Shown in pieces: positions 1 to 64,000 of a DNA stretch of 64,000 nt. The notes below the pieces were generated by a model that was given only the letters and a program-made list of their open reading frames with translations, was not told where the DNA came from and ran no database searches. Numbering within the stretch: the stretch's first letter is position 1; the number at the start of each line of letters is the position of its first letter. Made by a program: the position numbers and the translations under genes. This DNA is from Gammaproteobacteria bacterium (GTDB lineage: Bacteria; Pseudomonadota; Gammaproteobacteria; Steroidobacterales; GCA-2729495): positions 1 to 64,000 of the forward strand of contig JASJBD010000006.1 of the NCBI GenBank assembly GCA_030066665.1. The letters run 5' to 3'.

Positions 1-1
1 T

Positions 2-628
2 GGCCACCAACTCGAGGCCTACCGGTCAACACCAGCGGGTACCCCCCGAGCCGGCCTGGTCGTCATCCAGGAAGTATTCGGCCTGACCGATCATATTCGC
101 GCGGTTACGGACGATTTCGCCGCGCGCGGCTTCCTGGCTGTGGCACCGGGTTTGTTCGATCGGGTCGAACCCGGCATCAGGTTGCCTTATACGGAAGTCG
201 AGCAAGGCCGCGACACGATGATGAAGCTCGATCTCGAACAGAGCACGCTGGACCTCGGCGCCGCCGTTGCAGCCGCGTCGAGCGCCGGCAAAGTTGGCGC
301 CGTCGGATATTGCTGGGGCGGGGCGATGGCGGACCTGGCGGCCTGCAAACTCGACGTCGCTGCGGCGGTCGCCTATTACGGCCGCGCCAATGTGAACTGG
401 CTTGACCTGAAACCCCGATGCCCGGTGATGTATCACTTCGGCGGCAGGGATCCGATCATTCCTCCCGAACTCGTTCAGCAAATCCGCGACGGTCGGCCGG
501 ACGGCGAGTTCTTCATCTACCCGGATGCCAGCCACGGCTTCAACTGCAACGATCGGGCCGATTACCACCTGGAAAGTGCCGAGCTGGCACTAGAACGTTC
601 ACTGGAGTTTTTCGACCGCTGTCTCTAA
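2..628 (+). CDS. Dienelactone hydrolase family protein (5' partial)
   Basis: An alpha/beta hydrolase of the carboxymethylenebutenolidase family, cytoplasmic, which typically opens dienelactones in the lower part of aromatic ring degradation. The frame is open from base 2, so the start lies left of the window; 208 residues are visible against roughly 230-250 in the family. Seen in the sequence: QEVFGL near the N-terminus, the nucleophile elbow GYCWGG with Cys in place of Ser, GRDPIIP carrying the acid, and ASHGF carrying the His, which together give the family Cys-Asp-His triad. It converges on the FAH-family gene 32 bp away. The true substrate cannot be told from sequence; the neighbours suggest an aromatic or related catabolic route. 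Confidence 0.88.
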   Translation, partial: GHQLEAYRSTPAGTPRAGLVVIQEVFGLTDHIRAVTDDFAARGFLAVAPGLFDRVEPGIRLPYTEVEQGRDTMMKLDLEQSTLDLGAAVAAASSAGKVGAVGYCWGGAMADLAACKLDVAAAVAYYGRANVNWLDLKPRCPVMYHFGGRDPIIPPELVQQIRDGRPDGEFFIYPDASHGFNCNDRADYHLESAELALERSLEFFDRCL

Positions 629-660
629 CTGCGGTTGCGTGCTCACGATGGAGCTCTGCG

Positions 661-1509
661 TCAGGTCTCGTCGACCACTAAATTGGCCAGTACGCCAATC
701 TCGCTGATATCGACTTCCACGGTGTCGCCCGGCTTGAGCCAGACCGGTGGCCGCCTGGCAGCGCCGACGCCGCTTGGCGTCCCGGTTGCGATGATATCTC
801 CGGGACAGAGTTCGCAGATGCCGCTGAGGTACTCAATCATTGCCGGAATATCGACGCAGAGATCAGCGAGTTCTCCCCGCTGCATCACTTCACCGTTAAC
901 GCGCGTTTCCAGTTTCAGAACTTTCGGGTCGGGGATCTCGTCCGCGGTCACAATCCAGGGCCCAATCGCCCCGCTGTGCTGAAAGTTCTTGCCGGCGGTG
1001 AACTGCGTCGTGTGGTCCTGGTAGTCCCGGAGCGTGCCTTCCATCAGACAGGTATAGCCTGCAACAAAGTCGAGTGCCGAGTCGCGGTCGACATGTCGCG
1101 CCGGTTTGCCTATCACGACAGCCAGTTCCCCCTCGAAATCATATTTGTGCGATACCCGCGGCCGAATCAGGTTATCGCCATGGCCGACGAAACTGTGCGG
1201 GAAGCGACCGAACAATGCCGGATACCGCGGCGGTTCGCGACCCATCTCTCGAATATGCGCCGCGTAGTTCATGCCGACGCAAAAGATTTTGTCCGGGCCT
1301 GGAATGGGCGGCCGCCAGCGCAGTTCGTCTGCTGTCCGTGGTTCACGGCCGGACCGATCGTCTGCGAGCTCGCGTAACGCGCCGGCACTGAGCAGCGCCT
1401 TGAGACTCGGATAGCGTCGCCGGAGCTCATCACTCGCCGCCACCGGACCGGCTTCATCCACCCTGCCGTACTCGGCGACATCGCCACGCTGCCAGCTTGC
1501 CAGTTTCAT
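661..1509 (-). CDS. Fumarylacetoacetate hydrolase (FAH) family protein
   Basis: A 282-residue member of the FAH / 2-oxohepta-3-ene-dioate isomerase-hydratase family, soluble, metal-dependent, acting on C-C bonds or tautomers of oxo-acids. Seen: VGMNYAAHIREMG at the start of the catalytic domain, the metal-binding DFEGELAVVIG block, GPWIVTADEI, and the C-terminal GDIIATGTPSGVG signature. I start at the ATG at 1509 (MKLASW, the usual family N-terminus), which has GGAG about 9 bases upstream; the frame stays open to 1572 but the extra 21 residues are not family-like. It diverges from the dehydrogenase operon, so the 88 bp between them probably hold both promoters; TATGAT on the minus strand near 1550 is a possible -10. 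Substrate unknown. Confidence 0.88.
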   Translation of the reverse strand: MKLASWQRGDVAEYGRVDEAGPVAASDELRRRYPSLKALLSAGALRELADDRSGREPRTADELRWRPPIPGPDKIFCVGMNYAAHIREMGREPPRYPALFGRFPHSFVGHGDNLIRPRVSHKYDFEGELAVVIGKPARHVDRDSALDFVAGYTCLMEGTLRDYQDHTTQFTAGKNFQHSGAIGPWIVTADEIPDPKVLKLETRVNGEVMQRGELADLCVDIPAMIEYLSGICELCPGDIIATGTPSGVGAARRPPVWLKPGDTVEVDISEIGVLANLVVDET

Positions 1510-1597
1510 ATGCGGGAACTCCGGGTCCCTATGCGTCAGGCGCGATCCTATATCATAGACGGCCGCAGACACGCCCCTGCGGGTCCGGGAGAGAAAA

Positions 1598-3055
1598 ATG
1601 AAACTGCAGGATTCCAGCCTGTTCAGGCAACAATGCTACATCGACGGTGGGTGGCGGAACGCGAATGATGGCGAGACGTTAGCGGTCACCAATCCCGCGA
1701 CCGGCGCGATTCTGGGTGCCGTGCCCCGCGCAGGCGCGGACGAAACCCGGGCCGCGATCGATGCGGCAGCCGCAGCCTTACCGGCCTGGCGGGCCAGAAC
1801 GGCCGCCGAGCGTGCGGCGATCCTGCGACGCTTTCACGATCTGATGATCGAACACCAGGACGACCTCGCGGTCATCATGACCGCAGAACAGGGCAAGCCC
1901 TTGAAGGAATCCCGCGGCGAAATCATCTATGCCGCCAGTTTCCTGTCCTGGTTCGCCGAAGAGGCCAAACGCGTCTACGGCGATGTCATTCCAGGTCACC
2001 AGCACGACCGCCGCATAGTGGTGCTGAAACAACCGGTAGGCGTCGTAGCCAGCATTACGCCCTGGAATTTCCCGGCCGCGATGATTGCGCGAAAGATTGG
2101 GCCCGCGCTAGCCACAGGTTGCACGGTCGTGTGCAAACCCGCCAGCGAAACGCCCTACTCGGCCCTGGCCATGGCGGAGCTGGGCCAGCGCGCCGGCCTC
2201 CCGCCGGGCGCCCTGAACGTCGTGACCGGCAAGGCATCGGTGATCGGTGGTGAGCTGACCGCGAACGACACCGTCAGAAAGCTGTCCTTCACGGGCTCTA
2301 CCGAGATCGGCCGGATTCTCTTGCAACAGTGCGCCGATACCGTGAAGAAGGTGTCAATGGAACTCGGTGGCAATGCACCTTTTATCGTGTTCGACGATGC
2401 GGATCTCGAAGCGGCCGTGCAGGGCGCAATCATCAGCAAGTATCGAAATTCCGGCCAGACCTGCGTTTGCAGTAACCGTTTCCTGGTGCAATCCGGTGTT
2501 TACAAGGAATTCGCGGCGATGCTGGCGGAAGCGGTTGGCAACCTCGTCGTCGGCGACGGGCTCGCCGGCGACACCGACCAGGGCCCGCTGATCAACGAAC
2601 CGGCCGTTGTAAAAGTCGAAGAACATATCGAGGATGCGATTGCCGGTGGTGCCAGCATTGTGGCAGGCGGCAAAAGACATTCGCTTGGTGGCACATTCTT
2701 TGAACCGACCGTGCTCACAGGCGTGACGCCGCAAATGAAAGTCGCGCGCGAAGAGACCTTCGGCCCGCTGGCGCCGCTGTTCAGTTTTGACACGGAGGAC
2801 GAGGCGATCGAGCTGGCCAATGACACCGAGTTTGGACTCGCGGCCTATGTTTACACGCGCGACCACGGCCGGGCGTGGCGCGTGCCGGAAGCGCTGGAGT
2901 ACGGCATGGTGGGCCTCAATACCGGGCTGGTATCGACGGAGGTTGCACCTTTCGGTGGCGTGAAACACTCCGGCCTGGGCCGCGAAGGCTCGATGTACGG
3001 CGTCGACGACTACCTCGAAATCAAATACCTGTGCATCGCTGGCGTCGACGCCTGA
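1598..3055 (+). CDS. gabD: NAD(P)-dependent succinate-semialdehyde dehydrogenase-like
   Basis: An aldehyde dehydrogenase of 485 residues, the length of GabD-type succinate-semialdehyde dehydrogenases, oxidising a semialdehyde to the acid in the cytoplasm. Seen: PWNFPAAMIARKIGPAL (cofactor region), FTGSTEIGR, the catalytic Glu255 in MELGGN, the nucleophile Cys289 in SGQTCVCSNRF, and the C-terminal PFGGVKHSGLGREG block. GGGAGAGA lies just before the ATG. It is the first gene of a five-gene run (dehydrogenase, MATE, dctP, dctQ, dctM) with gaps of 16 bp or overlaps. With the flanking dienelactone and FAH hydrolases it may oxidise a ring-cleavage semialdehyde rather than GABA-derived succinate semialdehyde, so the gabD name is a homology call. 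Confidence 0.87.
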   Translation: MKLQDSSLFRQQCYIDGGWRNANDGETLAVTNPATGAILGAVPRAGADETRAAIDAAAAALPAWRARTAAERAAILRRFHDLMIEHQDDLAVIMTAEQGKPLKESRGEIIYAASFLSWFAEEAKRVYGDVIPGHQHDRRIVVLKQPVGVVASITPWNFPAAMIARKIGPALATGCTVVCKPASETPYSALAMAELGQRAGLPPGALNVVTGKASVIGGELTANDTVRKLSFTGSTEIGRILLQQCADTVKKVSMELGGNAPFIVFDDADLEAAVQGAIISKYRNSGQTCVCSNRFLVQSGVYKEFAAMLAEAVGNLVVGDGLAGDTDQGPLINEPAVVKVEEHIEDAIAGGASIVAGGKRHSLGGTFFEPTVLTGVTPQMKVAREETFGPLAPLFSFDTEDEAIELANDTEFGLAAYVYTRDHGRAWRVPEALEYGMVGLNTGLVSTEVAPFGGVKHSGLGREGSMYGVDDYLEIKYLCIAGVDA

Positions 3056-3071
3056 TCCGGCAAGCAAAGCG

Positions 3072-4445
3072 ATGAAAGCCGCGGCAGGAGGCCCACGCCT
3101 GACCCAGGGACCGATCGGCAGATCGATCCTGTCGCTGGCGCTGCCGATGATGTTCAGCATGATCGCGCTGATCTCGTACAACCTCGCGGACACCTTCTTC
3201 ATCGGTCAGCTGGGCACGCTCGAGCTGGCGGCGATCAGTTTCACGTTTCCGATCGGCTTCATCGTCGGCTCGATCACGATGGGCTTCGGCATCGGCACGT
3301 CGTCGGTTGCGTCGCGACTGTTTGGCGCGGAGAAACGCGACGAAGCAGCACGCGTGACTTTGCACGCCATTCTGCTCGGTTTCCTGACCGGCATTGTGGT
3401 GCTGACTATCGGCGTGCTGACGATCGATCCGGTGTTTCGCTTGCTGGGTGCCGACGATACGACCCTGCCGATCATCCAGCGCTACATGCGGATCTATTAC
3501 TTCGGCGGCATCTTCCTCGTCGTGCCGATGATGACGAATTCGGTATTGCGCGCGGCCGGGGACGCGACGACACCCGCGAAAATCATGTCGATCGCAGCCG
3601 TGCTGAACATCGTGCTCGATCCCATCCTGATATTTGGCCTGTTCGGCGTGCCGGCGCTGGGCGTGGAGGGCGCCGCGATTGCCACCGTGCTGGCAAATAT
3701 CGGCACCATGATCGCGTCGATCTCGATCGTGTATTTCCGCGAGAAGCTGATTTCTTTCCAGGGCTTCGACCTGCACCTGATCGTCGATTCGTGGCGCCGG
3801 ATACTGCACGTCGGCATTCCATCGATGACCAGCAGTTTGATTGCACCGATGACGACCGCCTTCATCACCTACCAGGTAGCCCAGTTTGGCCAGGAAGCGG
3901 TTGCCGGGTTCGGTGTGGCGTCACGCATGGAGGGCCTGTCACTACTGGCGCTGATGGCGCTGAGTGCCGCCACGACGCCTTTTGTCGGCCAGAACTACGG
4001 GGCCCGGCACTTCGACCGGGTGCAGGACGGCGTTAACTGGTGTTACCGGTTCTCAGTGTTCTACGGCCTGACCGTCGCGGCGATACTGGCGGTCAGCGCC
4101 ACGTGGATCGCGACGGCGTTCACCGACAACGAGAATGCGATCGCAACGGCCACCATGCACATGCGCATCGTGCCTATCAGTTATGCCGTGCTGGGCGCCG
4201 CGATGGTGGTCAATGGTGCCTTCAATGCAATTGGCAAACCAATGCCGGCCATGTGGGTTTCGCTGACACGCACCGCACTGGTGTACGCACCGCTGGCATT
4301 CCTGTTCGCGCGCCTGTTCGGTCTGGTCGGCGTGTTCGCAGCCGCTTGTACGGCGAACTTTATCGCCGGCACCCTCGGCTATACGTGGTTCCGCAGCGTT
4401 TACCGCAAACAGGTTTCCCAGGAAGAGGCCACCGCAGCAGCTTGA
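3072..4445 (+). CDS. MATE family efflux transporter
   Basis: A 457-residue multidrug and toxin extrusion type transporter of the inner membrane, exporting small organic compounds against H+ or Na+. Seen: the N-terminal GPIGRSILSLALPMM, NLADTFFIGQLGTLELAA, TMGFGIGTSSVASR, and about 12 hydrophobic helices arranged as two related halves (the second begins near SMTSSLIAPMTTAF). The length is typical. It starts 16 bp after the dehydrogenase and its stop overlaps the TTG start of dctP, so it is probably translated with an uptake system. A MATE exporter inside a TRAP uptake operon is unusual; it might export a toxic intermediate of the compound being degraded (inference). Confidence 0.9.
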   Translation: MKAAAGGPRLTQGPIGRSILSLALPMMFSMIALISYNLADTFFIGQLGTLELAAISFTFPIGFIVGSITMGFGIGTSSVASRLFGAEKRDEAARVTLHAILLGFLTGIVVLTIGVLTIDPVFRLLGADDTTLPIIQRYMRIYYFGGIFLVVPMMTNSVLRAAGDATTPAKIMSIAAVLNIVLDPILIFGLFGVPALGVEGAAIATVLANIGTMIASISIVYFREKLISFQGFDLHLIVDSWRRILHVGIPSMTSSLIAPMTTAFITYQVAQFGQEAVAGFGVASRMEGLSLLALMALSAATTPFVGQNYGARHFDRVQDGVNWCYRFSVFYGLTVAAILAVSATWIATAFTDNENAIATATMHMRIVPISYAVLGAAMVVNGAFNAIGKPMPAMWVSLTRTALVYAPLAFLFARLFGLVGVFAAACTANFIAGTLGYTWFRSVYRKQVSQEEATAAA

Positions 4446-5446
4446 CGAGACCGTCACTCATTGCAGTCACTCTTGTTGCTCTGGCCGTATCAGGACCGGG
4501 CCGGGCTGAAGAGACGCTGACGCTGGTGAGCAGTTGGAGCAAGCCACAGAATTTCAATGTCCTGTTTATGGATTACGTCGATGCCGTCAATAGAGCGGGT
4601 CGTGGCGTCGTACAAATCGACTTCAAGGGCGGGCCGGAAGTCATCCCGCAGGCACAGTTGCTCTACGCCTTGCGCCGCGGTGTGATTGACCTGGCCTTCG
4701 GCGCAATCACCTACTATCGGGGCGTGCTGCCGGAAGGCGATGCGTTATTCGGCGCGACGATTACGCCGATGCAGGCCCGCGCCAACGGTGGCACGGCCGC
4801 GCTGCAGCCCTATTGGGCCAAACGCATCAACGCGCATTTACTCGGCTGGATGCAGTCCGGTGTCGGCGTGCATATCTATCTCGCACCGCAGCCAACGTTC
4901 GGGGCTGACGGCATGCCGCAACTCGGCGGACTCAAGATCCGCACGTCGCCCTCCAACCGTGAACTGCTGGAAGTGCTCGGCGGCCGGCCGGTGCAAATCG
5001 CTGTGAAAGAAATCTATACGGCGTTTCAACGCGGCACGGTCGACGGACTTGCCTTCACAACGACCGGTATTCCGGATCTGGGTATAGAGCGATTCATTCG
5101 TTACCGCATTGACCCGGCGTTCCTGCAGCTATCGATTTGCCTGCAAATCAACCTGGACCGGTGGCACAGCCTCAGCGCGGCGGCGAGACAGATCCTGCAA
5201 AACGAAGCGATTCGGTACGAGCCGAAAGGACGCGCGGACTTCTTTGCATTACGCGATCGCGAAGTGATCCTCGTCGAGGAACGCGGCTTGCGGTCAGCAC
5301 CGGTGCCCGAACCTCACGCGGCCACGTACCTGACGCTCGCGCATGACACCGTGTGGCGGCGACTCGCGGAGCGGGCCCCGGACGCGGCACGGCACCTGCG
5401 ACAGTATTTCTATCCCGAGCCGGCGTTATCGAGAGCGAACGAATGA
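4442..5446 (+). CDS. dctP: TRAP transporter substrate-binding protein DctP
   Basis: The periplasmic solute receptor of a tripartite ATP-independent (TRAP) importer, 334 residues. Seen: a signal peptide (Thr-Arg-Pro followed by a hydrophobic stretch and a GRAEE cleavage region), then TLTLVSSWSKPQNFN, GGPEVIP, LRRGVIDLAFG, GGLKIRTSPSNRELLEVLGG with the Arg that usually binds the ligand carboxylate, and FQRGTVDGLAF. I choose TTG at 4442 because it directly precedes the signal peptide and overlaps the MATE stop; no ATG or GTG suits. The same frame is open upstream through the end of the MATE gene, but that is a shadow. It is followed by dctQ with an ATGA overlap. The ligand is probably an organic acid. 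Confidence 0.87.
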   Translation: MTRPSLIAVTLVALAVSGPGRAEETLTLVSSWSKPQNFNVLFMDYVDAVNRAGRGVVQIDFKGGPEVIPQAQLLYALRRGVIDLAFGAITYYRGVLPEGDALFGATITPMQARANGGTAALQPYWAKRINAHLLGWMQSGVGVHIYLAPQPTFGADGMPQLGGLKIRTSPSNRELLEVLGGRPVQIAVKEIYTAFQRGTVDGLAFTTTGIPDLGIERFIRYRIDPAFLQLSICLQINLDRWHSLSAAARQILQNEAIRYEPKGRADFFALRDREVILVEERGLRSAPVPEPHAATYLTLAHDTVWRRLAERAPDAARHLRQYFYPEPALSRANE

Positions 5447-5946
5447 CGCGCCTTTACGATCGGTTGATCAACGCGCTCGCGACCGGCGCCGGCCTGCTGA
5501 TAGCAGCAGTATGTCTGCTGATCGCCTGGGATGTGATCGCGCGCAACACCGGTTTGCAGCCGCCGGCTTCGACGGTCGCGCTGACAGAATACGCGCTGCT
5601 GTATTTCACGATGGCTGCAGCGCCCTGGCTGGTCAGGCAGCGCGGTCATATCGTGGTCGAGATCCTTTACCAGCGTTATCCGCCGGTCGTCAGGCGCTGG
5701 ATGGACCGCGCCATTCTCGGGTTCTGTGCGCTCGTCTGCGTCGGCCTGGCCATTCTCGCCGCGCTGCTGATGTTCGAGGCTATCCGGCTGGGTGAGATCG
5801 ACGTCCGGTCGATGGATACGCCCCGCTGGATGCTCTTTGCGCCACTGGTCATCGGGTTCAGCCTGATGGCGAGCGAGTTTGCCCGGCTGCTCTGGCGCGG
5901 CGAGCCGGCGGGCGCCACCGCGGCGGAAAGAGGCGACGCGTTGTAG
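5443..5946 (+). CDS. dctQ: TRAP transporter small permease DctQ
   Basis: The four-helix small membrane subunit of the TRAP importer, 167 residues. Hydrophobic segments are visible at about residues 13-31, 46-65, 85-107 and 122-142. Family-like features are WDVIARNTGL after helix 1, LTEYALLYFTMAAAPWLVRQRGHIVVEIL, and DTPRWMLFAPLVIGF before the last helix. The ATG overlaps the dctP stop (ATGA), and dctM starts 7 bp after this stop, so the three importer genes are translationally linked. DctQ pairs with DctM and docks DctP in the inner membrane. Confidence 0.85.
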   Translation: MTRLYDRLINALATGAGLLIAAVCLLIAWDVIARNTGLQPPASTVALTEYALLYFTMAAAPWLVRQRGHIVVEILYQRYPPVVRRWMDRAILGFCALVCVGLAILAALLMFEAIRLGEIDVRSMDTPRWMLFAPLVIGFSLMASEFARLLWRGEPAGATAAERGDAL

Positions 5947-5953
5947 TGGCCGA

Positions 5954-7267
5954 ATGATGAGCGAGTTCGAAGTCGGCATCCTGGTTTTCGCGCTCGTCAT
6001 CTTTCTCATGGCAATTGGCGTCCCGGTCGCGTTCGCTTTTCTCGGCGCGAACCTGATTGGCGCGTGGCTGCTGCTCGGCAATCTGCCCGGTTTGTTGCAA
6101 ATGGTTGATAACTCGACCGCGCTGATCACGAATTTCACGCTGGTGGCGGTGCCGATGTTTGTATTGATGGGATCGCTACTCTTCCACAGCGGGCTCGCGC
6201 TGCGAGTCTTCGATGCCCTCGACGCATTGTTCGGGCGACTGCCCGCACGCCTCAGTTATTTGACGGTTGCAGGCGGGGCAACGTTCTCGACGCTCACCGG
6301 TTCGACGATGGCGAACACCGCCATGCTCGGTTCGCTGATGGTCCCGGAGATGGAGCGTCGCGGGTATGCGCGCTACATGGCGATCGGCCCCATCATCGGC
6401 ACCGGCGGACTGGCGATGCTGATTCCGCCTTCGTCGTTGGGAGTCCTGCTCGGCAGTCTCGCGCGCCTGGATATCGCGGCGTTGTTAATCGCCGGCCTGC
6501 TGCCCGGTCTGGTGCTGGCCGTCCTCTACGTCCTGGTGATTTACCTGCAGGCGCGGTTGCGTCCCAATGCCGCGCCGGCCTACGACGTGGAGAGTGTATC
6601 GCCCGCCGTGAAGCTGCGTCTGGTAGCGACGAATATTCTGCCGCTGGGCATCGTGATCTTTGCGGTGGTCGGTTTCATTATTCTCGGCATTGCCACACCA
6701 TCTGAAGCCGCCGCGTTTGGCGCGCTGTCGGTGGCCGGTCTCGCCGCCGCGCGCCGATGCCTGAGCTTCGAAGCCTGCCGTAAAGCGCTGCTGAGCACAG
6801 TCAGCGTCACCGGCACCGTGTTCCTGCTGATTATCGCGTCGTCCGTGTTCAGCCAATTGCTCGCGTTCGCCGGCACCAGCGGCGCCGTGGTGGATTGGGC
6901 CGTGGACCTGGACGCCGGACCGGTCGCCAAGCTGTTGCTGATGTTCGGCGTGCTGCTGTTGCTCGGCATGTTCATGGATCAGATCTCGATCCTGCTGCTG
7001 ACCATCCCGGTGTTTTTTCCGCTGGCCGCGGCGCTGGGATTCGATCCGGTCTGGTTCGGCGTGGTGGTGCTACTCGCACTCGAGATGAGCCTGACCACGC
7101 CGCCATTCGGCTTGCTGCTGTTTCTGATGCTCGGCGTCGCGCCCAAGGGCACGACGCTGCCACAGGTGGCGTTCGCCGCATTGCCGTACCTGGCCTGCGA
7201 TGCGTTGCTGGTGGCCCTGCTGATTGCGGCGCCCGGTCTGGCCTTGTACCTGACCGGTTTTCTCTAA
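5954..7267 (+). CDS. dctM: TRAP transporter large permease DctM
   Basis: The large transport subunit of the TRAP importer, 437 residues, an inner-membrane protein with about 12 hydrophobic segments that couples solute uptake to a sodium or proton gradient. Seen: VGILVFALVIFLMAIGVPVAFAFLG at the N-terminus, VPMFVLMGSLLFHSG, GGATFSTLTGSTMANTAMLG, and GMFMDQISILLLTIPVFFPL with LALEMSLTTPPFGLLLF near the C-terminus, all DctM-type. The start at 5954 (tandem ATGATG, or 5957) follows dctQ by 7 bp. It ends the operon; an inverted repeat a few bases downstream is oriented as a minus-strand terminator. Confidence 0.88.
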   Translation: MMSEFEVGILVFALVIFLMAIGVPVAFAFLGANLIGAWLLLGNLPGLLQMVDNSTALITNFTLVAVPMFVLMGSLLFHSGLALRVFDALDALFGRLPARLSYLTVAGGATFSTLTGSTMANTAMLGSLMVPEMERRGYARYMAIGPIIGTGGLAMLIPPSSLGVLLGSLARLDIAALLIAGLLPGLVLAVLYVLVIYLQARLRPNAAPAYDVESVSPAVKLRLVATNILPLGIVIFAVVGFIILGIATPSEAAAFGALSVAGLAAARRCLSFEACRKALLSTVSVTGTVFLLIIASSVFSQLLAFAGTSGAVVDWAVDLDAGPVAKLLLMFGVLLLLGMFMDQISILLLTIPVFFPLAAALGFDPVWFGVVVLLALEMSLTTPPFGLLLFLMLGVAPKGTTLPQVAFAALPYLACDALLVALLIAAPGLALYLTGFL

Positions 7268-7270
7268 CCC

Positions 7271-7298
7271 AAAAAAAGCCCCCCTGGTTAAGGGGGGC
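7271..7298 (-). terminator. Intrinsic terminator, minus strand
   Basis: A 7-bp perfect G+C stem (GCCCCCC / GGGGGGC) with a 7-base loop is followed, on the minus strand, by seven T. The T-run lies on the dctM side, so this terminates leftward transcription: either readthrough of the 8825-7498 operon or a short RNA starting near 7342. On the plus strand no T-run follows the stem. Confidence 0.75.
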
Positions 7299-7342
7299 CA
7301 CCGTCGCCGGGACTCCTGTTGGCCGGGTTTGGCCGGCGCGGC
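7271..7342 (-). ncRNA. Candidate small RNA (speculative)
   Basis: Upstream of the minus-strand terminator lies about 72 bases with no ORF. It has a TATACT -10-like box at 7354-7349 but only a weak -35. The predicted transcript contains GCCGCGCCGG and CCGGCGACGG arms that could pair, an inner CCGG/CCGG pair, and an unpaired ACAGGAG that could bind CsrA or a ribosome. No known RNA family is recognised. It may simply be the 3' end of the operon from 8825. Confidence 0.22.
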
Positions 7343-7497
7343 ATTTCAGTATAAGGACTGTTCGTTATTGCGACTTCGGAAAGGTGGGGTGTCGTCTCTT
7401 TCGGGGGATCGGAGCCGCAGCACGTTCTCAATCCTCGAGAATCATCCTAGGAGAGGCCTGTGACAGTTTCGTGACGAAACAAGAAACTTCTGTTCGA

Positions 7498-7830
7498 TCA
7501 ATCGAACCGCAAGCAGTGGATCATGAATTGCCGCAAGCCAGCGGAACTCTGCCAGGCTTCTGGCACCTGGTTGTCGCATAACCAGCCCATCACCCGCCAA
7601 TCGCCGCGCCCGGGAAGCAGGAATTCGTCCAACCGGCGACTTGCCTCCAGGGATGCATCGGCCTGCCCTGTCTGCACCGGCTCCCACGCATAGTCGAAAA
7701 TTGCGTCAACAACCGGCCCCGCGCGCTCACTGGTTCGCAAGCAAATCGGCAGATCGCGGAAACGTCGGACGTGTCGATGTGCCACAAAGCCACTTAACGA
7801 CACAGTTTGACCGACTATTTCTGACTTCAT
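7498..7830 (-). CDS. Hypothetical protein (110 aa)
   Basis: No family is recognised. The start is the ATG at 7830, with GGGAAG 8 bases upstream, immediately after the stop of the beta-propeller gene (stop at 7833), so the two genes are coupled. The product looks soluble, without a signal peptide; visible features are FDYAWEPVQTGQADASLEASRRLDEFLLPG and a C-terminal RQFMIHCLRFD. The two Cys in the C-terminal third do not form a metal motif. The frame is open further upstream, but the operon junction and ribosome-binding site favour this start. The gap from its stop to the terminator at 7298 holds a 15-base palindrome at 7466-7480 and no gene. Confidence 0.6.
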   Translation of the reverse strand: MKSEIVGQTVSLSGFVAHRHVRRFRDLPICLRTSERAGPVVDAIFDYAWEPVQTGQADASLEASRRLDEFLLPGRGDWRVMGWLCDNQVPEAWQSSAGLRQFMIHCLRFD

Positions 7831-7832
7831 CT

Positions 7833-8825
7833 CTAGCTTCCCGGAAATCGCGCCACCCCCGCGATGCATTTTGGCGCGATAGTCGTGCGGGCAGTGACCG
7901 CACCGGTTTCCAGGTCCAGCCGGACTACCTCGCCGCTGAACCAGTTTGCCACATAGGTCAGCCGACCGTCCGGACTGTCGCTGATAACCGACCAGCCGAA
8001 GCCCTCCAGCGGCACGAGCCCGAGTTCCCGACCCGCTTCATCGAGGATTTCGACTCGATCCCCGCGGGTGATCAACAATCGCCCACCGGGCGCGCGCGCC
8101 AGGTCGAAAAACATCTGCCCGGGCTGACCCTCGAAATTCTGCAGGTCAGGCAGTTGGCGGCCCGCTTCCAGGTCGAAGCGCATCAGCCGCGGACCAGTTT
8201 CGGAGACATAGATCAGCACGCGCTGGTCCGCCGACATCACGGAATGCGTGATTGCCATGCTGCCGCTCATACCCCCGTGGTACTCGGGGAAGTAGCTCTG
8301 CAGCAGCTCACCGTCGGGTGAATAACGATAAAGGCCGCCGTCACCCAGTCGCGTTTCATGGCCTGGCAACACCGGGTGACGGGTCGTCAACGGGAGCGGC
8401 TGATTGTCACCGCCCAAAGACTCGGTGAACCAGAGATCGCCATCAGCGGTGAAATGGACGGTCGAAAACGCGCGTTGCGCGAACTGGCGATTCGGTAATT
8501 GTTCGCCGTCTGGACTCACGCGAATGCTGACCCAGCTCCACGGATCCGACGCCCACAACACCCCGTCCGGCGCGAAGCTGAGACCGTAGACGAGGTGCGT
8601 CGTGCCTTCGACCCAGAGCACGCCCTTCTCGTTCAGCTCTGCATCGTATTGAATGATCCTGCCGATGCCCGCGTGATCATCGTCTGGGTTGTTCAACAAG
8701 GTGGCGCCAACGAACACATCGCCCGATGCGAAGGACTGCATGGTTGACTGCCGTATATCGCTTTCCTCAGCCAAGACTCCGATCGTCCACGAAGCAAGCA
8801 ATAACCACGCGATCCTCTTTCCCAT
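7833..8825 (-). CDS. Exported beta-propeller protein (SMP-30/NHL-like)
   Basis: A 330-residue protein with a signal peptide (Gly-Lys-Arg then a hydrophobic core ending near VLAEES) and repeated propeller blades. Blade-like strings are LSFAPDGVLWASDP, VHFTADGDLWFTE, GGLYRYSPDGELLQ, LARAPGGRLLITRGD and SDSPDGRLTYVANWFSGEVVRLDLETG; the xPDGxLW pattern is typical of SMP-30/gluconolactonase and streptogramin-lyase-like propellers. I start at ATG 8825 because it directly precedes the signal peptide; two in-frame ATGs lie upstream (8855, 8840). Without the catalytic metal site being clear, an enzyme activity cannot be claimed. It leads the two-gene minus-strand operon and is divergent from the VOC gene. 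Confidence 0.65.
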   Translation of the reverse strand: MGKRIAWLLLASWTIGVLAEESDIRQSTMQSFASGDVFVGATLLNNPDDDHAGIGRIIQYDAELNEKGVLWVEGTTHLVYGLSFAPDGVLWASDPWSWVSIRVSPDGEQLPNRQFAQRAFSTVHFTADGDLWFTESLGGDNQPLPLTTRHPVLPGHETRLGDGGLYRYSPDGELLQSYFPEYHGGMSGSMAITHSVMSADQRVLIYVSETGPRLMRFDLEAGRQLPDLQNFEGQPGQMFFDLARAPGGRLLITRGDRVEILDEAGRELGLVPLEGFGWSVISDSPDGRLTYVANWFSGEVVRLDLETGAVTARTTIAPKCIAGVARFPGS

Positions 8826-8927
8826 TTCTTTTGCTATCGACACCCATGGCAACATCGATAGTCTAAACTAAGTTATGGCGCTTAACGTGACTTGTAAGCC
8901 TGACGAGCTGTTGGCAATAGCAGTCGC

Positions 8928-9620
8928 ATGAACCGCTTCGGCAAATTCCTTGAGCTCAGCGTTCCGACGCTGGACATCCAGGCGTCACTCGGTTTCTATC
9001 GTGACCTCGGATTCACGGAGCTGCCGACCGGTGACGTTCGCACTTACTTTTATGCAGTTGTCACTGATGGCCACATCGCCATCGGTTTGCACGGTAGTTT
9101 GCTGGAACAGCCAGCGTTGAGTTTCGTGCAGTCCGATGTCGCGGCACGCGTGCGCGAGCTGGAGGCCGCCGGTGTCGAGATGCTCGTGCGCCGGCTCGGT
9201 ATCGAGGAATTCAACGAAGCCGGCTTTTGTGATCCGGATGAGAACTTTGTGATGCTGCTCGAGGCGCCGACGTTCTCAACGGTGACAGGCAACGATGTCG
9301 ACGTTCCCGTAATTGGTCACGCCGTTGGCATTCGCGTGGCCAGCCGCCGGCCCGAAGAAACGAGCCAGTTCTGGGAAAGTTACGGCTTCGCTCTGGACGA
9401 AACCGGCGACGAGGATCTGTTGCGGTTGCTGGCTCCGGGACTGGTGCTGGAATTCGATCGCCGTGCGCGGGGCGCGATGCCGGTCTTGCACTTCCGCGGC
9501 GCGGACCGCGACGCACTGCTTGCTGGATTGGAGCGCGGTGGCATCGAGCCGAAACAGGACGCTGACGGGCTGATATTGACTGCGCCGGAAGGCACGCAGC
9601 TATTGGTTTTTCTCGACTGA
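8928..9620 (+). CDS. VOC (glyoxalase/bleomycin-resistance) superfamily protein
   Basis: A 230-residue soluble protein made of two vicinal-oxygen-chelate modules. The first runs from about residue 3 (FLELSVPTLDIQASLGFYRDLGF) to the strand FCDPDENFVMLLEAP, the second from about 128 (HAVGIRVASRRPEETSQFWESYGFALDE) to APEGTQLLVFLD. Both have the beta-alpha-beta-beta-beta plan of glyoxalase, dioxygenase and bleomycin-binding proteins. Metal ligands are not obvious, so it may be a binding protein or an enzyme on an unknown ligand. It is transcribed alone, divergent from the propeller gene; the glycosyltransferase follows after 81 bp. Confidence 0.75.
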   Translation: MNRFGKFLELSVPTLDIQASLGFYRDLGFTELPTGDVRTYFYAVVTDGHIAIGLHGSLLEQPALSFVQSDVAARVRELEAAGVEMLVRRLGIEEFNEAGFCDPDENFVMLLEAPTFSTVTGNDVDVPVIGHAVGIRVASRRPEETSQFWESYGFALDETGDEDLLRLLAPGLVLEFDRRARGAMPVLHFRGADRDALLAGLERGGIEPKQDADGLILTAPEGTQLLVFLD

Positions 9621-9701
9621 CAGCCGCTTTCGGGGAACCCGGCGGCCCGGCCGCGGTCGGAGAGCTAGGCACACGACAACAATCGCAGTAAAACAGTTGC
9701 A

Positions 9702-10379
9702 ATGATATCCATCGTCATCCCTGCTTTGAACGAGGCGCGCGCGCTGCCAGCGACACTGCGCTCGGTCGTCGGCCAGGGTGGCGACTACGAAATCATCCTG
9801 GTCGATGGTGGCAGCACGGATGCAACTCTGCAGAGAGCACGTGAGACCGCCGGGTTGCAGGTTATTCGAACCGGGCCGGGTCGCGCCGTGCAGATGAACG
9901 CCGGCGCCCGCGTTGCGCACGGTGAACTGCTGCTGTTTCTACATGCTGATACCCAGTTGCCACCAGGCGCGATTCGGCACCTGAACGAGTTGGAAGCTGA
10001 TCCGGAATTTACGTCCGGCGGATTCCGGCACCAGTTTTCCGGTCCGCAGTTGCCGCTGCGGTTCGTTTCCTGGCTGCACAACCTGCGCTGCCGTCTGACA
10101 CACGTTTTCTACGGGGACCAGGCTATGGTGGTCCGTCGCTCTGTATTTGAAGAACTGGACGGATTCCCCGAAGAACCGGTCCTCGAAGATATTCTGTTGT
10201 CCGAGAAACTGCGCGAGCATGCACAGCCGCGAATTCTCGACATGACGGTTCTTACCGACTCCCGCAAATTCGAACAAATGGGCCCGTGGCGGAGTCTGCT
10301 GCGGTGCCTGCTGATACTTGGCTGCTATGAACTACGCCTGCCAATTCGCGGCCGCGCGTTCTTCGCTGCCATCCGCTGA
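9702..10379 (+). CDS. TIGR04283-type family 2 glycosyltransferase
   Basis: A GT-A fold glycosyltransferase of 225 residues. Seen: ISIVIPALNEARALPATLRSV, ILVDGGSTDAT (nucleotide-sugar site), GPGRAVQMNAGARVAHGELLLFLHADTQLPPGA (metal-binding acidic motif) and GFPEEPVLEDILLSEKLR. These match the TIGR04283 family, first described next to arsenosugar genes but widespread without them. No arsenic gene is present here, so arsenosugar synthesis is not supported. It starts a same-strand run with the DUF547, DUF3047 and membrane-protein genes (16-bp gap, 11-bp overlap, 19-bp gap), suggesting a common, unknown cell-envelope or glycan task. Confidence 0.8.
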   Translation: MISIVIPALNEARALPATLRSVVGQGGDYEIILVDGGSTDATLQRARETAGLQVIRTGPGRAVQMNAGARVAHGELLLFLHADTQLPPGAIRHLNELEADPEFTSGGFRHQFSGPQLPLRFVSWLHNLRCRLTHVFYGDQAMVVRRSVFEELDGFPEEPVLEDILLSEKLREHAQPRILDMTVLTDSRKFEQMGPWRSLLRCLLILGCYELRLPIRGRAFFAAIR

Positions 10380-10395
10380 TACGGAGCTTTCGCAC

Positions 10396-11220
10396 ATGAT
10401 CGCCAGAGCATCGACTCTAGTCCTGTCCGTAATTCTCGCGGGCACCGCAAACGCCAATCCTTTCATCCCGAAGTCCGACCTGTGGGAAATCTGGGACGCG
10501 CATGACGCGAACAGCACAGTCGCAGTCGATCACGCACCGTGGCAGGCATTTCTGGACAAGTATTTGGACAGCAACCATGAATCGGGCATCAACCGCGTTG
10601 CCTACGCCGATGTCAGTGACGCAGACCGGAGCGAGCTCCAGGCCTACCTGCAAGCGCTGACGAGTATCGATCCGCGCGAGCTGAATCGCGATGAACAACT
10701 CGCTTACTGGATCAATCTGTACAACGCTGCCACGGTCGAAGTGATCCTCGAGCACTATCCCGTGAAATCCATTCGCAAGATTTACGGCGGCCTGCTGGGT
10801 CTTGGTCCGTGGAACCGCGAAATCCTGGTGATCGCCGACCAAGACCTGTCTCTGAACGATGTCGAGCATCGCATCCTGCGTCCGATCTGGCAGGACCCAC
10901 GCATTCATTACAGCGTGAACTGCGCGAGTATCGGCTGCCCCAACCTGCTGGCCCAGGCCTATACCGCCGATCAGGCCGACAGCCAGATGACTGCTGCCGC
11001 GCGCGCCTACGTGAATCACCCGCGGGGTGCCATGTTCGACGATCGCGACCGTTTGCAGGTGTCCAGCATCTACGACTGGTATCAGGTGGATTTCGGGGCG
11101 AACGAGCAGGAGCTGCTCGAACACCTGGCCAGCTACGCCGAGCCCGAACTCGCGGCGCGGCTGCGGGCTTATGATGGGCGCCTGCGTTACGACTACGACT
11201 GGAACCTGAATGAGCCCTGA
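10396..11220 (+). CDS. DUF547 domain-containing exported protein
   Basis: A 274-residue protein with a signal peptide (Ile-Ala-Arg-Ala-Ser then a hydrophobic core, cleavage near TANANPF) followed by a DUF547 domain. Family signatures visible: LAYWINLYNAATVEVILEHYPVKSI, then IHYSVNCASIGCPNL with the conserved Cys pair and a following LRPIWQDPR-type helix. The start at 10396 has GGAG about 10 bases before it; the frame is open to 10318, but that reads through the end of the glycosyltransferase. DUF547 proteins have no settled function, although the conserved Asn/His/Cys set resembles a thiol-hydrolase arrangement (family-level inference). Its last 11 bp overlap the DUF3047 gene. Confidence 0.85.
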   Translation: MIARASTLVLSVILAGTANANPFIPKSDLWEIWDAHDANSTVAVDHAPWQAFLDKYLDSNHESGINRVAYADVSDADRSELQAYLQALTSIDPRELNRDEQLAYWINLYNAATVEVILEHYPVKSIRKIYGGLLGLGPWNREILVIADQDLSLNDVEHRILRPIWQDPRIHYSVNCASIGCPNLLAQAYTADQADSQMTAAARAYVNHPRGAMFDDRDRLQVSSIYDWYQVDFGANEQELLEHLASYAEPELAARLRAYDGRLRYDYDWNLNEP

Positions 11221-11929
11221 GCGAACGCTCGTACTGGTCTGCCTGTGCCTGGCCGCGCCGCTCGCAATCGCCGCCGAACCCCCGATTCAACCCTTCTCCG
11301 CCGCCGAGCCGGGAGCCCTGCCAGCTGGCTGGCACGTCGAGGGCATCCGCGGTCGTCCGAAGACGGCCTATACCGCGGTCACCGATGGCGATCGCGTCGT
11401 GATCCAGGCCGATGCCGAGAAATCCACGGCCGGTCTGGTCTTCGACACCCGCTTCAGTCCGACCGAATGGCCGGTGCTCCAGTGGGGATGGAAGATCAGC
11501 GAACACCTGGCAGGCACGGATATCCTGCGCAAGAAAGGCGATGATTTCCCGGCCCGTGTCTATGTGAGTTTCGACTACGACAAGCGTAGATTACCGGTCG
11601 GAAAACGGTTCCAGCTCGGCCTGGCGCAACTGATCTTCGGGGCGGATTTGCCCGGCGCCTCAATCTGCTATGTATGGGACCGGAATCTGCGTATAGACAC
11701 AATCCTGCCCAGTGCGTACACAGACCGTGTCCAGATGATTGTGGTCCGCAGCGGCGATGCCGGGGTCGATACCTGGGTCAGCGAAACCCGCAATCTGGTG
11801 GACGATTATCGTGCCGCGTTCGGCGAGGAACCGCCGGACGTGGTCGCGATTTCCATAGCAACCGACACGGATGATTCCGGCGACAGCACTCGCAGCTGGT
11901 TTGGCGATATAGAGCTGGCGCGGAAATAA
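11210..11929 (+). CDS. DUF3047 domain-containing exported protein
   Basis: A 239-residue protein with an N-terminal signal peptide (hydrophobic LVLVCLCLAAPLAIAAEPP) and a DUF3047 domain: GWHVEGI, WPVLQWGWKISE, KKGDDFPARVYVSFDYD, SICYVWDRNL and the C-terminal DVVAISIATDTDDSGDSTRSWFGDIEL. The function of the family is unknown; the last motif looks like a calcium- or sugar-binding jelly-roll edge (inference). It starts 11 bp before the DUF547 stop, so the pair is translationally coupled. DUF547 and DUF3047 genes together suggest one periplasmic process. Confidence 0.83.
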   Translation: MSPERTLVLVCLCLAAPLAIAAEPPIQPFSAAEPGALPAGWHVEGIRGRPKTAYTAVTDGDRVVIQADAEKSTAGLVFDTRFSPTEWPVLQWGWKISEHLAGTDILRKKGDDFPARVYVSFDYDKRRLPVGKRFQLGLAQLIFGADLPGASICYVWDRNLRIDTILPSAYTDRVQMIVVRSGDAGVDTWVSETRNLVDDYRAAFGEEPPDVVAISIATDTDDSGDSTRSWFGDIELARK

Positions 11930-11948
11930 CTACAACAGGAGTTCGTAA

Positions 11949-12329
11949 ATGAGGCCGATCATCATGGTCTCCGTGATATCAATCACCACGGCGTTGATCC
12001 TCTACACGATCGCCGTCTGGCGAAACTGGAAAATCAAAATGCTGACCGTGGCGCAGGTCGTGCTGCTGTGGCTCGGCCTGGCCGCCGACGTGCTCGCGAC
12101 GCAAATGATGGGTTTGTCCATCGACGGCAACATCGTCTGGGATTTCCACACAATCAGCGGGTATTCGGGACTGGCGTTGATGGCCGTACTCGCCATGTCC
12201 GGCACCTGGGCGCTTTGGCAACAGCGCGCCGCCATCCTGAGCTCATTCCATCGCTTCGCGATGCCGATCTGGGTTCTGTGGGTCGCGTCCTACGCGAGCG
12301 GCGTGGTTATCGGGATCCAGCGCGTCTAG
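11949..12329 (+). CDS. Small membrane protein, HsmA/TIGR03987-like
   Basis: A 126-residue inner-membrane protein with four hydrophobic helices, at about residues 5-23, 33-52, 71-88 and 103-122. The pattern [32 protein letters not shown], then [20 protein letters not shown] and a last [13 protein letters not shown] resembles the HsmA family (TIGR03987), whose role is unclear. A GGAG site (CAGGAGTTCGTAA) precedes the ATG. It ends the glycosyltransferase run and converges on acs, whose stop overlaps its last bases. Confidence 0.6.
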
Positions 12330-14290
12330 GCGTCACCCCGTAACTGGTCGATGATCGCGGGATTCTCCAGCGTGGAGACATCCTGCGTGATTTCGTCGCC
12401 GCGGGCGATGATCCGCAGCAGGCGCCGCATGATCTTGCCGGAACGGGTCTTCGGCAGGTTGTCGGCAAAGCGGATGTCGTCCGGTTTCGCAATCGGGCCC
12501 AGCTCTTCGCCGACCCAGTTACGCAGGACCTTCGCCAGTTCTGCGGCGTCATCACCGGTCGGACGATCGCCTTTCGGCACCACGTAAGCGAACAGGGCTT
12601 CGCCCTTGATCTCGTGCGGTCGACCTACCACCGCTGCTTCCGCCACGCGGGGATGCGCCACCAGGGCAGACTCGACCTCCATCGTGCCGAGGCGGTGGCC
12701 CGAGATATTCAGCACATCGTCGATCCGGCCCATGATCCAGAAGTAGCCATCGGCATCGCGGCGGGCGCTGTCGCCGGCCACGTAGTAACGGTTCTGGAAT
12801 TTCTCCCAGTAGGTTTCGATGTACCGGTCGTTGTCGCCCCAGATGGTGCGCAGCATCGACGGCCAGGGCTTCTTGATCACGAGATATCCGCCCTGGTCCG
12901 GCGCGTCGACCGGCGTACCTTCTTCATCGACGATATCCGCATCGATACCCGGCAAGGGACGCGTACACGAGCCAGGCTTGGTCGCCGTGACACCGGGGAC
13001 CGGTGAAATCATGATGCCGCCAGTCTCCGTTTGCCACCAGGTATCGACGATCGGACAGCGTTCCCCGCCAATAACCTCGTGGTACCAGATCCAGGCTTCC
13101 GGGTTGATGGGTTCACCAACGGTGCCGAGCAAGCGAATCTTCGACAGGTCGTATTGCGCGGGAATGTCGTCGCCGAGTTTCATCAGGGCGCGGATGGCTG
13201 TTGGTGCCGTATAAAAAATGGTGACGCCATGTTTCTGGCAGATACTCCAGAAGCGGCCACCGTCCGGGTAAGTCGGCGCGCCTTCATACATCACGATCGT
13301 CGCGCCGGCGGCGAGCGGGCCGTAGGCGACATAGGTATGGCCGGTGATCCAGCCAACGTCAGCGGTACACCAGAACACATCGTCTTCTTGAATGTCGAAG
13401 ATCAGCTGGTTCGTCAGCTTCGCATAGAGCAAGTAACCGGCCGACGCCTGTTGAATGCCTTTCGGCTTGCCGGTGGAGCCCGACGTATACAGCAGGAACA
13501 GGGGATGCTCCGCATTCAACGGCACGGGTTCGCAGGAATCCGCTTGCCCGGCGATCGCGTCACTCCACCAGATGTCCCGGCCATCCTGCATCGCGCAACC
13601 GCAGTCAGCGCGTTTCAGCACGATCACGCGGTCGACATGCTCGCAACCTTCCTCCAGCGCCTTGTCGGTCGCGGCTTTCAATTCAACGATCTTGCCGCCG
13701 CGATGACCGCCATCGGCAGTGATCACCATACGCGCGCCCGCATCGATGACCCGGTCACGCAGTGAATTCGCCGAGAACCCCCCGAACACGACGGAATGCA
13801 CCGCACCGATTCGCGCGCAGGCCTGCATCGCGATCAGGGCCTCCGGGACCATCGGCATGTAGATCACGACCCGGTCGCCCGCTTCGATACCCTGCGCCTT
13901 CAGCGCATTGGCGAAACGGCACACATCGGCGGTCAACTCCCGGTAGCTCAGCCGGCGCCGATCACCGCCCTCGCCTTCGAAAACAATTGCCGTCTTATCA
14001 CCGCGCTCGGCCAGGTTTGAATCCAGGCAATTGGCCGAAACGTTCAGCTCACCATCGGTGAACCACCGGTAATTTGGTGCCGCGGAGGCATCGAGCGTCT
14101 GCGTGAAATCCGTCGACCAGTCGAGCAGCTCCCGGGCCAGGCCGGCCCAGAATGCCTCGTGATCCTGCGCGGCGCTCGCATACATGGCGTCGAGATCGGC
14201 CTGTTTATAACGCGCCGCCTTGGCGAAGTCCTCGCCAGGCGGGAACTGGCGCTGTTCTGTGAGGATCGATTCGATACTTTTGTCGGTCAT
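12326..14290 (-). CDS. acs: Acetyl-CoA synthetase
   Basis: Acetate--CoA ligase of 654 residues, the standard length, converting acetate, ATP and CoA to acetyl-CoA via acetyl-AMP in the cytoplasm. Seen: FALLYTSGS-type P-loop as [13 protein letters not shown], the WQTETGG motif, [33 protein letters not shown] hinge region, and [10 protein letters not shown] with the Lys that is acetylated in regulated homologues. The N-terminal [12 protein letters not shown] segment is Acs-typical. The ATG at 14290 fits. It ends against the converging membrane-protein gene, and the fructosamine-kinase family gene lies 10 bp upstream on the same strand. Confidence 0.95.
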
Positions 14291-14300
14291 TTCGATTTTC

Positions 14301-15170
14301 CTAGATTGCCAGCAGGCGCTTCAGCATCCCCTGAGCCTGTGTCGCATAGCCCCCGCCAAACAGGTTCAGGTGATTGAGTATGTGGTAGAGGTTGTAAAGG
14401 TCGACGCGTATGTCGGCGCCGGGTGGTAATGGCCACTCTTGTTCGTACGCAGTATAAAACTGCGACGGAAATCCACCAAACAAGCGCGTCATCGCCAAGT
14501 CGGCCTCGCGGTCGCCGAAATACACGGCCGGATCGAAGATTACCGGCTGGCCGTCCGGCATCGCGCCCCAGTTGCCGCCCCACAGGTCACCGTGCAGCAA
14601 CGAAGCTTCCGGCTCGTGATCCCCGAACAGACGTGGCAACGCGTCCAGCAGCTGGGTACCGAGATCGTCGACGATGCGCCCATAGCCATTGCGCACGGCC
14701 AGTTGCAGCTGGAAACCGAGCCGCCGGTCGCGCCAGAAGCTCAGCCAGTCATCGCATTGCTCATTCGGCTGCGGCGTGCTGCCAATCGTATTGTCGCGGT
14801 GCCAGCCGAATTGCTCGCGCGTAACGCGATGTTGCCGGGCCAGTTGCCGTCCCAGTTCCGCGGCGCTGCTGCCGCCGGCGCGCGACAACTCGAGGTGTTC
14901 CATCAGCAGATACGCCTGGTGGTCCGCGATGCCCTGGGCAACCGGACCCGGCACGCGCACCGCCCGGGCCGCCGCCAGCTCCTCCAGGCCCGCGGCTTCG
15001 GCGGCAAACATGTCCGCCTGCGACGCCTCGTTCAACTTCAGGAACCAGCGGCGCCCGTCGCGCCCCGTCACCCGCAGACTGTCGTTGATACAGCCGCCAC
15101 CAGCCGACGCGGAGGAATCAATCGGACCGGTATGTGCTTCAAGGGCGGCGGCAACCGCGGCGTTGATCAT
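14301..15170 (-). CDS. Fructosamine kinase family protein
   Basis: A 289-residue kinase-like protein of the fructosamine-3-kinase / ketosamine kinase family, which phosphorylates sugar adducts on protein lysines and so promotes their removal. Seen: [11 protein letters not shown] as a nucleotide loop, RRWFLKLN with the ATP-binding Lys, LLMEHLEL hinge, the catalytic [11 protein letters not shown], and [19 protein letters not shown] carrying the metal-binding Asp. The ATG at 15170 overlaps the stop of the exonuclease gene (ATGA). The frame is open to 15311, but that part reads inside the exonuclease gene. The order sigma-like fusion, exonuclease, kinase, acs suggests one transcript. Confidence 0.88.
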
Positions 15171-16057
15171 CCAAAGTTGTCCGCGATGCGTTCCGCCTGC
15201 TTGCGTAAAGACGGCCCGAACCCTGTCTCGTCGTAGAGGTCGAACAGGTCGTCCAGCAGGGGGGACTGGCGTTGCAGGGTGGCTTCGTCCGCAGCCAGCG
15301 GTGCGTCGCATCGAATGCGCGCCAGTTCCCGGGACAGTTCTGCCTGGTCACGGTGCTCGGCCAGTCGGCCTGCCAGCTTGGTCGCCCCCCGCAACGGCAC
15401 GTTGGCAACTTCATCCAGCCGCGCGAAAAGATCGTCCATGGAGTCGAAATGAGCCAGCAGCCCGGCCGCGGTCTTCGCGCCTACGCCGGGCACACCGGGG
15501 ATGTTGTCGACGCTGTCACCGGCCAGCCCGAGAAAGTCCGGCATTTGTTCGGCCCTGACACCGAAGCTATCGCTCACCTCGTGATGGGCGATCTTCTTTT
15601 TGCCCGTGTAATCCCAGAACGTGTCACCTTCCTCCAGCAGCTGCAACAGGTCCTTGTCGCGACTGACAATCGTGACGGTATGGCCGGCGTTTCGCATGCC
15701 AACCGCAAGCGTGCCGATCAGGTCATCTGCCTCGTACGCGGTGTCAGAACACTCCCGCACGCCGAGTGCGCGGGTTATTTCGCGACAGAGCGCAAACTGG
15801 CGCTTCAGTTCCGGCGGCGCTGGTTCGCGGTTCGCCTTGTAGTCGGGATAGATTTCGTTGCGAAATGATGTAGTCAGGCTGACATCGAACGCCGCGGCCA
15901 CGTAGTGTGGTTTTTCGCGCTCCAGGAAATCGCCGAGAAACCGGGTAAAGCCATAAACCGCATTGACCGGGTTCTCTTCGGGGTCGGTCATATCGTCCGG
16001 AATCGTGAACCACGCGCGGAACACGTAAATGCTGGCGTCGATGAGGTAGGTTTTCAC
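15167..16057 (-). CDS. 5'-3' exonuclease with H3TH domain (Xni/ExoIX-like)
   Basis: A 296-residue flap-type nuclease corresponding to the N-terminal 5'-3' exonuclease of PolI without the polymerase. Seen: KTYLIDASIYVFRAW (first metal Asp), SFRNEIYPDYKANREPAPPEL (arch and substrate contacts), YEADDLIGTLA, VSRDKDLLQLL, and the helix-3-turn-helix DFLGLAGDSVDNIPGVPGVGAKTA. The acidic metal ligands are present, so it should be active in DNA processing. I choose the GTG at 16057, 4 bp after the stop of the upstream gene, because the family begins directly with this strand; the frame continues upstream only as a shadow of the sigma-like gene. No good Shine-Dalgarno is seen, so translation may depend on the upstream gene. 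Confidence 0.88.
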   Translation of the reverse strand: MKTYLIDASIYVFRAWFTIPDDMTDPEENPVNAVYGFTRFLGDFLEREKPHYVAAAFDVSLTTSFRNEIYPDYKANREPAPPELKRQFALCREITRALGVRECSDTAYEADDLIGTLAVGMRNAGHTVTIVSRDKDLLQLLEEGDTFWDYTGKKKIAHHEVSDSFGVRAEQMPDFLGLAGDSVDNIPGVPGVGAKTAAGLLAHFDSMDDLFARLDEVANVPLRGATKLAGRLAEHRDQAELSRELARIRCDAPLAADEATLQRQSPLLDDLFDLYDETGFGPSLRKQAERIADNFG

Positions 16058-16061
16058 GACT

Positions 16062-16853
16062 CTATGGCTCGCGCGTGTTGGTCCCGGCGTCAGTATCGCC
16101 TTTTTCCGCGCTATCGAGAATCGGCGGCTGTTCCAGCACCGGCCTGCCAATATCCACCAGCCCCCCGGCATCCGGGCGCGGTGCTGGCAGGATTTCCCGC
16201 GGCGCGGGAGCAACCGAACCCGGTGTCTCGGGCGGGTCGTCCGCGACGGTCGTGCTCGGTGCTGCCGACGGCCGTAATTCGCGCAGCGGCACTGCAGCAG
16301 GCGTGTCCGCCGGCATTCCCGGTTCACCCACTGTATCCGGCAATGGCGATTGCTCCGGCAAGAGCGGGCCACTCGGTCGAATCGCGACGCGCAGAATGAC
16401 GGCCACGACCAGCAGCAATGTCGCAGCCACGGCGACGGCAATGAGCCAGCGCCGCGAGGCCCGCTGCGGCGGCAGAATCTTTGACCTCTCCCGGGCCGCC
16501 GCGAGGATCCGCGCGTCGACTTGCCCGGGTACCTGTTCGACCGGCGTAGACGTTGCATTACCGTTTTCAGCACTGTCCCGGCGGCTCGCGCGTGGCAGAC
16601 CCGCGACCCGGTCGTTTGCAACGGCGAACAGGTATTCAGCGAAAGGCGCGGTCGGCTCGTAGCTGAGCCGGACCGCAATGACGCGCAGCCAGCAATCCTC
16701 GAAGACGTCGCCGGCCACGCCGGGTTCGCTGCTGCGGCCCAGCAAGTGGTGATAGAGCGCAGCTTTGTGCCGCTCATACAATCGCTGAAACGCGACCGTG
16801 TCACCGGCCCGGAAGCGCAGCATCAACGCATGGTCGTCGGGCTCAACCGTCAT
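16062..16853 (-). CDS. ECF sigma region-2-like domain fused to a membrane anchor and Pro-rich tail
   Basis: A 263-residue protein with an unusual plan. Residues 6-83 look like sigma-70 region 2 of an ECF factor (DDHALMLRFRAGDTVAFQRLYERH, then VFEDCWLRVIAVRLSYEP and FAEYLFAVANDRV). No region 4 helix-turn-helix follows. Instead there is VDARILAAARERS, as often precedes the membrane helix of anti-sigma-like proteins, a single transmembrane helix at about 136-155, and about 100 residues rich in Pro, Ala and Asp, probably periplasmic. I start at ATG 16853; a GTG at 16904 is possible. It heads the exonuclease, kinase, acs run. Function unknown: a fused or decayed sigma/anti-sigma pair is my reading. 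Confidence 0.65.
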   Translation of the reverse strand: MTVEPDDHALMLRFRAGDTVAFQRLYERHKAALYHHLLGRSSEPGVAGDVFEDCWLRVIAVRLSYEPTAPFAEYLFAVANDRVAGLPRASRRDSAENGNATSTPVEQVPGQVDARILAAARERSKILPPQRASRRWLIAVAVAATLLLVVAVILRVAIRPSGPLLPEQSPLPDTVGEPGMPADTPAAVPLRELRPSAAPSTTVADDPPETPGSVAPAPREILPAPRPDAGGLVDIGRPVLEQPPILDSAEKGDTDAGTNTREP

Positions 16854-16947
16854 GACCGGCAGAATACCAAACAGGGGTCTAGCCGCCGTCTCTGCAAATG
16901 ACACTCGCGAGGGACTTCGCCCCGCTGGCGAAACCGTGATTCGACCC

Positions 16948-17574
16948 CTAACTGCGAGCCAGGCTGATACTGAGACGTTCGCGCAGCGGGCTGGAGCGCG
17001 GAATATGCGCCAGCAGGAATTCCATCTGGTCGGCCAGTACGCGCCGACCCTTCAGGTAAATGTACTCCGCATAGGTCGGCGTGAACGGCACGGCGATCAG
17101 CTCCATGCCCGCCTGCTCCGGCGTGCGCCCGCCCTTGTGGTTGTTGCAGCGCCGACAGGCTGTCACGACGTTTTGCCAGACGTCCCCGCCACCCTGGCTC
17201 AGTGGCCTGATGTGATCGCGGGTCAGGTCACGCACCAGGAAGCGGTGCCCGCAGTACATGCACAGGTCGCCGTCCCGGCGGAACAGTGTCTTGTTGTTCA
17301 GGGGTGGCACGTAGCGATCGCGCAGTTCCGCGATGCCGTGGGTCCGGCCGATCGTCGCGACAATAGAGTTGACCTCGACGGAACTACGCAGGCCGGAGCG
17401 CGCATTCGTGCCGCCAAATATCTGAAACAGCGGCGTGCCGCAGGTATAGGCGACCTGCTCCGTGTGGTAAAGCCGCACGGCATCACGGTAATCGATCCAT
17501 TCCAGCGGCATGCCGGCGACGTCGGTGCGCAGCACCTGCTGGGACAGATCAAGGTTTCGAGCTTCAGTCAGCAT
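16948..17574 (-). CDS. HNH endonuclease family protein
   Basis: A 208-residue protein with a C-terminal HNH nuclease domain: LCMYCGHRF, DLTRDHIRPLSQGGGDVWQNVVTACRRCNNHKGG, that is, two zinc CxxC pairs around the catalytic His and Asn/His. The N-terminal half (VLRTDVAGMPLEWIDYRDAVRLYHTEQVAY) is shared with a widespread chromosomal HNH family that is not part of restriction systems; its target is unknown. The ATG at 17574 is chosen; an in-frame TTG lies three codons upstream. It is separated from the sigma-like gene by about 95 bp and divergent from the transhydrogenase operon. Confidence 0.85.
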   Translation of the reverse strand: MLTEARNLDLSQQVLRTDVAGMPLEWIDYRDAVRLYHTEQVAYTCGTPLFQIFGGTNARSGLRSSVEVNSIVATIGRTHGIAELRDRYVPPLNNKTLFRRDGDLCMYCGHRFLVRDLTRDHIRPLSQGGGDVWQNVVTACRRCNNHKGGRTPEQAGMELIAVPFTPTYAEYIYLKGRRVLADQMEFLLAHIPRSSPLRERLSISLARS

Positions 17575-17682
17575 GGTTTTCAACTGGGTCGTTGCGGATA
17601 TATTCCAAACTACGACGAATAAATCAACAAGCTAGCCGGTCACGCTAAGCGAAAGTCTATTAGATCATCAGCCCTGCCGCTT

Positions 17683-17711
17683 CTGACAGCAACTCTGACT
17701 CTATTTATGTC
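17683..17711 (+). promoter_or_regulatory. Candidate sigma-70 promoter for pntAA-pntAB-pntB
   Basis: CTGACA (five of six bases of the -35 consensus) and TATGTC (four of six of the -10) are separated by exactly 17 bases. The -10 lies about 80 bases before the pntAA start in a 218-bp gap. The gap also contains in-frame ATGs upstream of the chosen start. No transcription data are available. Confidence 0.3.
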
Positions 17712-17792
17712 ATGATTCGCCGTCGTCCAGCGCCGGGCCCTCATGTCCGGCCAGCGGCCACCAAGATAATCCAGCGAGACCGGGAGTTTTCC

Positions 17793-18923
17793 ATGGCACT
17801 GACCATCGGCGTGGTAACCGAAACCACGCCCGGAGAAACGCGCGTGGCGCTCGTACCCGAGGTACTGCGCAAGCTGACCGCGGCGGGTGCGCACGTCATG
17901 GTGCAGCAAGGCGCGGGTCTGGCGGCGCGGGTCCCGGACGAGGCTTTCGACGGGGCCGAACTGGCGGCCGATGCCGACAGCGTGCTGGCCGCGGCCGACG
18001 TCCTGCTGAAGGTCCAGCCGCCGACCGCCGCAGAGGTCGCGGGTCTGAAGTCTGGCGCCACAGTGATTGGATTCATGCAGCCTCATCAACAGGCCGACAT
18101 GATCCGGACCTTGTGTGACAGGAACGTGACCAGCTTCGCGATGGAACTGGTGCCGCGAATTTCGCGCGCGCAATCCATGGATGCGTTGTCATCCCAGGCA
18201 GCGGTTGCCGGGTACAAGGCCGTGCTGATCGGGGCCGCGGCCCTCGACAAGTTCATGCCGATGCTGACAACCGCGGCCGGCACGATCAGGCCGGCACAGG
18301 CCCTGGTCATCGGCGCCGGCGTTGCCGGGCTGCAGGCAATTGCAACGGCCCGACGTCTCGGCGCGGTCATCGAGGGATTCGATGTTCGCAGTGCCACGAA
18401 GGAACAGGTGGAATCCCTGGGCGCAAAATTTATCGACACGGGCGTCACGGCAGAGGGCGAAGGTGGTTATGCGCGTGAACTAACGGAGGAAGAGCGCCGC
18501 CAGCAACAGGAAGTGCTGGAGTCGCATATCGTCAAGGCCGACCTGGTGGTTACCACCGCGGCGGTCCCCGGCCGGCCCGCGCCGCGCATTATCAGCAAGG
18601 CGATCGTGGAACGTATGCACCCGGGCGCCGTCATCGTGGACCTCGCCGCTGAAAGTGGCGGCAACTGCGAATTGACGGAAGCCGGTGAGACGGTCCACTA
18701 CGGCGGCGTGACGATCATTGGCCCGATCAGCCTGGCCGCGACCGTTGCCCGCCATGCAAGCGAAATGTATTCGCGGAATTTATTCAATTTGCTACAGCCG
18801 GCAGTGGTTGACGGCGAACTCAAGATCGACTGGGACGATGAGGTGTTCGCCGGTGCTGTCCTCACGCGTGACGGCCAGATCTGCCACGAGCCGACACGCC
18901 AGGCTATTTCGGGAACAGACTGA
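17793..18923 (+). CDS. pntAA: NAD(P) transhydrogenase subunit alpha, part 1
   Basis: The NAD(H)-binding subunit (domain I) of the proton-translocating transhydrogenase, 376 residues, on the cytoplasmic side of the inner membrane. Seen: GVVTETTPGETRVALVPEV, VIGFMQPH, the Rossmann motif VIGAGVAGLQAIATARRLGAVIEGFDVR, and GYARELTEEERRQQ. I use the ATG at 17793 with GGGAG 8 bases upstream, since upstream residues are not family-like. The alpha chain is split into two genes, as in Rhodospirillum and many proteobacteria, unlike the single pntA of E. coli. Its last base overlaps the start of pntAB. Confidence 0.92.
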   Translation: MALTIGVVTETTPGETRVALVPEVLRKLTAAGAHVMVQQGAGLAARVPDEAFDGAELAADADSVLAAADVLLKVQPPTAAEVAGLKSGATVIGFMQPHQQADMIRTLCDRNVTSFAMELVPRISRAQSMDALSSQAAVAGYKAVLIGAAALDKFMPMLTTAAGTIRPAQALVIGAGVAGLQAIATARRLGAVIEGFDVRSATKEQVESLGAKFIDTGVTAEGEGGYARELTEEERRQQQEVLESHIVKADLVVTTAAVPGRPAPRIISKAIVERMHPGAVIVDLAAESGGNCELTEAGETVHYGGVTIIGPISLAATVARHASEMYSRNLFNLLQPAVVDGELKIDWDDEVFAGAVLTRDGQICHEPTRQAISGTD

Positions 18924-19231
18924 TGGATGCAAGTACGTTTTCACTCACGGGTTTTGCCGCGCTGTACATTTTCATGCTCGCGGCATTTACCGGCTACGAG
19001 GTCATCGCAAAAGTACCCGCGATTCTGCACACGCCGCTGATGTCCGGTTCCAACTTCGTGCACGGCATCGTGCTGGTCGGGGCAATGGTTGCGCTGGGTC
19101 ACGCGGAAACGCCGGCCGGTTACATCATTGGCTTCATCGGGGTGTTGCTCGGCGCGGGTAACGCCGTGGGTGGCTATGTCGTCACCGAGCGCATGCTCGA
19201 AATGTTCAAGAGCAGCGGGGAGAAGAAGTAA
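18923..19231 (+). CDS. pntAB: NAD(P) transhydrogenase subunit alpha, part 2
   Basis: The small membrane part of the alpha chain (102 residues), with three or four hydrophobic helices: FAALYIFMLAAFTGYEVIAKVP, NFVHGIVLVGAMVALGH and GYIIGFIGVLLGAGNAVGGYVVTERML. Together with PntB it forms domain II, the proton channel. The start overlaps the pntAA stop by one base and its stop overlaps the pntB start by one base (the TAATG pattern), so the three subunits are made in step. The GNAVGGYVVTERMLEMF end is typical. Confidence 0.92.
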   Translation: MDASTFSLTGFAALYIFMLAAFTGYEVIAKVPAILHTPLMSGSNFVHGIVLVGAMVALGHAETPAGYIIGFIGVLLGAGNAVGGYVVTERMLEMFKSSGEKK

Positions 19232-20613
19232 TGAGCGGCATGCTCTCCGCCAGCCTGCTGATCGAGGTCAGTTACTACGTCGCTGCGTTCCTGTTCATCA
19301 TGGGCCTCAAGAAGATGAGTTCCCCGGTGACGGCAGCCGGCGGCATCAAGTGGGCCGGGCTGGGCATGGTGGTCGCAACCGCGATCACCTTCCTGTATCC
19401 GGATATGCACAACTTCGTGCTGATGACGGCGGCGATTTTCATTGGCGGCGTGCTGGCGTGGTGGACCGGCAAGCGTGTCGCGATGACCGACATGCCGCAG
19501 ATGATCGCGCTTTACAACGGTATGGGAGGCGGCTCGGCCGCGGCCATTTCAGCGGTGGAGTTGCTGGGGGGACGCGAACTGGGTCCGGTGGTGACGACCC
19601 TCGCAGTGCTCGGCGGCCTGATCGGTTCCGTGTCGTTCTCCGGCAGCATCATCGCCTTCGGCAAGCTCCAAGGCCTGATCCGGAAGGATTTCCGCTTCCG
19701 CGGCCAGAACATTCTCAACCTCGTGTTCCTCGCCGCCGCCACCGCCATCGGCGTGACGATGATTGCGGCGGGCGCCGGCAACGCCAACGGCGTCGCGTTG
19801 ATGTTCGGCCTGGCGCTGGTGCTCGGCGTCACCATGACTCTGCCGATTGGCGGCGCCGACATGCCGGTGGTGATCAGTCTCTACAATGCACTGACCGGCC
19901 TGGCCGTGGCCTTCGACGGTTTCGTGATCGACAACGCGGCCATGATCATCGCCGGTACCGTGGTCGGATCCGCCGGTACCCTGCTGACGCAGCTGATGGC
20001 CAAGGCCATGAACCGGTCACTGGCGAACGTGCTGTTCAGCGGCTTTGGTGACACCGCGGGTGCAACCGGTGAAGTAACCGGGTCGATGAAGGCGATCGAA
20101 GCCAACGACGCCGCAATCATGATGGCGTTCGCCGAGAAGGTCCTGATCGTGCCGGGCTACGGCATGGCCGTGGCACAGGCGCAGCACAAGATCTGGGAAT
20201 TCTGTCAGCTATTGCAGGATCGCGGCGTGACGGTGAAGTTTGCGATCCACCCGGTCGCCGGCCGTATGCCGGGTCACATGAACGTGCTGCTGGCCGAAGC
20301 CGGCGTGCCGTACGACATCATTTACGACGAAGACGAAATCAACGCGGAGTTCGATACTACAGATGTCGCCCTGGTCATCGGCGCAAACGACGTGGTGAAT
20401 CCGGTTGCGCGCAGTGATCCGTCCAGCCCGATTTTCGGCATGCCGATCCTGAACGCCGACAAGGCGCGGAATTGCATCGTCGTCAAGCGCGGGCAGGGTG
20501 CCGGTTTCTCGGGCATCGAAAACGCGCTGTTCTTCCTCGACAACACCCGCATGTTGTACGGCGACGGGCAGGCCATGGCGTCGGCGCTGATTCAATCCGT
20601 CAAGGAATTATAA
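19231..20613 (+). CDS. pntB: NAD(P) transhydrogenase subunit beta
   Basis: A 460-residue subunit with about nine N-terminal membrane helices (proton channel) and a C-terminal cytoplasmic NADP(H)-binding domain III. Seen: PVTAAGGIKWAGLGM, ALYNGMGGGSAAAISAVELL, FDGFVIDNAAMIIAGTVVG, and in domain III VPGYGMAVAQAQH, VKFAIHPVAGRMPGHMNVLLAEA, VALVIGANDVVNP and NCIVVKRGQGAGFSGIEN. The length matches the family. It ends the operon; two bases after the stop begins a long perfect inverted repeat. The enzyme uses the proton gradient to make NADPH from NADH. Confidence 0.94.
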   Translation: MSGMLSASLLIEVSYYVAAFLFIMGLKKMSSPVTAAGGIKWAGLGMVVATAITFLYPDMHNFVLMTAAIFIGGVLAWWTGKRVAMTDMPQMIALYNGMGGGSAAAISAVELLGGRELGPVVTTLAVLGGLIGSVSFSGSIIAFGKLQGLIRKDFRFRGQNILNLVFLAAATAIGVTMIAAGAGNANGVALMFGLALVLGVTMTLPIGGADMPVVISLYNALTGLAVAFDGFVIDNAAMIIAGTVVGSAGTLLTQLMAKAMNRSLANVLFSGFGDTAGATGEVTGSMKAIEANDAAIMMAFAEKVLIVPGYGMAVAQAQHKIWEFCQLLQDRGVTVKFAIHPVAGRMPGHMNVLLAEAGVPYDIIYDEDEINAEFDTTDVALVIGANDVVNPVARSDPSSPIFGMPILNADKARNCIVVKRGQGAGFSGIENALFFLDNTRMLYGDGQAMASALIQSVKEL

Positions 20614-20614
20614 A

Positions 20615-20675
20615 CAGGGGGTCGAACCGAGGTTTCTGAACCGGATCTGATCAAAAACCTCGGTTCGACCCCCTG
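20615..20675. repeat. 61-bp palindromic element between pntB and DUF3106 gene
   Basis: Two perfectly complementary 21-base arms (20615-20635 and 20655-20675; CAGGGGGTCGAACCGAGGTTT and its complement) are separated by 19 bases. It fills almost the whole gap between two converging genes. The stem is too long and lacks a T-run for an ordinary intrinsic terminator, though it could still end or stabilise both transcripts. The GGGGTCGAACC-type arm looks like a dispersed REP-like palindrome, which is a family-level guess since only one clear copy lies in this window. Confidence 0.8.
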
Positions 20676-20682
20676 TGGATAA

Positions 20683-21228
20683 TTACGGCTGACCGCCGTT
20701 ACCGCCCTGTTGCCCCTGTTTCTGGCGACGCTGGGCCTCCTGGCGCATGCGCTCGCGCTGCTCGGGGGTCAGGTTCTGCCAGCGTTGCCGAAATGCTTCA
20801 CGCTGATCCGGCGTGAGGCTCTGCCACCGCTTTCGCATCTGCTGCCGCTGATCCGGCGGTAGCTGGCGGAATCGCTGAAACTGCTGTCGAACGCGAGCCT
20901 GCTGCTCGGGCGTCAGGTTCTGGTAACGCTGAAACTGCTGCCGCACGCGAGCCTGCTGCTCGGGCGTCAGGTTCTGCCAGCGCTTGAAGCGGTTGCGCGC
21001 CTGAGCGCGCTGCTGCGGCGGCATCTTCAACCACCGCTCGGCGCCCGCAGCGAGTCGCTGCTGTTGCGCGGGCGACAACTCGGCCCAGCGCTCCTGCGCG
21101 CCGCCCAGCATGCGCTGCTGCTCGGCGCTCAGTGAATCCCAGCTCAGGCCCTCGTCCGCCCAACCCAGGCCCGGCACTATGACGCACAGGCCGAGCAGCA
21201 CGATCAGCCGTCTAGTCCTGTGCATCAT
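20683..21228 (-). CDS. DUF3106-like exported protein with LTPEQ repeats
   Basis: A 181-residue exported protein: a signal peptide (hydrophobic LIVLLGLCVIVPGLGWADE) and then at least seven tandem modules of 15-18 residues of the form (L/P)(T/S/P)P(E/D/A)Q(Q/R), an amphipathic Arg/Gln-rich helix and a W or F near the end; two adjacent modules are nearly identical (NLTPEQQARVRQQFQR). The mature chain is strongly basic and ends in a QGQQGGNGGQP tail. DUF3106 is the closest family; the repeated LTPEQ resembles the LTxxQ motif of the CpxP/Spy periplasmic chaperones. The start is the first of two tandem ATGs at 21228 with GGAGAAAG upstream; it overlaps the preceding gene by 17 bp. Last gene of the ECF operon. 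Confidence 0.75.
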   Translation of the reverse strand: MMHRTRRLIVLLGLCVIVPGLGWADEGLSWDSLSAEQQRMLGGAQERWAELSPAQQQRLAAGAERWLKMPPQQRAQARNRFKRWQNLTPEQQARVRQQFQRYQNLTPEQQARVRQQFQRFRQLPPDQRQQMRKRWQSLTPDQREAFRQRWQNLTPEQRERMRQEAQRRQKQGQQGGNGGQP

Positions 21229-21451
21229 CAGCTTTCTCCGCCATGCGCGGCACCAATATATCGCCGGCTCCGTCCGGCGGCATGTCGTCAAAAAACTCTG
21301 TCCAGCCATCCTCGGCTTCGAGCGACAGAAACTCCAGAAATTCCTGGTCGAACTCCGCCTCGGATAGCTCGTCCGTCGACGCGGCATCGTCCGCTGCCAG
21401 CGCGGGGGCCACAGCCATCCACGCAGCCAGCATACTGAACCAACGGGTCAA
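21212..21451 (-). CDS. Small acidic exported protein of the ECF operon
   Basis: A 79-residue protein of unknown family: a signal peptide (TRWFSMLAAWMAVAPALAADD) and a highly acidic mature part (DELSEAEFDQEFLEFL, EDGWTEFFDDMPPDGAGD). I choose the TTG at 21451 because it overlaps the stop of the upstream gene (TTGA) and has GGAGG 7 bases before it; an ATG at 21433 would shorten the signal peptide and has no ribosome-binding site. The frame is open farther upstream only as a shadow. It lies between a putative anti-sigma gene and a basic repeat protein, so a regulatory or partner role in the periplasm is likely (inference). Confidence 0.65.
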   Translation of the reverse strand: MTRWFSMLAAWMAVAPALAADDAASTDELSEAEFDQEFLEFLSLEAEDGWTEFFDDMPPDGAGDILVPRMAEKADDAQD

Positions 21452-21825
21452 CCCGCGGCCTCCATGTCCATGCTCTCCGCAGCGAGCCAGACATAGAATT
21501 CCAGGTCTTCGAGCATGTCGAGGTTTTCCTCGGCGAAAATCACTTCGAGCTCCGGCGTGGTCGTTGCGGTGGGTATTTCGCCCGGCGCAGTCGGATCCGG
21601 CGCCGCGCGCCACAGGCTGATCGCTATCGCGCCAACCGCCGCTGCAGTTAACACGCCCCACAACGGCGTCAGACGTCTTGCCGACGACAACTCGTCGAGC
21701 GCTGCCTGCCGTGCGCGATTCAGTTTCGACCGCGTTGCTGCATCCAGGTCTTCTACACTGTCACGCAACAGCCCAGCGGCCCGCCGCTCGAAATCCGAAT
21801 GTTGTTCCTGTTGTGTGCTGTTCAT
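21448..21825 (-). CDS. Putative transmembrane anti-sigma factor
   Basis: A 125-residue protein without a recognised zinc anti-sigma motif. The N-terminal 50 residues are polar and helical (FERRAAGLLRDSVEDLDAATRSKLNRARQAALDEL), a single transmembrane helix spans about residues 54-73 (PLWGVLTAAAVGAIAISLWRA), and the C-terminal part is acidic with LDMLEDLEFYVWLAAES. That plan, and the ATGA overlap with the upstream ECF sigma gene, mark it as the likely cognate anti-sigma factor: cytoplasmic sigma-binding N-terminus, periplasmic sensor tail. The start is the ATG at 21825; sequence upstream of it belongs to the sigma gene in another frame. Confidence 0.65.
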   Translation of the reverse strand: MNSTQQEQHSDFERRAAGLLRDSVEDLDAATRSKLNRARQAALDELSSARRLTPLWGVLTAAAVGAIAISLWRAAPDPTAPGEIPTATTTPELEVIFAEENLDMLEDLEFYVWLAAESMDMEAAG

Positions 21826-22433
21826 GTCCAATGTTCTCCGAGACTCTCGCGCAACCGGTGTACCGCACGCGAGTAATGCGTCTTCACACTGCCGCTGGAG
21901 CAACCCATCGCCGCCGCCGTCGCCGCGACATCGAGGCCCTCCACGGTTCGCAACAGGAATGCCTGTTGCTGTCGAGCGGGAAGCGCCTGGATGGCTGCCT
22001 CCAGCTCCGACATCGCGCCGTCGATTGCAACGCGATGTTCCGGCTGCGCCTGTAAGCCGTCCGCCGCGCGAGCCACCGGGTCCGGCATGTCATCATCATC
22101 GCGGCGGTTGTCCAGCCAGCCGAATACTTTGCGACGAACTGTTTGACGCCGTTGGTGATCGCGAATCCGATTTTGCAGGATTCGGTAGAACAACGGCGCC
22201 CATTCGTCGGTCGGGCGTTCGCCGTATTTGCGGGCCAGGCTGATCATCGCATCCTGGACGATATCGAGAGCGTCATCGCCGTCGCCTACCGCAATCTGGG
22301 CGATGCGAAACGCGCGCTTTTCGACGCCCGCCAGGAAGCGGTCCATGGCCTGTCGCTGGTCCAGATTCAGCTTCTCCCGCTCGGCTGCCGCACTCGCGCC
22401 GTTCTCCATCAGGGACAGAGCCTGACCGTTCAT
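21822..22433 (-). CDS. ECF-type RNA polymerase sigma factor
   Basis: A 203-residue sigma-70 family factor. Region 2 is seen at about residues 33-105 (AFRIAQIAVGDGDDALDIVQDAMISLARKYG, APLFYRILQNRIRDHQRRQ), and region 4 at about 142-195 (IQALPARQQQAFLLRTVEGLDVAATAAAMGCSSGSVKTHYSRAVHRL), a complete helix-turn-helix. It heads a four-gene operon in which every junction overlaps. It should direct core polymerase to the promoters of an envelope or stress regulon and probably its own; I could not define a convincing autoregulated promoter in the 22434-22822 gap. The ATG at 22433 is used. Confidence 0.88.
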   Translation of the reverse strand: MNGQALSLMENGASAAAEREKLNLDQRQAMDRFLAGVEKRAFRIAQIAVGDGDDALDIVQDAMISLARKYGERPTDEWAPLFYRILQNRIRDHQRRQTVRRKVFGWLDNRRDDDDMPDPVARAADGLQAQPEHRVAIDGAMSELEAAIQALPARQQQAFLLRTVEGLDVAATAAAMGCSSGSVKTHYSRAVHRLRESLGEHWT

Positions 22434-22822
22434 AGCATACCCCTTGACCTGGCGAACGCCTGGTTACTCTCGACCGACACGCATCCATGCGCCGGGCCAA
22501 AACCAGCGTTCATTCGGGCAATATAACGTTGCCAACGGGATCCGGTTGACCGCGCGACGGGGGGTTTCGGCGACTGTTATTCACATCACCGTTCGATAGG
22601 GCGAGGCCTTAGACGCTGTTTCGCAACGTCGGCCGACGAATAGAATATAGCTACTTGTTTTATATAAATTTTTTCTTATCGGTCAAGAATTGATCAAATT
22701 GTTACATAACGCATTGGTATGCGGCTTGCGGCCGATTTGCCCCACGCTATCCACAGAGTTATCCACAAATCCTGTGGAAAAACCCTGCGCCAGCGGAACT
22801 TGCCCGGATCGGGGACTTGATC
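22434..22822. other. Intergenic regulatory region between ECF operon and priA
   Basis: A 389-bp gap with no credible gene. The left part is GC-rich and should carry the promoter of the sigma operon. Bases about 22630-22710 are sharply AT-rich (TTTTATATAAATTTTTTCTTAT and neighbours). The right part holds three DnaA-box-like 9-mers and leads into priA. This is the largest and most AT-rich gap in the window. Confidence 0.7.
22747..22781. promoter_or_regulatory. Cluster of three DnaA boxes
   Basis: CTATCCACA (22747-22755, one mismatch), TTATCCACA (22759-22767, perfect consensus) and TGTGGAAAA (22773-22781, the complement TTTTCCACA, one mismatch) lie within 35 bp. They flank an AT-rich tract on its priA side. 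This could be a DnaA-regulated promoter, a DnaA-titrating site, or part of a replication origin. Confidence 0.6.
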
Positions 22823-25018
22823 GTGCCTGAAACCATTCTGCGGGTTGCGCTGCCCACGCCGTTGATGCGCCTGTTCGACTACCTGCCACCGGACGACGGG
22901 CCCGAGCCGTCGCCGGGACAACGCGTACGTGTGCCGTTTGGTCGTAGCGAGCGCATCGGCATCATCACCGAGCTGACAGTAACGCCCTCGGTGCCAGTCG
23001 AAAGCCTGCGTCGCAGTAAGTCGGTTCTGGACGAACAGCCACTCCTCGATCCCGAGTTACGGCGACTGCTGGATTGGGCGTCGGGCTACTACCAGTATCC
23101 GCCCGGCGAAGTCTACGCAGCCGCACTGCCAGCAGCTTTACGTCGTGGCCGCGGACCTGCAACCGGGCACGAACGTTGGCAACCAACCACTAACTGTAGC
23201 GCCGATGATGTGGAACGCCTCGACAAGCGCGCCAGTTTGCAGCGCCGAGTGCTGGCAGCACTGTTGTCGTCGCCGGACGGACTCGACGCTGCCACTCTGG
23301 CGACCCACTCCGCGGGCTGGCGCAGCGCCGTCGATGCCCTTTGCGACAAAGGCCTCGTGGAGCGCAGTCGTGGCGAGCTGTGGCCGTCAACGCCGATCCC
23401 GGCGGGACAACCCGGCCCTCCGTTGAACCCGGCGCAGGTGCGGGCGGCCGCCGCGATTAATACCGCGAGAGCGTTCGCCGCTTTTTTGCTGGCTGGAGTC
23501 ACCGGCAGTGGTAAGACGGAGGTCTACCTGACCTGCATTGAAAAGCAGCTGCAGGCGGATCGGCAAAGCCTGGTGCTGGTCCCGGAAATCGGGCTGACAC
23601 CGCAATTGCTGGAGCGGTTTCAGTCCCGCCTGGGTATCCGGGTTGCGGTCCTGCATTCCGGCCTGAACGACAGCGAAAGACTGCTGGCCTGGACCGCCGC
23701 CGCAACCGGACAGGCCAAAGTGATCATCGGCACACGTTCGGCAATTTTTACGCCGCTACCCAAGCCCGGGCTGATCATCGTAGATGAAGAGCACGACGCG
23801 TCACTGAAGCAGCAGGAGGGCTTCCGTTACTCCGCCAGGGACCTGGCAGTGTGGCGCGCGCGCCAGCTGCGGATTCCGGTCGTGCTCGGATCTGCAACGC
23901 CGGCATTCGAAACGCTGGAGAATGCACAGTCAGGTCGATACGAACTCCTGGAACTACCAGAGCGACCCGGCACCGCGACTCACCCGAGCGTGCATCTCAT
24001 CGATCTGCGCCGGCATCCGGCGCGCGACGGATTGAGTGAACCGCTGCTGGCAAGGATCCGGCAGCACCTGGATGCCAACGGCCAGGTCCTGGTTTATCTG
24101 AACCGCCGCGGTTTCTCGCCCGTGCTGATGTGTACCGCCTGCGGCGCCATCGCGGAATGCGCACGCTGCGATGCGCGCATGGTGTATCACCGGCAACGCT
24201 CGCAGGTCATTTGTCATCACTGTGGCCAGCAGCGCACTGCACCGGAAGCCTGCCCCGACTGTGGCGAACCAATGCTGCCGGTCGGACAGGGAACCGAGCG
24301 CATTGAAACGGCCCTGCGTGAGGCCTTCCCGGATGACCCGCTGGTTCGCATCGACCGCGACACGACGCGCCGGCGCGGCGCGTTTGAGCGGGCGATCGCG
24401 GCTGTTCGCAGTGGCGAAGCGCGCATCCTGCTGGGCACCCAGATGCTGACGAAGGGGCACGACTTTCCGGACGTCACGCTGGTCGGCATCGTCGACGCGG
24501 ACCAGGGGCTGTTCGGCACGGATTTTCGTGCCGGGGAAAGATTCGCGCAGCTGTTCGTGCAAGTCTCGGGACGCGCCGGCCGCGCCAGCCGGCCGGGCGA
24601 GGTCTGTATCCAGACGCTTTACCCGGAACACCCGCTGCTGCGATTGCTGGTCGCGTCTGATTACCGCGCTTTTGCAACGCAGGCGATGGCGGAGCGGCGC
24701 CAGGCAGGCTGGCCCCCGTTCGGCTACCTCGCGTTACTGCGGGCCGAGGCCAGCCAGCGGCAACATGCCTTCGGCTTTCTCGAGGCCGCCCGTGCCCTCG
24801 CTGATGATGTCCGGCTGGACCAGGTCAGCCTGTTGGGTCCGGCACCGGCGCCCATGGAACGGCGCCAGGGACGTTACCGTGGCCAGCTACTGATTCGCGC
24901 GGACAGCCGCGCGCGGCTGCAAAGCTTCCTGCAAGCGTGGCGGCCCGGCCTGGACGAGCTCAGGGAAGCCCGCCGCGCGCGCTGGTCGCTGGATGTCGAT
25001 CCGGTCGAACTGTTCTAG
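22823..25018 (+). CDS. priA: Primosomal replication protein N' (helicase PriA)
   Basis: The replication-restart helicase, 731 residues. Seen: the N-terminal 3'-DNA-binding start PETILRVALPTPLMRLFDYLPP, Walker A AGVTGSGKTEVYL, DEEHD (IIVDEEHDASLKQQ), SATPAFETL, and the zinc-binding block with paired Cys (CTACGAIAECARC, CHHCGQQRTAPEACPDCG), then GTQMLTKGHDFPDVTLV and QVSGRAGRASRPGEV. I prefer the GTG at 22823, which gives the usual family N-terminus and has GGGGA 7 bases upstream; an in-frame TTG at 22817 is the alternative. It is followed by argS after 67 bp. Confidence 0.94.
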   Translation: MPETILRVALPTPLMRLFDYLPPDDGPEPSPGQRVRVPFGRSERIGIITELTVTPSVPVESLRRSKSVLDEQPLLDPELRRLLDWASGYYQYPPGEVYAAALPAALRRGRGPATGHERWQPTTNCSADDVERLDKRASLQRRVLAALLSSPDGLDAATLATHSAGWRSAVDALCDKGLVERSRGELWPSTPIPAGQPGPPLNPAQVRAAAAINTARAFAAFLLAGVTGSGKTEVYLTCIEKQLQADRQSLVLVPEIGLTPQLLERFQSRLGIRVAVLHSGLNDSERLLAWTAAATGQAKVIIGTRSAIFTPLPKPGLIIVDEEHDASLKQQEGFRYSARDLAVWRARQLRIPVVLGSATPAFETLENAQSGRYELLELPERPGTATHPSVHLIDLRRHPARDGLSEPLLARIRQHLDANGQVLVYLNRRGFSPVLMCTACGAIAECARCDARMVYHRQRSQVICHHCGQQRTAPEACPDCGEPMLPVGQGTERIETALREAFPDDPLVRIDRDTTRRRGAFERAIAAVRSGEARILLGTQMLTKGHDFPDVTLVGIVDADQGLFGTDFRAGERFAQLFVQVSGRAGRASRPGEVCIQTLYPEHPLLRLLVASDYRAFATQAMAERRQAGWPPFGYLALLRAEASQRQHAFGFLEAARALADDVRLDQVSLLGPAPAPMERRQGRYRGQLLIRADSRARLQSFLQAWRPGLDELREARRARWSLDVDPVELF

Positions 25019-25085
25019 GCGTCCGTGACATCATGCGGTACGGGCGGATTGGCTCTACAATGCGCCGTTTTCCCGGATCCTCGCC

Positions 25086-26840
25086 GTGAAACAGCAGATC
25101 GAGAAACTCCTCGCGGATGCCGTCGCGAGCCTGCCGGATGTGGCCGACCATCCGGAACTGCAATCGCTCCGGCCGGAACTCGAACGTGCGCGCGATGCAA
25201 AGCATGGTGACTACGCCAGCAATATCGCGATGCAGCTGGCGCGACCCCTGCGCCGGAAACCGCGCGACATTGCCAACGACATCATTGATCAGCTCGGCTC
25301 CTCAGAACTGCTGGCCGGGGTCGAAATTGCGGGCCCGGGATTCATCAATTTCCGGCTGGCCGACACCGCCTACAACAGCGAGCTGCGCGCGATTCTCCAG
25401 GCGGGCAAGACCTACGGTCATGGCGGTAGCGGCGCAGGCCATCGTCTGATTGTCGAATTCGTATCGGCGAACCCGACGGGTCCGCTGCATGTGGGGCACG
25501 GTCGTCATGCCGCCTATGGCGCCAGCGTTGCGAACCTGCTCAGCGCAGCCGGTTACGACGTGCACCGCGAGTACTACGTCAATGATGCCGGACGCCAGAT
25601 GGACATCCTGGCCGTCAGCCTGTGGCTGCGCATGTACGAGCTAAACGACACGCCGCTGGATTTTCCCGTGGGCGGCTACCAGGGCGACTACGTGCGTGAG
25701 ATCGCCTCGCAGGCACTCGCGGACGGGGCACGGGATCTGCTTCCCGATGGCGGTAACCTGCTCGACGACCTGCCGCCGGACAACCCTGCCGGCGCCGATG
25801 TCTACCTCGATGCATTGATTGCACGCGCGCGTGAACGGCTCGGTGACGAGGGGTTCGATCGCCTGTTGCGGATTGCCGCCGATGCGATTCTCGCTGACAT
25901 TAAGGATGACCTGGCCGAGTTCGGCGTGGTCTTCGACGAATGGTTTTCGGAACGAAGCCTGATGGATTCCGGTGCCATCGACCGTGCACTCGATCGCGTT
26001 CAAACCAATGGCCACACGTATTCCAAAGACGGCGCAATCTGGTTCCGCGCCACGGAATTCGGCGACGAAAAGGATCGCGTGGTGATCCGCGAAAACGGCC
26101 GCACGACGTATTTCGCGTCCGACATTGCCTATCACCTGCAGAAACGCGAGCGCGGCTTCGGCACGCTCGTAGACATCCTCGGCGCGGATCATCACGGCTA
26201 TGTTGCGCGCGTGCGTGCCGGACTGCAGGCTGTCGGCGAGTCGCCGGACTGCCTCGAAGTCGACCTGGTGCAGTTTGTGGTGCTCTATCGCGGCAAGGAC
26301 AAAGTGCAGATGTCGACGCGCTCCGGAGAATTCGAAACCCTGCGAAAGCTCCGCGACGAGGTCGGCGACGATGCGGCGCGCCTGTTTTTCGTCTCACGCT
26401 CCAATGACCAGCACCTCGATTTCGACCTGGAGCTGGCCAAGTCGCGCTCGAACGAAAATCCTGTCTACTACATCCAGTACGCGCATGCGCGGATTTGCAG
26501 CGTGTTGAGGGAACTCGAGGAACGCGGCTTGCAATGGGCACAGGAGCGCGGCAGCAACAATCTCGATCGGCTGTCTGAGACGCATGAAGTCGAGTTGCGG
26601 CAAATCCTGTGCCGATACCCGGAGATTCTGGCACTGGCCGCACGACAACGGGCACCGCAACATGTGGTGCATTACCTGCGGGAACTGGCGCAGGCCCTGC
26701 ATACGTATTACAACGCGCACCGGTTCATTGTCGATGACGATGAACTGCGCGACGCCCGCCTGTTGCTGGTTCTCGCCACGCGCCAGGTATTGCGGAACGG
26801 GCTCGACATGATTGGTGTGTCGGCGCCGGCATCAATGTAG
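25086..26840 (+). CDS. argS: Arginyl-tRNA synthetase
   Basis: Class I arginine--tRNA ligase, 584 residues, normal length. Seen: the N-terminal additional domain (residues 1-110) binding the tRNA D-loop, the HIGH signature as SANPTGPLHVGHGRHA, GADHHGYVARVRAGLQAVG, KDKVQMSTRSGEF (the KMSKS equivalent), and the anticodon-binding DALR domain ending in NGLDMIGVSAPASM. The start is GTG at 25086. A TACAAT -10-like box lies about 25 bases upstream (25056-25061) without a good -35. The order priA-argS-SPOR is conserved in many gammaproteobacteria. Confidence 0.96.
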   Translation: MKQQIEKLLADAVASLPDVADHPELQSLRPELERARDAKHGDYASNIAMQLARPLRRKPRDIANDIIDQLGSSELLAGVEIAGPGFINFRLADTAYNSELRAILQAGKTYGHGGSGAGHRLIVEFVSANPTGPLHVGHGRHAAYGASVANLLSAAGYDVHREYYVNDAGRQMDILAVSLWLRMYELNDTPLDFPVGGYQGDYVREIASQALADGARDLLPDGGNLLDDLPPDNPAGADVYLDALIARARERLGDEGFDRLLRIAADAILADIKDDLAEFGVVFDEWFSERSLMDSGAIDRALDRVQTNGHTYSKDGAIWFRATEFGDEKDRVVIRENGRTTYFASDIAYHLQKRERGFGTLVDILGADHHGYVARVRAGLQAVGESPDCLEVDLVQFVVLYRGKDKVQMSTRSGEFETLRKLRDEVGDDAARLFFVSRSNDQHLDFDLELAKSRSNENPVYYIQYAHARICSVLRELEERGLQWAQERGSNNLDRLSETHEVELRQILCRYPEILALAARQRAPQHVVHYLRELAQALHTYYNAHRFIVDDDELRDARLLLVLATRQVLRNGLDMIGVSAPASM

Positions 26841-26857
26841 GTCGCACCGCTGATCGC

Positions 26858-27442
26858 ATGGCCACCCGCCGCAGAAAGACCACACGCAAACGGAAGCGTC
26901 GCAGCCGCAGTCGCCAACAGGCTCTGCCCGGCTGGGTCTGGATGCTGTTCGGCCTGGCCGTGGGGCTCGCCGTAGCAGCCGCGATCTATGTCAACGATCG
27001 CACCCCGCGTCCGCCCGCGATGGACAGCCGTGCGGCGCCGGAGCCGCGGCAGGACCGGTCACCGGCATCGGCGGATTCCGCACCGGCGGACGAAGACAAG
27101 GGCATCCGTTTCGACTTCTACGACATGTTGCCCAAGTTCGAAGTCGTAATTCCGGAGGAAGACCTGGAGGCGCGCCCGGATGTCGCGCCGGCGCCGGTTG
27201 CAAAACCCGGTGCGTACGTCCTGCAGGCGGGATCTTTCTCGGCCTATGCCGATGCCGACCGCATGAAGGCGCGGCTGGCGCTGCTGGGCATCGTGTCCCG
27301 AATTCAAAAAGTCAGCGTGGATGACAAGACTTATCATCGGGTGCGCGTCGGCCCGGTGTCAGATCTCGATGAGCTCAACAACACCCGCCGGCAGCTGCGC
27401 GACGCCCAGATCGAGGTGATGGTGATTCGCGTTGCCGAATAA
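26858..27442 (+). CDS. SPOR domain cell-division protein (FtsN-like)
   Basis: A 194-residue bitopic inner-membrane protein. The N-terminus is a very basic cytoplasmic segment (Arg/Lys-rich, residues 1-22), a transmembrane helix spans about 25-46 (GWVWMLFGLAVGLAVAAAIYV), a Pro/Ala/Asp-rich linker follows, and a C-terminal SPOR domain begins near residue 120 (AYVLQAGSFSAYADADRMKARLALLG) and ends KTYHRVRVGPVSDLDELNNTRRQL. SPOR domains bind denuded peptidoglycan at the septum. Position after argS and layout fit an FtsN-like protein. hslV/hslU, which often follow, are absent; a CapA lipoprotein gene overlaps the 3' end instead. Confidence 0.85.
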   Translation: MATRRRKTTRKRKRRSRSRQQALPGWVWMLFGLAVGLAVAAAIYVNDRTPRPPAMDSRAAPEPRQDRSPASADSAPADEDKGIRFDFYDMLPKFEVVIPEEDLEARPDVAPAPVAKPGAYVLQAGSFSAYADADRMKARLALLGIVSRIQKVSVDDKTYHRVRVGPVSDLDELNNTRRQLRDAQIEVMVIRVAE

Positions 27443-28625
27443 CGCCGGCAATTTCGCTGCTGCGGCAGTGTTGTCAGGCCTGCTTGCAGGCTGCGCATCT
27501 GCACCGCCGCCGCCAACCGCACCAGCGGTCATCGAGCCGGAGCCCGTTGCACAACCGCCCGAACCGCCGCCCCCGACTGCCGAAGAACTCGCCCGGCAGC
27601 GACGCGCGCAGCTCGCGTGCAACAGGCTCACGGTCGCGGCGGTGGGCGACCTGATGCTTGGCACTGACTTCCCGCAGAACCGGCTACCGCCGGACGACGG
27701 CCGCGCGCAGCTCGCCGATGCGGCGCCGTACCTGCGCCGGGCCGATATCGTCTTCGGCAATGTCGAAGGCGTGTTGATGGACGGCGGAGAACCGGTGAAG
27801 GAGTGCAAGGACCCATCGGCCTGCTACCTGTTCCGCTCGCCGGCACGTTTCGCCCGGACGTTCGCCGACGCCGGCTTCACGGTGATGAGCCTGGCCAACA
27901 ATCATGCCCGGGACTTCGGCGAGGAGGGTCGCGACGCCAGTATGGCAGCCCTGGCCGCGGCTGGCATAAGACACTCGGGACGCGAAGGGGACGTGGCAAG
28001 CTGGTCTGTGGGTGATGTCCGCATTGCGCTGATCGCTTTCGCGCCGTTCAAGGAATCATGGCCCATGCTCGACGAAGTCATTCCGGCAGCCGTCGTAACG
28101 GACCTGGCGGCGAACCATGACATCGTCATTGTGTCATTTCACGGCGGTGCGGAAGGCGCGGGCGCGGAGCGCATTCCGTTCACGACCGAGACGTATTACG
28201 GCGAGAACCGCGGCAACGTCGTGCAGTTTGCGCGAACCCTGGTCGACGCGGGCGCCGACCTCGTTATCGGTCATGGTCCGCACGTGCCGCGCGCGATGGA
28301 GCTCTATGGCGAGCGGCTGGTCGCCTACAGCCTCGGCAATTTCGCGACTTGGTGGGGCATCAATATCCGCGGCGAGAAAGGTTACGCGCCCTTGTTGAGC
28401 GTGCGTCTGGACGGCAATGGCCGCCTCGTGTCGGGAGAAGTCGTGTCATTCCGACAGGGCCGGCCGGAAGGTCCGCGGCTGGATCGCGAGCAGCGCGCGA
28501 GCCGCATGATCCGGGAACTGACCGCGGCGGATTTCCCGAATACGCCGCTCCGCTTCGAAGACGCTCAGCGGTTCGCGCCGTCGCAAGTCACCGACACGGA
28601 TTGCACCGGCATCGACGCGTCATGA
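27432..28625 (+). CDS. CapA family (PGA_cap metallophosphatase-like) lipoprotein
   Basis: A 397-residue predicted lipoprotein. The TTG at 27432 is the only start that gives a signal peptide with the lipobox LLAGC (Cys at 22); it overlaps the SPOR gene by 11 bp. A Pro-rich linker (about residues 26-50) precedes a PGA_cap/CapA domain: LTVAAVGDLMLGTD with the metal-binding Asp, ADIVFGNVEGVL, VMSLANNHARDFGEEG, HDIVIVSFHGGAE and DLVIGHGPHVPRAMELYGERLVAYSLGNF. CapA proteins are linked to poly-gamma-glutamate capsule, but no capB/capC is nearby, so that role is not supported. The calcineurin-like fold suggests an envelope hydrolase. Its stop overlaps the next ATG. Confidence 0.8.
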   Translation: MPNNAGNFAAAAVLSGLLAGCASAPPPPTAPAVIEPEPVAQPPEPPPPTAEELARQRRAQLACNRLTVAAVGDLMLGTDFPQNRLPPDDGRAQLADAAPYLRRADIVFGNVEGVLMDGGEPVKECKDPSACYLFRSPARFARTFADAGFTVMSLANNHARDFGEEGRDASMAALAAAGIRHSGREGDVASWSVGDVRIALIAFAPFKESWPMLDEVIPAAVVTDLAANHDIVIVSFHGGAEGAGAERIPFTTETYYGENRGNVVQFARTLVDAGADLVIGHGPHVPRAMELYGERLVAYSLGNFATWWGINIRGEKGYAPLLSVRLDGNGRLVSGEVVSFRQGRPEGPRLDREQRASRMIRELTAADFPNTPLRFEDAQRFAPSQVTDTDCTGIDAS

Positions 28626-29674
28626 GGCCGCTGTTCGCACGTTTTCCAACACTCGCCGACCGGCTGCCATTCCTGTCACTGGCGACGCTGCCGACACCCG
28701 TCGATTCGGAACCCGCTTTCGCCGCGCAACTGGGTATCGCGGATCTGCTGATCAAGCGCGACGACCTGAGCGCATCGGTCTACGGCGGGAACAAAGTACG
28801 GAAACTGGAGCACCTGCTGGCCGACGCGCAGAACCACAGTGCGGATGCCGTGCTGACCTTCGGCGCCACCGGCTCGAATCACATTTTGGCAACGTCGATC
28901 TACGCCAGGCAGGTCGGACTGGACTGCTACGGTGTCATGGTGGAGCAACCGGCGTCGCCCAAAGTTGCCGCAACATTGCGTTACCACGCGCTGTTGGGCA
29001 CCCACCTGGCACTGACGGCCGGCATGAAGGGCATCGCGGACACGACGGCCGCCATAAAGGCCGCGCATCCGACCGGTGCCGGCAAGGTGTACGAAGTTCC
29101 ATGGGGTGGTTCGTCCTGGCTTGGCGTCACGGGATTTATCAACGCGGCGCTGGAACTTGCCAACCAGATCGCGGTACCGCCAGACCGAATCTACGTTGCG
29201 AACGGCACAATGGGAACCAGCGTCGGGCTCGCAATCGGCTGTCAGCTGCTCGGATGGCCAACGAAAATTGTTGGCGTTCGTGTCTCGCCTTTGAAAGCCA
29301 TTACGCCGCAATTCGGCGACCGCATGTTTACCGACACGGTTGCTGAATTGCACGCACTGGACCCCGATTTTCCGCTACTGGACGAACCGCAGGCGAATGT
29401 AAACCTGCGCGAGGGTTTTCTCGGCAAGGGGTACGCCGTTCCGACAGAGGCCACCCATGAAGCAGTCGCGATGGGCGCCGCGGAGCTCGGCATGCAGCTC
29501 GATACGACTTATACGGGCAAGGCCATGGCCGCGCTCATCAGCGACGCGCGCGCTGGCAAGCTGCGGGATCAGCGGGTCGTGTTCTGGCAGACCTACAACT
29601 CAAGGCCGTACCCGCCTGACCTTGACACCGTGAATTGCGACGCCTTGCCCGCAGAGTTTCAGCCTTTCGTCTAG
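28622..29674 (+). CDS. PLP-dependent D-cysteine desulfhydrase / ACC deaminase family
   Basis: A 350-residue fold-type II PLP enzyme. Seen: LPTPVDSEPAFAAQLG, LLIKRDDLSASVYGGNKVRKLEHLLADA with the PLP Lys in GGNKVRK, FGATGSNHILATSIYARQ, VANGTMGTSVGLAIG (phosphate-binding loop) and YTGKAMAALI. Members act on D-cysteine, 1-aminocyclopropane-1-carboxylate or related amino acids; sequence alone does not settle which, and the divergent length and C-terminus advise caution. The ATG at 28622 overlaps the CapA stop (ATGA), so it is co-transcribed with the SPOR/CapA genes. Confidence 0.83.
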   Translation: MRPLFARFPTLADRLPFLSLATLPTPVDSEPAFAAQLGIADLLIKRDDLSASVYGGNKVRKLEHLLADAQNHSADAVLTFGATGSNHILATSIYARQVGLDCYGVMVEQPASPKVAATLRYHALLGTHLALTAGMKGIADTTAAIKAAHPTGAGKVYEVPWGGSSWLGVTGFINAALELANQIAVPPDRIYVANGTMGTSVGLAIGCQLLGWPTKIVGVRVSPLKAITPQFGDRMFTDTVAELHALDPDFPLLDEPQANVNLREGFLGKGYAVPTEATHEAVAMGAAELGMQLDTTYTGKAMAALISDARAGKLRDQRVVFWQTYNSRPYPPDLDTVNCDALPAEFQPFV

Positions 29675-29780
29675 CTGTCGGTCTACCACCCAGCGGATGC
29701 GGGCGGGCGCGGCCGTTCACTGGGTCCGCGAGGCGTCTCAGACTGGACGGCGCCGGCAAACAAAGACTAGAGGGAACACC

Positions 29781-30335
29781 ATGAGCGTCGCCCATCCCTG
29801 GCTGGAGCAGGAACCCTGGCCCACGAAACAAATGCCGCTCGACATGCTGGAAAAGCGTATCGAGCGTGTGCTCACCATGACCAACATCGGCTACCTGGGC
29901 ACGACGATGAAGAACGGGCAGCCGATCGTCAGCCCACTCGAGTTCTATAACGATGGCTTCTCGGTGTATTTTTTTCCGCAACCCAACAGCCCGAAACTCA
30001 AGGCCATGCAGCGGGATCCGCGCGTGGCGCTGGCAATTGCCAACCCGATGGCCGGCTGGGCCTGTGTGATGGGTTGCCAGCTGTTCGGACCGGCGACCCT
30101 GCTTGATATCGGCACGCCCGAGTGGGAACACGGGATGAAGGTGTTCAAATGGCCCGGATCTTCCTTCGAACTCGGCCGCGAACTCGTCACGCCACCGCAG
30201 GGCCAGCTCGCGCGACTCGATCCGGAACGCATCGTTTACACGGAACACATGATGCGCAAGGAGGGTTACGCACCGCGTCAGATCTGGCGCAGAGGCAGCA
30301 CGGAAACGGAAGTAGTCCCCGGCGGCAACGTCTGA
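29781..30335 (+). CDS. Pyridoxamine 5'-phosphate oxidase (PNPOx)-like protein
   Basis: A 184-residue FMN-binding split-barrel protein: NIGYLGTTMKNGQPIVSPLEFYNDGFSVYFFPQPNSPKLKAMQRDPRVALAIANP is the typical PNPOx-like core, with the FMN phosphate contacts in the SPKLK region. The family includes many F420/FMN/heme-binding oxidoreductases, so the reaction is not assignable. The ATG at 29781 has AGAGGGA about 8 bases upstream; the open frame before it is not conserved in character. It is followed after 15 bp by an SDR gene, and they are probably co-transcribed. Confidence 0.75.
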   Translation: MSVAHPWLEQEPWPTKQMPLDMLEKRIERVLTMTNIGYLGTTMKNGQPIVSPLEFYNDGFSVYFFPQPNSPKLKAMQRDPRVALAIANPMAGWACVMGCQLFGPATLLDIGTPEWEHGMKVFKWPGSSFELGRELVTPPQGQLARLDPERIVYTEHMMRKEGYAPRQIWRRGSTETEVVPGGNV

Positions 30336-30350
30336 ATAGCCGCGCGAACG

Positions 30351-31058
30351 ATGGCGACAGTTCTGATTACGGGGGCCAATCGTGGCATTGGTCTCGAATT
30401 CGCCCGGCAGTACCTCGCGGATAACTGGCAGGTAGTAGCCTGCTGCCGCGATCCGGACCAGGCCGATGAATTGCGAGCACTGGCGGACGACGAGCATCGG
30501 TTACAAGTCGAGCGCGTGGATGTCACTGATCATGCGCAGATCGATGCACTAGCCGGGCGCTTCCGGGAACCGATCGATGTACTGCTGAATAATGCCGGCA
30601 TCATCGGTCCCATTCCGATTCCGGCGCATATCGGGAAACAGCATTTCGGCAGCCTCGACTACGACCTGTGGGAGCGCGTGCTGCGCACCAATACCTTCGG
30701 TCCGATCAAGATGGCCGAGGCATTTCTGCCGCAGGTCGAGGCCAGTGAGCAAAAGAAGATTGTCAGCCTGTCGAGCTCGCTCGGTTCGATCGCCGAGCGC
30801 GACACGCCCGCGTATGCCTACGCGACCAGCAAGACGGCGCTCAACAAGGCCATGACGTTACTGGCGGCAAGCCTGCGGGACCGGGACGTGATTGTCACCG
30901 TGGTCTGCCCCGGCTACGTGAAAACGAGGATGGATTTCGGCACGGCGAATGTCGAGATACCGGACAGCGTGGCCGGCCTGCGCCGCCTGATCGCAGGATT
31001 CACGCTCGCGGATAGCGGGACCTTCACCCGCTACAACGGTGAGCGCATCCCCTGGTAG
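30351..31058 (+). CDS. Short-chain dehydrogenase/reductase
   Basis: A 235-residue classical SDR of the Rossmann fold. Seen: the cofactor motif TGANRGIGLEFARQY, an Arg-Asp after beta-2 (CCRDPDQADEL), VDVTDHAQ, LLNNAGIIGPIP, the catalytic Ser (SLSSSLGSI), and YAYATSKTALN with Tyr and Lys. The close homologues are often called C-factor-like or sniffer-type. The substrate is unknown. It lies 15 bp after the PNPOx-like gene and ends 1 bp before the converging VPLPA-CTERM gene. Confidence 0.87.
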   Translation: MATVLITGANRGIGLEFARQYLADNWQVVACCRDPDQADELRALADDEHRLQVERVDVTDHAQIDALAGRFREPIDVLLNNAGIIGPIPIPAHIGKQHFGSLDYDLWERVLRTNTFGPIKMAEAFLPQVEASEQKKIVSLSSSLGSIAERDTPAYAYATSKTALNKAMTLLAASLRDRDVIVTVVCPGYVKTRMDFGTANVEIPDSVAGLRRLIAGFTLADSGTFTRYNGERIPW

Positions 31059-31059
31059 C

Positions 31060-31644
31060 TCAGACGCTGCGGCGACGGACCCAGGCCAACAGCCCCAGCG
31101 CCGAACCGAACATCCATGCCGCCGCCGGCACCGGCACAATCTGCACGCGATACTCCGCGGTCCGATCGTGACCCGCTATGGGTAAGTCGCCGGCGACCGT
31201 GATGTAGACCGACTGGATGTCGGCATGATTCAAGCCGGTCAGGTCGACGACGAAGAGCTGCAGCTCATCATCATTCGGCAGGCTCTGTACCGCTGACGTG
31301 TTCGTGTTTGTGCCATCAGAAACGGACACCGAAAAGTCCCAGGTGTTTTCATTGTGATTTGCGATCAGGATCGCAAAAGAATCATGGCCGCTCCAGTCGT
31401 AACCTAGTCCGGCCAGACCCACATTGGCGCTCTGCGGTCCGCTCACATCGAACAGCCAGGCAGTAGTGAATCCCGCACCCAGAGCGGATTCACTGGTCTT
31501 GAAAGTCATGGGGTCGCCGGTCGCGTCGAGCTGCGTGAACGCCTTGATTTCATCGGGGCTCAGCGTGACCGTCGTGGCCTGCAGCGGAAGAGAAAAAATT
31601 AATGCGACAAATCCGGCCAGTGCGGCAGTGCGTAAGTGCGTCAT
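31060..31644 (-). CDS. VPLPA-CTERM sorting domain-containing protein
   Basis: A 194-residue secreted protein with a Sec signal peptide (hydrophobic AALAGFVALIFSLPLQATT) and a C-terminal sorting tail: VPVPAAAWMFGSALGLLAWVRRR, that is, the VPxPA motif, a transmembrane helix and an Arg cluster. This tail is recognised by an exosortase in the inner membrane, with transfer to the envelope or extracellular polymer. The middle is beta-rich and acidic and matches no named domain. No exosortase gene is in the window. The ATG has AAGGAT 8 bases before it; a small CCCGTT/AACGGG hairpin lies in the leader, and a CRP-like palindrome is about 145 bp upstream. Confidence 0.82.
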   Translation of the reverse strand: MTHLRTAALAGFVALIFSLPLQATTVTLSPDEIKAFTQLDATGDPMTFKTSESALGAGFTTAWLFDVSGPQSANVGLAGLGYDWSGHDSFAILIANHNENTWDFSVSVSDGTNTNTSAVQSLPNDDELQLFVVDLTGLNHADIQSVYITVAGDLPIAGHDRTAEYRVQIVPVPAAAWMFGSALGLLAWVRRRSV

Positions 31645-31787
31645 CGATGATCCTTCCCTGGTCCCGTTGGAACGGGCCTTCCTTATTGTTTTTCTTCTGT
31701 CGACCGGCCAGACGCGCTGCGTCCGGCAATCGATGCGGGAAGCTTAGCAGGCGACCGGCCGCGCCTTTTCGTCCTTTGTCATAATCG

Positions 31788-31803
31788 CGTGACGCGCGTC
31801 ACG
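31788..31803. promoter_or_regulatory. CRP-like 16-bp palindrome
   Basis: CGTGACGCGCGTCACG is a perfect palindrome with the GTGA-N6-TCAC core of CRP/Clp/Vfr operators (only the outermost bases differ from the consensus). It lies 145 bp upstream of the VPLPA-CTERM start and 10 bp past the ntrX stop, so the VPLPA gene is the likelier target. No binding evidence is available. Confidence 0.4.
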
Positions 31804-31813
31804 TTTCGACTGC

Positions 31814-33184
31814 CTAATCGTCACCAACCTGGCGAAAATCCACGCCGAGTGAACGGAGCTTGCGGTACAGATGCGTGCGCTCCATGCCGACGCGTTTTGC
31901 GAGCTGCCCGACCTTGCCTTCGCTCAGCTTCAGCTGCTCCGTGAGGTAGGCACGTTCAAACGCTTCGCGTGCCTCACGCAGCGGCAGCGACAACAAATCC
32001 TGCTTGACCAGCGGTTCCTCGCCACCCGCTGCGGTCTCTCCCAGCGCGACTTCAAGCTCGGGCAGACCGATGGTCTCGGATCCGCCGGCACTCAGCATGC
32101 GGCGTACCAGGCGGCGCAACTCCTCGACGTTACCCGGCCACGGATAATTACGCAGGCGATTCTGCGCGGGCACACCAAAGCGACGATACGGCAGGCCTTC
32201 GGTCTCCACCAGCCGGTCAACCGACTGCCGCAACAGCTCGGAAATGTCTTCCGGGTAGTCTCTCAACGCGGGCACCTGCAATTCCGTGCGCTCGAGATGT
32301 GCCAGCAGATCGCTGCGCAGCCCGGCCGGCTGCGGATCACGACGCGCGTTGGGACTGATCGAGGCCAGAACGCGGCAATCGAGTGGCACCGGCGTCGCCT
32401 GCCCGACGGGCGTATACGAGTTCTGCTCCAGTACGCCGGCCAGCAAGCCCTGCGCCTCATGGCACAGATCCTGAAGGTCCCGGACGAACAACACCCCACC
32501 GCCGGCTCGCGCGAACAGCCCGGGCTCCGCACTATCGTCGTGCGACGTGCCCAACAACTGAGTTGCGGCGTTTTCGGCGGGTAACGAGGAAGCCACCAAC
32601 TTGATGAACGGCGCGTCACTGCGCGAACTCACGCCATGCACGTAGCGCGCCACGGTCTCGCGCCCCGAACCGGCCTCACCGACCAACAAAACCGGTACCG
32701 AGTAACCGGCAAGCTCACGGGCCTTTTCGCGCAGCTCACTGATTACGCGACTCTTGCCTAATGGGCCCTGCGAGTCCGGCAACAGGCTGTGCCGCGGTCC
32801 GGGGGTCGTGCCACCCGTCGTTTCCAGTGCGCGCTCCACCGTGCGCAATAGTTTCTGCAGCGACAGCGGTTTTTCGACGAAATCGGCCGCGCCGAGTCGC
32901 GTGGCCTCGACCGCGGTCTCTACCGTGCCGTGACCGGACATCACGACCACGGGACAGGCCGGCCGGCCATCGCGCGACCATTCGTTCAGCAGCGTAATCC
33001 CGTCGACATCCGGCATCCAGATGTCCAGCAGCACAAGATCCGGCGCGCCGGCACTCATGCTGCGCCTGGCTTCGGCACCGTCGGCAGCGGTTGTCACGCG
33101 ATAGCCCTCATCGGAAAGAATTTCGTCGATCAGGGTCCTGATATCAGCCTCGTCGTCGACGACGAGAATTTGCGGCGCATTCAT
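31814..33184 (-). CDS. ntrX: NtrX-like response regulator with degenerate AAA+ domain
   Basis: A 456-residue response regulator: receiver domain at 1-120 (ILVVDDEADI, phospho-acceptor Asp54 in VLLD, VVMSGHG, Lys105 in EKP), an NtrC-type AAA+ domain at about 140-365, and a Fis-type helix-turn-helix near 428-455 (SEGKVGQLAKRVGMERTHLYRKLRSLG). The AAA+ part is degenerate: the Walker A Lys is Arg (GEAGSGRET), the Walker B Asp-Glu is lost (LFVRDL), the GAFTGA loop that contacts sigma-54 is absent, and the sensor-II Arg is Glu (WPGNVEELRR). It should act as a DNA-binding regulator that does not hydrolyse ATP or need sigma-54. The ATG overlaps the ntrY stop. Confidence 0.85.
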   Translation of the reverse strand: MNAPQILVVDDEADIRTLIDEILSDEGYRVTTAADGAEARRSMSAGAPDLVLLDIWMPDVDGITLLNEWSRDGRPACPVVVMSGHGTVETAVEATRLGAADFVEKPLSLQKLLRTVERALETTGGTTPGPRHSLLPDSQGPLGKSRVISELREKARELAGYSVPVLLVGEAGSGRETVARYVHGVSSRSDAPFIKLVASSLPAENAATQLLGTSHDDSAEPGLFARAGGGVLFVRDLQDLCHEAQGLLAGVLEQNSYTPVGQATPVPLDCRVLASISPNARRDPQPAGLRSDLLAHLERTELQVPALRDYPEDISELLRQSVDRLVETEGLPYRRFGVPAQNRLRNYPWPGNVEELRRLVRRMLSAGGSETIGLPELEVALGETAAGGEEPLVKQDLLSLPLREAREAFERAYLTEQLKLSEGKVGQLAKRVGMERTHLYRKLRSLGVDFRQVGDD

Positions 33185-35415
33185 GCGCGTTCCCTCCGCA
33201 GATCATATTGCCGATCGGTGCTGTCCCCGGCGCCATCCGGATACGTCAGCCGCTGCGGCAGACGAATACGAACGCGGGCACCCCCGTCGGCGAGGTTTTC
33301 GGCAGTCACGGAACCGCCGTGCTCTTCCACCAGTTTCTTCACGATTGCGAGCCCCAGACCAGTTCCCTTCGTCTTGGTCGTTACATAGGGCTCAAAGGCT
33401 CGATCCAGCGTGTCCGGATCAAAGCCGGGACCATTATCAGTGATCACGAGTTCAGCCGACTGATTGTCAGACGTGCGGCCGGTCCGGATCACGACCTTCG
33501 CACCTGATTTGTCATCCAGCGCCTCGAGGGAGTTCCTGATCAGGTTATGCAGTAGTTGCCGCATCCGCACAGCGTCGATGGAAATGGGTCCCAGCCCGGC
33601 GTCGAGGTTCAGGCTGATGGCGGACTGGGCATCGCGGGTCTGATACAGGTAGGCAACCTCGCGAACGAGCTGATTGAGATCGACCGTCGTCAGGGTCAAT
33701 TCGGGGGCTCGCGCATATTCGCTGAACGCATTGACCATGTCGCGCATCGCCTCGACCTGCTGCACGATGGTATGCGTCGCGCGGTCCAGGACTTCAGCAT
33801 CTCCCTCGACGGCCTGGCCGAGATAACGCCGCCGGATGCGTTCGGCAGACAGTCGAATCGGCGTAAGCGGATTTTTGATCTCATGCGCGAGCCGCCGGGC
33901 AACTTCGCCCCACGCGGCATCGCGTTGGGCCTGCAACAGCGCGGTGACGTCATCGAATACGAGCACCTGCCCCGCGGCGTCACCAGTTTCGGCCGGCAGC
34001 CGCGTCGACGCACAGACCAGCACCCGGCGACCGGTTTCATTGCGCAGGACCAGTTGCTCGCGCCATTCGGCGGCCCCGGATTCGCCGTGTTCGCGGAGTG
34101 CCGCGACAAACTGACCCAGCATGTTCTGCTCACCGGCGAGCGCGTCGAGTTGTTCGCCCGCGCTGCCCGACAGGTCGGCGCCCAGGATCGCGCTGGCGGC
34201 CTCGTTTGCAATACGAATCGAGCCGTCTGCTTCGGTCGCGATAACACCGGTCGACAATCGGGCCAGAATCGCGGCGAGCCGCGCGCGTTCGCGCTCGACC
34301 TGCTGTGAACTGGCGCGCGCCGATTCGCGCGCCTCGGCAAGGCGCTGAATCATCTCGTTGAACGAATCGATCAGAAAACCGACTTCGTCGTGACCTGACG
34401 ATGGCAGACGGGTTTCGAGGTCGCCGCCAGCCACGGCGCGCGTGCCGTCGGCCAGAGATTTGATCGGCGCGGTCAGACGGCGGCCGAAAAAGAAGGCGCC
34501 GTTCACTGCGGCCAGGAACGCCAGCAGCACGATCAGGGTCAGCGTGAAGGTGAAACTGTAACGCAGCGGTTCGCGCAGAAACGCCAGTTCACCATAGCGC
34601 GTGTAGCTTCTCTCCACGGAATCGGCCAGGTAAGCGACTCTCTCCTCCAGCGGGAAGATGGCCTGTAGAGTCAAAGATTCGGCGCCCGGTCTCGTGCGCG
34701 GCAGGCGCACGGCGGCGCGTATCTGGTAACGCCCGCCAATGACCGGGTCCAGGCCGACGTAGCGACCATCGCGGCGCAGCCGCAGCAGCACATCGTCTGG
34801 TGGAATGCCCGGAAACTGGCTGGAAGGATCCCGCGTACTGGTCGCGATGATGCGGGAAGTCTCACCGAATATCGTGACTTCCAGGGCTCCGGTCTCACGT
34901 CGTAATTCACCGAGCAACGGCACCATGGCGCCCAGCGGTGCGCGCCGGAACGCGCGCGCCATCGCATCCGTTTTGGCGAGATTGTCTTGCAGGCGCTCGT
35001 CGAGGGCGGTGCGACTGAGCTCCAGCGCGTCCGCCAGGCCCTCTTCCACCTGGAGATCGAACCAGTTGTCGATGCCCTGGTTCAGAAACTGCACCGCGAA
35101 CCACCACACGACAATCAACGGCATGACCGTGAGGGCGACGAAAGCAGCGAGGATCCGCGCCTTGATCTGCGATCCCGGCACGCGGCGGCGGTAGTCGTTT
35201 ACCAGCCGCACGAGATTGCCCATGATCAGCACCAGCAGCACGAATGCACACAACGCGTTGATCAGCAGCAACAGATCATTGAGGCGACCGAAAGACTCGG
35301 AGTCCTGCGACGTCCGGCCCAGCAACACAACGGCAGTGATTCCGAGCAGCACGGCCGCCCCGGTCAGCAAGGTCGTGAGTACCCGTCTTATTCTCTTAAG
35401 GTCCACGTGTACCAC
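33181..35415 (-). CDS. ntrY: NtrY-like sensor histidine kinase
   Basis: A 744-residue inner-membrane kinase. N-terminal hydrophobic segments at about 15-33, 47-69 and 88-110, a periplasmic or sensor stretch, a further helix near 287-310, then HAMP (RRLTAPIKSLADGTRAVAGGDLETR), PAS (near 378-490), HisKA with His511 in RRLAHEIKNPLTPIRLSAERIRR, and HATPase with N-box NLIRNSLEAL, G1 ITDNGPGF and G2 GTGLGLAIVKKLVEEHGG. All catalytic motifs are intact. The start is GTG at 35415 (alternative GTG 35406), overlapping the DUF4390 gene. NtrY/NtrX control nitrogen, redox or envelope functions in other proteobacteria. Confidence 0.9.
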   Translation of the reverse strand: MVHVDLKRIRRVLTTLLTGAAVLLGITAVVLLGRTSQDSESFGRLNDLLLLINALCAFVLLVLIMGNLVRLVNDYRRRVPGSQIKARILAAFVALTVMPLIVVWWFAVQFLNQGIDNWFDLQVEEGLADALELSRTALDERLQDNLAKTDAMARAFRRAPLGAMVPLLGELRRETGALEVTIFGETSRIIATSTRDPSSQFPGIPPDDVLLRLRRDGRYVGLDPVIGGRYQIRAAVRLPRTRPGAESLTLQAIFPLEERVAYLADSVERSYTRYGELAFLREPLRYSFTFTLTLIVLLAFLAAVNGAFFFGRRLTAPIKSLADGTRAVAGGDLETRLPSSGHDEVGFLIDSFNEMIQRLAEARESARASSQQVERERARLAAILARLSTGVIATEADGSIRIANEAASAILGADLSGSAGEQLDALAGEQNMLGQFVAALREHGESGAAEWREQLVLRNETGRRVLVCASTRLPAETGDAAGQVLVFDDVTALLQAQRDAAWGEVARRLAHEIKNPLTPIRLSAERIRRRYLGQAVEGDAEVLDRATHTIVQQVEAMRDMVNAFSEYARAPELTLTTVDLNQLVREVAYLYQTRDAQSAISLNLDAGLGPISIDAVRMRQLLHNLIRNSLEALDDKSGAKVVIRTGRTSDNQSAELVITDNGPGFDPDTLDRAFEPYVTTKTKGTGLGLAIVKKLVEEHGGSVTAENLADGGARVRIRLPQRLTYPDGAGDSTDRQYDLRRERA

Positions 35416-35993
35416 TCACTGGCCAGCCGAAAGCTGTTGCCCCAGAATGAAAAGATCCGCAACGGACCTGGCAGCGTGTTCTGATCCAGCACCGACCGCA
35501 CGCGAATGTCGTAACGACCCTTCCGGTCCAGCAGCGACTCATCGATTACTGGCAGGTCCCGAATCCGGCCGAGACTGTTCAACGCGGAAAACAGCGTCGC
35601 GTAGGAAGTCTGTTCGCCGCTGTTGACGTTCTTGACCACATAGCGCTGGCTCAGCGGCTGGTAGCTGAGCAAATAATCCTGTCGTAACGACGCAATTTCG
35701 GTGTCGGGCAGGAAATTTCGATTGCGGTTTATGTCGATCTGCAGCTGGATCGTCAGGGCCACGCCGCTTTCCAGTGCTTCGAGCGCTTTCTTGCTCAGCC
35801 GATAGTCGATTCGGGCCGTCAGGTAATAGACACCATCGCGCAGGCCCGTCGTTGCGCTGCGGACATCGAAGCGACCCTGCTGGGCCTCGGCGGCCGACGC
35901 AGCCAGCAGGCACAACGCGCCAATCAGCATCATGGCTGACCGGGTCGAACCGCGAATCTGCGTTGCCGGCGGTGCTTTCTTGTTTGCCTGCAT
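35388..35993 (-). CDS. DUF4390 domain-containing exported protein
   Basis: A 201-residue protein with a signal segment (MMLIGALCLLAASAAEAQQ after a polar start) and a DUF4390 domain: GRFDVRSATTGLRDGVYYLTARIDYRLSKKALEALESGVALTIQLQI, SYQPLSQRYVVKN, and the C-terminal WGNSFRLASEWYTWTLRE. The family sits between rsmB and ntrY in many gammaproteobacteria, and its function is unknown; a link to the NtrY periplasmic part is plausible from position only. The ATG at 35993 has AAGG upstream; a start at the internal MMLIG (35933) is also possible and would give a cleaner signal peptide. It overlaps ntrY by 28 bp. Confidence 0.82.
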   Translation of the reverse strand: MQANKKAPPATQIRGSTRSAMMLIGALCLLAASAAEAQQGRFDVRSATTGLRDGVYYLTARIDYRLSKKALEALESGVALTIQLQIDINRNRNFLPDTEIASLRQDYLLSYQPLSQRYVVKNVNSGEQTSYATLFSALNSLGRIRDLPVIDESLLDRKGRYDIRVRSVLDQNTLPGPLRIFSFWGNSFRLASEWYTWTLRE

Positions 35994-36071
35994 CAATGAC
36001 CTTGTTGCAGGCGCGCTACCGGTTGGACGAGGGTAGCCTTCCGACGGGACAGTCTTCTGCGCCGCGTTGCA

Positions 36072-37409
36072 TCAAGCGGCCTGCTTGTCGATTAAAGCAT
36101 AATAAAAACCGTCGGTATCCGCGCCGCCGGGCAGCAACTGGCAGCCTGGCGAGTCCAGGCGACCCAGCTCACCAGCGAGCGTATAAGCGGGCTCGTATTC
36201 GCGGGCATCCGGAAATTCCGCCAGGAACCCCGCCACCACTGCACTGTTTTCCTGCCGCAACACGGAGCAGGTTGCATACAGCAGCCGGCCACCGGGTCTC
36301 AGCAGACGCCACGCGGTTGCCAGCATGCGGGCCTGAATATTGGCCAGCGATGGTAAATCGGTCTCGCGCCGCAGAAACCGGATGTCCGGGTGTCGCCGCA
36401 TGACACCGGACGCGGAACAGGGCACATCGAGCAAAATGCTGTCGAAAGGGCGACTGTCCCACCAGTCGTCTGGCTGCAACAGATCCGCGACAACCAGGTC
36501 CGCCGACAGCCCGAGCCGCGCCAGATTCGCGGCCACACGATCCAGCCGATCCGCATTGATGTCCACCGCAACCAGATCGAGTTCCCCCTGGCAACGCTCG
36601 AGAAGGTGGCCGGCCTTGCCGCCCGGTGCCGCACAGCCATCCAGCACGCGTTCGCCAGGTGACGGGTCGAGCAACTCCGCGGCAAGCTGGGCGCCCGCGT
36701 CCTGCACGCTCACCTCGCCGGTATCGAAGCCGGGCAAGTCTGATACGGGCAGCGGCTCGCTGAGCCGCAGCGCCTGTTTGACAGGCTGAGAGGTTTCCGC
36801 CGCATGGCCCATCGCGGACAGCCGGGCCGCATATTGCTCGACCGAGCCGCGCATATCATTGACCCGCAGCCACATCGGCGGACGCTGCTGACCACTGGCG
36901 AGAATCCGTTCCCAATCGTCGGGCCAGTCTCGCCGAATGGCATCGATGAGCCACACCGGATAGCCGTAGCGTGCCTCCGGGTTCGTCATCGCGCTGGCGA
37001 TCACCTCGTCACGCTCGCGTTGGAAGCGACGCAAGGTCGCGTTAATCAGTCCCGCAGCTTGTGGTCGCTCCAGGATGCGGGCCGCAGCGACGTTCGCGGA
37101 CACCGCGGCATACGCAGGTGCATGACCCGCAGTTAATTCGTGCATCCCGATGGACAACAGCGATTCCAGAATCCGGTCGCGTTTACGCAGTGGTTTCTTC
37201 AGCAGCGAATCGATGATGACCCGATGGCGGCAGTGCCAGCGCAGGCTGTCGTAGGCCAGCGCCTGCGCCTGCGCGGTCGCGCGTTGATCATCGATGCCAT
37301 TGCTGGCATGTGTGAGAGCCTCGTCCAGATTGCGACCGCGATACAGCACATCATGCATCGCGCGGGCGGCAGCAGCGCGAGCGGCAGCACCTGCCGTTGA
37401 CCGGCTCAC
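36072..37409 (-). CDS. rsmB: 16S rRNA m5C967 methyltransferase RsmB
   Basis: A 445-residue enzyme that methylates C967 of 16S rRNA with S-adenosylmethionine. Residues 1-140 form the NusB-like RNA-binding domain (LLSIGMHEL, VNAAVAAARIL-like VSANVAAARILERPQAAGLINATLRRF), and the methyltransferase domain follows: VLDGCAAPGGKAGHLLE, the catalytic DVPCSASGVMRRHPDIRF, and LLYATCSVLRQENSAVV with the second Cys. The start is GTG at 37409, overlapping the fmt stop (GTGA). The length is usual. Confidence 0.94.
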   Translation of the reverse strand: MSRSTAGAAARAAAARAMHDVLYRGRNLDEALTHASNGIDDQRATAQAQALAYDSLRWHCRHRVIIDSLLKKPLRKRDRILESLLSIGMHELTAGHAPAYAAVSANVAAARILERPQAAGLINATLRRFQRERDEVIASAMTNPEARYGYPVWLIDAIRRDWPDDWERILASGQQRPPMWLRVNDMRGSVEQYAARLSAMGHAAETSQPVKQALRLSEPLPVSDLPGFDTGEVSVQDAGAQLAAELLDPSPGERVLDGCAAPGGKAGHLLERCQGELDLVAVDINADRLDRVAANLARLGLSADLVVADLLQPDDWWDSRPFDSILLDVPCSASGVMRRHPDIRFLRRETDLPSLANIQARMLATAWRLLRPGGRLLYATCSVLRQENSAVVAGFLAEFPDAREYEPAYTLAGELGRLDSPGCQLLPGGADTDGFYYALIDKQAA

Positions 37410-38359
37410 TGCCCCAGTACTTTGCCGCGCAGCTGATACCCGTGCGCGAACGCGGCTGCATCGATCCGCTGCCGCCCCGGCATCTGGACGCTCAGCAAAC
37501 GCACGCAGCCGGCCCCGGTGCGAACCTGAACGCCGTCCGCGTCGCAGGCTAATATTTCGCCCGCCGGACCAGCCGCGGATACGTCAGCCTCCGGCTCGGC
37601 GCGGGCCGACCAGATTCGCAGGCGCTGACCATCGAACAAGGTTTCTGCGACGGGCCACGGATTGAAGGCCCGCACGAGGCAAGCAATGTCGACCGATGGT
37701 TCGCTCCAGTCGATGATCGCCTCGGCCTTGTCGATGCGGGTGGCATAGGTAACGCCCACGTCAGCCTGGGGTTTCGCGTCGAGACGCCCCGCCAGGATCG
37801 CGTCGAGGTGGGTTGCCAGGAGATCCGCACCCAGTTGCGCCAACCGGTCGTGCAGCTGTCCTGCGGTCTCGTCGGCACCGATCGTGGTTTCGGCAGTAGC
37901 GAATACGGGACCCGTATCGAGGCCCGCGTCGAGCTGCATCAGGCTGATACCGGTCTCGCGATCGCCCGCACGAATCGCGGCTTGAATCGGCGCGGCGCCC
38001 CGCCAGCGCGGCAGCAGTGAAGCGTGCACATTGATACAACCGCGAACGGGGATTGCCAGCACGGACGCCGGCAGCAACATGCCGTAGGCCACGACCACCA
38101 TCAGGTCCGGCGCCAGTTCGTTTAAGCGATCCTGCGCGGCCTGGTCGCGCAGCGTTGACGGCTGCAGGATATTGGCATCGAGTTCCAGCGCCAGCTGTTT
38201 GACCGGCCCCGGCTGCGTGCGGCGCCCGCGCCCCGCAGGTCGGTCGGGCTGGGTCAGCACTGCGCAGAGTTCATGCCCGCTGGCCGCGATTGCTCGCAGG
38301 CTCGGTACGGCGAAATCAGGCGTGCCAGCGAAAATGATGCGCCGGACCTGGCCACTCAT
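37406..38359 (-). CDS. fmt: Methionyl-tRNA formyltransferase
   Basis: A 317-residue enzyme that formylates Met-tRNA(fMet) for translation initiation. Seen: RIIFAGTPDFAVPSLRAI, LTQPDRPAGRGRR, VVAYGMLLP, the formyl-transfer signature INVHASLLPRWRGAAPIQAAI (Asn, His), GDRETGISLMQLDAGLDTGPV and the C-terminal domain ending QLRGKVLGQ. It is in the usual def-fmt-rsmB order, with rsmB overlapping its stop and def 29 bp upstream. Confidence 0.96.
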   Translation of the reverse strand: MSGQVRRIIFAGTPDFAVPSLRAIAASGHELCAVLTQPDRPAGRGRRTQPGPVKQLALELDANILQPSTLRDQAAQDRLNELAPDLMVVVAYGMLLPASVLAIPVRGCINVHASLLPRWRGAAPIQAAIRAGDRETGISLMQLDAGLDTGPVFATAETTIGADETAGQLHDRLAQLGADLLATHLDAILAGRLDAKPQADVGVTYATRIDKAEAIIDWSEPSVDIACLVRAFNPWPVAETLFDGQRLRIWSARAEPEADVSAAGPAGEILACDADGVQVRTGAGCVRLLSVQMPGRQRIDAAAFAHGYQLRGKVLGQ

Positions 38360-38388
38360 TAATTCTTACCGGTCGGCGCGAGCGCGGG

Positions 38389-38913
38389 TCACAGGGCCGG
38401 AACGGCCGCCGCCCCGCTGCGTCGCCGGGACTTGGTCAGACGTTTTCGCAACCGCTGCCGCTTCAGTTCCGACAGATAATCGACGAACAGCTTGCCCTCG
38501 AGATGATCCATTTCGTGCTGGATGCAAATCGCCAGCAGGCCATCGGCGTCCAGCTCGAATTCCTCACCGTCGCGATTCAGCGCCCGCACCCGGATCTGCT
38601 CGGCCCGGTCGACCGTGTCCGTATAACCCGGCACGGACAGGCAGCCTTCCTCGCTCTCCGCGGCGCCCGTCTCAGCGACGATTTCGGGATTGATCAGGCA
38701 CAGCGGCTGGTCCCGGTCCTCGGAGATGTCCACCACAAGGACCCGTTGATGCTCGTCCACCTGGGTCGCCGCCAGGCCGATGCCATTGGCGGAATACATG
38801 GTCTCGAACAGGTCGTCGACCAGGCGCCGGACGGCGTCGTCTACCTGCGCCACCGGGGCCGCCCGGGTCCTGAGCCGGGGATCCGGATATTCGAGGATAT
38901 TCAGGACCGACAT
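38389..38913 (-). CDS. def: Peptide deformylase
   Basis: A 174-residue metalloenzyme that removes the N-formyl group from nascent proteins. All three motifs are present: GIGLAATQV (motif 1), EEGCLSVPG (motif 2, metal Cys) and [12 protein letters not shown] (motif 3, HExxH). The N-terminal [18 protein letters not shown] is typical. GAAGGA lies 6 bases before the ATG. It heads the minus-strand operon def-fmt-rsmB-DUF4390-ntrY-ntrX and diverges from the lysM-dprA-smg-topA run; the 208-bp gap between them should hold both promoters (an AT-rich ATTTTATGATATATC stretch lies at about 38960). Confidence 0.96.
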
Positions 38914-39121
38914 GTTGCTTCCTTCACAGTTTCGGACTGGGCGCTATCAATGTGCTGTAATTTTATGATATATCGAACATAGCCTGCTCGATATCCGCCA
39001 AGTTTCAGGGGCTTAGGCGGCGTCCGGCAGCGTTGTTGTCGCCCGCATCGGGATGGGTCCGGAGTATATGGCCATGGCTTGGTCCGGCCCGATACGGATT
39101 GAACATAGGGATGGAGCATCA

Positions 39122-40234
39122 ATGAACAGGTTCCTGCCCGCGCCCCGCGCCTTGCGCCCGGTCGCGCTCGTTGTCATTACCGCCGCACTGGTCCTGCTGA
39201 CCGGCGGTCTCAACCCGGTTCTCAGTGGAAGCCACACGGGCGGAAGCGTCGCATTGAACCCGGATCACCCGGATCGCTATGTGGTCAAGCGGGGCGATAC
39301 CCTCTGGGATATCTCCGCGATGTTCCTGCGCGATCCGTGGTTCTGGCCGGAAATCTGGTACGTGAACCCGCAGGTCCGCAATCCGCATCTTATTTATCCC
39401 GGCGATGTGCTGACGCTGGTCTATGTCGACGGCCAACCGCAGATCCGCGTCGAACGCGGCGCGACGATGGCCGGCGGCACCGATCGCTTGTCGCCAAGTA
39501 TCCGCGAAAGAGATCTCGACGAGGCCATCACCACGATTCCGTTCGAAGTCATCGGGCCCTTCCTGCGCAAGGGCGTCGTGATGGAGAAAGATGAGTTCGA
39601 TCGCGCCCCCTACATTCTCTCGATTCGCGACGATCGCCTGATAGCCGGCGCCGGCAATGATGTGTACGTGCGTGGCGATAGCATTATCGAGAAAGATGGT
39701 TTCAGCGTGGTCCACCAGGGCGTGGCGCTGGTCGATCCGGATGATGAATCCGTTGTGGGTTACGAGGGTATTTTCGTCGGCGAAGGCACGATCCGGCGCG
39801 GCGGTGACCCGGCCACATTGCGCCTGAACAGATCCACGCGCGAAGCGTTGCAGGGAGACCGGCTCCTGAAGCTGGAGTTTGACGTCCCGCTGAATTTCTA
39901 TCCGCGCGCGCCGGAAACGGCTATGGACGGCAGCATCATCCACGTGGTTGACGGCATTTCCCAGATTGGCCAATACCAGGTTGTGGTGTTGAACCGCGGC
40001 GCCAGGCATGGCCTGGAAGTCGGGCATGTTCTTACCGCGATGCGCGTCGGCGGCACGGTGGAAGACCGATTCACAAGTCGCGTAGCCGGCGAGAAAGTGC
40101 GCTTGCCGGACGAGCCGGCCGGCACTCTAATGGTGTTCAAGACCTACGATCGCATCAGTTATGCGCTGATCATGGAAGCGACTCGCGAGATCCGCGTCCT
40201 CGACCGGGTACAGAATCCCGTCAGACCGATTTGA
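39122..40234 (+). CDS. LysM peptidoglycan-binding domain protein
   Basis: A 370-residue exported protein: hydrophobic signal or anchor at about 13-30 (VALVVITAALVLLTGGL), a LysM domain at about 52-105 (DRYVVKRGDTLWDISAMFLRDPWFWPEIWYVNPQVRNPHLIYPGDVLTL), and a 250-residue C-terminal part with beta-rich features (EVIGPFLRKGVVMEKDEFDRAPYIL, RGARHGLEVGHVLTAMR). This architecture is typical of the protein encoded before dprA in many gammaproteobacteria; it probably binds peptidoglycan in the periplasm. GGAG precedes the ATG by 7 bases; the upstream open frame is not protein-like. It is followed by dprA with a 60-bp gap. Confidence 0.9.
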   Translation: MNRFLPAPRALRPVALVVITAALVLLTGGLNPVLSGSHTGGSVALNPDHPDRYVVKRGDTLWDISAMFLRDPWFWPEIWYVNPQVRNPHLIYPGDVLTLVYVDGQPQIRVERGATMAGGTDRLSPSIRERDLDEAITTIPFEVIGPFLRKGVVMEKDEFDRAPYILSIRDDRLIAGAGNDVYVRGDSIIEKDGFSVVHQGVALVDPDDESVVGYEGIFVGEGTIRRGGDPATLRLNRSTREALQGDRLLKLEFDVPLNFYPRAPETAMDGSIIHVVDGISQIGQYQVVVLNRGARHGLEVGHVLTAMRVGGTVEDRFTSRVAGEKVRLPDEPAGTLMVFKTYDRISYALIMEATREIRVLDRVQNPVRPI

Positions 40235-40294
40235 CCGGCCCGCAGCTTCCCGCCGCGCGCCGACTGGTCGCGTGGCGGAACTGCGGAGTTGCCG

Positions 40295-41434
40295 GTGGCA
40301 GCATCTATCGATTGGCTCAGGCTCGGCCTCGCCCGCGGCCTCCACGGACATCGCTTCGAAGCCCTGCTCGATCACTTTGGTGACATCGCGCAAATCGTCC
40401 GTGCCCGGGCGCGGGAGCTGCAGCAACTCGGCCTGACCACAACGACCGCCGCACGCATTGTCACCCCGGATTCTCAACTTCTCGCCGATTGCGAGGCGTG
40501 GTTATCGGTCCCGGGCCAATCGCTGGTGACCTGGTGCGACAGCAACTATCCAACCTTGTTGCGGGAGATTCGTGATCCGCCGGTGTTGTTGTTCGTGCGC
40601 GGCGAACCCGCCGTACTGCAACAGCCGCAGTTAGCGATAGTCGGCAGTCGCAACGCCAGCGCCGGCGGTCTCGAAAACGCCCGCCGGTTCGCCGGCGAGA
40701 TTGCGGCTGCAGGATTCTGCATTACGAGTGGCATGGCGCACGGCGTCGATGGCGCGGCGCACCGCGGCGCGCTCGATCGGGGTGGACTCAGCATTGCGGT
40801 ATGCGGCACGGGACCGGATGTCGTGTACCCCGCGACGCATTGCAAGCTCGCGACCCGAATCGCGAGGAGCGGCGCAGTTGTGACGGAGTTTCCGGTCGGA
40901 ACGGGCGCCCGGCCGCATCACTTTCCCGCGCGCAATCGATTGATCGCCGGCATGTCGGTCGGCACGCTGGTCGTGGAGGCCGGTCGGCGGAGCGGCGCGT
41001 TGATCACTGCGCGGCTCGCCGCGAGCCAGGGTCGGGAGGTGTTCGCCATTCCCGGTTCGATACACAATCCGGTCGCGCGGGGTTGCCATCACCTGATTCG
41101 CCAGGGCGCCAAGCTCGTTGAACGCGTCGAAGACATTGGCGAGGAGCTGGGCCCGCTACTCGGTAGTTACCGCGAGTCGATTGAACAAAATACCGGGAAC
41201 GAAACGCGCAAAACGCAATCGAACTGTGACGATCCCCAGTATCGGCGGCTGTTACGCTGCCTTGGCTGGGACCCGGTGAACACTGACGAGCTGGTGGCGC
41301 GCAGCGGATTGACGGCTGCGGAGGTTTCCTCCATGCTCTTGATTCTGGAGTTAGAAGACCGGGTGCAGCCGCTGGCGGGCGGCAGGTTTTTGCAGAGGGA
41401 AGAAGGCGCACACGATGAGCGAGACCGTGCTTGA
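40295..41434 (+). CDS. dprA: DNA-processing protein DprA
   Basis: A 379-residue protein that loads RecA on single-stranded DNA taken up in transformation. Seen: an N-terminal helical region, then the DprA Rossmann core: YPTLLREIRDPPVLLFVRGE, LAIVGSRNASAGGLENARRFA, SGMAHGVDGAAHRGAL, AVCGTGPDVVYPATHCKLA, PHHFPARNRLIAGMSVGTLVVEAGRRSGALITARLA and EVFAIPGSIHNPVARGCHHLIRQGAKL. A C-terminal winged-helix-like part ends the chain. GTG at 40295 with GGAG 6 bases upstream is preferred to the TTG at 40289. Its 3' end overlaps smg by 20 bp. Confidence 0.93.
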   Translation: MAASIDWLRLGLARGLHGHRFEALLDHFGDIAQIVRARARELQQLGLTTTTAARIVTPDSQLLADCEAWLSVPGQSLVTWCDSNYPTLLREIRDPPVLLFVRGEPAVLQQPQLAIVGSRNASAGGLENARRFAGEIAAAGFCITSGMAHGVDGAAHRGALDRGGLSIAVCGTGPDVVYPATHCKLATRIARSGAVVTEFPVGTGARPHHFPARNRLIAGMSVGTLVVEAGRRSGALITARLAASQGREVFAIPGSIHNPVARGCHHLIRQGAKLVERVEDIGEELGPLLGSYRESIEQNTGNETRKTQSNCDDPQYRRLLRCLGWDPVNTDELVARSGLTAAEVSSMLLILELEDRVQPLAGGRFLQREEGAHDERDRA

Positions 41435-41897
41435 CGTGCTCATGTACCTGTTTGAAACGTATTCCGAACAGGATTTCGAACAGCAACCCGAACCCGACCA
41501 GAGCGTGCTCAGGGAAGAGTTGCTGCAGGCCGGTTTCGGAGAACTCGAAGTCGATCACGCGTTGGACTGGCTCGAAGGGCTGGGTGCGCGTCAGGACGAA
41601 CCGTTTACCACCGCGCCGGCCGAACGCTCGGTGCGACTTTTCAATGCATTCGAAATGTCGCGCCTCGATTCCCAGTGCCGCGGCTACATCCTTTACCTGG
41701 AGCAGATTGGCATCCTGACGCCCGTGCAGCGGGAGCTCGTAATCGACCGGCTGGTCGCGCTGGGCCCCGGAGATATCGACGTGGAACAGGCGAAATGGGT
41801 CGTCCTGATGGTACTGTTCAGCCAGCCGGGCCAGGAGACCGCCTTTGCCCGGATGGAGGACCTGGTGTTTGAAGAAAACACCGGTATGGTGAACTGA
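41415..41897 (+). CDS. smg: DUF494 family protein Smg
   Basis: A 160-residue soluble acidic protein, typical of the Smg/DUF494 family found between dprA and topA: VLDVLMYLFETYSEQ at the N-terminus, ELLQAGFGELEVDHALDWLEGL, and EAKWVVLMVLF-like EQAKWVVLMVLFSQPGQETAFARMEDLVF at the end. Function is not established, though position in the dprA-smg-topA set is strongly conserved. The ATG overlaps the dprA end. A candidate stem-loop terminator lies 36 bp downstream. Confidence 0.93.
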   Translation: MSETVLDVLMYLFETYSEQDFEQQPEPDQSVLREELLQAGFGELEVDHALDWLEGLGARQDEPFTTAPAERSVRLFNAFEMSRLDSQCRGYILYLEQIGILTPVQRELVIDRLVALGPGDIDVEQAKWVVLMVLFSQPGQETAFARMEDLVFEENTGMVN

Positions 41898-41932
41898 TAG
41901 ATCGCCCGGTCGGCACTTATAGTATCCTCGCG

Positions 41933-41961
41933 ACCGCGGCCTTGCCGCGGTTTCGCGTTTT
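41933..41961 (+). terminator. Candidate weak intrinsic terminator between smg and topA
   Basis: A perfect 8-bp stem ACCGCGGC / GCCGCGGT with a 3-base loop is followed by TTCGCGTTTT, an interrupted T-run. It lies in the 99-bp gap between smg and topA and could terminate or attenuate; with so broken a T-run the efficiency is doubtful. A TTATAGTAT sequence just before it could be a promoter -10 element for topA. Confidence 0.4.
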
Positions 41962-41996
41962 AAGGCCCGGCTAGAATTGGAATCGCAGCTTTACGG

Positions 41997-44510
41997 ATGA
42001 GCAGTAATATCGTCGTCGTAGAATCGCCCGCGAAGGCGAAGACCATCGAGAAGTATCTTGGAAAAGACTTCAAGGTGCTCGCTTCGTATGGCCATGTGCG
42101 GGACCTCGTGCCGAAAGAAGGCGCCGTAGATCCCGACCAGGGCTACGCGATGAAATACGAGGTCATCGAGAAGAACGAAAAACATGTCAGCGCCATCGAG
42201 AAAGCGCTGAAGAAAGCCGACGCCCTGTTCCTCGCCACTGACCCCGACCGCGAGGGCGAGGCGATTTCCTGGCATCTGCATGAACTCCTGCTGGAGCGCG
42301 GCGCCCTGAACGGCAAGCCCGTGCATCGCGTCGTGTTCTATGAGATCACGAAGCGCGCGATCCAGGACGCTGTCGAAAACCCGCGCGGGCTGTCCAGCGA
42401 GCTGGTGAACGCCCAGCAGGCACGCCGCGCACTCGACTACCTGGTGGGCTTCAACCTGTCACCGCTGTTGTGGAAAAAAGTGCGCCAGGGCCTGTCAGCA
42501 GGTCGCGTGCAGAGCCCCGCGCTGCGCATGATCGTCGAACGCGAACAGGAAATCGAAGCGTTCAAGCCGCGCGAATACTGGAGCATTGAAGGGGACGTCT
42601 CGAAGGATGATAGTGCCTTCGTCTCCCGCCTGGTCGAATACCGCGGCGACAAAGTCGAACAGTTCTCTTTTGAGAACGAGAGCGCGGCAACCGAGGTACG
42701 AACTGCCTTGCTCGCCGCGGCCGGCGGCAACCTGCTCGTCAAGAACATCGAGCGCAAGCAGCGCAAACGCAACCCGGCCGCACCTTTTACAACTTCAACG
42801 CTGCAACAGGAAGCCTCGCGCAAGCTCGGATTCAGCGCGCGCCGCACTATGATGACTGCGCAGCGTCTTTATGAGGGCATCGAAACGGACGAAGGCTCGG
42901 TTGGGCTGATCACGTACATGCGGACCGATTCAGTCAGTCTCGCCGCTGATGCCGTCGGCGAAGTTCGCGACTTCATTGTCGACCGCTACGGTGCCGAAAA
43001 CCTGCCCGAGGAGCCGCGGACTTACAAAACAAAAGCAAAGAACGCCCAGGAAGCACACGAAGGTATCCGTCCAACCAGCGTACTGCGGACGCCGGACAGC
43101 CTGAAGGCCTACCTGGAAGACGACCAGTACAAGCTGTACAGCCTGATCTGGAAGCGCACCGTAGCCTGCCAGATGATTCATGCGGTATTCGATATGGTCG
43201 CGCTGGATCTGTGGCCGGGAGCCGAGGCCGAACAGGGCGGCGGCGCGCCGACCGGCCGGTTCCGGGCCACCGGCTCAACCCTGGTGAAACCCGGCTTTAT
43301 CGCGGTTTACCAGGAAGGCCAGGACGATGTGAAAGACGATGAGGCGTCGAAGGCCCTGCCGGCAGTCGAGATCGGTGACAAACTGACGCTCGACGAAATT
43401 CGCGCCGACCAGCACTTTACCGAGCCGCCCCCGCGCTTTACCGAAGCCAGCCTGGTCAAGGCGCTGGAGGAGTACGGTATTGGCCGGCCGTCGACGTACG
43501 CCAGCATTATCTCGACCCTGCTGAATCGCGAATATGTCGAACTCGACAGCAAGCGCTTTATTCCGACCGACGTCGGTCGCATCGTCAACGAGTTCCTGAC
43601 CAATCACTTCACGCAATACGTGGACTATGGCTTCACGGCGATGATGGAGGATGAACTCGACGAGATTTCGCGTGGTGAACGCGAGTGGGTGCCGGTGCTC
43701 GAGGAGTTCTGGACACCCTTCGAAAAGCTGGTCGAGGAGAAAGAAGCCACCGTCAGTCGCGATGAGTTTTCGCGCCAGCTGGGCACGGATCCAAAGTCCG
43801 GCAAACCCGTCAGCGTGCGAATGGGACGCTACGGACCGTTCGTGCAGATCGGCACGCGGGACGACGAAGAAAAACCAAAGTTCGCGGGGCTGCGCCCAGG
43901 GCAGAAGATGGGTGCCATCGAGCTCGAAGAAGCGCTTGAGCTTTTCAAATTGCCGCGGAAACTCGGTGAGACGCCGGAAGGCGAACCCGTGTCAGCCAGC
44001 ATCGGCCGATTCGGGCCGTACGTGAAATACGGCGACAAGTTCGCGTCCATTCGCGACGATGATCCGTACACGATTACGCTGGATCGGGCGCTGGTCGTCA
44101 TCAAAGAGAAGAAGGAGGCCGACGCAAACCGCCTGATTCTCGATTTCCCGGACGCCGGCATCCAGGTGTTGAATGGCCGCTACGGGCCCTACATCACCAA
44201 CAAGGAAAAGAATGCGCGGGTACCCAAGGACCGCGAACCGAAAACGTTGACGCTGGAAGAGTGCCAGGAGCTGCTGGAGAAAGCGCCGGTGCGCGGACGC
44301 CGCGGCAAGGCGGCCAAGAAGAAGGCCACGAAGAAAAAGACTGCCAAGACGTCTGCTACAAGGAAAAAGGCAACAAAGAAAAAGAAAGCCAAAAAGAAGG
44401 CTGCCAAAAAGAAACCCACGAAGAAGAAGTCGACGCGTAAGAAGGCGGGCGCGAAAGTCACGCCAAAATCCGGCATCGTTGCCGGGCGTTCGACCGATAG
44501 CGCCGGCTGA
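41997..44510 (+). CDS. topA: DNA topoisomerase I (type IA) with Lys-rich tail
   Basis: An 837-residue relaxing enzyme. Seen: Toprim NIVVVESPAKAKTIEKYLG (Glu9) and ATDPDREGEAISWHL (Asp82, Asp84, Glu86), LSAGRVQSPALRMIV, and the active-site Tyr307 in GLITYMRTDSVSLA. The C-terminus carries topo C-terminal repeats (VSVRMGRYGPFVQIG, VSASIGRFGPYVKYG, IQVLNGRYGPYITN) and ends in about 50 residues of Lys/Ala/Thr-rich tail (residues about 770-820) instead of the Cys4 zinc fingers of the E. coli enzyme. This resembles enzymes of other lineages with basic tails that bind DNA. The 99-bp gap before it holds the promoter. Confidence 0.96.
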   Translation: MSSNIVVVESPAKAKTIEKYLGKDFKVLASYGHVRDLVPKEGAVDPDQGYAMKYEVIEKNEKHVSAIEKALKKADALFLATDPDREGEAISWHLHELLLERGALNGKPVHRVVFYEITKRAIQDAVENPRGLSSELVNAQQARRALDYLVGFNLSPLLWKKVRQGLSAGRVQSPALRMIVEREQEIEAFKPREYWSIEGDVSKDDSAFVSRLVEYRGDKVEQFSFENESAATEVRTALLAAAGGNLLVKNIERKQRKRNPAAPFTTSTLQQEASRKLGFSARRTMMTAQRLYEGIETDEGSVGLITYMRTDSVSLAADAVGEVRDFIVDRYGAENLPEEPRTYKTKAKNAQEAHEGIRPTSVLRTPDSLKAYLEDDQYKLYSLIWKRTVACQMIHAVFDMVALDLWPGAEAEQGGGAPTGRFRATGSTLVKPGFIAVYQEGQDDVKDDEASKALPAVEIGDKLTLDEIRADQHFTEPPPRFTEASLVKALEEYGIGRPSTYASIISTLLNREYVELDSKRFIPTDVGRIVNEFLTNHFTQYVDYGFTAMMEDELDEISRGEREWVPVLEEFWTPFEKLVEEKEATVSRDEFSRQLGTDPKSGKPVSVRMGRYGPFVQIGTRDDEEKPKFAGLRPGQKMGAIELEEALELFKLPRKLGETPEGEPVSASIGRFGPYVKYGDKFASIRDDDPYTITLDRALVVIKEKKEADANRLILDFPDAGIQVLNGRYGPYITNKEKNARVPKDREPKTLTLEECQELLEKAPVRGRRGKAAKKKATKKKTAKTSATRKKATKKKKAKKKAAKKKPTKKKSTRKKAGAKVTPKSGIVAGRSTDSAG

Positions 44511-44522
44511 GTCGACGTCGCG

Positions 44523-45077
44523 ATGTGGCCCGCCGCGCTGTTCAAGCTGGCCGGGGAAACCATTCACTCCGGTGGAGTCATCGCATACCCCACGGAGGGC
44601 GTGTACGGAGTGGGCTGTGCACCCGAGCACGGGGACGCGGTTGCCCGCATTTGCCGGCTCAAGCAGCGGCCGCTTAGCGCCGGACTGATCCTGATCGCCG
44701 CGGACGTCTGGCAGCTCGCCGGCTACATCGACCCTGACCCAGATGAACTGAAATATCTGCTTGCGGACGCCGACCTGCCCATCACCTGGGTCGTCAACGC
44801 CGGGCCGCTCAGCCCCGACTGGGTGACCGGCGGCAGGGAAACGGTTGCGGTTCGAATTACCGATCATCCCGTCGCGGCAGCGCTGTGCCGTGCGGCGGCA
44901 AGCCCGTTGATCTCAACCAGCGCCAATCGGCGGGGCCGGCCCCCGGCACGGCGCGCACTCCAGGTACGGCGCTGGTTCCCGCAGCTCGACCTGGTGGTGC
45001 CGGGCCAGGTGGGGTCGGCCGCGGGCCCTTCCGAAATCCGGGATGCGCGCAGCGGCCGGACCTTGCGAGCCGGTTGA
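44523..45077 (+). CDS. tsaC: L-threonylcarbamoyladenylate synthase (YrdC/Sua5 family)
   Basis: A 184-residue enzyme of the TsaC type, which makes threonylcarbamoyl-AMP for the t6A37 modification of ANN-decoding tRNAs. Seen: GGVIAYPTEGVYGVGC, RICRLKQRPLSAGLILIAAD (nucleotide loop with the KQR), PGPVTWVV-like ITWVVNAGPL, VAVRITDHPVAAALC and PLISTSANRRGRPPA. No Sua5 C-terminal domain is present. It follows topA by 12 bp. In many relatives hemF and aroE come next, but here three accessory genes intervene. Confidence 0.92.
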   Translation: MWPAALFKLAGETIHSGGVIAYPTEGVYGVGCAPEHGDAVARICRLKQRPLSAGLILIAADVWQLAGYIDPDPDELKYLLADADLPITWVVNAGPLSPDWVTGGRETVAVRITDHPVAAALCRAAASPLISTSANRRGRPPARRALQVRRWFPQLDLVVPGQVGSAAGPSEIRDARSGRTLRAG

Positions 45078-45206
45078 GCCCGGCGCTGGGTATATTCTGT
45101 AAAATATGCTACCGTCTCTGGAAATCAGCGCTAAGCGCTTGCTTCTGATAACAAAAACGTCTGCCCTGTCGGCGCCGGTCGGGCGGATCCCAAGGAACGG
45201 GGAAGC

Positions 45207-48200
45207 ATGTTCGAACGCTCCGCGATCACCCTGCTGCTGGCGGCGACCCTGTCGAACGCGCTGGCCGGCGACCTGCGCCCGGTCCCTGACCATCTCCAGC
45301 TGCCTGTCGGCGATGCGCAGCTCAGCGAAGAGCAGCTGTACATCGTGCAACTTGCGGAGCCGCCGGCACTGGCTTATCGGGGCGACCGCGCCGGACTCGC
45401 GGCCACGCGTCCCGCCGAAGGTTCACGGTTCGACCCGGATTCACCGGACGTACGGCGCTACGGCCAATTCCTGACCGATCGCCACGATGCGATGTTGCGG
45501 GCGGTCGGCGCCTGGGAAGACAAACTCTATAGCTATCGATATGCGTTCAACGGGTTCGCCGCGCGCCTGACCCGCCTGCAGGCGCAGAAATTGCGGGCGC
45601 AACGCGGCGTGCTGAATGTGTGGCCGGATCAGACCCGTTATCTGTATACAAACGACAGCCCCGCGTTTCTCGGTTTGTTGAGCCCGAGTGGCGGACTCAA
45701 TACCGCCCTCGGTTTGCAGGGCGATGGTGTCGTCATCGGCGTGATCGACAGCGGCATTGCCCCGGAGCATCCGAGTTTCGACGACAAGCGCGAGCCGGAG
45801 CTGCCGCGCCTGTGCCGAACGACGTGGGCAGAGAATTCCCTGCTCGGGCTCTGGCTTTGCTATCGCTGGAAGAAACAGGACCCGGTTGCCGACTACGTGC
45901 CGCCTGACGGGTGGCGCGGCACCTGCGAGGCGGGTGAGCGATTCAATGTGACCGACTGCGATAACAAGATCATTGGTGCACGCTACTACATCGACGGTTT
46001 TCTGGAAGCACACCCGCTCGACGAGAACGAGTTCATGTCGCCGCGCGACGCTGACGGTCACGGTACCCATATCGCATCGACTGCCGCCGGCAAAGAAGTC
46101 CGGGCAATACTCGGCGGAAACGACGTTGCCCGAATCAGGGGCATAGCGCCGCGCGCCAGGATCGCAGTTTACAAGGCCTGCTGGCTGGAACCCGGGCAAA
46201 CCCGCGGCAGCTGCAGCACCGCAGATCTGCAACGCGCCATCGAGGACGCCGTGGCGGATGGTGTTGACATTATCAATTACTCCGTCGGCAATACGGACAT
46301 CAGTATCAGTGACCCCGATGACCTGGCATTGCTGGCCGCTTCCGATGCCGGCGTACTGGCAGTTGCGGCGGCCGGCAATGACGGTCCCACACCCGGCACG
46401 ATCCTGTCACCGGCCGGCGCACCCTGGGTGTTGACCGTGGCTGCGTCGAGCCGCGGCGGCACGCAGTTTGATGAAGCACTCCGGGTAAACGCGCCAAGCG
46501 CAATTGCCGCGGATTACATCGCGCGCGAAGCCAGTTTCACACCGCTGCTGAGCAACGTCGGGCCAATCACCGAAGAATTGATCCTCGTCGATGATGGTAT
46601 TGCCCAAATCGGCGGCGGCAGTATTGGCAGTTTCCGCGACGCCTGCGAGGAAATCGTGAACGGCAGCGAGCTGTCGGGCCGGATCGCCTTCCTGGAACGC
46701 GGTTTGTGCACCTTCGAGCAAAAACTGATCAACGCCGAAGCCGCCGGCGCGATCGCCGCGGTCGTGTTCGATAACCAGGGCGGGCCGATTGTCATGAACG
46801 GCACCCGCGACTCGGTGGACATCCCCGCGGTCATGATCAGCCAGGCGAACGGGCAGACGATACTCGATCGCCTCACGAGCGGTGACAGCGTAGAAGTCAC
46901 GCTGGACAAGAGCCTGGTCCTGAGACGCACCATTGCCGGCAACGCAATGGGCGACTTTTCCTCGCGCGGACCTAACCTGACCGCACCGGATATCCTGAAA
47001 CCCGATGTGACAGCGCCGGGCGTCGATATCCTTGCAGCGCAAACGCCGGACGTCGCCAACGGCGTGCGCGGTGAGCAATTCCAGTATTTATCGGGCACGT
47101 CGATGGCCGTGCCGCACGTTGCCGGGATCGCGGCACTGGTGAAGCAGGCGAAGCCGGACTGGAGTCCGGCAGCGATCAAGTCCGCGCTGATGACTACCGC
47201 GCGCGAGAATATCGTGAAGGAAGACGGCAGTACGACCGCCGACCCGTTCGATTTTGGTGCCGGCCACGTCGTGCCAAACCGGGCTGTGAACCCGGGCCTC
47301 GTGTATGAAGCCGGCAAGCCGGACTACGACGCCTTTGTTTGCGGTAACGGGCTGCCGCGCGTGTCGGACACTGAATGCCAGGCACTGGACGCGGCTGGTT
47401 ATTCCACCAACGCGGCGGACCTGAATCAACCGGCGATCGCGCTCAGCAACCTGGTCAGCAGCCGCAGCGTGCAGCGCCGGGTGACCAACGTTGGTAATGC
47501 GACGCAATACCGCGTGTCGGTGGCTGCGCCAGCCGGCATCGACGTCACGGTCGTTCCGGAGGTACTGAGCCTGGGGCCGGGCGCGACGGGCGATTACACC
47601 GTGTATTTCTCGTCCAACGGCAGCAACCTGTACGAGTGGCAGTTCGGCTCGCTGACCTGGGACGACGGTCGCAATACCGTACGCAGCCCGATCGCCGTGC
47701 GACCGGTGCCGTTCCTGGCACCGCTGGAAGTGGTCGGTAACGGTACCAGCGGCAACCTGCAATTCGACGTCGAATTCGGCTACAGCGGACCGTATACCGT
47801 TGCCGTGCACGGTCTGGCGTCCCCGAAAACCATAGCGGGTTACGTCAGTGATGATCCGCTCAATGCCTACGAATTTCGGCGCGATGCCCCACCGCCAAAT
47901 GCACCAACGCAGCGATTCGAACTCATCGTCGAAGAGGATCAAGCATATCTGCGAATCGCGCTGTTCAATGACGAGACCGACGGCAACGACGATCTGGATT
48001 TGTACGTCTATTACTGTCCCGGCCTGGTGATCTGCTCGCTGGTCGGTGTCAGCGGCGAATCCGATAGTGATGAAAGCCTGGACGTGCTGTTCCCGGATCC
48101 CGGTGAATACTACATCGACGTGCACGGCTTCCAGACGGATCAAGTTGCCGGGGGACCAGGCGCCAATTTCACGCTGTTTACGTGGACCGTCGGTATCGAC

Positions 48201-48371
48201 GACGACCGCGGCAACCTGACTGTGACCGCACCGGATGCCGCCAGCACGGGCGCAACCGGGACCGTTACCGTGGATTGGGCCGTACCTGAGCTGAATCGCT
48301 ATCTCGGTGGGCTGACGCACAGCGACGCCGAGGGCCCGCTGGAATTCACGACGATTACGATCAATCCCTGA
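45207..48371 (+). CDS. Secreted subtilisin-like S8 peptidase with PA domain
   Basis: A 1054-residue secreted serine protease. A signal peptide (about 1-20, ending near NALA) is followed by an I9-type propeptide (45-148, YIVQLAEPPALAY to VWPDQTRYLYT), then the catalytic domain with Asp181 (VIGVIDSG), His285 (DADGHGTHIAS) and Ser632 (YLSGTSMAVPHVAG). A PA domain is inserted at about 470-580 (GRIAFLERGLCTFEQKLINAEAAG). Then come an Fn3-type domain (RRVTNVGNATQYRVSVAAPAG) and a PPC-like beta-sandwich (DDLDLYVYYC, GEYYIDVHGF). The plan resembles plant-type subtilases. The start has GGAAC-type spacing but weak Shine-Dalgarno. It interrupts the tsaC-aroE order. Confidence 0.92.
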   Translation: MFERSAITLLLAATLSNALAGDLRPVPDHLQLPVGDAQLSEEQLYIVQLAEPPALAYRGDRAGLAATRPAEGSRFDPDSPDVRRYGQFLTDRHDAMLRAVGAWEDKLYSYRYAFNGFAARLTRLQAQKLRAQRGVLNVWPDQTRYLYTNDSPAFLGLLSPSGGLNTALGLQGDGVVIGVIDSGIAPEHPSFDDKREPELPRLCRTTWAENSLLGLWLCYRWKKQDPVADYVPPDGWRGTCEAGERFNVTDCDNKIIGARYYIDGFLEAHPLDENEFMSPRDADGHGTHIASTAAGKEVRAILGGNDVARIRGIAPRARIAVYKACWLEPGQTRGSCSTADLQRAIEDAVADGVDIINYSVGNTDISISDPDDLALLAASDAGVLAVAAAGNDGPTPGTILSPAGAPWVLTVAASSRGGTQFDEALRVNAPSAIAADYIAREASFTPLLSNVGPITEELILVDDGIAQIGGGSIGSFRDACEEIVNGSELSGRIAFLERGLCTFEQKLINAEAAGAIAAVVFDNQGGPIVMNGTRDSVDIPAVMISQANGQTILDRLTSGDSVEVTLDKSLVLRRTIAGNAMGDFSSRGPNLTAPDILKPDVTAPGVDILAAQTPDVANGVRGEQFQYLSGTSMAVPHVAGIAALVKQAKPDWSPAAIKSALMTTARENIVKEDGSTTADPFDFGAGHVVPNRAVNPGLVYEAGKPDYDAFVCGNGLPRVSDTECQALDAAGYSTNAADLNQPAIALSNLVSSRSVQRRVTNVGNATQYRVSVAAPAGIDVTVVPEVLSLGPGATGDYTVYFSSNGSNLYEWQFGSLTWDDGRNTVRSPIAVRPVPFLAPLEVVGNGTSGNLQFDVEFGYSGPYTVAVHGLASPKTIAGYVSDDPLNAYEFRRDAPPPNAPTQRFELIVEEDQAYLRIALFNDETDGNDDLDLYVYYCPGLVICSLVGVSGESDSDESLDVLFPDPGEYYIDVHGFQTDQVAGGPGANFTLFTWTVGIDDDRGNLTVTAPDAASTGATGTVTVDWAVPELNRYLGGLTHSDAEGPLEFTTITINP

Positions 48372-48374
48372 TCA

Positions 48375-48761
48375 TCACGACCAGAGTGGTGCGGTGAGAT
48401 TCGTTGCCGCCAGCACGATCATGGTCGTGTAGGTCAGGACCATGCCGTAGAAGCGGCCGGGCGTCCGACCCGGAGCACTACTCAGGCCCTGCGCATGAAT
48501 CAGGCGACCGACCAGCAAAGTCACGCCGGCCAGGTGCAGCAGCCAGGTCGGCGCGGCCAGCGATTCCGCAATGCCGAGCAGGATCAGGGCCAGCGGCACG
48601 TATTCCGTGAAGTTACCCTGCACGCGAATCGCCCGCGCGAGTTCTTCCTTACCGCCGGTGCCAATGCCGACCTGGAATCCGCGGCGCAACCGGATGACCC
48701 GGGCACTCAAAGCGATCAAGAGCAGGGCAAAAAGTGACGCGTAGATTCCAGTAATCAGCAT
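48375..48761 (-). CDS. MAPEG family membrane protein
   Basis: A 128-residue inner-membrane protein with four helices of the MAPEG superfamily (glutathione/eicosanoid-linked): ITGIYASLFALLLIALSARVI, RAIRVQGNFTEYVPLALILLGIAE with the conserved Arg/Glu, LLHLAGVTLLVGRLIHAQGL and a last MVLTYTTMIVLAA. Bacterial members often act as glutathione transferases or are unassigned. The ATG at 48761 has GAGGGAAC upstream; the upstream open frame to 48794 is not conserved in character. It follows tag on the same strand, 14 bp apart, and converges on the S8 protease gene. Confidence 0.87.
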   Translation of the reverse strand: MLITGIYASLFALLLIALSARVIRLRRGFQVGIGTGGKEELARAIRVQGNFTEYVPLALILLGIAESLAAPTWLLHLAGVTLLVGRLIHAQGLSSAPGRTPGRFYGMVLTYTTMIVLAATNLTAPLWS

Positions 48762-48775
48762 AACGTTCCCTCGAA

Positions 48776-49363
48776 TCAGGCCAGGGCGGCACACTCGGCG
48801 TACCGGTAACAGCTGATCAGGTGATCGTTGACCATGCCGGTGGCCTGCATATGCGCATAAATGATGGTACTGCCGACGAACTTGAATCCCCGGCGCTTGA
48901 GATCTTTGCTCAGCTTATCGGAAACGGGTGACGTCGCCGGCACGTCCTGCTGGCGCCGCCAGCGATTCTGCACGGGTTCACCATCGACGAAACTCCACAC
49001 GTAGTCGCTGAAACTGCCGAGCTCGTCGCGCAGTGCCAGGCAGGCACGGGCATTCGTTACCGCGGCCGCGATCTTCAGCCGATTGCGAATAATGGCCGGA
49101 TTGCGGCGCAATGCTGCCTGCTTCCGCGCGTCGAAACGGGCGATTTTTTCGGGGTCGAAGCCGGCGAAAGCATCGCGATACCCATCCCGTTTGTGTAACA
49201 CGGTTGACCAGCTCAAGCCTGCCTGGGCGCCCTCGAGGATCAGAAATTCGAACTGGCGCTGATCGTCGCGTAACGGCACGCCCCACTCGTCGTCGTGGTA
49301 GGCGCTGTATGCGTCGCTGACCCCCTCGCACCAGGGGCAACGCTTGAGCTCTTGCTTGGCCAC
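48776..49363 (-). CDS. tag: DNA-3-methyladenine glycosylase I
   Basis: A 195-residue base-excision repair enzyme that removes 3-methyladenine. Seen: the zinc Cys in RCPWC, YHDDEWGVPLRDDQRQFEFLILEGAQAGLSWSTVLHKR with the substrate Glu and Trp residues, ARFDARKQAALRRNPAIIRNRLKI, and MVNDHLISCYRY with the last zinc His and Cys. I prefer the GTG at 49363, which gives the family length; an ATG at 49408 and the open frame to 49447 would add atypical residues. Divergent from aroE. Confidence 0.93.
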   Translation of the reverse strand: MAKQELKRCPWCEGVSDAYSAYHDDEWGVPLRDDQRQFEFLILEGAQAGLSWSTVLHKRDGYRDAFAGFDPEKIARFDARKQAALRRNPAIIRNRLKIAAAVTNARACLALRDELGSFSDYVWSFVDGEPVQNRWRRQQDVPATSPVSDKLSKDLKRRGFKFVGSTIIYAHMQATGMVNDHLISCYRYAECAALA

Positions 49364-49493
49364 GTGTTTCTGCGGATGCCTCGGTCGGGGTCTGCCGACC
49401 CTCCGCATATTATGGTAAAAAACGCCCACAGGGGTCCCGACGTGCACGAACTATGATGTGGCGGCGGGCGATTCGCTGGGAGTGGGGTATCAA

Positions 49494-50342
49494 ATGACGG
49501 ACCGTTACGGAGTCATCGGCCACCCGATCGCGCATAGCAAGTCACCGATCATCCATCAGCTGTTTGCCAAGCAGACGAAGCAGGACATCAGCTATGAAGC
49601 CTTTGATATCCGGCCGGATGATCTCGACAAAGAGGTCCGCCGACTGGTGAAGGATGGCCTGCGCGGCTTCAACGTCACCGTGCCACATAAAGAAGCCATT
49701 GCCGAACTGGCCGACGTGCTGGTGGGACAGGCTCTGCGTTGCAAGGCCGTGAACACTGTAACGGTTGCGGAAGACGGCACGCTGGCCGGTGACAATACGG
49801 ATGGCCTGGGATTGCTGCGGGATTTGCGCCGTAACCTGCGCGTGTCGCTGGCCGGTGAGTTGATTCTGATCCTCGGCGCCGGTGGTGCGACCCGCGGTAT
49901 CGTACCCGCGCTGCTCGAGGCCGAACCGGCCGAACTGAAAATCGCCAACCGGACCAGCGAGCGCGCCGAGCTGCTGGCCGACGAATTCGGCGAATACGGG
50001 CCGGTGCAAGCCTGCACTTTTGACGCGCTCGAGCAGCAGCCGTTCGACCTGGTCATCAATGCAACGTCGGCCGGACTGCGTGGCGAGACCCCGCCGTTTC
50101 CGTCATCGATTATCGGACCGGACACGGTTTGTTACGACCTGTCGTACGCGATGTCCGAAACACCGTTTCTGAGTTGGGCGCGCGAACACGGTGGCGAGAA
50201 CCTCTACCAGGGCTGGGGCATGCTGGTCGAGCAGGCCGCCGAGTCGTTCATGATCTGGCGTGGCGAACGACCCGATACGGAGGACGTGTTGCGCCGCCTG
50301 CGACGACCACCAGACAAACTCGCGCTCGCGGTACCTGGTTAA
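49494..50342 (+). CDS. aroE: Shikimate dehydrogenase
   Basis: A 282-residue NADP-dependent enzyme reducing 3-dehydroshikimate to shikimate in aromatic amino acid synthesis. Seen: YGVIGHPIAHSKSPIIHQLFA (substrate Ser residues), FNVTVPHKEAI with the catalytic Lys, GDNTDGLGLLRDL with Asn/Asp, the Rossmann ILGAGGATRGIVPALL, IANRTSERAELLA, INATSAGL and GWGMLVEQAAESFMIW. The ATG at 49494 fits the family N-terminus; open frame upstream is not coding. It normally follows tsaC; here it lies 4.4 kb away. Confidence 0.95.
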   Translation: MTDRYGVIGHPIAHSKSPIIHQLFAKQTKQDISYEAFDIRPDDLDKEVRRLVKDGLRGFNVTVPHKEAIAELADVLVGQALRCKAVNTVTVAEDGTLAGDNTDGLGLLRDLRRNLRVSLAGELILILGAGGATRGIVPALLEAEPAELKIANRTSERAELLADEFGEYGPVQACTFDALEQQPFDLVINATSAGLRGETPPFPSSIIGPDTVCYDLSYAMSETPFLSWAREHGGENLYQGWGMLVEQAAESFMIWRGERPDTEDVLRRLRRPPDKLALAVPG

Positions 50343-50478
50343 CCATAGCCAGAGATTTGACATTCCCGGGAAATCGGCCACAATCTGGCCCGGTTGTTGT
50401 TGCGCACCAGTCACTTAGGTCACAAACTTGTGTGCTGGTAGCGAAATTCCCGAGCCCGGGAAAATTGGGGAGTTCTCG

Positions 50479-52911
50479 ATGAAGCCAGAGTTGCGTCAGC
50501 GCCGACAAGTCGTCGCGCGCCTTAATCCTGTATCCGGCGCCGTTGCGCTTGCTGTTGGTTCGATGTCGCTTACCGGCACGCTCAGTGCTGATGAACACGA
50601 CGACGCATTCAGCGGCTTCTTCGAAGAGATCACGGTTACTGCGACCCGCCGTGCCTCCGACGTGCAGGATGTGCCGTACAACATCGCCGCGTTCAGCGGT
50701 GAAACGCTGCAGCAGCAACGCATCACGAATCTGCAGGAATTCGCACGCTGGGTTCCCGGACTCACACTGACGGATCAGGGCAATCGCACCGCAAACCTGC
50801 TGACGGTGCGCGGCTTGAATGCAAGTTCTCTGCAGGCCTCGGAATTCCTCGAGAATGGAGGCGGCGAGACCGTCAGTACCTACCTCGGCGACATTCCGCT
50901 CTATATCGATCTGAAGCCATACGACATCGATCGGGTCGAAGTGCTGATCGGACCGCAGGGAACGCTTTACGGGGCGGGCACCCTGGCCGGTGCGGTGCGT
51001 TACATACCAAACCGCCCGAATTACGACGGCGTCACGCTCGACACCCATTTCAAGGGCTACTACCAGGACAAGAGTGACGATCTTGGTTGGGGCCTCGACG
51101 CCACGCTGAATGTGCCGCTGGTCGAGGACAAGCTCGCGTTCCGCGGGACGCTGGGTTACGTTGAGGAAGCCGGATTCATTGATTATCCATTCCTCGTCCG
51201 TGAGCCTGGCGTCTCTAACCCGGAACCGGACTTCAGTGATCCGGCCGACGTGAGGGCGAATCTGCGCCGGGAAAACGACGTCAACGACGAGGAAACCCTG
51301 TCGGCGCGCGCCGCGCTGTTGTGGGATGTGACGGAGGACTTCCGTGCGGTCCTGACGTGGTACTACCAGAACATGGAGGTCGGCGGCAGGAGCATCAATC
51401 ACCGTGCCAGCTTCAATACCGGTGATTACGAATCCGGCCATCGTTACGTGGAGCCGAACGAACGCGAGAATAATTTGCTCGCGCTGGAGATTACCTGGGA
51501 TCTAGGTTTCGCCGAGCTGACGTCGGCCACCGGCGTCGGCAAGTATGAAGATGACGGCCAGCGCGACCAGACCGACCTGTTGCTGAACTTCGAGTACGGC
51601 TATGAAGACTTCCCGGCCTTCGCCGCGTTCACCCGTGATACCTCCGAGGAAGACACGATTACCCAGGAACTGCGCCTGGTATCGAATGCCGACGGCCGCT
51701 TCACCTGGATCGCCGGGTTCTTCTACAGCGATTTCGAACAGGACGCCGTAAGCCTGGAATTCACGCCGGGCATACCGGAGTTTTTCGGCTTGGCGCCACC
51801 GCCGTTGCCGACCGGCGATATCGAATACCGGCAGCTCACAAACGACAAAATCGAACAGATCGCGCTGTTCGGCGAAGTCGGTTTTGGCATCACCGACAAC
51901 TGGCAGGTTACCGGCGGCCTGCGCTGGTTCGACTATGAAAACGAGACCACCATCTCCGTCGACCTGCCACTAATCGACTCGTTTGGTACACCTGAGACTG
52001 CCGACGTAAGCGAGGATGATGTTACCTGGAAGATCAACACGAGTTACGCGTTGGACGAGGGCTTTGCGGGTTCCGATGGTGGCAGCGTGTATTTCACGAT
52101 CAGCACCGGTTATCGCCTCGGCGGTGTGAATGTGTTTGCATTGTGCGAAAGTAATCCGCCACCGCCCGGGCAGAATGTGTGTCTGCTACCCGAGGAGAAA
52201 TTCGTCAAGACGGATCAGACGACCAACTACGAGGTCGGCCTGAAGAGCAACTGGCTGGATAACAGCCTGTTGTTCAATGCATCACTGTTCTATGTTGAAT
52301 GGGAAGATGTGCAAGTCGAGTCTACGAGTTTCTATGGCGATGTCCCCATCACTGTCAATGCGGCCGAAGCGGAGAGCACCGGGATCGAACTGCAGAGCCG
52401 CTGGCAGATCAACGATAGTTGGGCCGTATTCGCGACTTACGCTTACACCAGCGCTGAGCTGTCCAAAGATTCGCCAAGCATAATCGGCGTCCGCAGCGCC
52501 CCTCCGAACGAGGATGCATTCAAAGGCGATCGTCTCCCAGGTACGCCTGAGCACCAGGGCAGTTTCAATGTGAATTACAGCCGACCGGCGTTCAATGGCC
52601 TGACATTAGATCTTAACTATGGTTTCACGGCCATCAGCGACGTCTACACAAAGACCGGCTTACGCGGGCGAGGTGAAACGCTGGGCGGTTTCACAGTGCA
52701 CAATGCATCTGTGAGTCTGTCGGGCGACAAATGGACCGCGACGCTGTTCGCCGACAACTTTACGAACAAGTTTGCGCGCACCGGCGTTCGGGCAGACACC
52801 GATTTCATCGATACCGTCGGTGTGAACAACGTCACGCTACGGCGCTACTATCACAATGTGATCCGACCACGAAAAGTCGGGCTGGACATCCGCTACTACT
52901 TCGACTTTTAG
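50479..52911 (+). CDS. TonB-dependent outer-membrane receptor
   Basis: An 810-residue outer-membrane receptor that imports a large ligand with TonB-ExbBD energy. After an Arg-rich start and signal segment (about 20-36, VSGAVALAVGSMSLTGTLSA) comes the plug: EEITVTATRRASDVQDVPYNIAAFSGE, FARWVPGLTLTDQG, TVRGLN, VEVLIGPQGTLYGAGTLAGAVRYIPNRP. The 22-strand barrel follows, ending in an aromatic LDIRYYFDF. The plug is the CirA/FecA-like type common in gammaproteobacteria that take up carbohydrates, polyketides or metal complexes; the ligand is not predictable. GGGGAG precedes the ATG at 50479. The TPR-sulfotransferase frame begins directly after its stop. Confidence 0.93.
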   Translation: MKPELRQRRQVVARLNPVSGAVALAVGSMSLTGTLSADEHDDAFSGFFEEITVTATRRASDVQDVPYNIAAFSGETLQQQRITNLQEFARWVPGLTLTDQGNRTANLLTVRGLNASSLQASEFLENGGGETVSTYLGDIPLYIDLKPYDIDRVEVLIGPQGTLYGAGTLAGAVRYIPNRPNYDGVTLDTHFKGYYQDKSDDLGWGLDATLNVPLVEDKLAFRGTLGYVEEAGFIDYPFLVREPGVSNPEPDFSDPADVRANLRRENDVNDEETLSARAALLWDVTEDFRAVLTWYYQNMEVGGRSINHRASFNTGDYESGHRYVEPNERENNLLALEITWDLGFAELTSATGVGKYEDDGQRDQTDLLLNFEYGYEDFPAFAAFTRDTSEEDTITQELRLVSNADGRFTWIAGFFYSDFEQDAVSLEFTPGIPEFFGLAPPPLPTGDIEYRQLTNDKIEQIALFGEVGFGITDNWQVTGGLRWFDYENETTISVDLPLIDSFGTPETADVSEDDVTWKINTSYALDEGFAGSDGGSVYFTISTGYRLGGVNVFALCESNPPPPGQNVCLLPEEKFVKTDQTTNYEVGLKSNWLDNSLLFNASLFYVEWEDVQVESTSFYGDVPITVNAAEAESTGIELQSRWQINDSWAVFATYAYTSAELSKDSPSIIGVRSAPPNEDAFKGDRLPGTPEHQGSFNVNYSRPAFNGLTLDLNYGFTAISDVYTKTGLRGRGETLGGFTVHNASVSLSGDKWTATLFADNFTNKFARTGVRADTDFIDTVGVNNVTLRRYYHNVIRPRKVGLDIRYYFDF

Positions 52912-53064
52912 AATAGAGCGATCGAAAAAACCGCTACTGTCGAGGCCTTACATACTGAGGCGCAGCGTCTGTTCGCCCGCGGTGAACTGGCGCCGGCGCA
53001 GCAGTATTGTCTGAAAATACTGCAGCAAGACCGCCATCATGCGGATGCGCATTTTCTGCTCGGT

Positions 53065-54510
53065 ATGATTTCGGCATCGTTCAACCGCTTCAGTAACGCG
53101 CTCGAATTCGTTGACAAGGCCGTGGCGTTGTCGCCCGAACGCGCCGAGTATCTGGCACAGCAGGCCCGCTGCCAGGCGATGCTGAGACGCGAGGGAGATG
53201 CAGTGGAGACGGCCTCGAAGGCGCTCAGGCTCGAACCGCAGGAGGCGCTGACTCTTGACACCATTGGCGTTGTGTTGAGCCGTGCCGGGGCTCACCAGCG
53301 GGCGGTCGAGGCCTTTCGCCGGGCCACCGCGAAAGAACCGCGAAATCCCAGCTACCAGTTCAACCTGGCGTCATCGCTGAAGTTCCTCGGCGATTTCGAC
53401 GGCGCCGAAGCTGCTTATGAGGCTGCCGCCGCCGCGAATCCCCGCTACTACAAGGTCTACTCTGCATTGTCGCAGTTACGCCGCCACACGCCCGAAAGCA
53501 ACCATGTACAGCGCCTCGAGGAGTTACTGGGCAACGTGGGAGACAACATCGACGGTGAACTCCATCTCCGCCACGCGCTCGCAAAAGAACTCGAGGACCT
53601 GGGCGAATACGGCGCCGCATTCGAGCACTTGATGGTGGGAAACGCCAACAAGCGGAACACGATTGACTATGGGTTTCACCAGGACGCAGCGATTTTCGAT
53701 GAATTGAAACGCGTTTTTCCGCCGGGCGAGCCACTAGACGAATTAATCGGTGACGTCGGTGGCGACGCGATTTTCGTGGTTGGCATGCCCCGCACCGGCA
53801 CGACCCTTGTCGAGCGCATCCTGTCGAGCCACTCGCGCGTGGTGTCGGCCGGTGAGCTGCAGGATTTCGGGCTTGTCGTAAAACGGGCTGCAGGGACGAA
53901 ATCGAACCGGGTGCTGGATGCGGATACAATTCGCGCCGCCCGCACTGTAAATCATCATTCTGTCGGGGAGGCGTATCTGGAAAGCGCTCGCAGGGCCGTA
54001 CCGGATTCCGACTTCTTCATCGACAAGTTGCCACTGAATTTCCTGTACATCGGGTTCATTCGGCTGGCATTGCCCGGCGCGAAAATCATCTGTCTGCGGC
54101 GTCATCCACTCGATACGGTCTTGAGCAACTTCCGCCAGCTCTTCGCACTGCGCTTTTCTTATTACAACTACTCCTACGACCTCGAGGATACCGCGCGGTA
54201 CTACCTTCGATTTGCGGACCTCATGGCGCACTGGGACACGGTAATGCCCGGTGGCATGCTGCAGGTCAACTACGAGGACCTGATCGCCGATCAGGAGGCG
54301 CAGACGCGCCGGATGCTGGACCACTGCGGCCTGGGCTGGGAGGCTGCCTGTCTCGATTTCGCAAAGAACACGGCACCTGTATCGACAGCGTCGGCAGTCC
54401 AGGTTCGCGAACCTATTTACACGCGGGCGCTGTCGCGCTGGAAGAAATACGAACAGCAACTTGAGCCCGCCCGGCGTATCCTCGCCGAGGCTGGCATCGC
54501 TATTGATTGA
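53065..54510 (+). CDS. TPR-containing sulfotransferase family protein
   Basis: A 481-residue protein counted from the first normal start, with N-terminal TPR helices (about 1-180, e.g. NALEFVDKAVALSPERAEYLAQQARCQAML, YQFNLASSLKFLGDFDGAEAAYEAAAAANP) and a C-terminal PAPS-dependent sulfotransferase domain: the 5'-phosphosulfate loop FVVGMPRTGTTLVERILSSH at about 238-257, and the 3'-phosphate region KIICLRRHPLDTVLSNFRQLF. The GMPRTGTT type resembles tyrosylprotein sulfotransferases. TPR-like coding sequence runs in frame from 52912 to 53065 without ATG, GTG or TTG, so the true start is probably upstream at a rare codon. The hypothetical gene at 54514 follows immediately. Confidence 0.83.
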   Translation: MISASFNRFSNALEFVDKAVALSPERAEYLAQQARCQAMLRREGDAVETASKALRLEPQEALTLDTIGVVLSRAGAHQRAVEAFRRATAKEPRNPSYQFNLASSLKFLGDFDGAEAAYEAAAAANPRYYKVYSALSQLRRHTPESNHVQRLEELLGNVGDNIDGELHLRHALAKELEDLGEYGAAFEHLMVGNANKRNTIDYGFHQDAAIFDELKRVFPPGEPLDELIGDVGGDAIFVVGMPRTGTTLVERILSSHSRVVSAGELQDFGLVVKRAAGTKSNRVLDADTIRAARTVNHHSVGEAYLESARRAVPDSDFFIDKLPLNFLYIGFIRLALPGAKIICLRRHPLDTVLSNFRQLFALRFSYYNYSYDLEDTARYYLRFADLMAHWDTVMPGGMLQVNYEDLIADQEAQTRRMLDHCGLGWEAACLDFAKNTAPVSTASAVQVREPIYTRALSRWKKYEQQLEPARRILAEAGIAID

Positions 54511-54513
54511 CTG

Positions 54514-54948
54514 ATGACGACCATCGACGCCGTCACCGCCGTTCTGGCCATCCCCGGTGTGGAAGAGAATGGCGAAATTCGGGATGCGCTGCCGGGGGAA
54601 TCGATCCTGCAGGAACACTTTGATCGCCTGCATGCCCGGTTTGAGCAGCAGTGCCAACGCAAAAGTGACCGACCTTCGTCACTGGACCTCGTGCTGCACG
54701 CGTTTCTGGGACAGCCGGCGACGGTTACCAGCGTGGATTTCACCTATTACGAAAAGAAGGGAGTCGTGTACCCTGCCCTCGTATTCGACGCGCAGCGGAT
54801 TGTCTCCGTTGATGGCGAATCCCTGGCACCGGCAATCACCGAGCGTTTCCGTGCAGACGATGCGCGCTACACGTTTGCCGAATTGATCGGCAAGGAATTC
54901 GGTGTCGAGTGGGTTAGCGTGTTTGCAACATTCGGACCATCGGGCTAA
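54514..54948 (+). CDS. Hypothetical protein (144 aa)
   Basis: No family is recognised. A soluble, mixed alpha/beta protein without signal peptide or membrane helix. Visible features are DAVTAVLAIPGVEENGEIRDALPGESILQEHFDRLHARFEQQ, HAFLGQPATVTSVDFTYYEKKGVVYPALVFDAQRIVSVDGE and a hydrophobic C-terminal VEWVSVFATFGPSG. It lies 3 bp after the sulfotransferase stop and 3 bp before a membrane-protein gene, so it belongs to that transcript. Confidence 0.7.
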   Translation: MTTIDAVTAVLAIPGVEENGEIRDALPGESILQEHFDRLHARFEQQCQRKSDRPSSLDLVLHAFLGQPATVTSVDFTYYEKKGVVYPALVFDAQRIVSVDGESLAPAITERFRADDARYTFAELIGKEFGVEWVSVFATFGPSG

Positions 54949-54951
54949 ACC

Positions 54952-55728
54952 ATGAATCCAACTCAATATTTCACGAGCTACCGCGGCATGACTGGTGGCA
55001 TGCTGGACTGGATGGTGCTTGGCATCCTGATCCTGGCGCTGGTGCTTGGCGTGCTGCTGATCATCGAGCGACCAAAACACGATCCAGGTGTCCACAGCCC
55101 GCGCATGGCCTGGTTGCGCGGCGGCCTGTATTTCTGTGCCATCGGTTTGTTGGCTTGGCTAACGGGCGTGAGCCCGGCGATCCTGGACCAGCCGTTTATT
55201 CGCGAAGGACAACTGACTGATCCGCTGTGGCTTGGCGTGACGGGCCTGTGCATAGGGCTGCTCATCTGGGGCTATTTCTACTGGTGGCCGCGCGGCACGA
55301 TCACGCACGGCCGCAAACGCTATGTCGTTGCTTCCGGGCTCTGGGGATTCGTCTGGGGTGAGGTAAGTGCGCTAGTGTTGCTGTCGATCTACGCCATCCT
55401 GGAAATCTTCGGACTGCCGGCTGCCGTCAACGCGCTGCTGACCATCGTGGTCGTTGCCGTGTACAACCTCAATTACCAGTCCGGCTGGTGGGATATCCAT
55501 GTGTCACCGCCACACAACATCCGCACCTGGAATAACAGAAAGGTGCTCGGCTCACACAACCCCTTCCTGATCGCGACGCTGGCGCATCTCGTTCTGTTCG
55601 GCAACCTGGGGCTGTTCGTCCTGCTGTATGCCCTCGCCCTGGCGGCCTGCGCCATTGCCATGCATTTCCCGCCATTCTGGGAAGCGGATGGCCCACCGGT
55701 GTCGTACGATACGGCTCTCGGGGAGTAG
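54952..55728 (+). CDS. Hypothetical integral membrane protein (258 aa)
   Basis: No family is recognised. About six to seven hydrophobic helices are visible, at roughly residues 17-41, 57-76, 85-107, 125-148, 151-170 and 205-236. Between helices are conserved-looking polar strings such as SPPHNIRTWNNRKVLGSHNPF and QSGWWDIHVSPPH. It may be a channel, sensor or membrane enzyme; nothing selects among these. It is in a tight run with the genes before and after (3- and 10-bp gaps). Confidence 0.7.
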   Translation: MNPTQYFTSYRGMTGGMLDWMVLGILILALVLGVLLIIERPKHDPGVHSPRMAWLRGGLYFCAIGLLAWLTGVSPAILDQPFIREGQLTDPLWLGVTGLCIGLLIWGYFYWWPRGTITHGRKRYVVASGLWGFVWGEVSALVLLSIYAILEIFGLPAAVNALLTIVVVAVYNLNYQSGWWDIHVSPPHNIRTWNNRKVLGSHNPFLIATLAHLVLFGNLGLFVLLYALALAACAIAMHFPPFWEADGPPVSYDTALGE

Positions 55729-55738
55729 AGAGAGCGTG

Positions 55739-55921
55739 ATGGAAGTCAACGGCATTCTTGGTATTCTGATCCTCGCACTGGATATCTATGCCATCCTGAA
55801 GATTGCTCAAAGTTCAGCCTCGACCGGGTTGAAGGTCGTCTGGATCCTGGTCGTCTTGCTGCTGCCATTGCTGGGAGTGCTCGCCTGGTTCCTGTTCGGG
55901 CCCGGCGGCCGCAGCGGATGA
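55739..55921 (+). CDS. Small PLDc_N domain membrane protein (60 aa)
   Basis: A two-helix membrane protein: ILGILILALDIYAILKIAQSS and GLKVVWILVVLLLPLLGVLAWFLFGPGGRSG. The short basic/hydrophobic plan, with Lys-Val-Val-Trp between helices and a WFLFGP end, matches the PLDc_N (phospholipase D N-terminal) domain that also occurs as a stand-alone small protein. No phospholipase domain follows. The ATG overlaps nothing upstream but a GTG lies one codon before; its stop overlaps the next gene (ATGA). Confidence 0.72.
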   Translation: MEVNGILGILILALDIYAILKIAQSSASTGLKVVWILVVLLLPLLGVLAWFLFGPGGRSG

Positions 55922-56286
55922 ACATCCTCGTCCTGGCTGTCGGCATTCTCCTGACAGCCATGGGCATCTGGTCTATGTCCGCGCCGGAAACGACGCGCGG
56001 GTTACTACTTCGCTTTCTCGATGCGCGCGTGTACGGCGCCGCGATCGTGATACGACTTGCGTTCGGGCTGATACTGCTGCTCGGTGCGCAGGCGACGAAA
56101 ATTCCGGGCGCCGCGATTGCACTCGGCGTGATGTTCCTGCTGGCCGCCGGCATGATCCCGTTCCTCGGCGAGGAACGCATCGGGCGCATTATGCGTTGGT
56201 GGCTCGATAAACCCCTGGTCTGGCTCAGAGCCTGGGCGGGCCTCGCTATCGCGCTTGGACTGTTCATCGTCTGGCTGGCGGTCTGA
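55918..56286 (+). CDS. Hypothetical small membrane protein (122 aa)
   Basis: No family is recognised with confidence. Four hydrophobic helices: NILVLAVGILLTAMGIWSM, VYGAAIVIRLAFGLILLLGAQ, IPGAAIALGVMFLLAAGMIPFLG and WLRAWAGLAIALGLFIVWLAV. It starts on the ATGA overlap with the PLDc_N gene and ends 24 bp before the TauE gene. The set 54514-56286 looks like one transcript of mostly membrane proteins downstream of the sulfotransferase. Confidence 0.7.
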   Translation: MNILVLAVGILLTAMGIWSMSAPETTRGLLLRFLDARVYGAAIVIRLAFGLILLLGAQATKIPGAAIALGVMFLLAAGMIPFLGEERIGRIMRWWLDKPLVWLRAWAGLAIALGLFIVWLAV

Positions 56287-56310
56287 CCTGCCCACGGTCA
56301 CGCAACCAGT

Positions 56311-57030
56311 ATGGGCGATTACGTAACTCCGTTACTCGCCATGGCCGCGGTCGCCATTGGTTCCATTCTGCAGGCAATCAGCGGTGTTGGCGCCGGATTC
56401 ATGATGGTGCCGATGCTCGCCTGGATCGACCTGTCGCTGCTGCCGGGGCCGATGATTTTCGGCAGTCTCGCGTTGTCCGGCATCATGAGCTGGCGCGAAC
56501 GTGGCGCGATTGATCAGCGCAATCTGCCGGCAATACTCATCGGGCTTGCTCCGGGAACGCTGATAGGCGGCTGGGTGCTGAGCAATGTGCCCACAGATCA
56601 GCTGGGGCTGCTGTTTGGCGGCATGATCCTGATCGCGCTGGGCCTCACGGTCAGCGGGCTTGCGATTCCGCTGACCCGGCTGAGTGCCGGCCTGTGCGGC
56701 GGCATCGCCGGCGCCATGGGCGCGAGCACCGGTATGGGCGCACCGATCCTGGCCATCCTGTATCAACATGAATCAGGCGCGCGGGTGCGATCCACGCTGG
56801 CGCTGCTCTACACGCTCGGGTCGATCATGATTCTGTTTGCGCTCGCCGTTTTCGGCCGTTTTTCCATTGGCGAAGCAGTGTCTGGCGCCGCACTGATCCC
56901 CGGCTTCCTCGCTGGTTACTGGATTGCTAATCGCTATCGGGAACAACTGAGTGTTGGCGGCAGTCGTAACGCTGTGCTCGTGGTCTCGGGCCTCGCGGCG
57001 GTCGCGCTGATTCTGCGCAGCCTGATGTAG
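56311..57030 (+). CDS. Sulfite exporter TauE/SafE family protein
   Basis: A 239-residue inner-membrane protein of the TauE/SafE family, with seven or eight helices in two repeats: SILQAISGVGAGFMMVPMLAWIDLSLLPGPMIFGS and GIAGAMGASTGMGAPILAILYQHE are the paired GxGG-like repeat motifs. Members export sulfite or sulfonates, or other organic anions. A sulfotransferase in the same region may be a coincidence. It is followed by the converging gor gene 20 bp away. Confidence 0.85.
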   Translation: MGDYVTPLLAMAAVAIGSILQAISGVGAGFMMVPMLAWIDLSLLPGPMIFGSLALSGIMSWRERGAIDQRNLPAILIGLAPGTLIGGWVLSNVPTDQLGLLFGGMILIALGLTVSGLAIPLTRLSAGLCGGIAGAMGASTGMGAPILAILYQHESGARVRSTLALLYTLGSIMILFALAVFGRFSIGEAVSGAALIPGFLAGYWIANRYREQLSVGGSRNAVLVVSGLAAVALILRSLM

Positions 57031-57050
57031 GCACGTCGCTGCCAGCAGAA

Positions 57051-58400
57051 TCACCGCATGGTCACCAGTTCCTCGGCGCTGGTCGGATGGATTGCCACCG
57101 TGTCATCCAGGTCGTACTTATGCGCACCCATGCGAACCGCAACAGCGAAGCCCTGCAGCATTTCATCGGCACCGGGCCCAATGACATGCACGCCGATAAC
57201 TTTTTCGTCACTACCCGCCGTAACCATTTTCATGCGAGTCTTTGGCTTGTGATCGGTCACGCCGTTGAACAGGGGCACGAATTCCGATCGATAGACTTTC
57301 ACGTCGCCCGCAAATTTCTCGCGCGCTTCAGCTTCGGTCAACCCACACGTGCCGATCGGCGGGTGAGTGAACAACACGGTCGGCACGTTTTCGTAATCGA
57401 GATGACGGCCGTCCATACCGCCGAATACCCGATCCGCCAGGCGCCGCCCGGCCGCGATGGCGACCGGCGTCAACGCCACGCGGCCGGTCACATCGCCAAC
57501 TGCATAGACCCCGTCCACATTGGTCTGCTGGAACAGATCGGTAGGCACGAAACCCCCTTCGTCCAACTGGACCCCGGCCTCCTCCAGGCCGATATGGTGA
57601 GTCAGCGGCCGTCTGCCAACGGCCCAGAGCCAGCAATCGAATGGACCGTACCGTCCGCCGGTGCTCATCGTTGCCTGGATGCCGTCGGGAGTTTGCTCCA
57701 GCGCCGGCGTAGAGCAGCGTGGATGTAATTGAATGCCGTCGGCAGCCAGGGATTCGAGCAAGCCTTCCTGCAGCATCTCGTCGAAGCTGCGCAGCACGCT
57801 GTCGTAGCGGAAGAACAGGTCAACCTCGGCGCCGAGCGCGCGCAGCATGGCGGCCAGTTCCACCGCGATATATCCAGCGCCTGCGACAGCAACTCGCGGC
57901 GGCAGGTTCTCGAGCTCGAAGAACCCGTCGGATGTAATGCCGAGTTCCGCGCCGGACAATTCGGGTACCACCGGTTCACCGCCGGTGGCGATTATCAGGC
58001 GATCGGTTTTCAGCTCACGCTCACCGGCGACAACGGTGTGCGCATCGGCGAGCCGCGCATTGCTCTCGATCAGTTCAATACCTTTGGTATCCAGGTTGCG
58101 GGCATAGATCTCATTCAGTCGCAACACATACGCGTCGCGGCGCGCTTTCAACGCAGCCCAGTCGTGCGCCGGGCGCTCGGCTATCGCAAAACCGTAGTCA
58201 GCCGCGTCGTGAAAACCGTGCGCCAGACTGGCTGCGTTCCACATGACTTTCTTCGGGACGCAGCCAACATTCACGCAGGTGCCACCGAGCGGTCCGCGTT
58301 CAATCACCGCAACTCGTGCACCGTACTCCGCCGCCCGCTGAGCAGCCGCGAGACCGCCGCTGCCTCCACCGAGCACCACCAAATCGAGCTTCTCTTTCAT
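57051..58400 (-). CDS. gor: Glutathione-disulfide reductase
   Basis: A 449-residue FAD flavoenzyme that reduces oxidised glutathione with NADPH. Seen: [28 protein letters not shown] (FAD), the redox-active disulfide [16 protein letters not shown], the NADPH Rossmann [21 protein letters not shown] with a following Arg-rich strand ([13 protein letters not shown]), the FAD-binding [10 protein letters not shown] and the C-terminal [15 protein letters not shown] with the His-Glu pair. The length is normal. Divergent from the oligopeptidase gene (about 90 bp between starts). Confidence 0.93.
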
Positions 58401-58492
58401 TGCTTGTCCGCCCCGTCGCGGCCGGTCGCCTGCCGGACGCTAGTCTAACCTGTGATAGCATCCCGTTTGGCCAATCGGCGCATTACTTGAAC

Positions 58493-60541
58493 GTGTCCAA
58501 CTCCCCTGACGCCAACGGCAGCCTGCCGAGCTTCAGCAGCATAAAACCGGAAGAGATCGAGCCTGCGATCACCCGGCTGCTGGATGACAATCGCAGCCGG
58601 CTGAATGATATCGTCGCCGCGACCGGCGCGGATACGGATTTCGAACACAGCATCCTGCCGCTGGAGGAGCTGGGTTCGGCATTGCACCAGGCCTGGGCAC
58701 CGGTCAGTCATCTGCATGGCGTCGCCAACTCACCGGAACTGCGCGAAGCCTACAATCGTTGCCTGCCGCTTATAGCGCGTTACGAAACTGAAATCAGCCA
58801 GGACGAGCGGATCTGCAAATTGTTCCAGGATGTGGCCAAACGCATCGATGGAACCGGGCGCCAGGCCGAACGGCGCTTGCTCGAGCTTGGCCTGCGCGAT
58901 TTTCATCTCGCCGGCGTTGACCTGCCGACGGCGGAAAAGCGGCGCTTCAAGGAAATCGCCGAAGAACTGTCGGGATTGCAGGCCAGGTTCGAACAAAACG
59001 TTCTGGACTCGATGGCTGCGTGGTCGCATCACGAGACCAATTCCAAGCACGTGTCCGGCATACCGGCGGTCAATCTCGAGCAGGCCCGCGACGCCGCGGC
59101 GAATGCAGGACTCGAAGGCTGGCTATTCAAGCTCGACCAGCCTTCTTACGTCGCGGTCGTCACGCACGCGGATCATCGTGATCTGCGACGCCAGTTCTAC
59201 CGGGCGTGGGCGACCCGCGCCTCGGACCAGGAACCATCGCCACCGGAATTCGATAACAGCGAAATCATCGAACAGATACTCCGGTTGCGACATGAAGCCG
59301 CCGACCTGGTCGGCTTTGCCAGCTATGCGGAGTATTCCCTGGCATCGAAGATGGCCGAATCCGTCGACGAAGTCATGCAGTTCCTCGATGAACTGGCAAC
59401 ACGATCACATGAGAAGGCCGCCGAGGAACTGAGTCAACTCGAGCGCTTTGCTGGTCAGGCGCTGGCGGCATGGGATATTGCGTATTACGCGGAGAAATTG
59501 CGTCAGGATCAGTACGCGGTTTCGGATGCCGAATTGCGCCCGTACTTTCCGTTGGATCGGGTGCTCGCAGGTTTGTTCTCGCTGGTAGAGCGGATCTACG
59601 GCCTGCGGATCGAGCATGTCGACGACGTTGACGTCTGGGAAACTGACGTTCGCTACCACCGGATCGTGAATGACGACGGCGACGTGATCGGTGGTTTCTA
59701 TACCGACCTGTTCGCCCGCCCGCAGAAACGCAGCGGTGCGTGGATGGATGAGTGCCTGAATCGGATGGACTGGCCCGGCGTGCAGCAGGCTCCGGTCGCA
59801 CACCTCGTCTGCAATTTCGCCCGACCGACGACCAGCACGCCCAGCCTGCTGAACCATGACGAGGTCCTGACGCTGTTCCACGAGTTTGGCCATACGCTGC
59901 ACCATGTACTGACTCGCGTCCCGTTTCCGAGCGTTGCCGGAATCAACGGCGTGCCCTGGGATGCAGTGGAATTGCCGAGTCAGTTCATGGAGAACTTTGC
60001 GTGGGCACCGGAGGTTTTGCCGATGATCTCCGGGCACTACCGAACCGGCGATCCGCTGCCCGACGAGACCCTGCAACGGCTGCGCGCCTCGCGCGTCTTC
60101 CACGCGGCCATGCAAATGGTCAGGCAACTCGAGTTTTCGCTGTTCGACCTGCGCCTGCACGGCGAATATGACCCGGCAAGGGGCAGTCGACTCGCCCGGA
60201 TTCTCGAGGACGTACGGAACCGCGTCGCAGTCGTGCGCCACCCGGAATACAATCGTTTCGCGCATGCCTTTTCGCACATATTCGGCGGTGGTTATGCGGC
60301 GGGCTATTACAGTTACAAGTGGGCCGAGGTGCTGGCGGCCGACGCCTGGTCGGCATTCGAGGACGGCGGCACAATGAATCGCGAGCTGGCTGAACGTTTC
60401 CGCCAGGAAATCCTGGAAGTGGGCGGCACGGTCGAAATCAGCGATGCGTTTGCAGCCTTCCGCGGTCGAGCCGCGCAGCTGGAGCCGCTGTTGCGCCAAT
60501 CCGGAATCCTGCCGGCGACCGGCAGCGCCGGCCCGGTCTGA
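58493..60541 (+). CDS. prlC: Oligopeptidase A (M3 family metallopeptidase)
   Basis: A 682-residue zinc peptidase that cleaves signal-peptide fragments and short peptides, matching the length of E. coli PrlC/OpdA. Seen: ELREAYNRCLPLIARYETEISQDERI, LRDFHLAGVDLP, PWDIAYYAEKLRQDQYAVSDAELRPYFP, GGAWMDECLNRM-like SGAWMDECLNRM, the zinc site LFHEFGHTLHH (His463, His467), GVPWDAVELPSQFMENFAWAPEVL and FSHIFGGGYAAGYYSYKWAEVLAADAW. I choose the GTG at 58493 (TTG at 58487 also possible); the open frame to 58316 is inside the gor promoter region. xthA follows 6 bp later. Confidence 0.93.
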   Translation: MSNSPDANGSLPSFSSIKPEEIEPAITRLLDDNRSRLNDIVAATGADTDFEHSILPLEELGSALHQAWAPVSHLHGVANSPELREAYNRCLPLIARYETEISQDERICKLFQDVAKRIDGTGRQAERRLLELGLRDFHLAGVDLPTAEKRRFKEIAEELSGLQARFEQNVLDSMAAWSHHETNSKHVSGIPAVNLEQARDAAANAGLEGWLFKLDQPSYVAVVTHADHRDLRRQFYRAWATRASDQEPSPPEFDNSEIIEQILRLRHEAADLVGFASYAEYSLASKMAESVDEVMQFLDELATRSHEKAAEELSQLERFAGQALAAWDIAYYAEKLRQDQYAVSDAELRPYFPLDRVLAGLFSLVERIYGLRIEHVDDVDVWETDVRYHRIVNDDGDVIGGFYTDLFARPQKRSGAWMDECLNRMDWPGVQQAPVAHLVCNFARPTTSTPSLLNHDEVLTLFHEFGHTLHHVLTRVPFPSVAGINGVPWDAVELPSQFMENFAWAPEVLPMISGHYRTGDPLPDETLQRLRASRVFHAAMQMVRQLEFSLFDLRLHGEYDPARGSRLARILEDVRNRVAVVRHPEYNRFAHAFSHIFGGGYAAGYYSYKWAEVLAADAWSAFEDGGTMNRELAERFRQEILEVGGTVEISDAFAAFRGRAAQLEPLLRQSGILPATGSAGPV

Positions 60542-60547
60542 GTCCAA

Positions 60548-61312
60548 ATGCGAATCGCGAGCTGGAACGTCAATTCGATCAGGGTGCGTCTCAACCACGT
60601 GCTCGACTGGCTGCAGGAATGTCAACCCGACGTGCTCGGCCTGCAGGAAATCAAGCTGGTCACGGAGGCGTTTCCAACCGACGACTTCACCCGGATCGGA
60701 TATCACGCCGCTATCCACGGGCAAAAGACATACAACGGCGTTGCGCTGCTTTCGCGGATGGCCGCAGAGGACGTTCGCGTTGACATCCCGGACTTCGCCG
60801 ACGAGCAACGTCGTGTGATCGCGGGCAGCTTCGGCGATACGCGGGTGATCAACGTGTATGTGCCCAACGGCCAGAGTGTCGGCTCCGAGAAATACGAGTA
60901 CAAACTCGGCTGGCTCGAAGCGCTGCGGGACTACCTCGAGGCCGAAATGGGCAGTTATGACAAATTGCTGGTCATGGGCGATTTCAATATCGCACCCGAT
61001 GATCGGGACGTGCATGACCCCGATGCCTGGCGCGGCAAGATCCTCTGCAGTGATGCCGAACGCGAACACCTGCAGGCGCTGGAAGCCCTCGGTCTGAAGG
61101 ACGCTTTTCGGTTGTTCGATCAGCCTGAAAACAGCTTCAGCTGGTGGGATTACCGCAATTTCGCGTTTCGCCGTAAATTAGGGTTACGAATTGATTTGCT
61201 GCTGGTTTCGCCGGCCCTGGCGGAGTCTTGCAGCGAGAGCGGCATCGACGTTGCACCGCGGCGACTCGAGCGTCCATCGGATCACGCGCCCGTGTTCGCG
61301 GTGTTCGAATAA
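60548..61312 (+). CDS. xthA: Exodeoxyribonuclease III
   Basis: A 254-residue AP endonuclease and 3' repair nuclease. Seen: RIASWNVNSIRVRLNHVLDWL, PDVLGLQEIKLV with the metal Glu, YIPNGQ-like VYVPNGQSVGSEKYEYKLGWLEALRDYL, VMGDFNIAPDDRDVHDP, FSWWDYRNFAFRRKLGLRIDLLLVSPAL and SDHAPVFAVFE with the catalytic Asp-His. The ATG overlaps nothing but lies 6 bp after prlC; the two are likely co-transcribed. The length is normal. Confidence 0.95.
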   Translation: MRIASWNVNSIRVRLNHVLDWLQECQPDVLGLQEIKLVTEAFPTDDFTRIGYHAAIHGQKTYNGVALLSRMAAEDVRVDIPDFADEQRRVIAGSFGDTRVINVYVPNGQSVGSEKYEYKLGWLEALRDYLEAEMGSYDKLLVMGDFNIAPDDRDVHDPDAWRGKILCSDAEREHLQALEALGLKDAFRLFDQPENSFSWWDYRNFAFRRKLGLRIDLLLVSPALAESCSESGIDVAPRRLERPSDHAPVFAVFE

Positions 61313-61369
61313 GCAAATTCGCCAGCAACAGTTACACTAGGGCGGTCAGGGATAAGGAAGACCGTAACA

Positions 61370-62410
61370 GTGGACATCATGCCTGCTCGCAGGCTCAGCG
61401 CTGCCGACATGCAAGATCGCCGCAGCGATTACGACGTCACCAATCGCGTTCACGTCAGTTCAGTCGACGCGGTGCGCGCCGAGGTACAGCAACTGTTCCA
61501 GGATGCGTACCCGGCGGCCGCCTTCGATGCGATCTGGCTGGCATTTCACGATTTCGACCGCTTGTTCGAGGGCCAGATTCCGGGCTACGTTGGTTGCGAC
61601 ACGGTTTATCACGACAAGCAACATAGCCTGGACATGACCCTGGCGATGGCGCGGCTGCTCGCCGGTTACGAACACAGCTGCGATCCGGCCGACCGTCTCG
61701 GTGATGAGCGGGCCGTGCTGGGATTGATCGCCGCGCTGTACCACGATTCCGGCTACATTCGTCGGCAGGGCGAAACGCATCGACGCAACGGTGCGGAAGT
61801 GACCAACTGGCACGTGTCACGCAGCGCAGAATTTCTGACCAGCTACCTGCCGTCGATCGGCCTTAAGGAACTCGTGCCGCTGGCGACCCAGGTCGTGCAT
61901 TTCACCGGTTACGAAATCAACCTCGATGACATCGAACTCGATAACCCGCTGGACACGATGGTCGGGCACCTGCTGGGAACCGCAGACCTGATCGCGCAAA
62001 TGGCCGATCGCTGCTACCTGGAAAAGTGTCGTGACCGCCTGTATGCAGAATTCGTGATCGGCGGCATCGCCTTTGGCACCCAGTCACTGAGTGACGACGA
62101 AACGCGTTACAGCTCCGGCGTCGACCTGTTGCGACAAACACCGATCTTCTGGCACACGGCAGCGCAGGAACGCCTGGAAAGGAAATTCAATCGTGCATAT
62201 CGCTTCATCGAGCCGATCTACGACGGCGCCAATCCTTACATGGATTTCATTCGTGCAAACCTGGATTACCTGAACCATCTGATCGAATCAGATGACTGGC
62301 GAGCGCTGCGGCGCCACCCTGACTGCTTTACCGCACAGCCCGGCACGCTTGGCGAAGTAACGTCACTGGTCAGCCGCCGCGTAGCGGAACACATCGCACC
62401 GGCTCAGTGA
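61370..62410 (+). CDS. HD domain phosphohydrolase-like protein
   Basis: A 346-residue soluble protein with an HD-type metal site: His81/His85 in YHDKQHSLD, His125-Asp126 in ALYHDSGYI, His148 in WHVSRSAEFL, His177 in VVHFTGY and Asp206 in GTADLI. This is the H...HD...H...H...D order of HD phosphohydrolases with extra His, as in the PF01966-like and HD-GYP/HDOD-related groups; the GYP motif itself is absent. It probably hydrolyses a phosphoester, perhaps a nucleotide. The start is GTG at 61370 with AAGGAAG 9 bases upstream (ATG 61379 also possible). It lies alone, 57 bp after xthA. Confidence 0.75.
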   Translation: MDIMPARRLSAADMQDRRSDYDVTNRVHVSSVDAVRAEVQQLFQDAYPAAAFDAIWLAFHDFDRLFEGQIPGYVGCDTVYHDKQHSLDMTLAMARLLAGYEHSCDPADRLGDERAVLGLIAALYHDSGYIRRQGETHRRNGAEVTNWHVSRSAEFLTSYLPSIGLKELVPLATQVVHFTGYEINLDDIELDNPLDTMVGHLLGTADLIAQMADRCYLEKCRDRLYAEFVIGGIAFGTQSLSDDETRYSSGVDLLRQTPIFWHTAAQERLERKFNRAYRFIEPIYDGANPYMDFIRANLDYLNHLIESDDWRALRRHPDCFTAQPGTLGEVTSLVSRRVAEHIAPAQ

Positions 62411-62704
62411 ATCGAAGGAATTAACCCTGTCACTTCTGATTCCGTAACTTCTTGATTTGCAGTTCTCGCCTGAATGCCGGATGACAAATTAACTCCGTCA
62501 CTCGCGGAGCAAGTCGCGACCGGCCACTACGAGATAGTCGGGTATGACCGCAGACTCGTACGCCCCCACCTCCGCCTTCGGGTGGACGAGACACGGTATC
62601 GCCCACGCGTCGCGTCCTTCTCGATAACCTCGCAAGGCACGCGCAGCTTGCGTCGCTCCCCGGGGCGGTCGTAGGATCGGCGTCAACAGGAGGCTTGGGC
62701 ACGA
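62411..62704. other. Gap without a credible gene
   Basis: No convincing ORF, RNA gene or promoter is seen. It starts with an imperfect direct repeat (ATTAACCCTGTCACT near 62420 and ATTAACTCCGTCACT near 62486), similar to eroded dispersed palindromes that occur in this kind of genome. Small ORFs on both strands lack ribosome-binding sites and family features. A strong AGGAGG at 62688-62693 belongs to the next gene. Confidence 0.5.
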
Positions 62705-63741
62705 TTGAAAGCAGTTATTGTCGGTACCATCGTCATCGTCGTGATCGCTGTCATGGTCTACTGGCGACCAGCCCCCCGATCGCCGGTGGGTCCGGCCGCT
62801 GCGATTGACGTGCCGGTCCCAGCCAGCGTCACGCCTGTCGAACCCCCCCGTCGGCCGGCGAGCCGAATCCGCAAGATCTCCGCGCCGCGGCGGTCGTCAC
62901 CGACGAGGGACGAACCCTCGCGCCGAAACCCAACGACGTCATTGGACGGCTCACGCTGGAAGAGCTACAGGCGCCGTGCCGCTGTCTCGGCGACTGGATG
63001 AGGCAGAAGCGCGAGCGCGAAGAGGCGGCACGCGACGCCGAACCCAAGGACAGCAACTGGGCCTACGAGACGGAGCAGCTGCTCGAGCAGTTCATGGTCG
63101 CACAGCCGGAGGCCACCGACATCGACATCACGGCCATCGACTGCCGGACCAGTTTCTGCGAGGTCAGGGCAAGCGGACCCATCGAAGCCTGGAACAACTT
63201 CGGCGAACTCGTCAAGCGGGCGACTAGAGAGCCATGGTCCACTTTCGGCGCTGGCTTGCGCACGAACTCCAGCGGTCAGGGCGCTACGAAAACAGATTTC
63301 CGCGCCATCATTGAGCGCGACGCTTCTCGATACCAAGTCGACACGGAACTTGCGAGCGATCCTGTCGATAGCGACGGTGTCGAAGAAGACTGCCTTTGCG
63401 CGACGCCGCAGTGGAGCATGCGCAGGCTGGAGCTCGAAGATTCGGCGCGTGCGGCGGAGGGCAAAGACGACTACTGGGCATACGAAAAGGAACAGGCGTT
63501 GCAGCTGTTCATTGCCGGTCACCGCAACGCCTCGTCATTCGAGGTTACGGAAATCGATTGCCGGACGACCTACTGCAAGATTACGGCGGTAGGTAGGGCG
63601 GAGCAATCGGTCGATCACTTCTCGGAGGTGTTTCACGATCCGGCTCTGCAGGAGAGATTGGGATTCACCGCAGAAACCGAGGTCGGCTCCTCGGGCCACG
63701 ACGACGTGTTCGAGTTGGATGCGAGAGTGATGCGACAGTAG
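62705..63741 (+). pseudogene. Secreted tandem-repeat Cys protein, frameshifted at a C7 run
   Basis: One gene in two frames. A TTG at 62705 (AGGAGG 11 bases upstream) starts a hydrophobic anchor or signal (KAVIVGTIVIVVIAVMVYW) and a Pro-rich linker to VEPP. At the run of seven C (62843-62849) the coding frame moves by -1; the new frame reads PSAGEPNPQDLRAAAVV and on to 63741. The frame-1 part contains two copies of a 75-85-residue module, each with a Cys-x-Cys (CRC, CLC), a WAYExEQ helix and IDCRTxxC. Either a sequencing or assembly indel, a recent mutation, or -1 slippage on the C7 run would explain it. No family name is known to me. Confidence 0.65.
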
Positions 63742-64000
63742 TGGATCCAGACCTGCTCCCTTCACACCGGAATCTGCGCCGAGACGCAACTACCATCGCC
63801 CGGCACGCTAAGGAGGTGATCTGCCTCACTTCGGAACTTTTTTTGCGCCGCCGCGTTTTTTATTTCTTTATTTTCGTCAACCGCTGGGTGGTTCCAGAGA
63901 ATAAAGAACTGAACTAGTACCTCCAAGAAACAAGCGTTTATAGGTGATTAGGCAGCCGATCAATAACCGATAGTCTTGAAACCGCCGCGAAGCTCGAAGT
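63742..64000. other. Terminal gap (to window edge)
   Basis: No gene is seen. It contains a 13-base sequence at 63809-63821 (TAAGGAGGTGATC) that is the exact complement of the 3' end of 16S rRNA, T-rich tracts (63838-63843 and 63860-63875) and no start codon placed to use the site well. The right edge cuts the region. Confidence 0.5.

What the first reader, a model, noticed from the sequence alone, without database searches (positions are those of the whole stretch)
20683..22433. Four-gene ECF module ending in an acidic and a basic LTPEQ-repeat exported protein
Every junction overlaps (4, 4 and 17 bases), so the four products are made together: ECF sigma, one-helix putative anti-sigma, a 79-residue acidic exported protein, and a 181-residue basic exported protein made of seven or more LTPEQ-type helical modules. 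LTxxQ is the signature of the CpxP/Spy periplasmic chaperones. I infer an envelope-stress circuit in which the two exported proteins of opposite charge bind each other or the anti-sigma tail and set its activity. I know of no description of this layout.
Basis: partly seen in the sequence, partly recalled or inferred. Interest (0 to 1): 0.68.

Follow-up and report, generated by a model that had tools for sequence, protein, structure and literature searches.

The report
Self-controlled envelope-stress sigma factor module
A four-gene unit found across many bacteria encodes a gene-switching protein, its membrane-bound brake and two exported proteins, one an unnamed conserved family; DNA signals suggest that the unit switches itself on together with other cell-envelope genes.

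Summary
In detail: four minus-strand genes overlapping by 4, 4 and 17 bases encode an ECF sigma factor, a one-helix DUF3619-like anti-sigma, a 79-aa acidic exported protein and a 181-aa basic DUF3106 protein. It is more than a local oddity. Of 80 loci found through the sigma factor alone, 80 have the anti-sigma, 79 DUF3106 and 61 the acidic protein, in that order, with record titles reaching Nitrospira and Geobacteraceae. The acidic protein (core LEFLG-x-W) is an unnamed family under purifying selection; 29 of 29 relatives examined lie in this operon. A promoter, GTCAACC-N15-CGTT, precedes the sigma gene in the window and in 66 of 100 loci, so autoregulation is well supported. Among close relatives, 29 of 40 fetched further copies of the promoter lie just before an exported-protein gene (0 of 20 control sites): lipoproteins, DUF4382, EF-hand, PepSY, M48 protease, DUF3106-like repeats. 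An envelope-stress circuit is therefore supported by sequence. How the exported proteins act is not: folding showed no docking, acid and DUF3106 charges do not compensate, and DUF3106 is not CpxP/Spy by Pfam. I infer that both feed back on the anti-sigma tail. New variant of a known kind.

The parts
22524..22550 (-). ECF-type promoter, -35 GTCAACC, 15-base spacer, -10 CGTTA, about 90 bases before the sigma start codon
   Evidence: Only match in the window at up to 1 mismatch (shuffles mean 0.22, 17 of 100 shuffles with at least one); same motif upstream of the sigma gene in 66 of 100 homologous loci at spacer 15
21822..22433 (-). ECF sigma factor (203 aa)
   Evidence: NF006550 235.5 bits over cut-off 173; Sigma70_r2 and r4_2 over cut-off
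21448..21825 (-). single-helix anti-sigma factor, divergent DUF3619-like (125 aa)
   Evidence: DUF3619 E 0.0074, below cut-off; 21 of 23 alignment members hit DUF3619 at E<=0.1, best 1.2e-5; anti-sigma role inferred from position and topology
21484..21552 (-). conserved acidic aromatic motif of the anti-sigma periplasmic tail, ELEVIFAEENLDMLEDLEFYVWL
   Evidence: F110 invariant and W113 nearly invariant in 23 sequences; a relaxed F-x-x-W-L-like pattern in 135 of 139 tails
21212..21451 (-). acidic exported protein (79 aa, TTG start, signal peptide by eye), unnamed conserved family
   Evidence: no Pfam or NCBIfam family at E<=1; no shared family in 17 members; in 61 of 80 sigma-anchored operons; pN/pS 0.17-0.53 in 12 pairs of relatives
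21290..21343 (-). conserved core of the acidic protein, EFLEFLSLEAEDGWTEFF
   Evidence: L42 invariant and L39 nearly invariant in 17 sequences; relaxed five-letter core in 106 of 108 family members at E<=1e-4, stricter LEFLG-like pattern in 104 of those 106
20683..21228 (-). basic exported 18-residue-repeat protein, DUF3106 (181 aa)
   Evidence: PF11304 111.1 bits, cut-off 24.3; period 18 in 60 relatives; helical repeat fold of a relative (L074) predicted at pLDDT above 90

Best explanation
An autoregulated envelope-stress ECF module. Shown by sequence: the operon order, its conservation, its own promoter, and copies of that promoter in front of exported-protein genes in related genomes. Inferred: the anti-sigma holds the sigma at the inner membrane with its short cytoplasmic part; its acidic, aromatic periplasmic tail (LExxEDLEFYxWL) is the control handle; stress in the envelope makes the tail free the sigma; the sigma then makes more of itself, of the anti-sigma and of the two exported proteins. 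DUF3106, an Arg-rich helical repeat, and the small LEFLG-x-W protein act in the periplasm on the tail or on each other, as a feedback pair in the manner of RseB on RseA or CnrX on CnrY, while the other regulon products repair or protect the envelope. I put about 0.8 on an autoregulated envelope regulon and about 0.55 on the exported pair being regulators of this sigma rather than only products of it.
For: Conserved order: 109 of 139 loci with all four genes, 61 of 80 sigma-anchored loci. The acidic family was met only here: 29 of 29 fetched non-window loci from the profile search have anti-sigma before and DUF3106 after it, 28 also the sigma hit. Promoter GTCAACC-N15-CGTT in 66 of 100 loci at 9 of 11 letters or better, 62 of them at 10 or better; of 411 control stretches 4 reached 9 and none 10; also in Trichlorobacter, Geobacter OR-1 and a Nitrospira record. 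66 exact sites in 60 genomes (own and 59 relatives) against 20 for the reversed pattern; 29 of 40 fetched secondary sites have an exported ORF starting 5-90 bases downstream, 0 of 20 controls, with the same families recurring. In the window's own genome two of three secondary exact sites precede an exported protein: an M48 protease lipoprotein and a glycine-zipper-like lipoprotein. Tail motif in 135 of 139 anti-sigmas. Tail and acidic-protein net charge covary, rho 0.44 (not corrected for kinship).
Against: No interaction seen: in both read-through folds the acidic protein (pLDDT 42-57) and the tail (42-65) stay low while the DUF3106 core is above 90. Acidic core against anti-sigma tail is not significant (hhalign probability 2.7%, E 0.017). 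Acid and DUF3106 charges do not compensate. The acidic gene was not found in 19 of 80 sigma-anchored loci, with 12-18 gains or losses on the sigma tree, so it is dispensable, though a few may be missed. 25 of 100 loci gave no good promoter by this rule: 18 none at all, 7 scoring 8 or less. With the relaxed pattern the own genome has 16 sites, as many as the control, and in 12 named genomes there are 15 exact sites against 14 control, 3 of the 15 before an exported ORF, so the wider regulon is shown only for the window's close relatives.
Confidence: 0.55

Rival explanations
1. The two exported proteins are only effectors: the sigma-anti-sigma pair senses stress by the tail alone (for example by regulated proteolysis), and DUF3106 and the acidic protein are co-transcribed envelope protectants, such as a polyanion-binding scaffold or chaperone and its partner.
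For: DUF3106-like repeat proteins occur as separate targets of the same promoter (L199, L203, L208); other targets are plain envelope proteins; the acidic gene is lost repeatedly; no docking on the tail seen.
Against: The place directly after the anti-sigma is kept in records titled as four phyla, as for known co-regulators; the tail motif is the most conserved periplasmic feature of the anti-sigma and calls for a partner.
Confidence: 0.33
2. A metal or redox sensor module of the CnrYXH kind, DUF3106 being the metal-sensing partner.
For: Same plan: ECF sigma, small one-helix anti-sigma, periplasmic helical protein (CnrYXH described in PMC7689651, passages read); one of 56 alignment members hits Metal_resist weakly.
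Against: Window DUF3106 has no His or Cys in its mature part and 31 of 138 mature DUF3106 proteins have none; Metal_resist E 0.26, far below cut-off; none of the ten regulon proteins scanned is a metal exporter.
Confidence: 0.07
3. The acidic reading frame is a spurious overlap and the unit is an ordinary three-gene operon.
For: TTG start, short, no family.
Against: Conserved core in 106 of 108 family members, pN/pS below 0.55 in 12 of 12 pairs, present in records titled as several phyla.
Confidence: 0.02

Closest known systems
CnrYXH (Cupriavidus metallidurans cobalt/nickel response)
   Same: ECF sigma, small one-helix anti-sigma and a helical periplasmic partner from one locus; the cytoplasmic part of the anti-sigma is about 50 residues, near the size below which PMC7406223 (passages read) suspects class II anti-sigmas such as CnrY
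   Different: The third product here is DUF3106, an exported Arg-rich repeat protein without His or Cys in the window, not a membrane-anchored metal sensor; a fourth conserved exported protein; predicted target genes are envelope proteins, not an efflux pump
RpoE-RseA-RseB (E. coli sigma E)
   Same: Envelope regulon and a periplasmic protein acting on the anti-sigma tail (mechanism from PMC4598750, passages read); the autoregulation of rpoE is recalled
   Different: No RseB family among the Pfam hits of the DUF3106 protein at E<=1; the anti-sigma is DUF3619-like; a proteolysis cascade was not tested
CpxP/Spy LTxxQ periplasmic chaperones
   Same: Exported, helical, LTxxQ-like motifs (family traits recalled)
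   Different: Pfam LTXXQ does not match the window protein (E<=1) and matches 1 of 56 alignment members weakly; DUF3106 is an 18-residue repeat; Foldseek gave no PDB relative at E<=0.001, which is not proof of a different fold

Membership tests
ECF sigma factor, NCBIfam NF006550 (PRK09047) | profile score over the curated cut-off | tested here: met
   235.5 bits, cut-off 173
Autoregulated ECF operon | ECF-type promoter conserved upstream of its own sigma gene | tested here: met
   window 22550..22524; 66 of 100 loci; activity itself not measured
DUF3106 (PF11304) | profile score over the curated cut-off | tested here: met
   111.1 bits, cut-off 24.3
DUF3619 (PF12279) | profile score over the curated cut-off | tested here: not met
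   P0002 17.1 bits, cut-off 22.2; 21 of 23 alignment members hit at E<=0.1 and several anti-sigmas beside acidic-protein hits pass the cut-off, so a divergent relative
Anti-sigma factor | binds and inhibits the cognate sigma | not testable with these tools
   inferred from gene order, size and topology
CpxP/Spy (LTXXQ, PF07813) | LTXXQ profile match | tested here: not met
   no hit for P0004 at E<=1; 1 of 56 alignment members at E 0.0014
CpxP/Spy (LTXXQ, PF07813) | Spy-type fold | tested here: inconclusive
   Foldseek: no PDB chain at E<=0.001; VIA second look of 41 chains, best Z 3.8
CnrYXH metal-sensor system | Metal_resist-type periplasmic sensor with metal ligands | tested here: not met
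   Metal_resist 11.9 bits, cut-off 29.2; no His or Cys in mature P0004
CnrYXH metal-sensor system | response to Co or Ni | not testable with these tools
   needs a reporter

The most novel reading that the evidence does not exclude
The small LEFLG-x-W protein is a secreted, soluble stand-in for the anti-sigma's own periplasmic tail: made with the sigma factor, it competes with the tail for the basic DUF3106 repeat and so times how long the stress response stays on. This would be an ECF circuit with a built-in secreted decoy of its anti-sigma.
Probability: 0.15. Interest if true: 0.75.

Novelty: new variant of a known kind. Interest (0 to 1): 0.6.

Why it matters
A review read here in passages counts 157 ECF groups, 102 of them without mechanistic or functional insight (PMC8103513). 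This work gives one such unit a conserved gene set, a promoter sequence, a predicted envelope regulon and a new exported protein family, so that sigma activity, regulon and partner binding become directly testable, also in carriers with named strains such as Trichlorobacter thiogenes or Pleionea.

Tried and rejected
CpxP/Spy membership: rejected at the profile level. Metal-sensor reading: disfavoured. Spurious acidic frame: rejected. Acidic core as a copy of the anti-sigma tail: hhalign E 0.017, probability 2.7%, not significant, kept only as the novel case. Charge compensation between the acidic protein and DUF3106: none. Docking by read-through folds: none seen; mixed alignments with rows for both partners were tried in the script box and discarded because MAFFT misplaced the rows, so only DUF3106 rows were used. 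PDB by sequence: best E 0.07, read as no relative. Foldseek: no hit at E<=0.001; VIA second look best Z 3.8, FliG-like, read as nothing. Viral contigs with the anti-sigma: none.

Papers. DUF3106, DUF3619, PRK09047: 0 hits each. ECF + anti-sigma + LTXXQ: 2 hits, listing only, not relevant by title. ECF classification + genomic context: 2 hits, of which PMC8103513 read in passages. CnrX/CnrY/CnrH: 8 hits, of which PMC7689651 and PMC4598750 read in passages. ECF + anti-sigma + DUF4382: none of the 8 listed holds DUF4382; PMC7406223 from that list read in passages. GTCAACC + ECF sigma: 3 hits, listing only, actinobacterial by title. CpxP/Spy + ECF: 1 hit, listing only.

Rows dropped or not examined. 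One search listed 50 places, 30 loci examined. One search listed 42 places, 30 fetched (one the window itself), 12 not examined. One search kept 80 of 587 confirmed relatives, itself a capped list. One search listed 66 promoter sites: by comparison with the DUF3106 places I count 19 at own operons and 47 elsewhere; 40 of these were fetched and 7 left out (one in a near-duplicate genome, six others). L032 was dropped as a copy of L001. Some loci are near-duplicates (for example L008/L009, L021/L061, L024/L062). The acidic HMM was trained on the DUF3106- and acid-anchored loci, so only the 80 sigma-anchored loci are a fair count; one of their 61 acidic hits is weak (L082, E 0.017), and two loci counted as lacking it (L092, L098) leave room for a diverged copy. 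Promoter counts use 100 loci, 97 distinct. The tree used 133 rows. The exported-ORF rule is a simple one of my own.

Full report
Check of the observation. The four minus-strand genes are exactly as described: sigma 22433..21822, anti-sigma 21825..21448, acidic protein 21451..21212 with a TTG start, DUF3106 protein 21228..20683, overlapping by 4, 4 and 17 bases. The sigma passes NCBIfam NF006550, the last protein passes DUF3106, the anti-sigma hits DUF3619 only weakly (21 of 23 alignment members hit it at E<=0.1) and the acidic protein hits nothing at E<=1.

Conservation. DUF3106 is in 42 of 60 genomes, the own one included. A profile of 17 acidic proteins found 41 of 274 genomes of the class, the own one included; all 29 fetched non-window loci have anti-sigma before and DUF3106 after it, 28 also with a sigma hit. 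Of 80 loci picked by the sigma profile in named records, 61 have all four genes in order, 18 lack the acidic gene, one has only sigma and anti-sigma. Record titles include Woeseiaceae, Steroidobacteraceae, Lysobacterales, Pleionea, Candidatus Nitrospira defluvii, Trichlorobacter thiogenes, Geobacter sp. OR-1 and a Nitrospinaceae MAG; MAG titles may mislead. On the sigma tree of 133 rows the acidic gene is scattered over most of the tree and needs 12-18 changes, fewer than in any of 500 shuffles; the root was placed for drawing only. I read this as an old member with repeated loss, partly perhaps missed by the profile. Acidic genes are under purifying selection, pN/pS 0.17-0.53 in 12 pairs.

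Anatomy. By eye and hydropathy the anti-sigma has a cytoplasmic part of about 50 residues, one membrane helix and an acidic tail with a conserved LExxEDLEFYxWL motif (a relaxed F-x-x-W-L-like pattern in 135 of 139 tails). The acidic protein has a conserved P-D-x-E-[FL]-L-E-F-L-G-x-W core and a variable tail. Median net charges are -14 (acidic, 106), +16 (DUF3106, 138) and -11 (tail, 139), but 14 of 106 acidic proteins lie between -4 and +1. DUF3106 has an 18-residue period in 60 relatives and a confidently predicted helical-repeat core, pLDDT above 90, with no PDB match by Foldseek at E<=0.001 and none by sequence below E 0.07.

Promoter and regulon. Upstream stretches of the sigma genes share GTCAACC-N15-CGTT(A): 66 of 100 loci at spacer 15 with 9 or more of 11 letters, 9 more at spacer 16 with 10 or 11, 7 weaker and 18 without; of 411 control stretches 4 reached 9 and none 10. 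The window copy lies at 22550..22524. The exact pattern occurs 66 times in 60 genomes, its reversal 20 times. I fetched 40 of the 47 sites outside own operons: 29 have an exported ORF (17 lipobox, 12 signal peptide, by a simple rule written in the script) starting 5-90 bases downstream, against 0 of 20 reversed-pattern sites. Families recur in different genomes: a glycine-zipper-like lipoprotein (5 genomes, one of them outside the rule), a DUF4382-type lipoprotein (5, with a second DUF4382 kind in 2), Cys/Lys-rich ENPEKC repeats (6), DUF3106-like MSEEER repeats (3). Further cases include EF-hand, PepSY, DUF1800 and, in the window's genome, an M48 protease lipoprotein. Sites are not independent where genomes are close. 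Of the own genome's three secondary exact sites, one (L172) precedes no exported ORF. Against a wide regulon everywhere: the relaxed pattern is no commoner than its control in the own genome (16 and 16), although four of its 16 sites precede an exported ORF, and in 12 named genomes there are 15 exact sites, own operons included, against 14 control, 3 of them before an exported ORF.

Mechanism. Autoregulation and an envelope regulon rest on sequence evidence only. That the exported pair acts on the anti-sigma tail is inference from order, conservation and the known CnrYXH and RseA-RseB plans (PMC7689651, PMC4598750, passages read). Tests here did not support direct docking: joined read-through chains gave pLDDT 42-57 for the acidic part and 42-65 for the tail, but those parts had no alignment rows and contacts could not be viewed. 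Acid and DUF3106 charges do not compensate; tail and acid charges covary, rho 0.44, not corrected for kinship.

Novelty. The searches named in Tried and rejected found no paper naming DUF3106, DUF3619 or PRK09047; subscription papers and supplements were not searched, and the ECF classification may already list this clade as a group without function. The parts are of known kinds; the conserved four-gene layout, its promoter and the unnamed acidic family make it a new variant.

Noticed in passing
20614-20676: A 63-base hairpin (-51 kcal/mol, z -11) lies between pntB and the DUF3106 gene; a 15-base piece of its arm occurs 9 times on 7 contigs of the own genome, two of them being the two arms here, reversed control 0, so it looks like a dispersed repeat that may serve as a two-way terminator.
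   Followed up: partly
L182-L187 (for example L184, G030:C59): A family of exported Cys/Lys-rich proteins with FCxxNPxKCxE repeats sits behind the same promoter in six relatives; Pfam gives only a weak Prefoldin hit for the one scanned.
   Followed up: partly
L199, L203, L208; G044:C14, G057:C24, G058:C17: Second DUF3106-like repeat genes away from the module, some directly behind the same promoter.
   Followed up: partly
L074:3534-4067: This anti-sigma seems by eye to carry a doubled cytoplasmic domain.
   Followed up: no
L013: An anti-sigma whose operon lacks the acidic gene has a lengthened tail with the motif seemingly repeated (LLEFYEDIEFYEWL).
   Followed up: no
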